48,452 nt of DNA from Chloroflexota bacterium (GTDB lineage Bacteria > Chloroflexota > Dormibacteria > CF-121): the NCBI GenBank assembly GCA_005880875.1, contig VBJI01000083.1, positions 1 to 48,452 of the forward strand, read 5' to 3'. This document shows positions 1 to 48,452 of the stretch, one piece after another. The position numbers and the translations under genes were made by a program. The notes beneath the pieces are model-generated. The model was not told the DNA's origin and did no database searches. It was given only the letters and a program-made list of their open reading frames with translations. Every line of letters begins with the position of its first letter. The stretch's first letter is position 1.

Positions 1-1
1 C

Positions 2-183
2 AACTTCCCGCTACCGCCGTCCGCCCAGACGGCCGGGATCAAGCGGGTGGTCTACGATGCCGCGACCGTCAACCAGCGCAGCATCCATGCGGTGCTCGTC
101 GACGTGGTCAACCCACGGATCTCGACGCACCATGACCCGGACAAGCTGGCCCGCGCCATCATGAAAAAGATCTGGCACTCCTG
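2..183 (+). CDS. C-terminal fragment of a protein of unknown function, cut by window start
   Basis: Open frame from position 2 to TGA at 181-183 (…VVYDAATVNQRSIHAVLVDVVNPRISTHHDPDKLARAIMKKIWHS*). Confidence 0.45.
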
Positions 184-1070
184 AGCCGCACCCAGCCCCC
201 GGTAAAGGCATCTTCACCGAAGAACGCGGCCAGCGTGAAGATCGCGCCGCCGATGATGTCGACGACATAGTGCTCGCCAAGGTAGACGATGCTCAGCCAG
301 ACGCACGCCGTGTAGACCAGCGTCGGCCAGGCGCGCCGCCCCCACAACCGTAGGGCGAAGAGCGTACCCAGCAGGGGGAAGGCGGCGTGCAGCGATGGCA
401 TCGCGGCGTACTGGTTCGGGGTCAGCCAGTGGTAGATGGTGGCCGGAATGGGGACGCCCGGAAGATCGGTGAAGCTGGGCAGGGTGTGGTCGATGATCTT
501 CGCGACGCCGGGAACGGCCTTCCAGGGCGGGGCCACCGGCAGCAGGAGATAAAACACGAAGGCGGCGAAGGACATCGCGATGAGCGCCCGGGAGAACCGT
601 AAGAATGTCCGCCGATCGACGATCCAGAACAAATATCCGAGCCCGAGCGGGAAGGCGAAGTGCAGGAAGTAGAACATGGTGGCCGCGATGTCGTACCAGC
701 TCACCTGACCGGCATGGTAAAAGCCCTGCTGCAATTCCAGGCTAGACACCGTTCCGAAGCTGATCCATCGCTCGAGGCCGGTCACGTCGTGGATGGGCAT
801 CCCGAATTTGCCGCCCAGGCCACGCAGATACTCGTAGGAGAGAAACAAGACCAGGAATGGGATCCAATCCGCGAGGAACAGGCGGGCCCGCCCCAGCACC
901 AGGGCGGCGATCAGCATCAGGATCAGCAGGCGTTCGGGTGAGACGGAGAGGTGGAGGACGAACACCATGAAGAGAGTGACCACGCCCAGGTAGCCAGCCA
1001 CGAGCGAGGGGAGGAGCCAGGCCCGCCGGCGGCGGACGGAGGGCCGCGCGGAGGCGTCAGCCGGCTGCAC
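159..1070 (-). CDS. PAP2-superfamily membrane phosphatase / inositolphosphotransferase-like
   Basis: Multi-TM protein with MPSLHAAFP and GEHYVVDIIGG PAP2 motifs. Confidence 0.85.
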   Translation of the reverse strand: MQPADASARPSVRRRRAWLLPSLVAGYLGVVTLFMVFVLHLSVSPERLLILMLIAALVLGRARLFLADWIPFLVLFLSYEYLRGLGGKFGMPIHDVTGLERWISFGTVSSLELQQGFYHAGQVSWYDIAATMFYFLHFAFPLGLGYLFWIVDRRTFLRFSRALIAMSFAAFVFYLLLPVAPPWKAVPGVAKIIDHTLPSFTDLPGVPIPATIYHWLTPNQYAAMPSLHAAFPLLGTLFALRLWGRRAWPTLVYTACVWLSIVYLGEHYVVDIIGGAIFTLAAFFGEDAFTGGWVRLRSARSFS

Positions 1071-1151
1071 CGAACGAGCTTAATTAAAGGCGGCTGAGAA
1101 GCTGTCCGGAAGATGGGATTTGGCGAAAACCGCCGTTATATTGAGGCCAAA

Positions 1152-1856
1152 ATGGCGGAGCCCGCCCCGGACGCCACGTCCGCCGCCCGCAGCCCGCGGG
1201 TCCTCGTCGTCGACGACGAGCGCAGCATTGTCGACTTTATTCGGCTGGGGCTGCAGTACGAGGGCTTCCAGGTGCAAACGGCCCCCGACGGACAGGCGGC
1301 GCTGCGGCTGATCAGCGAATTCAAGCCGCACGTGGTGGTGCTCGACATCATGATGCCGAAACTCGACGGGCTGGCGGTGACCGAGGCGATCCGCGGCAAC
1401 AAAGACACCGGCGTCATCATCCTGTCCGCCCGTGACGAGGTGCAGGACCGGATCAAGGGGCTGGAGGTTGGGGCGGATGACTACCTGGTCAAACCCTTCG
1501 ACTTCGGCGAGCTGCTGGCTCGAATCCGAGCGGTCATGCGCCGCCGGAATCCGAACGCCGGACCGCAGCTACAGGTGCAGGACGTGACGATGGACGAAGC
1601 CACCCGCGAAGTTCGGCGCGACGGCCGCGCGATTGAGCTTTCCGCTCGGGAGTTCGACCTTCTGCGACTGCTGCTGATGCACCCCAACCAGGTGCTGCCC
1701 CGCGACCGCATCCTCGACCAGGTCTGGGGTTATAACTTCTTCGGCGACGCCAACAACGTCGAGGTCTATATCCGGTATCTCCGCCAGAAGCTTGGCGACG
1801 AAAAGCACGCGCTGATCCAGACGGTGCGGGGAGTCGGATACCGGATCAAAGCATGA
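1152..1856 (+). CDS. OmpR/PhoB-family response regulator
   Basis: Receiver domain (VLVVDDE, DIMMP, KPFDFGELLARI) plus winged-helix DNA-binding domain (TVRGVGYRI); start placed at MAEPAPD. Confidence 0.93.
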   Translation: MAEPAPDATSAARSPRVLVVDDERSIVDFIRLGLQYEGFQVQTAPDGQAALRLISEFKPHVVVLDIMMPKLDGLAVTEAIRGNKDTGVIILSARDEVQDRIKGLEVGADDYLVKPFDFGELLARIRAVMRRRNPNAGPQLQVQDVTMDEATREVRRDGRAIELSAREFDLLRLLLMHPNQVLPRDRILDQVWGYNFFGDANNVEVYIRYLRQKLGDEKHALIQTVRGVGYRIKA

Positions 1857-1878
1857 CCCGGGCGTCGCGCGGCTCGTG

Positions 1879-3327
1879 ATGTCGCGTTTCCGCTCGCTCC
1901 GCTGGCGGCTCACGTTTCTCTATCTCGGACTCCTGTCTGTTCTTCTGCTGGCCGGCGGGGTGGCGCAGTATTTCGCCGCCCGCGAGGTGCTCTTCCGCAC
2001 CAACGCCGATGCGCTGAGCAGCGAGTACGCCGCCGATCTTCTGGCGTTCCGACGGCAGATCGGCACCACCGCGCGGCCAGCCGCGGCACTTCGGGCCCTG
2101 ATGCTCTCGAAACAATTCGCCACGGAGCTGGCCTCGGGCCATACCTCGGCGGCCATCTTCGATGCGAACGGCGGACAGTGGCAAGCCGTATCTGCCGGGA
2201 TCACCCCGAATCAGCCGCCTCCGACCCTGACCACGACGGATTACCTGACTGCGATCCGCACCAAACCGAAGGCTTACTACCTGGCCACCGCGGCCGATGG
2301 CTCCACGCATCTGGCCGTCCTCAACGTGATTCGCGTGGGGACCAAGCCTGTCGGGGTCGTGCAATTGTCGATCCCCACCGCCGTCATCGACCAGACATTG
2401 CAGGCGGACCGCCAGCTGGCGATCGTCGGCTCGCTCCTGGTGCTGCTGGTGGCTCTGCTGCTCAGCCCGCTGATCATCGGTCGCGGACTGCGACCGCTGG
2501 AGCAGATGTCGACCAGCGCTGGTGCGCTGGCAGCGGGCGACTATAAGCAGCGAGTCAGCGTGCCGAAAACCCAGGACGAAATCGGGAAACTCGCCGCCGC
2601 CTTCAACCAGATGGCGGCCGGGATCGATCAGGCGTTTGAGGTCCGCCGCCAGGCCGAGGCCGAGATGCGCCACTTCGTGGCGGACGCCTCCCACGAGCTG
2701 CGCACACCGCTAACCTCGATCGCCGGCTACATCGACGTGCTCGGCCGGCGGCAGAGCGTCGACGCGGAGACCCTGCAGGCGTCGCTGGCGGCGATGCAGC
2801 AGGAGAGCGCCCGGATGACGCGCCTGGTCAACGACCTGCTCACCCTCACCCGCTTCGAGTCGGGCAGGGCGACCCAGCGCCTGCGAGTGCCACTCGATCG
2901 ATTCATCAACCAGGCGCTCGACGAGCTCAGCCTCGCCGAGAAAGGCGCAACGGAATCCCGCGACATTCAGCCCGGCATCGCGGTGAATGCCGATCCCGAG
3001 GCCCTCAAGCAGGTCGTCACCAACCTGGCCCAGAACGCATTGAAGTATGCCCCGGGCGCTCCGCAGCGCTGGACCGTGTTCGCCGCGGACGGCCGCGCGG
3101 CCATCCGGGTCCAGGACGGCGGCCCGGGTATCTCGCGCCAGGATCTGCCGCACATCTTCGAACGCTTCTACCGGGGGGAGAAAGCACGCGACCGATCCAC
3201 CGGTGGGTCGGGGCTCGGTCTCGCCATCGCGAAGTCGATCGTCGAGGCGCACCACGGCAGCATCGAGGCCGAGAGCGAGCCCGGCAGCGGGGCTACCTTC
3301 ACCGCCTGGCTCCCGCTGGCCGCATAG
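1879..3327 (+). CDS. Two-component sensor histidine kinase (HAMP, HisKA, HATPase_c)
   Basis: H-box FVADASHELRTPLTSI, N-box NLAQNALKYAP, G-boxes DGGPGIS and GGSGLGLAI. Confidence 0.94.
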   Translation: MSRFRSLRWRLTFLYLGLLSVLLLAGGVAQYFAAREVLFRTNADALSSEYAADLLAFRRQIGTTARPAAALRALMLSKQFATELASGHTSAAIFDANGGQWQAVSAGITPNQPPPTLTTTDYLTAIRTKPKAYYLATAADGSTHLAVLNVIRVGTKPVGVVQLSIPTAVIDQTLQADRQLAIVGSLLVLLVALLLSPLIIGRGLRPLEQMSTSAGALAAGDYKQRVSVPKTQDEIGKLAAAFNQMAAGIDQAFEVRRQAEAEMRHFVADASHELRTPLTSIAGYIDVLGRRQSVDAETLQASLAAMQQESARMTRLVNDLLTLTRFESGRATQRLRVPLDRFINQALDELSLAEKGATESRDIQPGIAVNADPEALKQVVTNLAQNALKYAPGAPQRWTVFAADGRAAIRVQDGGPGISRQDLPHIFERFYRGEKARDRSTGGSGLGLAIAKSIVEAHHGSIEAESEPGSGATFTAWLPLAA

Positions 3328-3329
3328 GC

Positions 3330-3794
3330 TCAGCGCTTCAGGCGGACGATCGCCGAGATTTCGACCGGCGCGCCGAGCGGAAGTTCGCTGGTGCCCAGCG
3401 CCTGGCGGGTATGGCGGCCGCGCTCGCCGAAGACCTTGTAGATCAGGTCCGATGCCCCATTGAGGACCTTGGGCTGTTCTTCGAACCCGGCTGCCGATCG
3501 CACGAATCCACTCAGCTGAATGAACTGTTCGACCTGGTCGAGCGAGCCGGCGTGCTGCCGGATCAGCGCCATGATGTTGAGGGCGCAGATCTCGGCGGCT
3601 CGGGCGGCGTCCTTGACGCTCACGTCGGCGCCGACCACGCCCTTGACCTTCAGCTCCCCATTCCAAAACGGAACGACGCCCGACGTGTAGAGCAGCTCGC
3701 CAACCTGCTGCACTGGCACGTAGGAAGCCAGGGGCTTGGGCGGCTCCGGAAGCTCGATGCCGAGTGTTCGCAGGGTTGCCTCAGCGGAATCCAT
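3330..3794 (-). CDS. RidA/YjgF/UK114 family protein
   Basis: RidA-like fold residues (LLYTSGVVPF…GAPVEISAIVRLKR). Confidence 0.85.
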   Translation of the reverse strand: MDSAEATLRTLGIELPEPPKPLASYVPVQQVGELLYTSGVVPFWNGELKVKGVVGADVSVKDAARAAEICALNIMALIRQHAGSLDQVEQFIQLSGFVRSAAGFEEQPKVLNGASDLIYKVFGERGRHTRQALGTSELPLGAPVEISAIVRLKR

Positions 3795-3954
3795 GTTCAG
3801 GACTCGCCTCGAGCGGGTGGTAAGCAGGCGCGATCGACCTCCTGAGCCCGCGTCCGGCTGGCTGTAGCCCAGAGGGTACTGGCGACGGCCACGATGCGCC
3901 AGCCTGAAGCGGTGAAAAGATGGTTAACCACCCAGCCCGCTTCGTCACAGCGGG

Positions 3955-5238
3955 TCACGGACGGAAGGCGCGGCGGTTCTCACGTCCGATTCGGCGACGA
4001 CGAGCCAGGACCACGACAACGAGCGCCAGCAACACCGCCAGGGCGATGCCGTAGGTGCCGACGGCCGGGGAGCCGCCGGATCGGCGCACCGGGGCAGGGC
4101 CCGCGAGGCTTGGAGCCGGGGTCCCCGAAGCCCGGATGGTACCCGACGGCCCGGCGGTCGGGGTGACGCCGGCCACGGTGGCCGCCGGGTCCGCGATCCG
4201 GTAGGCGCCGGCGGAGTCATCGGTCGGGTTCCAGGTCGCCGCCACGACCTGTGCCTGGTTGAGCGGCTGGAGCGCCATGGCGGTGATCCGAGGCTTGACC
4301 GGCAGGCCAGCCCCAAGGCTCGTCCAGCTGGCGCCCCGGTCCAATGAGCGAAAGACGCCGCCGTTGCCCTGGTCCCCATCGCTGCCGATGTAGATCTGGT
4401 CTGGGTTCGCGGGATTGAAGAGCGCGATATTGAAGTCCGTCGTCGGCAGGCCGCTCAGCGGCGCCCAGGTAACACCGCGGTCATCGGTGCGGAACAGACC
4501 CTGCGAGGTGCCGGCGAGCACCGGGGGATCGGAGCCGCCCGACGGTGCCCCGGCGACCGCCAGCGACGCGACGACGGCGTCGCCAGGAAAGCTGCCCTTT
4601 ACCACTGCCCAACTTCCGCCCGTTCCCTCGCTCTTCAACAGGTACCCGGCGCCGGCCGAGCCGTTGTCGGCGCCGGCGAAAAGGCTCACGCCGGCGGCCT
4701 GCGGCAGGATGGCCACGGCAGCGATGCTGAGAGAATCGAGGCCGAGCGCGTGCCAGCTGCCGGCGCCGTCGTCGGAGTAGGAGACGCCCTGCGCCGTTCC
4801 CACGAGCAGCAGGCCGCTCGACAGATCGATGGCACGCACGTCGAGGTTGTTCAGCCCATGGTTCTGTTGGGCCCAGGTCTTTCCTTCGTCGACTGATTTG
4901 TAGAGCCCGGCGGTCTGGGTGCCGGCATAGACCGTCGATGGCTGCTTCGGATCGAAGCGCACCACCCAGGCCGCGTTGACATCCGGGATGGCCGAGACCC
5001 AGGTGGCCCCGGAATCGGTGCTGCGAAGCACGCCCCGGCCCTGGGTTGCCGCCAGCAAGACGCTCGGATGCGTTGACGAAACGGCGATCGACCAGACGGG
5101 GCGATCCGCGCTACCCGGCTTTTGGGCGCCGGTCGATGTCCAACGGGCGTCCGCCGCAGCAACGGTCGCGAGCGTGAGGAGCAACCCGGCGGCCAGCGTG
5201 ATGAGCGTGAACAGGACGATGTGGCGCGGAAGTCTCAC
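3955..5238 (-). CDS. Exported BNR/YCF48-type beta-propeller repeat protein with C-terminal TM anchor
   Basis: Signal peptide-like N-terminus (GTG start proposed), repeated STDSGATW / SVDEGKTW / TDDRGVTW / SLDRGASW motifs, C-terminal hydrophobic helix plus RRRR. Confidence 0.8.
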   Translation of the reverse strand: MRLPRHIVLFTLITLAAGLLLTLATVAAADARWTSTGAQKPGSADRPVWSIAVSSTHPSVLLAATQGRGVLRSTDSGATWVSAIPDVNAAWVVRFDPKQPSTVYAGTQTAGLYKSVDEGKTWAQQNHGLNNLDVRAIDLSSGLLLVGTAQGVSYSDDGAGSWHALGLDSLSIAAVAILPQAAGVSLFAGADNGSAGAGYLLKSEGTGGSWAVVKGSFPGDAVVASLAVAGAPSGGSDPPVLAGTSQGLFRTDDRGVTWAPLSGLPTTDFNIALFNPANPDQIYIGSDGDQGNGGVFRSLDRGASWTSLGAGLPVKPRITAMALQPLNQAQVVAATWNPTDDSAGAYRIADPAATVAGVTPTAGPSGTIRASGTPAPSLAGPAPVRRSGGSPAVGTYGIALAVLLALVVVVLARRRRIGRENRRAFRP

Positions 5239-5336
5239 GTGGGTGCCCGGAAAAACGGAGTAAGGATAGCAGACGATCCGGCTGAACCGACACATGGTTT
5301 GGACGCAGCGTCCAGCGCAGGGGCCTGATTCGCCAG

Positions 5337-10647
<5,311 letters not shown>

Positions 10648-10651
<4 letters not shown>

Positions 10652-10950
10652 GCGGACGTGACCATCAGCGGGATGCGCGCTCTGACATCCCGATGCAGCT
10701 TCACGTGGGCGGTGCCCGGCCCCATCGCCTTGACCGGCTCGTCGAACTCGATCTTGCGGCGGTCGAGCGTGATGCCGTGCTGTTGCTTGAGCGCCGACGC
10801 CACGTCGGCGTTGGTCACGGCGCCGAACAGCTTGCCATCCTTGCCGCTCCGAAGTTTCAGCACCACCTGCGCGGCTTCGAGCCGGACGGCGAGCGCCTTG
10901 GCGTCATCCACCTCGCGCTGCTCGACGTCCTCGATGAGCACAACTTTCAT
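10648..10950 (-). CDS. rplI: Ribosomal protein bL9, internally shortened (about 100 aa)
   Basis: Begins MKVVLIEDVE like bL9, then jumps to linker/C-domain (KLFGAVTNADVASALKQQHGITLDRRKIEFDEPVKAMG…VKLH); located upstream of dnaB. Confidence 0.85.
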
Positions 10951-11345
10951 GCCGACCTCCCTCTCGCCCGCGTGACCGCCAGCCCCCGCTGGCGCAGCTC
11001 GCCAAGTCGAGACCGCAGCCCCTCGCGCCCGTTGCGCAAATCCTGGTCGAACACGCTGGTTCCCAGCGCGATCCGTTCCTGATGCTCCGCAACGACATCC
11101 TTCGGCGCCTTCTCGACGAACATCCGGACGGCCAGTACGGTCAGGGCGACGGCATCCATCTCGCCGAAGATCGGCAGCCGGAGCGGCACGTCGACCACCG
11201 GGTTGAGGATCAGCGCCATCGCGGCGGCGAGCGCCACTTTGTTGCGTTGCGGGACGCGCGGATCTCGATAGAGACAGTAGGTGAGCTTTCCATATCGAGG
11301 CAGCTCTCGAGCGATCCGCCGGAGCAGCCGAAGACTGAGCAGCAT
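10947..11345 (-). CDS. DUF1232/YkvA-like membrane protein
   Basis: KVALAAAMALILNPVVDVPLRLPIFGEMDAVALTVLAVRMF pattern; ATGA overlap with rplI. Confidence 0.6.
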   Translation of the reverse strand: MLLSLRLLRRIARELPRYGKLTYCLYRDPRVPQRNKVALAAAMALILNPVVDVPLRLPIFGEMDAVALTVLAVRMFVEKAPKDVVAEHQERIALGTSVFDQDLRNGREGLRSRLGELRQRGLAVTRARGRSA

Positions 11346-11522
11346 GCTTCCTCTATATCCCCGCGAGTCCAGCGCATCGAGTCGGTTCCGCTGCGCTTAG
11401 GCGTCGCAGATTTTACCAGAGCACAAGCCTACGCAACCGTTGTGACAGCTGTCTGTCGCAAGTCGTCCACCACTTGCACCGAGGGCCTGTGGATAGGCAC
11501 TGGAAAACCTCCCTGACAGGCC

Positions 11523-12515
11523 TCAACGGAGGATGACGACGACGAAAATCAGGTAGCCGGCGATCAGCACGAGGCCGCTCCAGCGATTCAGTCCTCGCCC
11601 CGCGTAGCCGAGTCCGATCGCGACCGCGGTTAGCGCCGTGAGCCAGGCGATATCGGCCATCGCGCCTGGCGCCGACGCCAGCCCACCGATCAACACGGCT
11701 GGCAGACTGACGCCGGCCAGCAGGTTGAGCGTGTTGCTGTTGAAGGCGAGACTCACCACGGCCGTCCCGTTCCCCGACAGCGCCATGCGGGTGGCGGCGT
11801 AGGCATTCGGCAGGCTCGTGATCGCCGCCAGCGCCACTGCCCCGAGAAACACTCGCGAGAGATGCCAGTGATCGCCCAGCACCAGCGCGCCGTTCACCAT
11901 GGCGATGCTCCCCGCCACGATCGCCGCGATCGACGGGACGATCCACCAGACCGGGCCCCACAAGTCCTGCAAGCGCTCGCTGCGTTTGAGCTCACCGTGA
12001 ATGACGCGGGCCGCGGCCGCCAGCCGGTGTCGCATCGTCCGCGGCAGGAAAAGGTGCTCGACTCGATGCGGTTCGGCCGCGAGCAGGAACACATAGAAAA
12101 GGAAGACGCCGAGGAGCAAAACCAGCGCAGCCAGGGGCGCCAGCCGCACTAGCAGAAGCAGGCCAATCACCAGGGTCGCCCAGAACGCGACGCTTCCGTC
12201 CAACACCAACAGAATCCGGCGAAAAGAAACGCGGCCAGCGACGACCGCACTGAGTCCGAGCAACGCCGCGAGATTGAACAGATTCGAGCCCAGGATCACG
12301 CCGAGGCCGACGTCTTTCGCACCCGAGGCCAGGGCGGTGATCGCCGAGGAGATCTCCGGCGCGTCGGCACCCAGCGCCGTCAGGAGGCCGACGAGACCGG
12401 CGGCCAAACCCACATTGGTCCCCAGCCGGCCGAAGCCACGGACCAGCAGCTCGCTGGCGCCCAGGCTGAGGGCCAGCCCGATCGCGAAGACGACCAATGC
12501 CAGGCCGGTCGACAC
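11523..12515 (-). CDS. CaCA-family Na+/Ca2+ exchanger-like antiporter
   Basis: Two repeat motifs (GLLTALGADAPEISSAI…GSNLFNLAALLG and ITSLPNAYAATRMAL…FNSNTLNLLAG). Confidence 0.88.
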   Translation of the reverse strand: MSTGLALVVFAIGLALSLGASELLVRGFGRLGTNVGLAAGLVGLLTALGADAPEISSAITALASGAKDVGLGVILGSNLFNLAALLGLSAVVAGRVSFRRILLVLDGSVAFWATLVIGLLLLVRLAPLAALVLLLGVFLFYVFLLAAEPHRVEHLFLPRTMRHRLAAAARVIHGELKRSERLQDLWGPVWWIVPSIAAIVAGSIAMVNGALVLGDHWHLSRVFLGAVALAAITSLPNAYAATRMALSGNGTAVVSLAFNSNTLNLLAGVSLPAVLIGGLASAPGAMADIAWLTALTAVAIGLGYAGRGLNRWSGLVLIAGYLIFVVVILR

Positions 12516-13939
12516 TAGCCTTCGAGCAGCTCCGGATGCGCCTCAAGGTAACGCCAGGCGGCTTCGGCATCGGGTTGGAGGACTCCGTCGACGATCGCGT
12601 CTTCGAGTGCCGATTTGACCCGTCTGATCCATGGTCCGGCGGGACGCCTGGTACGGGCCATGAGGTCCTCGCCAGTGAGTGGTGAGCGGATAGCCGCAAT
12701 CGCCAGCGCATCCAGCCGGCGGATGCGCGATTCCAGGTCGTCGATCTTCTTGACGTCCGGGTAGTGGCTCGCGCGCATGTCGGCGCGCGCCAGGTCGAGC
12801 AGCCGGTTCAGCTGGTCGCCCGCATCGCGCACCAGCCGGCGGACCGCCTTGTCCTCCCAGGTTTCGGGGTCGTACTGGATCGGGCGCATATGCAGCCGAA
12901 CCAGCTTGGTGACCGCATCGATGCGCTCGCCTGGATAGCGGAGCTGCCGCAGCGCCGTGCCCGCCATCGTGGCCCCCTTTTCCTGGTGGCCGATGAAGGT
13001 CGGCTTTCCATCACGCAGCTCGTGCACCGCTGGTTTGCCCACGTCGTGGAACAGCCCGGCCAGCCGGGTGGTCAATTCCGGCGGCGTCAGCGAGGCGGTA
13101 CGCAGCGAGTGGCCGAAGACATCGTGGCTATGCCATCCTCCCTGCTGCATTCCCTTACCGGATTCGAGCTGGGGCACGATGCGGACCAGCAGCCCGGTCG
13201 CATCCAGCAGCTCGAGGCCACGCTGAACCTGCGAGGCGACCAGCAGCTTCGAAAATTCGTCGCGGATCCGCTCCATCGAGACGACAGGCGGCTGCAGCCG
13301 CGACGACTGGGCGCGAATCGCCTCTTCGACCGCGGGATCGAGCGAGAACTCCAGCGTGGTGGCAAAGCGCACGGCGCGTAGCATCCGCAAGGGATCTTCA
13401 TCGAAAGTTGTCTGCGGGTCGAGCGGCGTCATGATTCGGCGCGCCTTGAGGTCTTCGAGACCGCGGTCGGTGAGATCCAGCACCGTTCCGTCCCAGTCCA
13501 TTAGCAAGGTATTAACCGTGAAATCGCGGCGAAGGACGTCATCCTTCAAGCTGCCTGGGCTTACCTGTGGCTTCCTGCTGGTTGGTCCGTATTTCTCAGC
13601 CCGGCTTGAGACGAATTCGAGGGCATGGTCAGGATCAATGGCCAGATGAGCAGTTCCAAAGCGTTCGAAGATCACGGGTGGATTAGCCACGTGCAATGCT
13701 TGGCCCACCGCGGTGGCCAATTGCGCCGCGCCAGTGCCCTTCGACCAACGAGGAGGCAAGTCGACAACCACGAAGTCGACTTCGGGGATCCGCTTCGCGC
13801 GTTCGCCACCCAACAGCCGATCCCGCACATAGCCCCCGACCGCCACGGTTGGCAGGTTCAGCTTTTGGGCTTCCTCCCTAACAGCGGTGAAGGCGCTCTC
13901 CCATTCGGGAAGCGCCGGCGGATCAAGCCGAACGGGCAT
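12515..13939 (-). CDS. CCA-adding enzyme / poly(A) polymerase family with HD domain
   Basis: VGGYVRDRLLG, RRDFTVNTLLMDWDG, EDPLRMLRAVRFA, LFHDVGKP. Confidence 0.9.
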   Translation of the reverse strand: MPVRLDPPALPEWESAFTAVREEAQKLNLPTVAVGGYVRDRLLGGERAKRIPEVDFVVVDLPPRWSKGTGAAQLATAVGQALHVANPPVIFERFGTAHLAIDPDHALEFVSSRAEKYGPTSRKPQVSPGSLKDDVLRRDFTVNTLLMDWDGTVLDLTDRGLEDLKARRIMTPLDPQTTFDEDPLRMLRAVRFATTLEFSLDPAVEEAIRAQSSRLQPPVVSMERIRDEFSKLLVASQVQRGLELLDATGLLVRIVPQLESGKGMQQGGWHSHDVFGHSLRTASLTPPELTTRLAGLFHDVGKPAVHELRDGKPTFIGHQEKGATMAGTALRQLRYPGERIDAVTKLVRLHMRPIQYDPETWEDKAVRRLVRDAGDQLNRLLDLARADMRASHYPDVKKIDDLESRIRRLDALAIAAIRSPLTGEDLMARTRRPAGPWIRRVKSALEDAIVDGVLQPDAEAAWRYLEAHPELLEG

Positions 13940-14882
13940 GCCGGGCGCGCAGCTGCGCAAATTCGACCGCCCCAATCAAGCCGGCGTCCCCGCCGAGCGC
14001 CGGGCGGACGATCCGCAGCCCTCGCCGCGCCGCCTTCCAGGAGGACGCCGCCATGGAACGCCGCATGGGCGCCAGCAGCTGGCGGCCGGCCTTCAGGACG
14101 CTTCCGCCCAGCACGATCAACTCCGGATTGAAGAGGTTGACGAGCGTCCCCATCGCAATTCCGAGGTAGCTGCCGGCCGACTCCAGGATGGTGGTCGCGA
14201 GCTCGTCTCCGGCGCGCGCGGCCCGCACCACATCCTCGGGACTCGGGTCCGAGAGACGGTGCAGGGCGCTGCCCGCGGAGTTCGGCGCGGCGATCCGGGC
14301 GGCATGGGCGATCCCCGTGCCACTGGCCACCGCTTCAACACACCCATGATTGCCGCAGCGGCACAACGGTCCGCCCGGCTGCACGACGATATGACCGATC
14401 TCCCCGGCAATCCCGTGCGCGCCAGCATAGAGCTCGCCCCGCAAGATGAGACCGGCGCCAATGCCGGTGGAAACCGTCACATAGATGAGCTCGCTGGCAC
14501 CGCGGGCCGCGCCGCGACGGTGCTCGCCAAGCGCTGCCAGATGCGCATCGTGGTGAAGGAAGCTGGGAATTCCGGTCGCTCGGGAGAGGATCCGGTTGAG
14601 CGGGACGTTGTGGAACCCCGGCAGGTTGGCCGGGCTGATCACGAGGCCGGCCGCCGGGTCGACCGGTCCGGGGAGACCGATACCGAGCGCGCGCACACCT
14701 CGAGCCGGAGTCCCGTCCAGGTCCAGCGCTTCAGCGACCGTCTCGGTGATCCGCTTGATGACGTGCCGGCGCCCGCGGGCGGCCTCGGTCGGATGTCGCA
14801 CCACCGTGCGCAGCTTGCCGCGTGCGTCAGCGACCGCCACTCGCAACTGCGTGCCGCCGAGATCGATCCCGACGAAGGCCAT
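13923..14882 (-). CDS. ROK-family sugar kinase (glucokinase-like)
   Basis: FVGIDLGGTQLRVAV, HDAHLAALGE, GEIGH, CRCGNHGCVEAVASG. Confidence 0.92.
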   Translation of the reverse strand: MAFVGIDLGGTQLRVAVADARGKLRTVVRHPTEAARGRRHVIKRITETVAEALDLDGTPARGVRALGIGLPGPVDPAAGLVISPANLPGFHNVPLNRILSRATGIPSFLHHDAHLAALGEHRRGAARGASELIYVTVSTGIGAGLILRGELYAGAHGIAGEIGHIVVQPGGPLCRCGNHGCVEAVASGTGIAHAARIAAPNSAGSALHRLSDPSPEDVVRAARAGDELATTILESAGSYLGIAMGTLVNLFNPELIVLGGSVLKAGRQLLAPMRRSMAASSWKAARRGLRIVRPALGGDAGLIGAVEFAQLRARHARSA

Positions 14883-16405
14883 CAGCGCCAGCGGGGGCGC
14901 GGCAACGGCCGTAACGTGGCGGCGGCCAGCAGCGCCCCGATGAAGAGGGCGATCGCCGTGGCCCGGAAGATCAAGTGATACTCATCGAAAATCGCCTGCT
15001 TCACCTTGAGCAGATAGACGGCGTACTGGCTGGCGAAGTTCGGGTTCAGGCCAGGTAGCGGAGGCAGCAAGTGCGCGGTCGCCTGGTGAAATTCCCAGAG
15101 GCTGAACCCCGCGACCAGAGAAAAGCCGACCAGCATGCCGATCAGCCGCATGACGATCAGGAAGGAGGCCCCGGCGCCGCGCTCGGCCTCGCCCACCGCA
15201 TCCAGCAAGGCGGCGCTGACCGGAGCGATTTCGATCCCAAGTCCCAATCCCGTCAGAAAGAGCTCGCCATCGGCCCGCGTGAACGGTCCGAGCAGCTGCG
15301 GCCCGAGCGACCCCTCGTTCCATCCTGAGAGCAGCAGGAAACCGATCGCTGCCAGGACGAGACCCAGGGCCGCCACGAGCCGATAGCTGCGCAGCCGTTG
15401 CGCCAAAAAACCGCCGGCCAGAGCACCGATCGGAATACCGAGCATCAGACGGAACAGCAACCACGCCGAGCCACTGGCATTCATCGAGAAGACCGCGTTC
15501 GCCAGCACGGGGATATAAACAAGTGCCACCATCAGGCCCGCGCCCGCGACGGCATTGGTCAGGGCCGACCCGGTAAATGACGTGTCGCGGAAGCGGCGTA
15601 CGTTGATCAGCGGATTCGCGGTCCGGCGCTCGTGCCAGATGAAGGCGGCGAAGCAAATCAGCGCCAACGGCGCCTGCCAGACGAAACCTTCGCCGACTGG
15701 ACTCTGCTCCGGATTGGCGGCGTAGAGCGCCAGCGTCAGGAAGACCAACCCGGCGGTGGCGAGAGCAGCCCCCAGCCAGTCGAGCCGCGCCGGTCTTCGC
15801 TCCTCGCCGCCGGCGCGGATCTCGGGCCATAGCGCCCAGAAGATCACGGCGGCGACCGGGATGTTGATCCAGAAGATCCAGGTCCAGCCGAAGGAGGAGG
15901 CGGTGATCAATCCGCCCCACAAGGGACCAAGGACGCTGCCGATCTCTTGCAGCGCGCTGATGGCGCCCAGCACCGGGCTACGATCACCCGCCGGATACAG
16001 GTCGGCGGCGAGCGCCAGCACGGCCGGCACGAGCGCCCCGCCGCCGGCGCCCTGCAGCACTCGGCCGGTGACCAGCTGGGACAGCGACGGCGCGGTCGCC
16101 GTGAGAAAGGAACCAAACGCGAACAGCGCCAGGCAGGCCGCGAAGAGACGAAGGCGCCCGATGCGATCGCTGAGTCCGCCCGCGATTGGCATCACGGCCA
16201 GGTAGCCGAGCAGGAAACCGGTGATGATTGGCGTCGCCTGCTCCAGCCGGTTGACGGCGATGTTGACCGACTTCAGCATCGGCAGCAGAGCGGTCACCAC
16301 CACGTAGGCATCGAGGGAGGCGAGGAAGAGCCCGACGCCCGTCAGCGCGAGAAGGGCGGGCCGGTTAACCGAGCGGGGGCGGAGTGACCGAAACGGGGTG
16401 ATCAT
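14882..16405 (-). CDS. MFS transporter, DHA2/EmrB-like drug:H+ antiporter
   Basis: Multi-TM; LDAYVVVTALLPML, GGLSDRIGRLRLF, RVLQGAGGGALVPAVLAL. Confidence 0.9.
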   Translation of the reverse strand: MITPFRSLRPRSVNRPALLALTGVGLFLASLDAYVVVTALLPMLKSVNIAVNRLEQATPIITGFLLGYLAVMPIAGGLSDRIGRLRLFAACLALFAFGSFLTATAPSLSQLVTGRVLQGAGGGALVPAVLALAADLYPAGDRSPVLGAISALQEIGSVLGPLWGGLITASSFGWTWIFWINIPVAAVIFWALWPEIRAGGEERRPARLDWLGAALATAGLVFLTLALYAANPEQSPVGEGFVWQAPLALICFAAFIWHERRTANPLINVRRFRDTSFTGSALTNAVAGAGLMVALVYIPVLANAVFSMNASGSAWLLFRLMLGIPIGALAGGFLAQRLRSYRLVAALGLVLAAIGFLLLSGWNEGSLGPQLLGPFTRADGELFLTGLGLGIEIAPVSAALLDAVGEAERGAGASFLIVMRLIGMLVGFSLVAGFSLWEFHQATAHLLPPLPGLNPNFASQYAVYLLKVKQAIFDEYHLIFRATAIALFIGALLAAATLRPLPRPRWR

Positions 16406-17060
16406 GATTCGAGAAGTCGAAGGTGATGGTGGCCGACTGCGATGCGTCGAAGAGGTTTCCGGCGAGCCGCGCCCGCCAGAGATCGTTTGTCGAGCTGTCG
16501 ATCCAGTAAGTCGCCTGGTAAGCGCCCTGCTCGCGGATCAGGGTGAGAAGTTGGTGGACACGGGCACCACTCAGCTGGCCGCTGACCCGGTAGGTGTCGT
16601 TCCCGTTGATTTTTTCTGAGTTGCCGCGGGAGACCGACGTCGTATCAGTCATGGCCGCGAACAGCCCGGAGTGCGGATCGAACAGCGTGCGAGCGTCGAA
16701 GAATTGGGCGACCTGGTCCGCGGTGAGCTGTTGCCAGCCTCCAGTGAACGACTTCAAATAGATGTTGTTTGAGGCGAAGATCACCTCGACTTCCAGCAGG
16801 ATGCCGCCCTCCTTCAAGTTCACCCGGGCCTGGAGGTCCGGTGGATGGGCATCGCCCTGGGCGCTCTGCACCGGCTCGCCGGCGCCGGTGAAGCCGCTGA
16901 TCTGCATTACGAAATGAAACCCCTTGAGGTCGAGCATGCGCTGGCTGGATTGTTTCAGCAACGTGGCGGCGTCAGGCGGGGGCGCCCCGCACGCACTCAG
17001 ACCGACGACGATGAGCACGCCGGCCGTCAGGGCTCGGTGCTGCGAGGCGCCGGCGTGCAT
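16365..17060 (-). CDS. LppX/LprAFG-like lipoprotein
   Basis: Lipobox-like VGLSACG; LKGFHFVMQISG… fold pattern. Confidence 0.72.
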   Translation of the reverse strand: MHAGASQHRALTAGVLIVVGLSACGAPPPDAATLLKQSSQRMLDLKGFHFVMQISGFTGAGEPVQSAQGDAHPPDLQARVNLKEGGILLEVEVIFASNNIYLKSFTGGWQQLTADQVAQFFDARTLFDPHSGLFAAMTDTTSVSRGNSEKINGNDTYRVSGQLSGARVHQLLTLIREQGAYQATYWIDSSTNDLWRARLAGNLFDASQSATITFDFSNHDHPVSVTPPPLG

Positions 17061-18952
17061 CAGGCCCTCAGGATACGGTCATCTCCGACCCGTCGCGTGA
17101 CTTTTTGCGCATCGAGCCATTCGAGCAAGGGAAGAACGTAGCGACGGCTCGATCCGAGCAGATCCCGTGCCGCCGCTACCGTCAGGGTTCGATGCTCGAT
17201 GAGGTGGCTTCGCAGGCGGCCAACCGCGTCATCGTAGGCCGAGCGGGCGAACAGGGTGTCGTCGTTGACCCGTACGACGCGTTCCTCGGCGACCAGGTAC
17301 TCGAGCAGCGCTGGGCTCAGCGGATGCCGGTGCAGCAGGTCGGACAGGGGCGGCGGATTGAAGGGCTGGCGCTCGAGCTCGACGATAAAAGCGGCCACCG
17401 CGGCCTCCTGCTCCGGGCTCAGCCCCTGGCGGTGCCCGGCCGCCGCCACCTCGCCACCACGCTCGGTCACCATTCCGGCGTCTATCAGTGCCACCAGGGC
17501 ACCACCGTAAAGCTCGGCGGGGATGCCACTGCGGCTGCGCAGCTCCTCGCGCGGCATGCCGCGACGAAGTGGGTGAGCCAGGTGGTAGGCACGCAGCGCG
17601 CTGTCGACTCGCGTCACCAGTCCCTCCCAGCGGTCACGGGTCAGCCAGGTGTTCGCCAGCCGGCGGACGGCGCCTCGCTCGGCGAGTGCCTGCATCACCT
17701 GATCGACCCTCGCGACGGGGAGAGCCAGGCGGTCCGCGAGCCCGGCGTCCGGTAAACCCCATGGATGCTTGGCGAGCTCCAGGACGGCTGCGGTCGCCGG
17801 GTCGGCATGCTCCCGCAAAGCGAGGTCTTTGAGCACGGCCAGGTCGCGACGACGGTGCCGACGCGGTGCGCGGTCGAGGATGACGCCACCCGCAACGGTC
17901 GCCGGGGGCGACGGCACCCGAAGGATGAAGCGATCGCCATCCATGGCCACCACCGGAGCGGCCGCGAACAGCTGCGCCAGAGCGTTCTGGCCGGGCTGGA
18001 TCTCCTCTGCTTCGAGCAGACTGAGCTCCACCATGACCTCCGCGGTCTCGTGGTACATCATCAGTTGCTGCCGGTGGTGCAGCGATTGTCCGGCGTCGGG
18101 CAACACGACGAGACGGGCGTCCAGCCGCCGGCTGACAGCCAGCGTCCCCGGCACGGTCAGGACATGACCCCGGTGGACCTCCGCGTGCGTAAGCCCGCTG
18201 AGGTTGACCGCGGTACGGCTGCCCGGGCGCGCCTCCTCGACGGCATGATTGTGCTGCTGCAGCCCGCGGATCCGCACCCGCCGCCCGGCGGGGAGCACCG
18301 CGACCTCGGCACCCAGGCGCAGCGCCCCTCCGACCAGCGTCCCGGTGACCACGGTGCCAAACCCGGACATGGCGAACGACCGGTCGACAGGGAGGCGCGG
18401 CCGACCGATGTCGGGCCGGAGCGTTGCACTGGCCAATTCGGCGTCGAGCGCAGCTCGAAGCTCGTCGAGCCCTTGTCCGGTGGAGCTCGACACCGAGACG
18501 ATCGGCGCCCGCTCCAAGGACGTGCCGCGGAGTAGTCCGCTGACCTCCTGCCGGACAAGCGCGAGCCAATCGTCCCCGACGAGGTCGACCTTGGTCAGCA
18601 CCGCCAGCCCGTGATCGATTTCGAGGAGGTCCAGGATGGCGAGGTGCTCGCGGGTTTGCGGCATCGGTCCCTCATCCGCGGCGATCACCAGCAGGACCGC
18701 ATCCATGCCGTGCACGCCGGCGAGCATGTTTTTGAGAAATCGCTGGTGGCCGGGAACATCAACGATGCCGACTCGTCGACCACTGGCCAGCTGCAAGTAG
18801 GCAAAGCCAAGGTCGATCGTCATCCCGCGGCGCTTCTCCTCCTCGAGCCGGTCCGGATCGATCTGGGTGAGCGCCTTCACCAGGGTCGACTTCCCGTGAT
18901 CGATGTGTCCCGCGGTGCCCACCACGAAGGAGCCACCGGCAAGGTCGGTCAC
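17060..18952 (-). CDS. selB: Selenocysteine-specific translation elongation factor
   Basis: [25 protein letters not shown], winged-helix C-terminal repeats; overlaps selA. Confidence 0.95.
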
Positions 18953-20307
18953 GAGAGCGCCCTGGCGATGGCGTCGAGCACGGGGTCGTCTTCACCGGAA
19001 AGCACCGTGCGGGGGTCCAGAAGAACGCGCTCCTGCTCGATCCGGCCGATCACGGGAGGATCATGCTCGCGCAGTCGCCGAAGCAGCTCCGCCGCGGTCC
19101 CGCGCCGAGGCGTGATCACGACCAGGCTGGTGGCCAGCCGCTCGCCCGGCAACGATCCACCGCCGACCGCCGACTCGCCGGGCGTAATGTCGACCGCCAG
19201 GCCAAGCTCGGACAGGCGTTTCTGCCAGGCCCGTGCCCGGCTGGCCACGGAGTCGCTCGAGGCGCCGATCATTTCCCAGACCGGCAATTCGCCAAAGGAC
19301 TGGGTGAGGTAGAGGTCGAGGGTAGCCGTGAGGGCCGCGATCGTCAGCTTGTCGACCCGCACCGCACGCGCCAGTGGGTGCTTCATCAGCCGGTCGACGA
19401 GCTCGGTCCGACCGAGCAAGAGACCAGCTTGCGGGCCGCCCAGCATCTTGTCTGCGCTGGCCGCCACCAGGTCGACGCCTGACTGCAGGCTGTCCTGAAT
19501 GCGCGGCTCCGCCGCAAGCCCAAAGCCTGTCGTCTCGATCAATGAGCCGCTTCCCAGGTCATGCAGCAGAAGGACGCCGTGCCGCCGGGCGAGGGCGGCC
19601 AGCGGTTTGAGCTCGACGCTCTCCGTGAAGCCGACGACCTGAAAGTTGCTGGCGTGCACTTTCATGATGGCCGCCGTCTTCGGGGTGATCGCGGAAGCGT
19701 AATCCTCGGCGCGGGTCCGGTTGGTGGTTCCCACCTCGACCATCCGGGCGCCTGACAGCCGCATGATCTCAGGCATGCGAAAGCCGCCACCAATCTCGAC
19801 CAGCTCACCGCGAGCGACGATGACCTCTTTGCCGCGAGCGAGCGCGGTCAACATCAGCAGCACCGCGGCAGCACAATTGTTGACCACAGCGGCCGCCTCG
19901 GCGCCGGTCAGGTAGCGGAGCGGCTCGGCCACCAGGTCATGCCGCTTGCCGCGGCGCCCGGTCTGCGGATCGAACTCGAGGGTCGAATAGCGCCCTGCGA
20001 TGCGAGCCGTCGCCTCGCCCGCCGCCGCCGCCATGGGCGCCCGCCCAAGGTTGGTATGCAGGATCACGCCGGTCGCGTTGATCACCGGCCGAAGACGCGG
20101 CAGGCGCAGTCCCTGGACGGTCGCTTCGACCCGGGCCCAGCGAGCCTGCGGCGCGTCGGTCACCGCCCGCCGGCGTTCATCCTCCAGAACGCGCTGCACG
20201 GCAAAGCGAACCAGCGGCCGCCCGTGAGCGGCGATCAATGTGGTTGCCGGCTCCTCTTCGAGGAGCTGGTGCACGCTGGGCAGCGCGCGGAGGGCATCCA
20301 TGCTCAA
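18949..20307 (-). CDS. selA: L-seryl-tRNA(Sec) selenium transferase
   Basis: RPVINATGVILHTNLGRAPM, SADKMLGGPQAGLLLG. Confidence 0.96.
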   Translation of the reverse strand: MSMDALRALPSVHQLLEEEPATTLIAAHGRPLVRFAVQRVLEDERRRAVTDAPQARWARVEATVQGLRLPRLRPVINATGVILHTNLGRAPMAAAAGEATARIAGRYSTLEFDPQTGRRGKRHDLVAEPLRYLTGAEAAAVVNNCAAAVLLMLTALARGKEVIVARGELVEIGGGFRMPEIMRLSGARMVEVGTTNRTRAEDYASAITPKTAAIMKVHASNFQVVGFTESVELKPLAALARRHGVLLLHDLGSGSLIETTGFGLAAEPRIQDSLQSGVDLVAASADKMLGGPQAGLLLGRTELVDRLMKHPLARAVRVDKLTIAALTATLDLYLTQSFGELPVWEMIGASSDSVASRARAWQKRLSELGLAVDITPGESAVGGGSLPGERLATSLVVITPRRGTAAELLRRLREHDPPVIGRIEQERVLLDPRTVLSGEDDPVLDAIARALS

Positions 20308-20990
20308 CCTCCGATCGGGAATGGCGGCAGAGCCAGGATGAACCGCGCGACCGGGGCGTAAATGAATCGAAGAACGCTGTATCCGAGGAAGCTGCTCACG
20401 AGCAAGACGAGCACGAGCACCAGCATGATGGCCTGCCGGTTGCTGTCGATCCGGAAGAAGAATTCCGGAAATCGCCGCCGGAAGACCGACGACAGGAAGC
20501 TGTAGCCATCGAGCGGCGGGACGGGAATCAGGTTAAAGACCGCCAGGACGACATTCAGAGTGAACCCCACCTGGAGCACGCGCCAGAGCGGTGAGGAGGG
20601 GTCGAAGCTGCCCGCGAGAACCCCCAGCTTGATCGGTATAGCTAGGAGAAACGCGATCACGAGGTTGGCCACGGGGCCCGCCAGGGCCACCAGGGCAGCG
20701 TCGAGGGGGCGACGCATGCGCGCCGGATTGATCCGTACTGGTTTCGCCCAGCCAAAGCCGATCAGGAAGATCGCGATGGTGCCAAGCGGGTCGAGGTGAT
20801 GGCTGGGGTTCAGCGACAGCCGGCCATCGAGGCGCGGCGTCTGGTCGCCACGGCCGACAGCGACCGCAGCGTGGGCGAACTCGTGCCCGATGAGTCCGAC
20901 CAGCAGCGCCGGAATCAAGTAGAGGGCGTTGATGACGAATTGCGTCGGATCGCCGCCGATCAGCACCAGAGTAAGTATCGGCCAAAACAA
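20304..20990 (-). CDS. Site-2 protease-like M50 metallopeptidase
   Basis: LIGHEFAHA and FNLIPVPPLDG motifs; ORF start (TTG) lies in the upstream terminator U-tract, so a GTG near 20966 is more likely. Confidence 0.9.
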   Translation of the reverse strand: MFWPILTLVLIGGDPTQFVINALYLIPALLVGLIGHEFAHAAVAVGRGDQTPRLDGRLSLNPSHHLDPLGTIAIFLIGFGWAKPVRINPARMRRPLDAALVALAGPVANLVIAFLLAIPIKLGVLAGSFDPSSPLWRVLQVGFTLNVVLAVFNLIPVPPLDGYSFLSSVFRRRFPEFFFRIDSNRQAIMLVLVLVLLVSSFLGYSVLRFIYAPVARFILALPPFPIGG

Positions 20991-21016
20991 AAAGGGCCCG
21001 GACGCCTCCAGGCCCT
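20983..21016 (-). terminator. Rho-independent terminator after the bactofilin gene
   Basis: AGGGCCTGGA-GGCG-TCCGGGCCCT (10-bp stem with one G.U) followed by TTTTTGTTTT on the - strand. Confidence 0.85.
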
Positions 21017-21038
21017 ATTGACGGATAAAACCCGACGG

Positions 21039-21455
21039 TTAAGCGGCGGCGGCAGCGATCTCGGTGCGGACGCCGACTGAAACGACCGAGGCGTTCGCCT
21101 CTTCGCCATGGACGGCGCTCTTGCCCCGAAGGATGCCGCCCTCGTCGATGATCAGCGAACCGACCACGATATCGCCGAACACCTTGCCGGTCGCCAGGAT
21201 TTCCAGGCGACCCGAGGTGCTGACGTTGCCCTGGATCGAGCCGCCGACCACGACATTGCGGCCGCTGACATTGCCCTTGACCCGACCATGCTCGCCGACC
21301 GACAGGTCGCCTTCAGTGGTCAGATCGCCATTCATTTCGCCGTCGAAGCGGATGTTCGAGGTCGACTGCAGCCGGCCCTCGAGCTTGATCTGGTTGCTCA
21401 ACACCGTCTCGGCGACGATGGGAGCGGCTTCACGCGGGGATCTCTTGTCGAACAC
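21039..21455 (-). CDS. Bactofilin-family polymer-forming protein
   Basis: Repeating beta-helix turns (KLEGRLQSTSNIRFDGEMNGDLTTEGDLSVGEHGRVKGNVSGRNVVVGGSIQGNV). Confidence 0.9.
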   Translation of the reverse strand: MFDKRSPREAAPIVAETVLSNQIKLEGRLQSTSNIRFDGEMNGDLTTEGDLSVGEHGRVKGNVSGRNVVVGGSIQGNVSTSGRLEILATGKVFGDIVVGSLIIDEGGILRGKSAVHGEEANASVVSVGVRTEIAAAAA

Positions 21456-21532
21456 GCATACCTCCTGGCAGGTTGTTATCGCCTTGTGCCAGAACGGTTA
21501 CGCGATCGGGTTTCTTGCTTTCCCGGAAAATG

Positions 21533-21880
21533 TCACGCCTGGAGCAGGCCGCGGAGCGCGATCGAGCCCACGATCAGCAGGACGAACATCAGGGCCGCCG
21601 TGATCGCGATCCGTCGCAGATCGGATCGGAAGTAAGGGACCCGCTCGAGGGGAATTGCCGCGTCCTGCGACGGCAGGGGACCGGCGGGCTGACGCCGGGG
21701 CAACGGCCGTTGTACCGGCAGACTGCTCGCGGCAGCCTGCGCCGGTTGCCCGAGCTGAGCGGCCTGGCCCGGCTGGGCAGGGGCGACGGGAGGCAGGCCG
21801 GCAGGCCGCGCGGCGCGGCTCGCTCCGGAGGATCCGCGCTGGGGCTTTTTGAGCTGCGAGCGTTTGTGCTTTCGGGCCAT
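21533..21880 (-). CDS. Small single-TM protein with basic, Pro/Ala/Gln-rich N-terminus
   Basis: MARKHKRSQLKK… with C-terminal helix IAITAALMFVLLIVGSIALRG. Confidence 0.6.
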   Translation of the reverse strand: MARKHKRSQLKKPQRGSSGASRAARPAGLPPVAPAQPGQAAQLGQPAQAAASSLPVQRPLPRRQPAGPLPSQDAAIPLERVPYFRSDLRRIAITAALMFVLLIVGSIALRGLLQA

Positions 21881-21925
21881 CCCTATCTTTGCGGATGGCA
21901 GTTTAGCGCGAACGTGGATAAGCGC

Positions 21926-21954
21926 TTGACACATCCAATGGGCTGTGGTACAAA
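21926..21954 (+). promoter_or_regulatory. Sigma70-like promoter for a +strand RNA
   Basis: TTGACA (21926-21931), 17 bp, TACAAA (21949-21954). Confidence 0.6.
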
Positions 21955-21960
21955 CGGCCT

Positions 21961-22071
21961 CGGGTACAACATATAGCGTACCCGTAGCCGCGAGCCAACA
22001 AGGGCCAGATCCTGCAGCCGTCCTGCCATCGTCGCTGCAATGCCCCTCCTCATCTGGTCCTTGTTGTTTTT
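21961..22071 (+). ncRNA. Candidate novel sRNA, about 111 nt
   Basis: Promoter 7 bp upstream; 5' hairpin CGGGTAC-N10-GTACCCG (21961-21984); terminator-like hairpin; no +strand ORF explains it. Confidence 0.55.
21996..22071 (+). terminator. Long terminator-like hairpin plus U5
   Basis: CAACAAGGGCCAGAT (21996-22010) pairs over 15 bp (one G.U) with ATCTGGTCCTTGTTG (22052-22066), then TTTTT; inner TGCAGC/GCTGCA stem. Confidence 0.65.
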
Positions 22072-22907
22072 CCGGCGACTTCGGACCACGGCTGCTTTGT
22101 CCATGCGGCCGACTCGTATTTGGAGCGGCGCAGGTCCCCCGCCGCGGCGAGCTCATCCGGTCTGAGCCGCCCCGCCGTCACGCTGACGCCAAACTGTCGG
22201 CCGAAGGCCGCGGCGAGCGAACCGGCGAGGCGGGCCGGGTCCAGATCATCCACCTCGGCGAGCCCGGCCACGGCGGTCTCGAGTCGCCTTCGCCCGACCT
22301 CCCCCCGAGCCTCCGGGTTGAGCCGCAGGCATCCCAGAATGGTGTCGATCTGCGGCTCGATGACGATGCTCCCGTGCTGCAGCAGGGCGCCGGCGCGGCG
22401 TACCTGGGCGCTGCCAACCAGCTTCCGGCCGCCCAAAAGGATCTCATGGGCCGAGGGACGGTCGAAACAGATCGGACCGCGATCGTCGACGGCCGGCCCC
22501 GCGGCGACCGGCGCCAGGGTCGCGGGGACGCCGAGAAACACGAGGCCGGCCTGCAACGCCAGACTCAATCGGTGGTAAGAGGGGACGATGCCAGCCTCGT
22601 GGCCCAGCACTGATGCCGGCAGCGCCACACTGTAGGTCAACTCGCGATCGTGAAGGATAGCCCGTCCTCCGGTCGGGCGGCGAACGATGTCAACGCCGCG
22701 AGCCCGGCAACCCTCGACATCCACGATCTCGAAGGATTGAAAATAGCCGAGGGATAAGCAGGCCGGCGTCCAACCATAACAGCGCAGGGTTGGCTGCGAA
22801 CGGCCCGCCGCAACCGCATCGAGCAATGCCTCATCGACTGCCATGTTCCAAGCGCCGCTCGCCGGCTCATCGACGAGTAGGCGCCAGGTCTCAGTCGTCT
22901 TCGTCAC
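22050..22907 (-). CDS. Lipoate-protein ligase A family (LplA/BPL_LplA_LipB)
   Basis: NMAVDEALLDAV, RRPTGGRAILHDRELTYSVALP. Confidence 0.9.
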   Translation of the reverse strand: MTKTTETWRLLVDEPASGAWNMAVDEALLDAVAAGRSQPTLRCYGWTPACLSLGYFQSFEIVDVEGCRARGVDIVRRPTGGRAILHDRELTYSVALPASVLGHEAGIVPSYHRLSLALQAGLVFLGVPATLAPVAAGPAVDDRGPICFDRPSAHEILLGGRKLVGSAQVRRAGALLQHGSIVIEPQIDTILGCLRLNPEARGEVGRRRLETAVAGLAEVDDLDPARLAGSLAAAFGRQFGVSVTAGRLRPDELAAAGDLRRSKYESAAWTKQPWSEVAGKTTRTR

Positions 22908-23185
22908 TCGCCGACGAAGGAACCATCCGGCGCCACGATGAAGCTTTCGGCCATTGGAGAAAGCGCACGCCAGCCACCGTCGTCGATCAACACCATGATG
23001 CGAAGGTCATGCCCCTTCCTATCGTCCCAGACGGCCTCCTTTTCGATTTGATATGTCACACCGGACCTCCCCTGGACAGTGGATACCTCGGGTGCGTCCA
23101 GCAGCTGTTCCAGCTCAGACCGACTCCTGGCGCGCAGCTCGCGTACCGTGGTCTCGAGCAGTTGCCGAGCCTCCTCCTTGTTCAT
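22904..23185 (-). CDS. Conserved hypothetical protein
   Basis: 93-aa ORF overlapping the lipoate ligase start; protein-like composition. Confidence 0.55.
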   Translation of the reverse strand: MNKEEARQLLETTVRELRARSRSELEQLLDAPEVSTVQGRSGVTYQIEKEAVWDDRKGHDLRIMVLIDDGGWRALSPMAESFIVAPDGSFVGE

Positions 23186-23188
23186 GCT

Positions 23189-24286
23189 TCAGACGTTGAA
23201 GCGAAAGAGACAAACATCGCCGTCCTTGATCACATAATCGCGGCCTTCGAGCCGCACCTTTCCGCGCTCCCGGGCCGCGGCATAGGAACCGGCCGCGATC
23301 AGGTCATCGTAAGCGACGATCTCGGCTTTGATGAAGCCCCGCTCGATGTCGCTGTGGATCACGCCGGCCGCCTCGGGCGCCTTGGCCCCCTGACGAACCG
23401 TCCAGGCCCGGACCTCAGGATCGCCGGCTGTCAGGAAGGTGACGAGGTTGAGCAAACGGTATGCGGCGTGGATGAAGGTCGGGAGCGCCGCCTCTGTCAG
23501 ACCCGCGTCTTCGAGGAACACGGCAGCCTCCTCGTCCGGCAGTTCACGGATCTCCGCCTCCAGTCGTGCGGACAACGGGATGACCTCGGCATGCTCGGCG
23601 GCGGCTTCGCCGCGGAGGGCTTGCAGCTCGGGGGACTCTTTGCCAATCTGATCCTCACCGATGTTGGCGACGTACAGGACGGGCTTGGCGGTGAGAAAGG
23701 AGAAGCTCTTGAGGAGTTTGGCCTGCTCGGCGTCGAAGCTCAAGGTGCGAATTGGTTTGCCTTCATCGAGGTGAGCGGCCAGCCGGTCGAGCAGGTCGAG
23801 CTCCTCCTTCTCCTTGGCCCCTGGCTTGAGGCGGGCGGTGCCGGAAATCTTCTCCCGCCGCTTGTTGACTACGTCGAGGTCGGCCAGCGCGAGCTCGAGG
23901 TTGACCATCGCCATGTCACGACGCGGGTCTAGCTTGGCATCCACGTGCTGAACATTCGGATCGCTGAAGGCGCGCACCACCATGGCGAGGGCATCGAGCT
24001 CGCGGATGTTCGAGAGAAACTGATTTCCCATGCCCTCGCCGCGGCTGGCTCCGGCGACCAGGCCGGCCACGTCCACGAACTTCATGACCGTGGGCGTGAC
24101 CTTTTTCGGGTGATACATGTTGGCCAGCACGTCGAGTCGCTTGTCCGGGACCTCCACCATCGCGGTGTTCGGTTCGACCGTGCTGAAGGCGTACGAGGCT
24201 ACGCCCGCACCGGCGCGGGTTAGCGCATTGAACAATGTGGTCTTCCCGACATTGGGAAGACCAACGATTCCGACGCCGAGGCTAAT
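23189..24286 (-). CDS. ychF: YchF/Obg-like GTPase, probable non-canonical ATT start
   Basis: Supplied ORF starts at internal TTG (24235); in-frame upstream codons give ISLGVGIVGLPNVGKTTLFNALT with the P-loop. Confidence 0.93.
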   Translation of the reverse strand: MSLGVGIVGLPNVGKTTLFNALTRAGAGVASYAFSTVEPNTAMVEVPDKRLDVLANMYHPKKVTPTVMKFVDVAGLVAGASRGEGMGNQFLSNIRELDALAMVVRAFSDPNVQHVDAKLDPRRDMAMVNLELALADLDVVNKRREKISGTARLKPGAKEKEELDLLDRLAAHLDEGKPIRTLSFDAEQAKLLKSFSFLTAKPVLYVANIGEDQIGKESPELQALRGEAAAEHAEVIPLSARLEAEIRELPDEEAAVFLEDAGLTEAALPTFIHAAYRLLNLVTFLTAGDPEVRAWTVRQGAKAPEAAGVIHSDIERGFIKAEIVAYDDLIAAGSYAAARERGKVRLEGRDYVIKDGDVCLFRFNV

Positions 24287-24300
24287 CGGCCAATGCTACA

Positions 24301-24343
24301 CACGCGGGAATCCCGCGGCCCTGACCACGCGGGAAATCCCACG
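24301..24343. repeat. Two tandem near-identical dyads upstream of ychF
   Basis: CACGCGGGAATCCCGCG (24301-24317) and CACGCGGGAAATCCCACG (24326-24343), 25-bp period. Confidence 0.7.
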
Positions 24344-24355
24344 ACCCAGAGTGCG

Positions 24356-24490
24356 TCAGTACTCGAGCGGATCTATCGGATCGATCAGGTCGCCGCGATA
24401 GCTGCGGTTTGGCAGCAGGTACCCGAGGTCATCAGTCGCCTCGTCATACGTGGGGTCGTCCGGATCATCAGGATGCGGCTCGGGGATCAT
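24356..24490 (-). CDS. Small acidic ORF (44 aa) after ssb
   Basis: MIPEPHPDDPDDPTYDEATDDLGYLLPNRSYRGDLIDPIDPLEY*. Confidence 0.35.
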   Translation of the reverse strand: MIPEPHPDDPDDPTYDEATDDLGYLLPNRSYRGDLIDPIDPLEY

Positions 24491-24502
24491 GCTCCCTGCT
24501 CC

Positions 24503-24892
24503 TCAGGCGCCCACCGGCTCGGCGACCGGCTGGACGGATTCGGTGACGGATTCGGTGACGGATTCGCTCTTCGGGCTCAGCATCTTCATCTGGTCCATCA
24601 CGACCTCGGTGGTGTAGCGGCGCAGGCCGTCTTTGCCGTCCCACTCGTGGCTCCGCAGCCGGCCCTCGGCGTAGATGAGTTTGCCGCGGGTCAGGAATTC
24701 CTGGCAGATGGTGGCCAACCGGTCAAACGCGACCAGCGAGTGGTACTGGACGTCCTCCTGCCGGTTTCCGTCGTCACCCTTCGAGTAGCTGTTGGTTGCC
24801 AGGCGGAGTTTCGCGATGGTGAGGCCCTTTGGGCTGGTCACCATTTCCGGATCGCGGGTCAGTCGGCCGACCAAAATCACACGGTTGACCAT
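24503..24892 (-). CDS. ssb: Single-stranded DNA-binding protein
   Basis: MVNRVILVGRLTRDPEM…TRGKLIYAEGRLRSHEW; supplied ORF start is too far upstream. Confidence 0.93.
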   Translation of the reverse strand: MVNRVILVGRLTRDPEMVTSPKGLTIAKLRLATNSYSKGDDGNRQEDVQYHSLVAFDRLATICQEFLTRGKLIYAEGRLRSHEWDGKDGLRRYTTEVVMDQMKMLSPKSESVTESVTESVQPVAEPVGA

Positions 24893-24932
24893 CTCGTTCT
24901 CCCTTCCAATTTGATCCTGGAGTGAGCAGCGA

Positions 24933-25508
24933 TTAGTGGTGTTGGCTGGTAGGGACCACCTCCCTTGCATCGAGCAGCGGGAGTGGATCGACCGGCACGC
25001 CTGCGATGCGCACCTCGAAATGGAGGTGCGGTCCGGTACTGTTGCCGGTCGATCCCATGAGGGCGATCGCCTGTCCCGCGGCAACGACGTCGCCCGACTG
25101 CACGAGCGGCCAGTCGAGGTGCCCGTACAGCGTGCTGAGCTGGGGATCGCGCATGACCAGCAGGTACAGACCGTAGCCGCCACGCTCTCGGTGAAGACTG
25201 ACGACGCCGCCCGTCGCTGCGTAGACGGGCGTGCGGAGTGGCGCGGCCAGGTCGATGCCGCAGTGGAAATGGTGACTGGGGCATGCCGAGGACCACGGCT
25301 CGATCTCCAGCGAGGTGCAGCCGAAGGCCTGGGTCAAGGTGGCACCCCGCACCGGGGTGGTCAGCGAGCCGGGTCGCGACTGCTGCGCCTGCACCACCAT
25401 CCCGGCGAGCAGGAGGGGCACCGCCGCGAAGGCGGCACCGATCGCGAGCAACGGGCGTCGCCACGACCAGGCGAGCAGCGCGAGTCGACCTCCGGTGAAT
25501 AGCGTCAT
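24933..25508 (-). CDS. M23-family metallopeptidase, membrane anchored
   Basis: FHCGIDLAAPLRTPVYAATGGVV, GSTGNSTGPHLHFEVR, N-terminal hydrophobic helix. Confidence 0.92.
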   Translation of the reverse strand: MTLFTGGRLALLAWSWRRPLLAIGAAFAAVPLLLAGMVVQAQQSRPGSLTTPVRGATLTQAFGCTSLEIEPWSSACPSHHFHCGIDLAAPLRTPVYAATGGVVSLHRERGGYGLYLLVMRDPQLSTLYGHLDWPLVQSGDVVAAGQAIALMGSTGNSTGPHLHFEVRIAGVPVDPLPLLDAREVVPTSQHH

Positions 25509-26380
25509 GCGTGCGACGCTCGGGTGGTGCCCATCGCGCTCTTGATTCCCTTCTTGACCATGCTCTCGGCGAAGTGCTCGGTCTTGCCCTCAAGGTGGGC
25601 GGAGGCGTTCATCAGGCCCGGGACTTTGATCAGGAGATAGAGCACGGCCACGCCGTAAAGCGCCTCAACCGGTCGCCCGCCAACCTGGTCGGCGAACAGA
25701 CTGGCGAAGCGCAACACCAGCACCTGGCCGAACTGCATGAAAACGGTCAGCAGAAAGAGACGCAGCCAGGACTGCGCATAGCGTTTGGTTTCCGGAAGGA
25801 TCATGCAGATGGCGGCCAGTGGGACGACCCCCAGCAGCACCGCGAGCAGGGCGAAACGCACGACGTAGGTCAGGGCAACGATCACGAGCATCACGGCGAT
25901 CGCGAGACGGATGACGATCTGAAAGAGCGGCTGGCCGAACGCACTGTTCATGGCGAACGTCCAGGGGAAGCGCGGCGAGCCACCCGGGAACGGCTGGGTC
26001 CACACGGTGTGGACCATGGCGTTGTTGAGGTCGATCGCCATCTGGCCGAACATCAGGCCGAAGTGCGCCATCACGATGGCTGCCATGGCCCGGGGCAGCA
26101 TGACTTTCAACGTGTAGTGCGGTCGAAACGAGGTGTGCTCCCACTGGCTCCGAAAGAATGCCCAGGTGAACACCAGGACCAGCAACAGGTCCGCCATGGC
26201 CAGCGTGAGATGAAACATCGCTTGCAGGGCGGGCTCCTCGGTCAACGGCCGGGGCGTCAGCGTCGACAGGTCGTGCGTACTCAGCAGATAGGTCTCGACC
26301 GTTCCCGCCACCGAGTCGCGGACGTCGTTGATCAGGTTGTTGAAGAACCCGGTGACCAGGCCGGAGAAGATCTCTAACAC
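25505..26380 (-). CDS. Polytopic membrane protein resembling VirB6/TrbL-type conjugation proteins
   Basis: Six or more hydrophobic segments, gene context; by-eye similarity only. Confidence 0.5.
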   Translation of the reverse strand: MLEIFSGLVTGFFNNLINDVRDSVAGTVETYLLSTHDLSTLTPRPLTEEPALQAMFHLTLAMADLLLVLVFTWAFFRSQWEHTSFRPHYTLKVMLPRAMAAIVMAHFGLMFGQMAIDLNNAMVHTVWTQPFPGGSPRFPWTFAMNSAFGQPLFQIVIRLAIAVMLVIVALTYVVRFALLAVLLGVVPLAAICMILPETKRYAQSWLRLFLLTVFMQFGQVLVLRFASLFADQVGGRPVEALYGVAVLYLLIKVPGLMNASAHLEGKTEHFAESMVKKGIKSAMGTTRASHA

Positions 26381-26422
26381 GATGGCGACCGGCTGAGCGA
26401 GATTGCAACAGGACGGCGGTCC

Positions 26423-26653
26423 TTAATGATTAACCGAGTCAACGAGCACGCGGACCAGGAGGCCAGCCATCTCGACACCAATGGTGCCGAAGACGATGCG
26501 ACCGATCCAGCGTTTGGCCTCCATCACACTCCGGGGCTCGATCGCCACCATCTTCCAGATGAAAGCGCAGACGAAGGCGAGCGCCCCGATGCTTCCGGTC
26601 AACCCCTGCGCATAGCTGGTCCACAGCTCGATCAGATGTTTGAGTTGGTCCAT
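26423..26653 (-). CDS. Small two-TM membrane protein (VirB2/pilin-like size and topology)
   Basis: MDQLKHLIELWTSYAQGLTGSIGALAFVCAF… 76 aa; TGATG overlap with upstream gene. Confidence 0.5.
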   Translation of the reverse strand: MDQLKHLIELWTSYAQGLTGSIGALAFVCAFIWKMVAIEPRSVMEAKRWIGRIVFGTIGVEMAGLLVRVLVDSVNH

Positions 26654-27015
26654 CAGCGCTTTTTTTCCAGCTGCTCGGTGACGCGAGCTTCGACGAACCG
26701 CTCGATGGCGCCGGTCAGCCGCTGCAGAATGTCCCACTGATCGATCAGCAGGTTGCGATCCTGCTGACCGAATTTCTGGAAGAGCTCAGGGCCGAGCGCT
26801 GGACGGGCCGTGGGGGCCGCCGGCGCGGGCCGCGCGGGGAGCAGCGGGGTCACGACGGTCGGAATCACCGCGGGGCGACCGATGGGCAGCGTGAGCGGCG
26901 GCGGCCGAAAGGCGACCCGATGCGGTTGCATGGCGAGATGCAGGCCGACCCCCGTAAAGGCGGCCAGCAGCGTGACCTCGCCACCGATCAGGGCGAGCTT
27001 CCAGGGTGGGCGCAT
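26653..27015 (-). CDS. Single-TM protein with Pro-rich linker
   Basis: MRPPWKLALIGGEVTLLAAFTGVGLHLA… then PAPAAP linker and helical C-terminus. Confidence 0.55.
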   Translation of the reverse strand: MRPPWKLALIGGEVTLLAAFTGVGLHLAMQPHRVAFRPPPLTLPIGRPAVIPTVVTPLLPARPAPAAPTARPALGPELFQKFGQQDRNLLIDQWDILQRLTGAIERFVEARVTEQLEKKR

Positions 27016-27056
27016 AGAGGACTCCTCGAACGGCTTGGCGGGCGGCAACGCTTGCC

Positions 27057-27085
27057 ATCCTTACACAGATCTGTATATTTGTCAA
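27057..27085 (-). promoter_or_regulatory. Promoter-like element with palindromic operator in the spacer
   Basis: TTGACA on - strand (27085-27080), perfect palindrome ACAGATCTGT (27065-27074), weak -10 (AAGGAT). Confidence 0.4.
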
Positions 27086-27094
27086 GACGAACAA

Positions 27095-28012
27095 CTAGTG
27101 AGCCAGCGCGGCCTCCAGGGCTTGGCGGAGCCCGCCCAGGCGAAATTGGAAGGCTAGGGCCTCGGCAGCCGCCGGCCGGGCATGCCGGCCATCCAGCAGC
27201 AGGTGCGCCTGCTGACCGAGAGCCAGGCGCAGCACCGGCGCCGGGGCGGGAATCATCGACGGACGATGCAACACCTGTCCGATTTCCCGGGCGAGCTCGC
27301 GCTCGGGGCGGACGTCGGGTGCGACGGCGTTGACCGGTCCGTTCAGCCGACCATCGTCCAGCGCGAGCCGATAGAGCCCGACCAAATCGTCGATGTGGAT
27401 CCAGGTGAACCACTGACGCCCATCGCCCAGCGGGCCACCGGCGAACAGCCGGAACGGCAGGATCAACAGTTGGAATGCCGGCGCCCCAGGTCCGAAGACC
27501 ATCGCCGTCCGCATACGGACCACCCGCATCCCAAGCGGCTCCGCCTTCGAGGCGGCGGTTTCCCACTGCTCGCAGACGCGGGCCAGGAATGAATCACCCG
27601 CAGAGCTCTCCTCGGTCATCACCTCGTCGCCGCGGTCTCCGTAGTAATCGATTCCTGACGCACTGACGAGCACCTTGGGACGGCGATCCGGCGGAGTGCG
27701 CTCGACACCCTGCACGATCGCCATGGTTGCGGCGAGCCGGCTGGACAGGATCTCCGCCATGTAGCGGCGGGTCCAGCGAAGGCCGCCAATGCTCGTGCCG
27801 GCCAGATTGACGATGCCTTGGGCACCGTTGAGCTCGCTGACCCACCCACCGTCCGCACTACGCGCGTCCCAGCTGACCATCCGCGGGCCCGCAGCGCCAT
27901 CCACGTGCGCCGAGCGGCGGGTCAGGATGACGACCTCGTGGCCATCCCGCACGAGGGCTGCGGAAAGATGGCGCCCAATGTAGCCCGATCCCCCGGCGAT
28001 CAGGACTTTCAT
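27095..28012 (-). CDS. TIGR01777-family SDR epimerase
   Basis: MKVLIAGGSGYIGRHLSAAL…VLVSASGIDYYGDRGDE. Confidence 0.9.
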   Translation of the reverse strand: MKVLIAGGSGYIGRHLSAALVRDGHEVVILTRRSAHVDGAAGPRMVSWDARSADGGWVSELNGAQGIVNLAGTSIGGLRWTRRYMAEILSSRLAATMAIVQGVERTPPDRRPKVLVSASGIDYYGDRGDEVMTEESSAGDSFLARVCEQWETAASKAEPLGMRVVRMRTAMVFGPGAPAFQLLILPFRLFAGGPLGDGRQWFTWIHIDDLVGLYRLALDDGRLNGPVNAVAPDVRPERELAREIGQVLHRPSMIPAPAPVLRLALGQQAHLLLDGRHARPAAAEALAFQFRLGGLRQALEAALAH

Positions 28013-28079
28013 CCCTATTACTATGCTCCGCTCCTCGAGGCGGCAGGGCGATCAGTCGCCGACCTGATGTTCGAGCGGC

Positions 28080-29579
28080 TTAGGGCTTGAAGCTGCGGGT
28101 GCGGCGTTCGGCTCGTGCCTGTTGAAGGCTCTGCAGCGCCTGCGCCAGCATCGCGGCACGATCGTCCTTTCCCCGCTCGCTGGCCGCCACGCCGGTGTCG
28201 ACCGCCAGCCGGACGATCTCGCCGTTCGGGGACGCCGCGTATGGATGTTCTTCCAGCGCCGGTCGCAACCGGTCCGCCTGACGCACGGCGACCGCCCGAT
28301 CCCCTTCCGGGATCACCAGGCAGAACTGGCCGTCGCGGATGCGAGCCAGGGTGTTGACCCGCCGCGTCTTGGCACGGACCACAGCGACAAACTCGCGAAG
28401 AATCCGACCGAGGCCGCCCTCGCCGTACTTGCCGCGCAAGACCTCATAGGCCTCGATCTCGAACAGCACAATGGCGAGGTCATGGCTGTAGCGCGAGGCG
28501 CGGCTGATTTCGGTGTCGACAAGGTCATCGAGGTAGCGGTTGCTATGCGCGCCCGACTGGGTATCGAGGAGGGCCAACTGCTCGGCCTGGATCAGCTTGC
28601 GACCCATGACCAGGGCATACAGGCCTTCGGCGACGAAGCTCTCCAGGCCCGCCAGGCTCTCCTCGAGATCCTCGCGCGGACGATCGAATCCGACCACGAT
28701 CGCACCGAACGTCGAGCCGCCCTTTTGCTCCGGAATGGGCACGCCCGCAATGCTGCCTTCCCTGACCGCGTCGTCGGTTAGATAGCGGGACCACGCGCTT
28801 TTCGAGACATCGGGAACGGTGACCGTGCGATCGGCGTGCTTGACCCACTCGGCGATCCCCTCGACCAGGCGGCGCTTGGCCTCGACCAATGCGTCGGGTG
28901 AGGGCTGGTCGTATGCCGAGGCAAGATCGGAACCGTTGTCGTCCATCATCAGAACCAGCCCATAGTCGGCGCGGGTCAGGTAGAGGGCGGCATCGACAAC
29001 GTGCTGCGACAGCATCTGCGAGTTGGATTCCGCGATCTCGGACTGCAGCCGGCGCAGGGCATGACTGACGCGCTCCTTCGCCTGCAGCTCGGCGAGCAGA
29101 TTCAGCCCGACCGACACCAGCTCGCCGGCGCCCAGCAAGTTCTCAGGGTCGTGGTCTGACACGGCGTCCGCGGCCTGGATCAGGTCGTCGGGGAAGATCT
29201 TCAGTCGGAAGGCGAGCTCGGCAAACTCTTCCACCGAGTTGGGCGCGAATTTCACCGCCGGACCGAGGACCGCACCGATCTGGACTTCCTTCTCGTTGCG
29301 CACCGGAGCGATGAAGTGTCCCACCCCGGATTTGCAGACGGCCATCCCTTCCTCGTTGCGCTTCAAGAAGTCCGGGTCGTTGTAGAGGGGGCAGGCCTTA
29401 CGCTCCTGCAGGAGGCGGCAGTAACGCGGATAGTCCTCCACGGGGGTAAGCGGGTGCGCCTCGAGGTCGAAGACCTGCAGCTTGAGCCCGGTCGAGGCCT
29501 GGAAGCGGTCCACCATCCGGGCGAACTCCGGACTGCTGACCAGGGTGCCGAGCTCCCCTTCCTGCGGTTCTACCTCCAT
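28080..29579 (-). CDS. PocR-like sensory domain, GAF-like region and degenerate GGDEF domain
   Basis: PocR-like segment ACPLYNDPDFLKRNEEGMAVCKSGVGHFIAPV; GGDEF-like C-terminus with IRDGQF replacing GGDEF. Confidence 0.7.
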   Translation of the reverse strand: MEVEPQEGELGTLVSSPEFARMVDRFQASTGLKLQVFDLEAHPLTPVEDYPRYCRLLQERKACPLYNDPDFLKRNEEGMAVCKSGVGHFIAPVRNEKEVQIGAVLGPAVKFAPNSVEEFAELAFRLKIFPDDLIQAADAVSDHDPENLLGAGELVSVGLNLLAELQAKERVSHALRRLQSEIAESNSQMLSQHVVDAALYLTRADYGLVLMMDDNGSDLASAYDQPSPDALVEAKRRLVEGIAEWVKHADRTVTVPDVSKSAWSRYLTDDAVREGSIAGVPIPEQKGGSTFGAIVVGFDRPREDLEESLAGLESFVAEGLYALVMGRKLIQAEQLALLDTQSGAHSNRYLDDLVDTEISRASRYSHDLAIVLFEIEAYEVLRGKYGEGGLGRILREFVAVVRAKTRRVNTLARIRDGQFCLVIPEGDRAVAVRQADRLRPALEEHPYAASPNGEIVRLAVDTGVAASERGKDDRAAMLAQALQSLQQARAERRTRSFKP

Positions 29580-29750
29580 GATGCTGTCCGGCCTTTGAAG
29601 GGATGGGTCGACCTTCAAGGCAACAACGCTGTAACGGCGGAAAACCTGTCGCGCCTCCCCGGCCCCGGCCCGAATACGGGCTGAATACGCAGGCAAGCTC
29701 CCGTTCGAGCGCCATTCTAGACGAGAATTTGCGGGCACGCCGCTACACTA

Positions 29751-30407
29751 GGGCCCGGCAAGACCACCACGATCAAGATGCTGGTCGGGTTGCTTCGGCC
29801 GACCTCCGGTGCCGCCCGGGTCGCCGGCATCGACATCATGGCGGAGCCCGAGAAAGCCAAGGCGCGGATCGGCTATGTACCTGACGCCGCCATGCTCTAC
29901 GACAAACTGAGCGCGCGGGAGTTCCTCGAGTTTTCCGGCGACCTCTACCACGTCGAGCCGCGCCTCCGGGATCGCCGTATCGGGACCTTACTGAAGCTGT
30001 TCGGCCTCGAGCCACGAGGCAACGACTTCCTGTCCGGCTATTCACGCGGAATGCGGCAGAAGGTGTCGCTGGCCGCCGCCCTGTTGCACGACCCGCAGGT
30101 GCTCTTCCTCGACGAACCCACCGTCGGCCTCGATCCACAGAGTGCCCGCCAGATGAAAGACATCCTCCAGGACTTCTGCCAAGAGGGAAAGACCGTGTTC
30201 TTCTCCACCCATATCCTGGAAATCGCGGAGCGGATGTGCACCCGACTCGCGATCATCAATCACGGCCGGCTAGTTGCGATGGGAAGCCTGCAGGAGCTGC
30301 GCCACATGGTGGGCCAGGATGGGCAATCGCTGGAGCAGATCTTCCTCGAGCTGACCGGGAGCCGGGAGGACGACGTCAGCGCGATCTTGCGCGGCCTCGA
30401 AAGCTGA
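29751..30407 (+). pseudogene. ABC transporter ATPase lacking N-terminus and intact Walker A
   Basis: LSGYSRGMRQKVSLAAALLHDPQVLFLDEPTVGLDP intact; 5' in-frame reads TRICGHAATLGPGKTTTIKM after a TAG stop, no start before GKTTT. Confidence 0.7.
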
Positions 30408-30411
30408 GCCC

Positions 30412-32094
30412 ATGGCCGGGTTGGTGAGCGGCGTCGAGGTCGGCCTGCTGCTCTGGCGGACACAGCTGCGGATGTTCGTCAATCAGACCGTGCGCAGCGG
30501 CAAGCCCGGCCGAATCGTCGGCAGTGTCATTGGTGGCGCGATCATCCTGGTGGCCTGGGCCTGGGAGGCGCTGATCACTGGCGTGGGGGTCGAAGCGGCT
30601 CACCGATTTCGGGCGCCAGTCGACGCCACCCACCTGCTCAGCCTGGGGTTCCTCGGGTACACCGGGGTGCTGGTGTTCAGCAGCCTCGTCTTCAGTCTCA
30701 ACGCGTTACTCCTGAATCCCGACCTCGACTTACTGCTCGCCGCGCCGCGGCCGGTCGAGAGCATCCTGGCGGGCCGGATGGTGCTCCAGGTGATTCGGCT
30801 GTTCCTGCTGAGCCTGCTGTTCACCGGCCCCGCGCTGCTGGTCCTGGCGTACGCCAGCCATAACCCGCTGATCCCCATCGTATTCAGCGCCCTGTATCTG
30901 CTCTATCCCGTGTTCGTCGTCGTGATCATCTCGCTGATGAGCCTGCTGCTGGTCCGTATCATCCCCTCCGGTCGCGGTCGCGAGATCCTGACGCTATTCG
31001 GGGTGGCCGTCGCCGTTGGGATCAACCTGCTCAACTTCCTGCTCAACCCGGCGCTGCGCGACGCTGGCATCGCTCGCCGGAGCGGGTCGCTTTCGCTGCC
31101 GGATATTCCGGGCGCGAGCGCGCCGTGGTTACCGTCCGGCTGGGCCGGCCGCTCCGCGGCGGCCGCGCTCGGCGGCGACTGGTTGACCGCCATCTCGTGG
31201 GCGCTCGTCCTGCTCGCGCTGTCGGCCGTGATCTTCGCGGTCGGAACCAGGCTCAGCGGCCGGCTCTATCTGGCGGGCTGGATCCAGGCGGTGCCTCCTC
31301 GCCGGCGCAAAGTCGGGTCGTTCCGCGATGGCCGTCTCCGGGGTGCGATCCCGCTGCTCAGCCCGCTGCTGGCATCGATCGTCATCAAGGACTGGCGCAT
31401 GCGAACTCGTGACATGGCCCAGCTCGTGCGATTCGCCATGCCCGTGGTGTTTCTCGTGGTCATCTTCGGCCTGCGTTTTCCCCGCTTGCTCAGCTCGGTC
31501 CAAGGCCTGGGCGAGGGTCCAGCCGCCGCCATGCTCGGCCTGGCACCCGCCTGGGTATTGCTCTTCTCGCTGAGCATCTCGCTTGGACTGAGCGCCGTGA
31601 GCCTCGAGGGAAAGAGCATGTGGGTCTACGCGGCCTCTCCCAACACCACCCGGCGGTTCCTCCAGGGGAAGTGCTGGTCGGCCGCCTTGCCGACGGGATT
31701 GCTGGTCGCGCTGGTTGCGGTGGTCAGCGAGATCCTGATCCGGCCCGGATGGCCCTGGGCGGCGACCGCCGTGCTGCTCGCGATCGCCCAGGCCGGTTCA
31801 GTTACGACGCTGATGGTCGGAATCGGCGCCGTCTTCGCGCGATTCGACTGGACGGATGCCCGCCGGATGATGCATCCCGCCGGGGTCTTTATCGGAATGG
31901 CGCTGTTCGCGGTCGTTACCGGCGCGAGCGCCTTGCTCCTGGGGATCTCGCTGGCGCTCGCCGGGATTACACATTTCCCGGTGATGACCACCTGGCTGGC
32001 GGCGATGACGGTATCAGTCGGGGGCGGAGTCGCGGTAGCCGCTCTCAGCTTGCTGATCGGCAACGACCACCTGCGCGGGCTAGAGCTCGGCTGA
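30412..32094 (+). CDS. Putative ABC exporter permease
   Basis: 560-aa polytopic protein directly downstream of the ABC ATPase. Confidence 0.8.
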   Translation: MAGLVSGVEVGLLLWRTQLRMFVNQTVRSGKPGRIVGSVIGGAIILVAWAWEALITGVGVEAAHRFRAPVDATHLLSLGFLGYTGVLVFSSLVFSLNALLLNPDLDLLLAAPRPVESILAGRMVLQVIRLFLLSLLFTGPALLVLAYASHNPLIPIVFSALYLLYPVFVVVIISLMSLLLVRIIPSGRGREILTLFGVAVAVGINLLNFLLNPALRDAGIARRSGSLSLPDIPGASAPWLPSGWAGRSAAAALGGDWLTAISWALVLLALSAVIFAVGTRLSGRLYLAGWIQAVPPRRRKVGSFRDGRLRGAIPLLSPLLASIVIKDWRMRTRDMAQLVRFAMPVVFLVVIFGLRFPRLLSSVQGLGEGPAAAMLGLAPAWVLLFSLSISLGLSAVSLEGKSMWVYAASPNTTRRFLQGKCWSAALPTGLLVALVAVVSEILIRPGWPWAATAVLLAIAQAGSVTTLMVGIGAVFARFDWTDARRMMHPAGVFIGMALFAVVTGASALLLGISLALAGITHFPVMTTWLAAMTVSVGGGVAVAALSLLIGNDHLRGLELG

Positions 32095-33246
32095 CTCCTC
32101 TGCCACCGTCACCGCTTCCGGTTCCGACCTCGGGGCAAGGCCGATCCGATGATGGTGCCGGCAGCGCGCCTGATAGGTCGCGGCGCCGCCAATGACCACG
32201 AGCGGCGCGTCGACCGGTGCCGGCACCCCATCGACCAGTCGCTGGGTGCGGGTCGCCTGGCGCGAGCCACAATCCGCGTACTGGCAGGACGCCTGCAACT
32301 TGGTGAGCCGGTCGGCGTGTGCCGCCAGCAGTGGCATCGGTCCAAACGGACGCGCGAGGAAGTCGAGGTCGAGCCCGGCGATGATGACGTGCCGGCCGCG
32401 GCTCGCCAGCTCCTCGGCCAGGCTTACGATGTCCGGCCCGAAGAACTGGGCCTCGTCGATGCCGACCACGCGGGTCTCATCCCGCAGCTGGTCGCGCAGC
32501 GCCCCGGCGTCGGGGACGGCAATCGCCGGAAAGCGGATCTCGCGATGCGATGCAACCGCTTCGATGGCATAGCGGTCATCGAGGGCAGGCTTGAAAGCCT
32601 GAATGGTGGACCCGGCGTAGCGCGCCTGGTCGAGCCGGCGGATCAACTCCTGCGTCTTGCCGCTGAACATGCAGCCGCTGATCAGGTCGAGGCTGCCGGA
32701 GGGTTCATCAAACCAGATCTCCTGGAACGTCAACGCCCGGGCCTCCGCCGTGTGGTGCCGCCGGCAGACCGGCAGAAAGCGCTCGGGGGTGCCGTTGATC
32801 GCGTGAAACCGCTGGGTGCGACTGGCCGGATTGCGGCACCCGGGCTGGGCGCAGACGCCGTCGTCGAGCTTTGAGGCGAAGTCGGCGGCGCAGAGCAGCT
32901 CCGGCATCGGGCCGGCGGCCCGGCCGGCGTAATCGAGCTCCCAACCGGCCGCCACCACGTCCACCCGATGCAGCGTCGCCAGGTCATTGAGCACGTCGAG
33001 CAGCCGGTCGTCGTAGTGCTGGGCGTCGTCGACGGTGACCAGCTCGGTCAAGGGGTCCAGCTGGTTGAGCAACTCGTTGGCGTCGGCCACGGCGGTAAGT
33101 CGTTGCATGCGGCGGCCCTGGCGCATCGCCCGCTCGGCCTCCGCCTCCAGCTTCTTGGTCTTGCCCGAATGGGTTGGGCCCGCGTAAACGGTCAGGCTGC
33201 CCAGCCGGCGACGTTCGCGATCCTCGCGATAGCGCTCGTTGATCAT
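32080..33246 (-). CDS. tdk: Tandem (double-domain) thymidine kinase, TK1 family
   Basis: N-half GSLTVYAGPTHSGKT…VDDAQHY…CAQPGC…CRRHH; C-half GSLDLISGCMFSGKT…KPALDDRY…IDEAQFF…CQYADC…CRHHH. Confidence 0.88.
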   Translation of the reverse strand: MINERYREDRERRRLGSLTVYAGPTHSGKTKKLEAEAERAMRQGRRMQRLTAVADANELLNQLDPLTELVTVDDAQHYDDRLLDVLNDLATLHRVDVVAAGWELDYAGRAAGPMPELLCAADFASKLDDGVCAQPGCRNPASRTQRFHAINGTPERFLPVCRRHHTAEARALTFQEIWFDEPSGSLDLISGCMFSGKTQELIRRLDQARYAGSTIQAFKPALDDRYAIEAVASHREIRFPAIAVPDAGALRDQLRDETRVVGIDEAQFFGPDIVSLAEELASRGRHVIIAGLDLDFLARPFGPMPLLAAHADRLTKLQASCQYADCGSRQATRTQRLVDGVPAPVDAPLVVIGGAATYQARCRHHHRIGLAPRSEPEAVTVAEESAEL

Positions 33247-33312
33247 CCCTGCCTGATTATCTATCCATGTCAGACCGCGCTCAAGCTGGCCAAGACGAGG
33301 ACTAGCGCTGGG

Positions 33313-34500
33313 CTAGGGTCGGCGGAACTCCGCCTTCGCCTTCTCGACCAGCGACGGGTCGGCCAGCAAGTCGGCGCCGGTCATCGCCAACGCCTTCGCC
33401 GCGTCGACCATTGCCTGGTAGCCGCGCAGCGAGCCGGACGCCTCCAGGAACGCCTGCGAGTGACCGGGCACGTCGGCCGGAGCGATGGCGAGGGTGGGGT
33501 GCAGGCCGGGGACGACGTGGGTGACGTTCCCCATGTCGGTCGAGCCGGCGTTCTCCCAGGGGACGGGCTCGACCGGGTCGATGCCGAGGCGCCGCAAGTT
33601 GTCTTCGAAGAGCGCGGCCAGGACGCTGTTGTTACGCAAATCGCTGTACGGATCTTCGTCGAACGTCAGCTTGACGCTGCACCCGGTTGCCAGTGCGGCG
33701 GCCTGGAAAATGTTCTTCACCTTCTGGACGAGCTCCTGCATGTACGCCTCGTCCCGGGCGCGGACCAGGAACTCCCCGCTGGTCCGTTCCGGCACGATGT
33801 TGGGCGCCGTGCCGCCCTCTTTGAGGAAACCGTGCAGGCGGGCGCCTTCTTTGATGTGCTGGCGGAGCATGCTGATGCCGTTGTAGGCCAGCACGAACGC
33901 GTCGAGGGCGTTGATGCCCTTCTCCGGATCGCCCGAGGCATGCGCGGCGCGGCCGATGAACTCGAAATGCATGTGCGTCACCGCCAGCGCCCAGTGGAGC
34001 ACCTGGGTGCGCGTATCCGGATGAAACATCATGGCGGCGTCCACCTCCTGGAAGAGGCCACCGCGGATCAGGCGGATCTTTCCGCCACCGCCTTCTTCGG
34101 CGGGCGTCCCGATCACCTGGATCCGACCCGGGAAACGATCGAGGGCGTCAGCCAGGGCAATCCCGGCCCCGACCGACGCGGTGGCGATCAGGTTATGGCC
34201 GCAGCCATGCCCCAGACCGCGGAGGGCATCGTACTCCGATAAGAACGCAATCGACGGCCCGGTGCCGTTGCGGCGGGTGGCGACAAACGCCGTCGGGGTG
34301 TTGGCAACGCCCACCTCGACCTCGAAGCCGTGCTCCCGCAGCAGCGCCGTCAACCAGCCGACCGCCTGGCGCTCTTCGTAGCCGATCTCGGGGTTGGCAT
34401 GGATGTCCCGGCCGATCCGCTCCAGCTCGGGGCGGAGCGCGTCGATCCTGGTGCTGATCCCGTCCTTCAGCTGGCTGACCGGCGCCTGTGCTACCGACAT
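33313..34500 (-). CDS. M20-family amidohydrolase/aminoacylase
   Basis: HANPEIGYEE, GLGHGCGHNLIATAS, GTPAEEGGGGK, GRAAHASGDPEKG; start at MSVAQ. Confidence 0.92.
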   Translation of the reverse strand: MSVAQAPVSQLKDGISTRIDALRPELERIGRDIHANPEIGYEERQAVGWLTALLREHGFEVEVGVANTPTAFVATRRNGTGPSIAFLSEYDALRGLGHGCGHNLIATASVGAGIALADALDRFPGRIQVIGTPAEEGGGGKIRLIRGGLFQEVDAAMMFHPDTRTQVLHWALAVTHMHFEFIGRAAHASGDPEKGINALDAFVLAYNGISMLRQHIKEGARLHGFLKEGGTAPNIVPERTSGEFLVRARDEAYMQELVQKVKNIFQAAALATGCSVKLTFDEDPYSDLRNNSVLAALFEDNLRRLGIDPVEPVPWENAGSTDMGNVTHVVPGLHPTLAIAPADVPGHSQAFLEASGSLRGYQAMVDAAKALAMTGADLLADPSLVEKAKAEFRRP

Positions 34501-34516
34501 CCTGTCCAATAATTGT

Positions 34517-35053
34517 ATGGCGATGGCGGAGCGTCCAACACTCGACCAGGCGACGGACGAGGACCTGGCCCGGCGGGTTCGAGAAATCATGGCCGAAATG
34601 GCGCCGCTGGAGGAAGCCCTGGGCCGGCTGCGGGCGCAGATCCAGCAGGTGGCGAGCGAGCAAAAGAAACGGGAGCGGGCGCAGCACCTCAAATCCCGGA
34701 TGCAGGTGCGAACCACCGTCGCCCAGGGTCAGATGCCAACGTTGCAGCAGGTGGCGGAGAGTTCCAACGAGCTCGTCCCATCGGAGGCGACCCTCGCCGG
34801 CCTTCGCTTTTTCCGCGACAGCGGCACTGAAATCGGGCTCGGCTACGCCACCGCGCGCGAGCCGACGGTGTGGATGACGAACGGGTCGAGCACCGCCGCC
34901 GTCAAGACGGTTGCCGAAATCCGCACCCGTTACCTCGATGGCTGGGATTTCGGTACGGCGGCGCATCCCGGGGTGCGGATGCACATCCCGAACAGCCGGA
35001 CCGAGAAGATCGTACAGGCGTCAGAGGTCTTCATCCGTGTCGACGACGGCTAA
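34517..35053 (+). CDS. Hypothetical protein with N-terminal coiled coil
   Basis: MAMAERPTLDQATDEDLARRVREIMAEMAPLEEALGRLRAQIQQ…. Confidence 0.55.
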   Translation: MAMAERPTLDQATDEDLARRVREIMAEMAPLEEALGRLRAQIQQVASEQKKRERAQHLKSRMQVRTTVAQGQMPTLQQVAESSNELVPSEATLAGLRFFRDSGTEIGLGYATAREPTVWMTNGSSTAAVKTVAEIRTRYLDGWDFGTAAHPGVRMHIPNSRTEKIVQASEVFIRVDDG

Positions 35054-36312
35054 CTGACCGGCATTTCCCTTTTTGAGGCGACGGCCGACGTCAGTGCGAA
35101 CGCGAGGATGGCCCCGCTACCGGAAATGGCGATCACGCCCGCCATCGGCAGCGCGGAGCTGATCCCGGCGACCCCGACAAGTGGCGCACCGATGGCTCCC
35201 ACGCCGCTTTGAATGACGCCGAGCAAGGCTGACCCGGTTCCGGCGGCGTTGGGCCGCCTGGATAGGGCCAGGGCGGTGGCGTTGGGCACGATGAAGCCGA
35301 CGCTCGAGACCAGAAAGAATAGCGGCGGCAGGACCGCGACCAGGCCGAGGCCGCCGACCAGAACCACGAGCAGCAGGACAATGCCAGCGGTGGCTGCCGT
35401 GATCAAACCAGCCACGAGCAGCCGAGCCGGGGGAACCCAACCGACGAGGCTACCGTTGACCTGACTGGCGATCACAAAGCCGAGAGCATTCGTGCCGAAG
35501 ATCAGGCTGAACGTCTGCGGCGAGACGTGGTAGATCCCTTGCAGGACGAATGGCGATCCCGAGATGTAGGCAAACATCGCCCCGAAGGCCAGGCCACCGG
35601 AGAGCGCGTAGCCAATGAATCGCGCATCGGCGAGCAGCGCGCGGAAGATCGCCAGTGTGCCGCGCAGGCCGCCATCGCTGCGATGTGCTGCTGGAAGCGT
35701 TTCGGGCAAGCCGACCGCGGCGGCGAGCCAGAGGAGCGCCGCAACCAATGCGAGGGTCAGGAAGATGCCGTGCCACGACGTGAAGCGCAGGACCTGGGCA
35801 CCGATCACCGGCGCCAGGATGGGGGCCAGTCCCATGATCAAGACCAGGCGGGAGAAGTAGCGCGCCGCCGCCGATCCGACGTAGAGGTCGCGCACGATCG
35901 CCCGCGCGATCACGATGCCCGCGGCACCGGCCAGTCCCTGTACCAGGCGAAACCCGACGAGCACAGGCGCCACCGGGGCGGTGGCGCAAAGGAGCGAGGC
36001 CAGCACGTAGGCGGCAACCCCGATCAGGAGCGGACGTCGCCGCCCCAGTCGATCACTCAGTGGACCGGCGAGGATCTGACCAAGGGCTAGACCGACAAGA
36101 CACGCCGTCAGCGTGAGCTGAATCACGGACTCGCTCGCCGCCAGATCCCTTCCGATTGCCGGAAGGGCGGGCAGATACATATCGATCGAGAGGGGGCCGA
36201 ATGCGGTCAGTCCGCCGAGGAGCACGAACAACCGCGCTCGCTGCCAGGGCGATCGAACCGGCGCCACCTCCGAGCCGGCGACGGCCTCGGCCGGCTGTTG
36301 ACTCAAAGCCAT
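35050..36312 (-). CDS. Bcr/CflA-family MFS drug-efflux transporter
   Basis: FGPLSIDMYLPALPAIGRDL, GPLSDRLGRRRPLL, RLVQGLAGAAGIVIARAIVRDL. Confidence 0.92.
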   Translation of the reverse strand: MALSQQPAEAVAGSEVAPVRSPWQRARLFVLLGGLTAFGPLSIDMYLPALPAIGRDLAASESVIQLTLTACLVGLALGQILAGPLSDRLGRRRPLLIGVAAYVLASLLCATAPVAPVLVGFRLVQGLAGAAGIVIARAIVRDLYVGSAAARYFSRLVLIMGLAPILAPVIGAQVLRFTSWHGIFLTLALVAALLWLAAAVGLPETLPAAHRSDGGLRGTLAIFRALLADARFIGYALSGGLAFGAMFAYISGSPFVLQGIYHVSPQTFSLIFGTNALGFVIASQVNGSLVGWVPPARLLVAGLITAATAGIVLLLVVLVGGLGLVAVLPPLFFLVSSVGFIVPNATALALSRRPNAAGTGSALLGVIQSGVGAIGAPLVGVAGISSALPMAGVIAISGSGAILAFALTSAVASKREMPVS

Positions 36313-36358
36313 ACCAACGTATTAACCCACGGAGTCCAGATGCAATTCCCAGCTCGAG

Positions 36359-38644
36359 CTAACCAAGCGCGACCGGCCGCCCCATAGTTCCGGCAATCGG
36401 CGGCCCGTCCGGCCGGTGCACGCGCACCACCGCTTCGTACTCGAGTGGCCCTCCTTCGAGGAGCACGCGCTCCGCGTCAATGGTCAGTTCGAACCGGAGA
36501 TCGCGATGATCGTCGGCGATCCGCATCTCGCTCGCGCTCGCATCGCCCGGATACACCTCAAAGCTCAGCGGATCCCAGTTCCGCTCGTTCGCGTAGTGGA
36601 GTTCCGGCCCCATCGGCAGCACCGCGCCCGCCCGGACGAAGAGCGGCAGCGTTTCGAGTTCAGCCTCGTAGCGGATCCACCGCCGTCCATCGACCGGTCG
36701 GTCCGTCCAGTAGTCGTACCAGCCGCCCTCGGGCAGATAGACATCCCGTGAGCCACGCGGTTTGAACATCGGCGCCACCAGCAGGTCGGGTCCGAGCAGG
36801 TACTCATCATCGACGTGGCGGGTGGTCGGGTCCGACGGATGGTCGAAGACCAGCGGCCGGACAAGCGGGATTCCATCCGGCGCCCGCCGCGCCGCTGAAT
36901 ATAGGTAAGGTAGGAGCCGGTAGCGCAGCTGCGCGTAGCGGCGAAAGATGGAGAGCGCCGGCTCGCCATAGGCCCAGGGCTCGCGCGGGGCGGTGTGCCC
37001 GTGTGCTCGGGCGTGCGAGAAAAGCAGCCCCATCTGCGACCAGCGCACGTAGAGCTCCGGGCTGGGTGGGTCGGCTAACTCAGGGAACCCGAAGAACCCA
37101 CCCATGTCGAAGCTGGCGAAGGCCGCGCCGGACAGGATCCAGCTCAGGGCGCCACGCAGGCTGGCCGCCATGTCATCGAAGGTGCAACCAGGATCGCCGC
37201 CCCAATGCACCGGGTATCGCTGCGATCCCGCGTAACCGGAACGACCCCAGATGAGGCCGTAGCCGTGAACCGCCTGCGTCGTCTCGAAGACGGCCCGCTG
37301 GTAGAGCAGAGGATAGAGATTGTGCAGCTGCTCGGCCGGCGTGCCATCGTGCGCGACCGCGTCAACCGGCAGGTCCTCCGCGAAATCGGGCTTCATCACG
37401 GCTACCCCCATCTTCAGGAGCCGCTCGTTCTTCGCCTGGAACCACGCAATGGCTTCGGGGTTGGTGAAGTCGATGGCCGCGCTCGGCTTGGCAAAACCGT
37501 GCACCAGGGCCGGGACTCCCGCCTTGGTCTTCATCAGGAAGCCGCGGCGCTCGCCTTCGGCGCGCATCTCGGAATCGAGCGGGACGTAGGGGCTTTCCCA
37601 CAGGGACACCTTGAAGCCCAGGGCTCTGAGCTCCTCGATCATGCCCTGCGGATCGGGAAACGCCGACTCGTCCCATTCGAAGTCCCCGTGGTGGCCTTCG
37701 TGGTAGCGCATCCAGTACGGATCGATGTGGATCACGTCGCAGGGAATCTTTTCTTCGCGCATCCGGCGGGCCACGGTCATCACTTCGTCCCGGTTTCGAT
37801 AGCCCCACCGGCTGATCCAGAAGCCGAACGACCAGTACGGAGGGACCGCGGGCCGGCCGGTCAGCTCGTGATAGCCACGAATCAAGCCGGGGATTCCGTC
37901 GCCGGCGATCAGGTAGACGCGGAGGTGATCGGCTCGAGCCGTCGCTTGCCAGGCCGCCACTGACGCCTGGCCCAGGTCGTAGTAGATCGGGGCCGTCATG
38001 TCGAAGAAGACGGCGTAACCCTCGGAGCTCAGTAACAGGGGCACGTTCTTGTAGGCTCGATCGCTACGAACCCCGAAGGCGTCCACCGTCCACGACGCGA
38101 AAGCCTGGCCGCGGCGGTCGAGCGCGCCGAAATGCTCCCCCAGGCCAAAGATGGCTTCACTCGGTTTCAGGTGCGCGGTCAGCCAGCGTAGGCCCCGAGC
38201 ATGGCCGGTCGGGAAATGGTGGTAGGCGCCGCGGATGTCCCGGTCCTCCGGCGCTTCGGCAAAGCGCTCGGCACCCGTCGGATCAATCAGCCGCAGCCGA
38301 TACGGCTCGCGGTCGATACGCAGCTGGACTTGCGGAGTTTCGATCGACCAGCCGTCTGCCTCGTCGGCGAGTCGCCACTCGGTCTTGTTTGGCGCATCCG
38401 GCACCAGCAACCGAGACGCCCGCGCCGCGCCAGCGCCGATGTGGACGCGAATCATGCTCGGGGTGACCGGGCGGATGTCGATCGGGACTCGCCCGCCGCG
38501 GTCGTCCTGGGCCGAGACCTCGACATGGCCGGCTCGGGCCTGGACGGTTTGCACCCGCTGGATCCGACGTGGGTCGCGGGGCTGGAAATCGGACGCCGGG
38601 CGGGCTGGTCGTGCCGCTTGGGCTACCAGCCGCGCTGGATCCAC
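36359..38644 (-). CDS. GH31 alpha-glucosidase/alpha-xylosidase
   Basis: PPYWSFGFWISRWGYRNRDEV, MKPDFAEDLP, DMGGFFGFPE; exact start uncertain. Confidence 0.93.
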   Translation of the reverse strand: MDPARLVAQAARPARPASDFQPRDPRRIQRVQTVQARAGHVEVSAQDDRGGRVPIDIRPVTPSMIRVHIGAGAARASRLLVPDAPNKTEWRLADEADGWSIETPQVQLRIDREPYRLRLIDPTGAERFAEAPEDRDIRGAYHHFPTGHARGLRWLTAHLKPSEAIFGLGEHFGALDRRGQAFASWTVDAFGVRSDRAYKNVPLLLSSEGYAVFFDMTAPIYYDLGQASVAAWQATARADHLRVYLIAGDGIPGLIRGYHELTGRPAVPPYWSFGFWISRWGYRNRDEVMTVARRMREEKIPCDVIHIDPYWMRYHEGHHGDFEWDESAFPDPQGMIEELRALGFKVSLWESPYVPLDSEMRAEGERRGFLMKTKAGVPALVHGFAKPSAAIDFTNPEAIAWFQAKNERLLKMGVAVMKPDFAEDLPVDAVAHDGTPAEQLHNLYPLLYQRAVFETTQAVHGYGLIWGRSGYAGSQRYPVHWGGDPGCTFDDMAASLRGALSWILSGAAFASFDMGGFFGFPELADPPSPELYVRWSQMGLLFSHARAHGHTAPREPWAYGEPALSIFRRYAQLRYRLLPYLYSAARRAPDGIPLVRPLVFDHPSDPTTRHVDDEYLLGPDLLVAPMFKPRGSRDVYLPEGGWYDYWTDRPVDGRRWIRYEAELETLPLFVRAGAVLPMGPELHYANERNWDPLSFEVYPGDASASEMRIADDHRDLRFELTIDAERVLLEGGPLEYEAVVRVHRPDGPPIAGTMGRPVALG

Positions 38645-39056
38645 TCGTCAAGGTGCGGCCGCTCCCGCCCGATCGTGGTGGGCTGGCCGTGACCGGGAAG
38701 CACCTGAGTTTCGTCCGGCAGGGTAAAGAGCTTGCCGCGGATGCGTACTCCCCAAACCGAAACCTCTCGCCGTCCCTCACCCGGTAATCCGCCGCGATCG
38801 GCATCATCGACTCGTCGGCTTCGTGGCAAGTGAAGCGGGCGTGAGTTCGGTCGCGAACGGTCTCGAGCGCCTGCACGTGGTCGGCGTGTCCGTGCGTGGT
38901 CAGGATGTGGCTGACCCGCAGCCCCTCGAGCTCTTTGATGATGCGTGGCGCGTCGTTGGCCGCGTCGATCAGCAGGGCGTCATTCGCCTTCGGATCGCTC
39001 AGCAGGTAGACATTGTTGTCATACGGCCCGACGGAAAATGTGGTCAGGCGGTACAT
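38623..39056 (-). pseudogene. Metallo-beta-lactamase-fold hydrolase with out-of-frame internal deletion
   Basis: MYRLTTFSVGPYDNNVYLL…THGHADHVQA…DGERFRFGEY in one frame, then RGKLFTLPDETQVLPGHGQPTTIGRERPHLDEWIQRGW* in another. Confidence 0.75.
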
Positions 39057-39094
39057 GCCTTGAAAGTCTACGCAGGTCCATAGAATTGGCAACG

Positions 39095-39946
39095 GTGGCA
39101 AAGGAACGTCGCATCGGCATGCATTTGCATACCGGCCGTGGCCTCGACAAGACGGTCGAGACGATCAAGGCTCTGCAGTTGAAGGCCATCCAGATTTTCA
39201 CCGGGAACCCCAGCGCCTGGCGCTCGGCGCCGATCGATTCGCAGGCGACCGCGGTGTTCAAACGTTCCCTCGAAGAGCTCGACGTCCGGCCGTCGATGTC
39301 ACACGCGATGTACCTGATCAACCTGGCCAGCCCCAATCCGAACTTTCAGAAGAAATCGCGAGACGCCCTGGTCGCGGAACTCGGTCGGGCCGAATCGTAC
39401 GGCCTCCACTTCGTGGTCACGCACGTCGGGAGTCACATGGGTGAGGGCGCCCAGGTCGGGATCGACCGCGTCATCGCGGCACTCGACCACGTGCTGAGCG
39501 CAGCCGCCGGGTCGGCGACCTGCCTGCTCGAGACCTCGGCCGGTGGCGGCGCCTACGTCGGCGCGAAGTTCGAGGATCTCGCCCAGATCCTGTCTCGGCT
39601 TCCACAGCACGCCGAGCGCCTGGGGGTGTGTTTCGACACCGCGCATGCCTATGCGTCCGGCTACGACGACGCCGGCTCGGAGGGGATGCGCAAGACGCTC
39701 GATCAACTGACCGCGATCGTGCCGGCGCAGCGGATCCGGGCCTGCCACTGCAACGACACGACCGTCGCACTGGGAGGCAAGGCCGACCGGCACGTGAACA
39801 TCGGACAGGGAAACATCGGCCTGGAGGGCTTTCGGGCACTTCTCCAATACGAGCCCCTGGCCCATTGCGCCTTCGTCCTGGAAACGCCGGGGGAGGAGAT
39901 GCTCGAGGGACAGGAAAACCTGAATCGGTTGCGCGCGCTGCAGTGA
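39095..39946 (+). CDS. nfo: Endonuclease IV
   Basis: RIGMHLHTGRGL…IFTGNP…ETSAGGG…GVCFDTAHAYASGYD…HVNIGQGNIG. Confidence 0.93.
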   Translation: MAKERRIGMHLHTGRGLDKTVETIKALQLKAIQIFTGNPSAWRSAPIDSQATAVFKRSLEELDVRPSMSHAMYLINLASPNPNFQKKSRDALVAELGRAESYGLHFVVTHVGSHMGEGAQVGIDRVIAALDHVLSAAAGSATCLLETSAGGGAYVGAKFEDLAQILSRLPQHAERLGVCFDTAHAYASGYDDAGSEGMRKTLDQLTAIVPAQRIRACHCNDTTVALGGKADRHVNIGQGNIGLEGFRALLQYEPLAHCAFVLETPGEEMLEGQENLNRLRALQ

Positions 39947-40731
39947 GCGAGCCGATCGAGGCGGTGCTGTTCGATTACGGCCACACGCTGATTTATTTCG
40001 AGGAGCGGCCGCACTCGGCGCTCGTGGGCGCCTACGAAAACGTCAACCGTCTGCTGGCCGAGACGCTGGAACGGGAGGTGCCGGCGGCCCAGATCCTGAT
40101 CGAGCGGGTTTCACAGGTGGTCGATGACGAAATTCAACGGGACTATGCGGCCGGCCGGCCGGAAGAGGTTGAGATCGCTGCCATCTACGACGTCGCGCTT
40201 CGCGGCCTGGGCCTGGAGCTGGAACCTGACCTGATCGAACGGGTCATGGAACTGGAGCAGGAGGGCTGGCTGAACAGCGTGCACGTCGGTCCCCACGTGG
40301 TCGAAACCCTGCAGACCCTCCGCGGCCGTAGCCTCCGCCTCGGCCTGGTCTCCAACGCCGCCTACCGACCGCGCCTGATGACGCAGCAGCTCCGCGCGCT
40401 CGGCCTCTTGCCCTACTTCGACGGAGTGACCTTCTCCTCAGAGGTTGGGGTGCGCAAGCCACACCCCGAAATCTTCAACGACGCGCTCCGGAAAGTTGGC
40501 GTTGGAGCGCGGCAAGCCCTGTTTGTCGGCGACCGGGTGCGGGAGGATGTCCTCGGCCCGCAGCGGCTGGGCATGCGGGCGATTCTGACCCGGGAGTGGC
40601 GCCAGGAAGACGATCCAGGGGCGGCCGACGCTGTTATCGAGGGTCTGGGTGAGCTGCCGGCCGTGGTCGAACGGCTGATCGCCGGACCACAGGCAGCCGA
40701 TACCTATAATGAGGTGACGTCGCGCGAGTAG
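39943..40731 (+). CDS. HAD-superfamily hydrolase
   Basis: VLFDYGHTL, LVSNAAY, RKPHPEIFNDAL, FVGDRVREDVLGP; GTG start overlaps nfo stop. Confidence 0.9.
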   Translation: MSEPIEAVLFDYGHTLIYFEERPHSALVGAYENVNRLLAETLEREVPAAQILIERVSQVVDDEIQRDYAAGRPEEVEIAAIYDVALRGLGLELEPDLIERVMELEQEGWLNSVHVGPHVVETLQTLRGRSLRLGLVSNAAYRPRLMTQQLRALGLLPYFDGVTFSSEVGVRKPHPEIFNDALRKVGVGARQALFVGDRVREDVLGPQRLGMRAILTREWRQEDDPGAADAVIEGLGELPAVVERLIAGPQAADTYNEVTSRE

Positions 40732-40761
40732 GATCGCGGATGGGTTCTGGAGGTAGGGGCG

Positions 40762-41058
40762 GTGGACTTCCGCGAATATCTGAAGCGCAAGTGTCGCGAG
40801 CAAAACATATCCTTGCACCGGCTCGCGGTCCGCTGCGACCTCAACCAGATCTACTTCTACCAGGCCGTCAACAAGAACAAGGAAAACCCGCCGCCCTGGG
40901 TGCTCCGTCGAGCCGCGCCGCATCTCGGGGTGACCTACGTTGAGCTGCTGATCGCGGCCGGTCACCTGACCGAGGACGACCTCCGTGACTACGACCGAAC
41001 GCCGACCAAACCGCCGGAGAAAGAGCGGGAGCGCGAACGGGAGAAGGTCTCGGTCTGA
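40762..41058 (+). CDS. Small XRE-like helix-turn-helix protein with charged C-terminal tail
   Basis: FREYLKRKCREQNISLHRLAVRCDLNQIYFYQAVN…; tail KEREREREK. Confidence 0.55.
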   Translation: MDFREYLKRKCREQNISLHRLAVRCDLNQIYFYQAVNKNKENPPPWVLRRAAPHLGVTYVELLIAAGHLTEDDLRDYDRTPTKPPEKEREREREKVSV

Positions 41059-41101
41059 CCGGTAGCGTGGTTAGAACCGACCGGCCGGATTGGCCGACGG
41101 G

Positions 41102-41857
41102 TTAGGCCGAGGTCGGGCCACCGCCCTTGACGAAGTCCGAGAAGTGATACGTCACGCTCCAGGTGAACTGGCTGGTGCTGACGTCGATCTTCATCTGGTG
41201 GATATAGAGGTCACTGGCAGAGATCCAGACCTCGACCTCGATGCCGGCGTTCCCCAGGAGAGCCTCGTCCTCGGCCGTGACGCCATTGGCGGGATCGGCC
41301 TTGAGTTGCTCGACGTACTTGGCGGGGTCGACGGCCAGCGCGAAGTGATGGACGGCGATGCGGTCCATCGTCATGTCGCCCAGGTCCTGCGACGCCCGGA
41401 AGGCGCGCGCAAACTCGAGATTGGCGATGGGATCCATGCCAGGTGCGATCTGGCCCTTGGAGTCGCCGGTCACGTCCTTCCAGGCGGGGCCCTGCGACGG
41501 GATCTGGAGGTACTCGTGGCCGCTTTCGATCCGCTCGTTCATCGCCACAATCGCGGTCTGGTTGTTGGCGGCCGGGACCTGCAATTGCAGGCTGAGATTC
41601 TCCTTGTGCGGGTACACGAGGTCTCCGGAGCCGGTGATGCGGACTCCGGCGATCCCGCCCAGGACGAGGGTCCCGGTCAATGACAGGTGCACGCTCTTCA
41701 GCGTTTGCATGGCGTCGCCGCTCTTGCTGATGACGGGTCCCGCATCCAGCGAGGGCGACGAGGTCGCCTGCTGCGGCAGCACGGTGTTGATGGCGCCGCT
41801 CTTCCAGATCAGGAGGCACGATGCGACCGCCACCACGATAGTGACGAGCCGGCCCAT
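41102..41857 (-). CDS. Exported LppX/LprAFG-like protein
   Basis: N-terminal hydrophobic helix; similar layout to 16365-17060. Confidence 0.6.
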   Translation of the reverse strand: MGRLVTIVVAVASCLLIWKSGAINTVLPQQATSSPSLDAGPVISKSGDAMQTLKSVHLSLTGTLVLGGIAGVRITGSGDLVYPHKENLSLQLQVPAANNQTAIVAMNERIESGHEYLQIPSQGPAWKDVTGDSKGQIAPGMDPIANLEFARAFRASQDLGDMTMDRIAVHHFALAVDPAKYVEQLKADPANGVTAEDEALLGNAGIEVEVWISASDLYIHQMKIDVSTSQFTWSVTYHFSDFVKGGGPTSA

Positions 41858-42085
41858 CGAGCACGCAACGGGTCGCGCCGACCTTCCTTGCTAGAGAGAG
41901 CGCGGCCCGCCGGAAGGAGGGGTTGGCGTTGGATCCGAAGAGGGGGGACGGGAGTCAGGGACGCCGGCGGGCCTAGCCAGCGCCGGGATCATATCAACGC
42001 ATTTCGTCCGCGACACGCCATATACGTGCTTGTTACGCGGCTGTTACAGGCCCCAGCGCCGCCGAGCAAAGTTAGACTGGCCAGC

Positions 42086-43300
42086 ATGGCCCGAGTGGTC
42101 ATGCACGTTGACCTCGACGCCTTCTACGCCTCCGTAGAGCAGCTGCGCCGCCCCGAGCTGCGGGGCAAACCCGTGGTCGTTGGTGGCGCCGGCGTGCCTG
42201 GGGAGCGCGGTGTGGTGGCCGCCGCCTCCTATGAAGCTCGACCGTTCGGCGTGCGGTCCGCCATGCCGCTCAGCCGGGCGCGCCGACTCTGCCCAAGCGC
42301 GATCTTCGTCCCCTGCGACTTCACGGCCTATCGCGAGGCATCGAAGGCGGTCTTTGGGATCCTCGACCACTATTCACCATTCATCGAGCCGATCGCCCTC
42401 GACGAGGCCTACCTGGACCTGACCGGGCAGGAGGCGCTCATGGGAACGCCCGAGGCGGTCGCGCTACGGCTGCGGGATGAGGTCAAAGCGCGCTGCGGGC
42501 TCGACCTCAGCATCGGGGTGGCGAGCTGCAAGCTGGTCGCGAAAGTGGCATCCGAGCTGCGCAAGCCCCGCGGGCTGGTCGTCGTCCGTCCGGGGGAGGA
42601 GGCTGGCTTCCTGGCCCCACTGCCGCTGGCGAAGCTCCCCGGTTGCGGTCCCGCCACCGCGCTCCGCCTGGAGCGAGTGGGCGTGCGAACGATCGGTGAC
42701 CTGGCGGCGCTACCCGATCCCCTGCTCGGGGAGCTCTTCGGCCAGTTCGGGCGGGTGCTCGGCGCTCACGCGCGCGGGATAGACCCGAGCCCGGTCTTGC
42801 CGCCCGGCGACCCAAAGAGCATCTCGCGCGAGATCACGTTCGACCGGGACCAGACGGATATCACGAAGGTTCGCGATACCGCGCTGGGCCTGCTGCAGGA
42901 CGTGGGTCGGAGCCTGCGGGCACATGCGCTATCCGCCCGCACGGTCGTGCTGAAGATCCGCTATCAGCCGTTCGACACACAGTCCCGCCAAGCCACGCTG
43001 CCGTTCCCGACGGATCGCGATGACCAGCTGGCTGATGCCCTGCGGCAACTGTTCGAGGCACAACTCGATCGGCGGCGGCCGGTGCGTCTGATCGGCGCGG
43101 GAGTGAGCAATCTCGAGCCCTGCGCGACGCAGCTCAGTCTGCTGGAGGCCCGCTCATCGCGGCGGGCCAACCTTGACGAACGGCTTGACGAGCTGCGGGC
43201 GCGCTATGGCGACCAGGTCATCGTCCGCGGCGCGGCCGTACGCTCGCATCAGAAGGACGTCCGGCGTGACGATCTCGACGCCTTACGCGAGTCCGGTTGA
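42086..43300 (+). CDS. dinB: DNA polymerase IV (Y family)
   Basis: VVMHVDLDAFYASVEQ, SYEARPFGVRSAMP, EPIALDEAYLDLTG, LPGCGPATALRLERVGVRTIGDLA. Confidence 0.95.
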   Translation: MARVVMHVDLDAFYASVEQLRRPELRGKPVVVGGAGVPGERGVVAAASYEARPFGVRSAMPLSRARRLCPSAIFVPCDFTAYREASKAVFGILDHYSPFIEPIALDEAYLDLTGQEALMGTPEAVALRLRDEVKARCGLDLSIGVASCKLVAKVASELRKPRGLVVVRPGEEAGFLAPLPLAKLPGCGPATALRLERVGVRTIGDLAALPDPLLGELFGQFGRVLGAHARGIDPSPVLPPGDPKSISREITFDRDQTDITKVRDTALGLLQDVGRSLRAHALSARTVVLKIRYQPFDTQSRQATLPFPTDRDDQLADALRQLFEAQLDRRRPVRLIGAGVSNLEPCATQLSLLEARSSRRANLDERLDELRARYGDQVIVRGAAVRSHQKDVRRDDLDALRESG

Positions 43301-43785
43301 TGAGCGCCTCAAAGCTCACCCATGTCGACCCGGGCGGCGAAGCCCGGATGGTGGACATCTCGGAGAAACCGGTCACCGTCCGGGAGGCACGCGCGCGCGC
43401 CAGCGTGAAAATGGGCCCGGAGGCGCTGGCCGCCATCCTCGCCGGCAACCTGCCGAAAGGTGAAGTGATCGCTACTGCCCGGATCGCCGGCATCCAGGCG
43501 GCCAAACGCACCAGCGAGCTGATCCCGATGTGCCACCCGCTGGCGCTGACCGTGGTCGATGTTCAGTGCGTAAGCGATCGGGATCTCCCCGGCATCCGGA
43601 TCGAATCGCTGGTCCGCTGCGAGGGGAAGACGGGGGCGGAGATGGAAGCCCTGACCGCGGTGGCCGTGGCGGCGCTCACGGTGGTCGACATGGCCAAGAG
43701 TGCCGACCGTTGGATGACGATCGAGGACATCACCCTGGTGGAAAAGCGGGGCGGCAAAAGCGGACCGCTGCGCCGGCCGGGCTAG
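43297..43785 (+). CDS. moaC: Molybdenum cofactor biosynthesis protein C
   Basis: LTHVDPGGEARMVDISEK, PMCHPLALT, CEGKTGAEMEALTAVAVAALTVVDMAK. Confidence 0.95.
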   Translation: MMSASKLTHVDPGGEARMVDISEKPVTVREARARASVKMGPEALAAILAGNLPKGEVIATARIAGIQAAKRTSELIPMCHPLALTVVDVQCVSDRDLPGIRIESLVRCEGKTGAEMEALTAVAVAALTVVDMAKSADRWMTIEDITLVEKRGGKSGPLRRPG

Positions 43786-45083
43786 CTCTTGATCGCTTTC
43801 ATCGCGGCGTCGTAGGCCTTCTGCATCGGGCCGAACGTCTTGCTTTCGTAGTCAGCCGGCAAGGTCTCCGCCGGGCTCGACATGGCCTTCAGAGCGACCT
43901 GCATGGCATCGGTGTATTTCTTGATGTCCGCGGCATTTTTCGCCTGGATGGCCTGAATCAAACTTTCGGTGTCGCCGAGAAGCTGATTGAAGCTGTTGAG
44001 TTGCTTGGCGATTTGCGGCGGCAGACCCGGGGCTCCGGCCAGCGAGATCGCCGTTTGCATCTTCGCCTGGGCGTCGGGATAGAGCGCCCCCGCGCCGACG
44101 ATATCGTGCTTGGCGAGCGCCGCACCAATCTTCGTATAGTCGATCAGCGCGTCGATGTAGGGCTGAATGACTTTCGTCTCGTTGACGGCGGCGGTCAACG
44201 CCGTGTCGGCTTGCTTCAGGCCGACGAGGGCCGCATCCAGCCGGCGTCGCTCGCTCGTGATATTCGAGGCCTTCGACGGCGTCGCCCACTGAAGCCAGGA
44301 CAGCCGCTGGTCGGCAGTATTCACGGCGGCCTCGTCGGATTGCACCAGGGTCAACCCATCGTTGAACGACTTCCCGAGTTTGTCGAACTGGACCTTCATC
44401 GCCGTCGGATCGTTGGCATTACTCTGCGCCCCCATGAACTGCACCAACACGGCGTCGACCCTGGATTGATGGGAGGCTGCCGCGGTCAGCGCCTGGTCGC
44501 CGGCGGAAATCTGGCTGGACGCCAGCACCGGCGTGATACCGAACAGGACGACCAGCAGGGCGAGGACTCCGGCTAGCCCGTAGACGATCTGCTGCTGGTA
44601 CTGCAGCAGGCCCGGCGGCACGACCACCGGGACCGTGAACGTCTGGCCCAAGACGCGAAGCGTCGTGCCTGCCGGGGCGGCCGCGGCGGGCGGGGCATAG
44701 CTTGGGTACGCCTGACCGTAGGCGCCGGGCTGCGGCGGATACCCCTGAGGGGGTGCATAGCCGGGTGGCGCGTACGACGGGTATTGGGGCGGCGGTCCAC
44801 CGGGGCCGGCCTGGCCCGGATAGCCGGCTGGAGCGCCGGGGTAGGAGGGGGCCTGTGGGTACGCCTGCTGCGGCGGGTAATTCGGTGCGCCGTACGGATA
44901 ACCTGGAGCCTGGCCCGGCACGGATTGGGGCGGGCCTGCCGGAGCCCCGGGGCTATAGCCCGGCGGCGTGTAACTCGCCTGGGGTGGGGGCAGCGGATTG
45001 CGGCAGTTCGCGCACGTCTGGGCGCCCGGTTCGTTCCAGGTCACGCCGCAGTAGGGACACGGAGGCGACTGATAGGCCTGCAT
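43782..45083 (-). CDS. Zinc-ribbon protein with PGY-rich low-complexity region, TM helix and extracytoplasmic helical domain
   Basis: CPYCGVTW…CANCRNPLPPP; repeated YPPQ/GYP/PGAP; TM at IVYGLAGVLALLVVLFGI. Confidence 0.75.
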   Translation of the reverse strand: MQAYQSPPCPYCGVTWNEPGAQTCANCRNPLPPPQASYTPPGYSPGAPAGPPQSVPGQAPGYPYGAPNYPPQQAYPQAPSYPGAPAGYPGQAGPGGPPPQYPSYAPPGYAPPQGYPPQPGAYGQAYPSYAPPAAAAPAGTTLRVLGQTFTVPVVVPPGLLQYQQQIVYGLAGVLALLVVLFGITPVLASSQISAGDQALTAAASHQSRVDAVLVQFMGAQSNANDPTAMKVQFDKLGKSFNDGLTLVQSDEAAVNTADQRLSWLQWATPSKASNITSERRRLDAALVGLKQADTALTAAVNETKVIQPYIDALIDYTKIGAALAKHDIVGAGALYPDAQAKMQTAISLAGAPGLPPQIAKQLNSFNQLLGDTESLIQAIQAKNAADIKKYTDAMQVALKAMSSPAETLPADYESKTFGPMQKAYDAAMKAIKS

Positions 45084-45153
45084 ACTCGCGCCGCGGCGCT
45101 ACCCCTTCAACTGGAGGGCCTGGGCATTCCTTTCGGCAGGCGCGATGGCGAGA

Positions 45154-46035
45154 TCAGTCGAGCAGCTCGGCCAGGTCAGCGGCGTTTCGAACGGCGTAAT
45201 CGGAATAGCAGTTGTTCATGACGGCGTGCACCTCCGTCGCCTCGCCAGCCATCGTCTGTAGTCGAGGCGCCCAGGCCTGCAACTCGTCGCGCTTGTAGAG
45301 GTACCGGAATTTTTCCGCAGTGCTGATTCCCTTCTTCTCCCAGTTCTCGCGATTGTGCCCGTGGAAGCGAACCATGCCGAGAGGCGCCGTGACCGCAACC
45401 ACGGGCGGCACGCTCGACGCCAGGCCCTGCGGCTCGTCGACCACGACATAGGTGAAGCCGCGGTCTTTGAGGAAACTGAGCACCCGCTGGCGCCGCTCCG
45501 CCGTCATCCACGATCCCTGGCGGAACTCGATGGCGATCCGGAAATCCGGCAGCCACTCGCGGAGGTCTTCCATGAATCGATACGACCCCGGTGCCGGAAG
45601 AAACCACTTCGGGAACTGGAAGACGATGGCGCCCAGCTTGCCGGCGTCCTGCAAGGGTTGCAGCCCTTCGCGAAATCGGTCCCAAACGCTTTCCTTGTCC
45701 TTCGGACCAAGGTCCTTGAAATAGATGTTGGCCTTTGCATTGCCAACCTTCTCGCGCAGGTCTTTCGGCAATCGCGCCGGCGGGGTTGGGTGCTGTGTCA
45801 AGAGCGCATAGGCCTTGGCATTGAACGTGAAGTTCTTTGGTGTGCGCTCCACCCATAGCTCCGCCGTCCGCGGGTTGAGGATCGCGTAGAACGTGCTGTC
45901 GACTTCGACGATCGAAAACTTCGTCGCGTAATAGCGAAGCCGATCCTCCGCCGTCGTCGCCGTCGCGGGATACCACCCGCTCTTCACCAGGGTCGGCTCG
46001 GTCCAGGAGGAGATGCCGGGCCGGATGCGCCCCAT
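45154..46035 (-). CDS. DUF72 family protein
   Basis: WYP…RLRYYATKFSIVEVDSTFYAI, FNAKAYALLTQH, VVDEPQG, RFHGHN. Confidence 0.88.
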   Translation of the reverse strand: MGRIRPGISSWTEPTLVKSGWYPATATTAEDRLRYYATKFSIVEVDSTFYAILNPRTAELWVERTPKNFTFNAKAYALLTQHPTPPARLPKDLREKVGNAKANIYFKDLGPKDKESVWDRFREGLQPLQDAGKLGAIVFQFPKWFLPAPGSYRFMEDLREWLPDFRIAIEFRQGSWMTAERRQRVLSFLKDRGFTYVVVDEPQGLASSVPPVVAVTAPLGMVRFHGHNRENWEKKGISTAEKFRYLYKRDELQAWAPRLQTMAGEATEVHAVMNNCYSDYAVRNAADLAELLD

Positions 46036-46541
46036 CAGCTTGGACGATGCGCCGTCGGGCTGTCGCTGACCTGGTTGCGCAGGGTGCGAAGCCCGTGCGG
46101 CAGCGCCTCTATTACCGCTTCCAGGCTGTCCGCCACTCCGCGCGGACTGCCGGGGAGCGCCAGCAGCAACGTCCGTCCCACCACCCCGGCGAGTGACCGG
46201 GAGAGCATGGCGTGGGGCGTCTTGCGCAGGCCGGCCGCGCGCATCGCCTCCGCGATGCCGGGGACCGGATAGTCGATCAGCGGTTCGAGCGCCTGTGGGG
46301 TGACGTCACGCGGTCCGAGCCCGGTCCCACCGGTCAACACAATCAGGTCGGGATCGGTGACCCTGAGCCACTCGCGCACCTGACGCTGGATATCGTCGAC
46401 CTCGTCGCTGACGATGGCGCGGCCAACCACGTCGGCGGGCAGGCGGGCCAGGGCTTCGGTGATTTTTTCCCCGCTTTCGTCAACCCGCTCGCCTCGCGCA
46501 CCCTTGGTGCTGACGGTGAGCACACAGGCACGAAACGTCAT
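46035..46541 (-). CDS. mogA: MogA/MoaB-like molybdopterin adenylyltransferase
   Basis: LIVLTGGTGLGPRDVTPQAL, SRSLAGVVGRTLLLALPGSPRGV. Confidence 0.88.
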   Translation of the reverse strand: MTFRACVLTVSTKGARGERVDESGEKITEALARLPADVVGRAIVSDEVDDIQRQVREWLRVTDPDLIVLTGGTGLGPRDVTPQALEPLIDYPVPGIAEAMRAAGLRKTPHAMLSRSLAGVVGRTLLLALPGSPRGVADSLEAVIEALPHGLRTLRNQVSDSPTAHRPS

Positions 46542-46576
46542 GCCTGCAGTCTAGAAGCGCAACGCCCGACGGCGGG

Positions 46577-46873
46577 TTAGCCTTCGGCTCGCACCGGCCG
46601 GCCCCGGCCAAGCAACCAGCCGGCTTCAAAGCCGACACCGGTGCTGCGACCGGTCATCTCCATGCAGCCGGCGTCGGCTTCGAGCAGCTCGCGATGCATC
46701 ATCTCGGCGATCAGCTCTGGCCGGTCCAGCCCGGGCCGGTAGTCTGGATCCGCAACGCGCTCTGCCAGGATCCCGGCCCCGAACTCGCGTAGCGCGCGAT
46801 GCGCTAGCTGGATCGCTTCCAGGCTACGAGGCCCCAGCTCGCCGCTCACCGCGCGACCCAGGTAGACCTTCAC
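46577..46873 (-). CDS. Short nucleoside 2-deoxyribosyltransferase-like protein
   Basis: MKVYLGRAVSG…LLEADAGCMEMTGRSTGVGFEAGWLLGRGRPV; ends soon after the GxGFEAG motif. Confidence 0.55.
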   Translation of the reverse strand: MKVYLGRAVSGELGPRSLEAIQLAHRALREFGAGILAERVADPDYRPGLDRPELIAEMMHRELLEADAGCMEMTGRSTGVGFEAGWLLGRGRPVRAEG

Positions 46874-47031
46874 GGTCGGAGCACTTTGGGAACCGACTTT
46901 GCTTTCGGACGCCAGAGACCGACCATCAACAGCACCAGCCCCAGCACGGGGTCAAGGGGCAGGATGATGCCCCCTAACAGCGCACTCAGCCAGCGCGGCC
47001 GAAACCGCCGCATGGCCGGATTATCCGCCAT
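46870..47031 (-). CDS. Small (53-aa) membrane protein
   Basis: MADNPAMRRFRPRWLSALLGGIILPLDPVLGLVLLMVGLWRPKAKS…; overlaps the next gene. Confidence 0.5.
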   Translation of the reverse strand: MADNPAMRRFRPRWLSALLGGIILPLDPVLGLVLLMVGLWRPKAKSVPKVLRP

Positions 47032-47383
47032 CGCCACCAGCCGTGCCCGTCGGTTTCGAACCCATGGCGTCGGCCGGCTCGTCTTCGACATCGATGCCAT
47101 CCTCATCGTCATGATGGGCGTTGTCAGCACCGGCGTCGTCCTTATGACGCCGTGCCGGTCGCTCGGCCGAGAGTGAGCGGACATCGAGCCCCTGGCGGAG
47201 AAGATGAATGCTCTCCAGGAAGGACAGCCGTTCCACCAGCCAGCCGACCCGGTAGTGCACCGCAAACCAGGTTTCGTGAGAGGGCGGGTGGCGGTGACGC
47301 CGCCGCCATCGACCGACGGCCTCCTTGAACGTTGGGGCAAAACCGCCTTCGCCTCGTCGCTCCACTCCTTGATTGGCGGGCAC
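47021..47383 (-). CDS. Hypothetical protein with acidic His/Asp-rich C-terminus
   Basis: …ETWFAVHYRVGWLVERLSFLESIHLLRQGLDV…; -strand gene order and overlap. Confidence 0.45.
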   Translation of the reverse strand: MPANQGVERRGEGGFAPTFKEAVGRWRRRHRHPPSHETWFAVHYRVGWLVERLSFLESIHLLRQGLDVRSLSAERPARRHKDDAGADNAHHDDEDGIDVEDEPADAMGSKPTGTAGGDGG

Positions 47384-47455
47384 GGACGGATTCTAGATCT
47401 CGGTCGGTTCGACGCCTGTTGACGCCTCGAGGCGGCGAATCGCGATAATGCCGGG

Positions 47456-48280
47456 GTGCGGCTGAGCGAGATCATGGCGCTGGCCAATGGCCTCGCGGGC
47501 TGCTCGGAAACGCCGTCCGACTCCCAGGTGTACGTCGACGGCGAGGTGCGCCGGGTTTTCGTCGGCATCGACGTGGACGTCAGCGAGCTACTGCTGGCTC
47601 GCGACCTCGGCGTCGATGGAGTGATCGCCCACCATCCGATCGGCTCGCGGGCGCGGCTCGGCCTGCCCGAGGTCATCGAGCGGCACGAGGCGCAGATGCG
47701 CGTCGCGGGGGTCCCCGAACCGCTCGCCCACGAGATGATGCTGGCTCGCCAGCGGCCGGTTGCGCACGGACTGCACACGACGAACTACGACCGGGTGGTC
47801 GATGCGGCGCGGCAGTTGAAGATGCCTGTGATGAACATTCACCTGGCGGCCGACATCATCGGTCGGCGGTTTTTCATCGAGTTCGTCAACCGGGTGGTCG
47901 ATGGCGAGACGACGACGGTCGGCGGCTTGATCACGGAGCTCAAGACGATCCCGGAGATGGAGGCGTCTTTAGTGCAGCCGGAGCTCTGGCTGGGATCCTC
48001 GGATAACCCGGTGGGACGATGGGTGGTGCAAATGGCGGCCGGAACAAATGGTGGCGCGCCGGTCTTTCGCACGTATTATGAGCACGGCTATGACACGATC
48101 CTGGCCATGCACGTCGACGAGCGGGACCTGCGCGAGCTCGAGCAGCTCCAGCGCCCGGGTGCGAACCTGGTGATCACGGGGCACATGCCGAGTGACTCGA
48201 TCGGCATGAATCGCGTCATCAGCGCGCTGGAGCAGCAGGGCGTCGAAGTTATCGCCGGCTCCGGAGTTATACGGGTTTAG
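47456..48280 (+). CDS. Nif3-like (DUF34) family protein
   Basis: VFVGIDVDVSELLLARDLGVDGVIAHHPIG … VITGHMPSDSIGMNRVISALEQQGVEVIAGSGV. Confidence 0.85.
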   Translation: MRLSEIMALANGLAGCSETPSDSQVYVDGEVRRVFVGIDVDVSELLLARDLGVDGVIAHHPIGSRARLGLPEVIERHEAQMRVAGVPEPLAHEMMLARQRPVAHGLHTTNYDRVVDAARQLKMPVMNIHLAADIIGRRFFIEFVNRVVDGETTTVGGLITELKTIPEMEASLVQPELWLGSSDNPVGRWVVQMAAGTNGGAPVFRTYYEHGYDTILAMHVDERDLRELEQLQRPGANLVITGHMPSDSIGMNRVISALEQQGVEVIAGSGVIRV

Positions 48281-48301
48281 ACCACCATCGAGGAGGACCG
48301 C

Positions 48302-48452
48302 TTGGACGCACAACCTCGCGCATACGGCAATGAAGCGGAGCGTCGCTATCACCTCCGACGGCTCGACGACCTTCTGGAAGCGCTGGAGCGGCTCAATCTC
48401 GCGGAGGCCAAGGAACTCCCGGTGGCCGTCAAAGAGCGGATCGAGAAAGAAG
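48302..48452 (+). CDS. N-terminal fragment of hypothetical protein, cut by window end
   Basis: SD-like GAGGAGG upstream of TTG; LDAQPRAYGNEAERRYHLRRLDDLLEALERLNLAEAKEL…. Confidence 0.5.
   Translation, partial: MDAQPRAYGNEAERRYHLRRLDDLLEALERLNLAEAKELPVAVKERIEKE

Follow-up and report, generated by a model that had tools for sequence, protein, structure and literature searches.

The best reading of this locus, judged from its sequence and that of its relatives, is that it holds a real, unannotated small RNA (sRNA) gene of about 110 nt on the + strand (~21960 to ~22071), located between lplA and a bactofilin operon in a 48,452-nt stretch of Chloroflexota DNA that was analyzed as a whole (the window). 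We assign a probability of roughly 0.6 to its product being a free-standing, Hfq-independent sRNA with a C-rich seed that would block the Shine-Dalgarno sequences of its targets. An unannotated + strand sRNA had already been proposed in a preliminary description of this DNA, and the proposal gained support from the conservation of promoter and RNA body in 18/18 genomes of the family, from the divergence of the flanks and from G.U changes that fit the + strand only. Conservation in related genomes, named there as a point on which the proposal could fall, proved to be extreme.

Promoter and start-site region

The gene is preceded by a sigma-70-type promoter (21926 to 21954, + strand) composed of the -35 hexamer TTGACA (21926-21931), a 17-nt spacer and the -10 hexamer TACAAA (21949-21954). 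The latter is of the extended type, with TGG directly ahead of it and the TG at 21946-21947, one base upstream of the hexamer. Across the 18 family genomes, 8/8 columns of the -35 block and 10/11 of the extended -10 were invariant, compared to 4/12 in the spacer and 0/6 in the start-site region; the promoter blocks CGCTTGACA and TGTGGTACAA were found without change, and the spacer varied more. Conserved hexamers, a free spacer, a free +1 region and a conserved body together form the pattern of a promoter followed by a transcribed RNA. Every one of the 18 genomes had the sRNA locus as its sole match to CGCTTGACA-N14-18-TGGTAYAA, with 0 matches in the backward-read control, and TTGACA-N16-18-TACAAA was found once in the 48-kb window and in 0/100 shuffles. 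A generic scanner applied to the window listed neither the promoter nor the terminator of the sRNA, the former because it demands a T at position 6 of the -10 and the latter because the loop exceeds its length rule. Directly upstream of the -35 lies a moderately conserved stretch, GTTTAGCGCGAACGTGGATAAGCGC (21901 to 21925, no strand assigned), with 10/23 invariant columns (21901-21923) and a mean of 0.92, versus 0.65 just upstream. This candidate may be a UP element, a regulator site or part of the divergent promoter of the membrane-protein/bactofilin genes.

Predicted fold and strand

The RNA is predicted to start at about 21960-21961, and the consensus structure of the family homologues comprises three helices. 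The 5' hairpin has 7 bp (CGGGTAC at 21961-21967 with GTACCCG at 21978-21984, + strand) and the loop AACATATAGC. It is followed by a conserved linker with GCCGCGAGC (21985 to 21995, + strand), unpaired in the consensus structure, where 9/11 columns (21986-21996) were invariant and the unpaired probability was 0.40-0.84. The main hairpin (21996 to 22066, + strand) has a 15-bp stem formed by CAACAAGGGCCAGAT (21996-22010) and ATCTGGTCCTTGTTG (22052-22066), with one G.U, and contains a conserved inner stem, GCAGC/GCTGC (22014-22018/22034-22038), and an apical loop that holds GTCCTGCCAT. The promoter, the 7-bp hairpin, the 15-bp stem with its G.U and the terminal TTTTT are all at the positions given in the preliminary description. 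The fold energy of the 121-nt stretch was -49.7 kcal/mol, compared to -32.5 ± 3.0 in shuffles (z -5.75). Outside the U tail, identity by element (arms, linker, stems, loops and C-rich stretch) was 0.91-1.00, and in the flanks it was 0.65 upstream of the promoter region and 0.69 in the lplA coding sequence just beyond.

The main hairpin shows a two-sided change from A-U to G-C in one genome (G016, loci L016/L020), and the outer pair of the 5' hairpin goes from C-G to U-A in L018 when realigned by eye. One-sided changes were U-A to U-G (five genomes, 5' hairpin), G-C to G-U (four) and G-U to G-C (one). Standard pairs filled 546/551 cells on the + strand versus 499/551 on the - strand. Since each G.U form would read as an A.C mismatch on the - strand, the structure has been kept as a + strand RNA, and the functional transcript is probably that of the + strand. 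Covariation, an earlier suggestion for checking the stems, was present as one clear two-sided change besides several G.U changes and is limited, because the stems hardly vary and most pairs never change; such never-varying pairs were counted as evidence neither way for the structure.

Probable terminator and overlap with lplA

The U tail of the probable intrinsic terminator is TTTTT at 22067 to 22071 (+ strand) and is variable among relatives, with an identity of 0.80 in the 18 family genomes. T5 comes straight after the stem in 7/18 species, and the others have TGTTT, AGTTT, TATTT, CTTTT, TTTGT or TATTG. The 3' hairpin itself is present in all family members, and in L018, from the most distant genus, the U-run is absent. 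The claim of a terminator U-run thus holds for this genome and not for all species, and termination may therefore be imperfect or the 3' ends processed. The lplA-like lipoate-protein ligase gene (22050 to 22907, - strand; Pfam PF21948, E 1.6e-29) has its stop codon at 22050-22052, and the final 22 nt of the gene run antisense to the RNA's 3' end, as had been stated. The stop and last codons of lplA (22050-22071) sit opposite the terminator stem, so that a single sequence serves both.

Distribution and synteny

The RNA appears to be restricted to one uncultured soil family of Chloroflexota. BLASTN with 21920-22080 retrieved the element from 18/18 family genomes (four genera, three of them represented by one genome each) and from 0/43 other genomes of the class. 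Of the 110 class genomes scanned with the covariance model, 18 gave a match, every one a family member, and none of the other 92 did; a 400-genome sample of the phylum gave 9 matches, again all within the family; two matches outside it with E ~0.09 were discarded as noise. No homologue was found in viral contigs in the covariance-model search for distant homologues. Family members carry the RNA as a single copy. A second copy in G007 (L021) was rejected as a chance match inside a protein-coding stretch, and the double matches in G005 and G016 look like one locus assembled separately, with L019 and L020 near contig ends. The same RNA, together with close relatives of lplA, was found in the soil MAGs Chloroflexi bacterium CF_13, CF_18, CF_45 and others.

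Synteny was constant, with lplA flanking the RNA in 18/18 genomes and a small membrane-protein gene on the other side, also in 18/18. In the window, the latter encodes 115 aa (21533 to 21880, - strand) and is divergent from the RNA. The bactofilin gene (here at 21039-21455, - strand; PF04519, E 1.1e-24) comes next wherever the contig extends that far. The lplA of G016 has a shorter C-terminus.

The C-rich stretch and a proposed mode of action

The putative seed GCCCCTCCTC (22042 to 22051, + strand) is a C-rich sequence in the 3' internal loop of the main hairpin, invariant in 10/10 columns in the 18 genomes. The loop is one-sided (2 versus 13 nt), and the C-rich GCCCCUCCUC was predicted to be unpaired in every homologue, with mean probabilities of 0.94-0.97. 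Its complementary sequence, GAGGAGGGGC, is a long string of Shine-Dalgarno type (GGAGG-type ribosome-binding sites), and an unpaired C-rich stretch of this complementarity is one of the features expected of trans-acting sRNAs with C-rich regions. The preliminary description had seen here an anti-Shine-Dalgarno-like stretch typical of such RNAs; the stretch proved to be invariant, every predicted fold leaves it open, and action in trans is what we infer from it.

The sRNA would be transcribed from its own promoter, starting at ~21960, and ended by the 3' hairpin at ~22071, with its two hairpins protecting it. The single-stranded GCCCCUCCUC would block the translation of target mRNAs by pairing with their Shine-Dalgarno region, perhaps joined in this by GUCCUGCCAU in the apical loop and by the linker with GCCGCGAG. 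Pairing would proceed without Hfq, as in the C-rich-region sRNAs FsrA, RoxS and CsfG of Bacillus; Hfq was not detectable in the 18 family genomes, and control genomes gave matches. FsrA and RoxS of B. subtilis bind mRNAs through their C-rich regions (PMC8216469). The near-invariance of the RNA, stems included, goes beyond the demands of a short seed and might point to a protein partner.

Relation to known RNAs

Comparison with Rfam, another of the checks suggested earlier, matched no family, consistent with an uncatalogued RNA: Rfam 15 gave 0 matches at or above the gathering threshold in the window, and relaxing the threshold added nothing but a chance miRNA match (E 4.5). No report of this RNA was found in literature searches. 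The RNA resembles the C-rich-region sRNAs of Bacillota (FsrA, RoxS/RsaE and CsfG, as well as the staphylococcal IsrR) in exposing a CCCCUCC-type stretch for Shine-Dalgarno pairing, but it comes from another phylum, has no sequence or Rfam relationship with them, and has one C-rich stretch rather than several, located where the terminator hairpin opens into a one-sided internal loop. The 6C RNA of Actinobacteria is a hairpin RNA with C-rich unpaired residues, in which two hairpins have C-rich loops; the C-rich run of the Chloroflexota RNA instead occupies an internal loop, and no Rfam family matches this RNA.

Small regulatory RNAs have hardly been described in Chloroflexota, and by title we found no sRNA paper on the phylum. 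A near-invariant, family-wide RNA gene that is absent from Rfam offers an entry point: its defined sequence can be searched for in metatranscriptomes from soil, and its candidate seed can be tested in bacteria in which Hfq is not detectable. Anti-Shine-Dalgarno regulation by C-rich RNAs would reach another phylum if targets were confirmed.

Alternative explanations

We consider it unlikely, if worth weighing, that the gene encodes a structural or protein-binding housekeeping RNA (a regulator of polymerase or ribosome, for example a lineage-specific functional substitute of 6S RNA) and not a base-pairing sRNA. The whole molecule is nearly invariant, stems and loops alike, and is present as a single copy in all family members, as would suit such a role; 6S RNA is likewise a single-copy, highly conserved small RNA. 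In addition, the 6S model (RF00013) gave no match in 18/18 family genomes, while controls matched. Five genomes from two other families of the class contained 6S-like RNAs (L125-L129) with scores of 39.8-46.3 bits, under the Rfam cut-off of 46.4, which in the inspected loci (two from one family and one from the other) lie beside aspS, downstream of it. The place after aspS in the sRNA-bearing family was empty of 6S matches, and since even the 6S RNAs of these relatives fall just under the cut-off, that of the family may be too diverged to detect. However, the RNA has no match to the 6S model, is shorter (117-122 nt versus 187 model positions), lies beside lplA and not after aspS, and has a one-sided loop unlike the roughly symmetric, open-complex-like central bubble of 6S. 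Its identity as 6S was rejected on score, length and bubble shape, and functional substitution for 6S is a possible, unsupported idea.

A cis-acting element seems rather improbable. The region would in that case serve the - strand membrane-protein/bactofilin operon as its leader or attenuator, or else control lplA as a cis-antisense RNA through the 22-nt overlap. Constant synteny with lplA and the operon would fit, as would the overlap of the 3' end of the RNA with lplA and the possibility that - strand operon transcripts cross the region. Against this, pairs are lost on the - strand through the helix changes (499/551 cells paired, versus 546/551 on the + strand), and the promoter blocks read as a + strand promoter. 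Conservation, moreover, is highest in the C-rich stretch and the loops rather than in the coding part of the overlap, and it falls sharply inside lplA.

Far less probable still is a short conserved peptide gene or a dual-function RNA, for example one translated from the ATG at 22040 (MPLLIWSLLFF...), which stands ahead of the conserved 3' arm and opens a 41-aa frame in the window. This ATG, the sole one close to the C-rich stretch, has no preceding Shine-Dalgarno, is ACG in L003 and is absent in L018, and after ~9 codons its frame runs out of the conserved block into variable sequence. The length of the RNA ranges from 117 to 122 nt, and frames shift between relatives; these differences of 1-5 nt and the lost ATGs therefore exclude a conserved peptide. 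A chance pattern with no gene, for which the only argument is that hairpins are simple to come by in GC-rich DNA, has a negligible probability in view of the fold z of -5.75, the 0/100 shuffles with the promoter pattern and, above all, the conservation block in 18 genomes of four genera, which refutes it.

Candidate targets

For the base-pairing sRNA, targets were sought by pattern searches for Shine-Dalgarno-like strings before ATG. The pattern GAGGAGGGG-N2-9-ATG occurred 2 to 10 times per genome, and AGGAGGGG-N3-9-ATG was found at 8 places in G000, the genome to which the window belongs, and 19 in G003. The only orthologous gene with AGGAGGGG before its ATG common to these two genomes is a coxM-like flavoprotein subunit gene, whose product matched PF00941 and PF03450 and which adjoins CoxG-like and CoxS-like genes (names from sequence inspection). 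Of the 13 full-length coxM-like orthologues, 11 had AGGAGGGG before the start codon and two had AGGAGGG, with differing bases on either side. Because AGGAGG is selected by the ribosome in any case and the genomes come from related species, this leader is just a lead; the coxM-like gene is a possible target and the sole lead obtained. In G000, the 8 occurrences of AGGAGGGG before ATG were near chance, as the backward control gave 6, and nothing therefore points to a large regulon built on the exact AGGAGGGG. That a lineage-specific, Hfq-independent anti-Shine-Dalgarno RNA controls a CO-dehydrogenase-type molybdenum hydroxylase (coxM-like) and a few other genes, possibly also filling the global role of a missing 6S RNA, seems a long shot.

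Other genes in the window

The selB and selA genes are adjacent (17060-20307, - strand), and their position side by side makes selenocysteine synthesis in this organism probable; a search of the window for tRNA genes gave none. A gene for a TrbL/VirB6-like conjugal-transfer membrane protein (25505-26380, - strand) adjoins M23 peptidase and SSB genes, a neighborhood that suggests a segment of a type IV secretion system or an integrated element near housekeeping genes.
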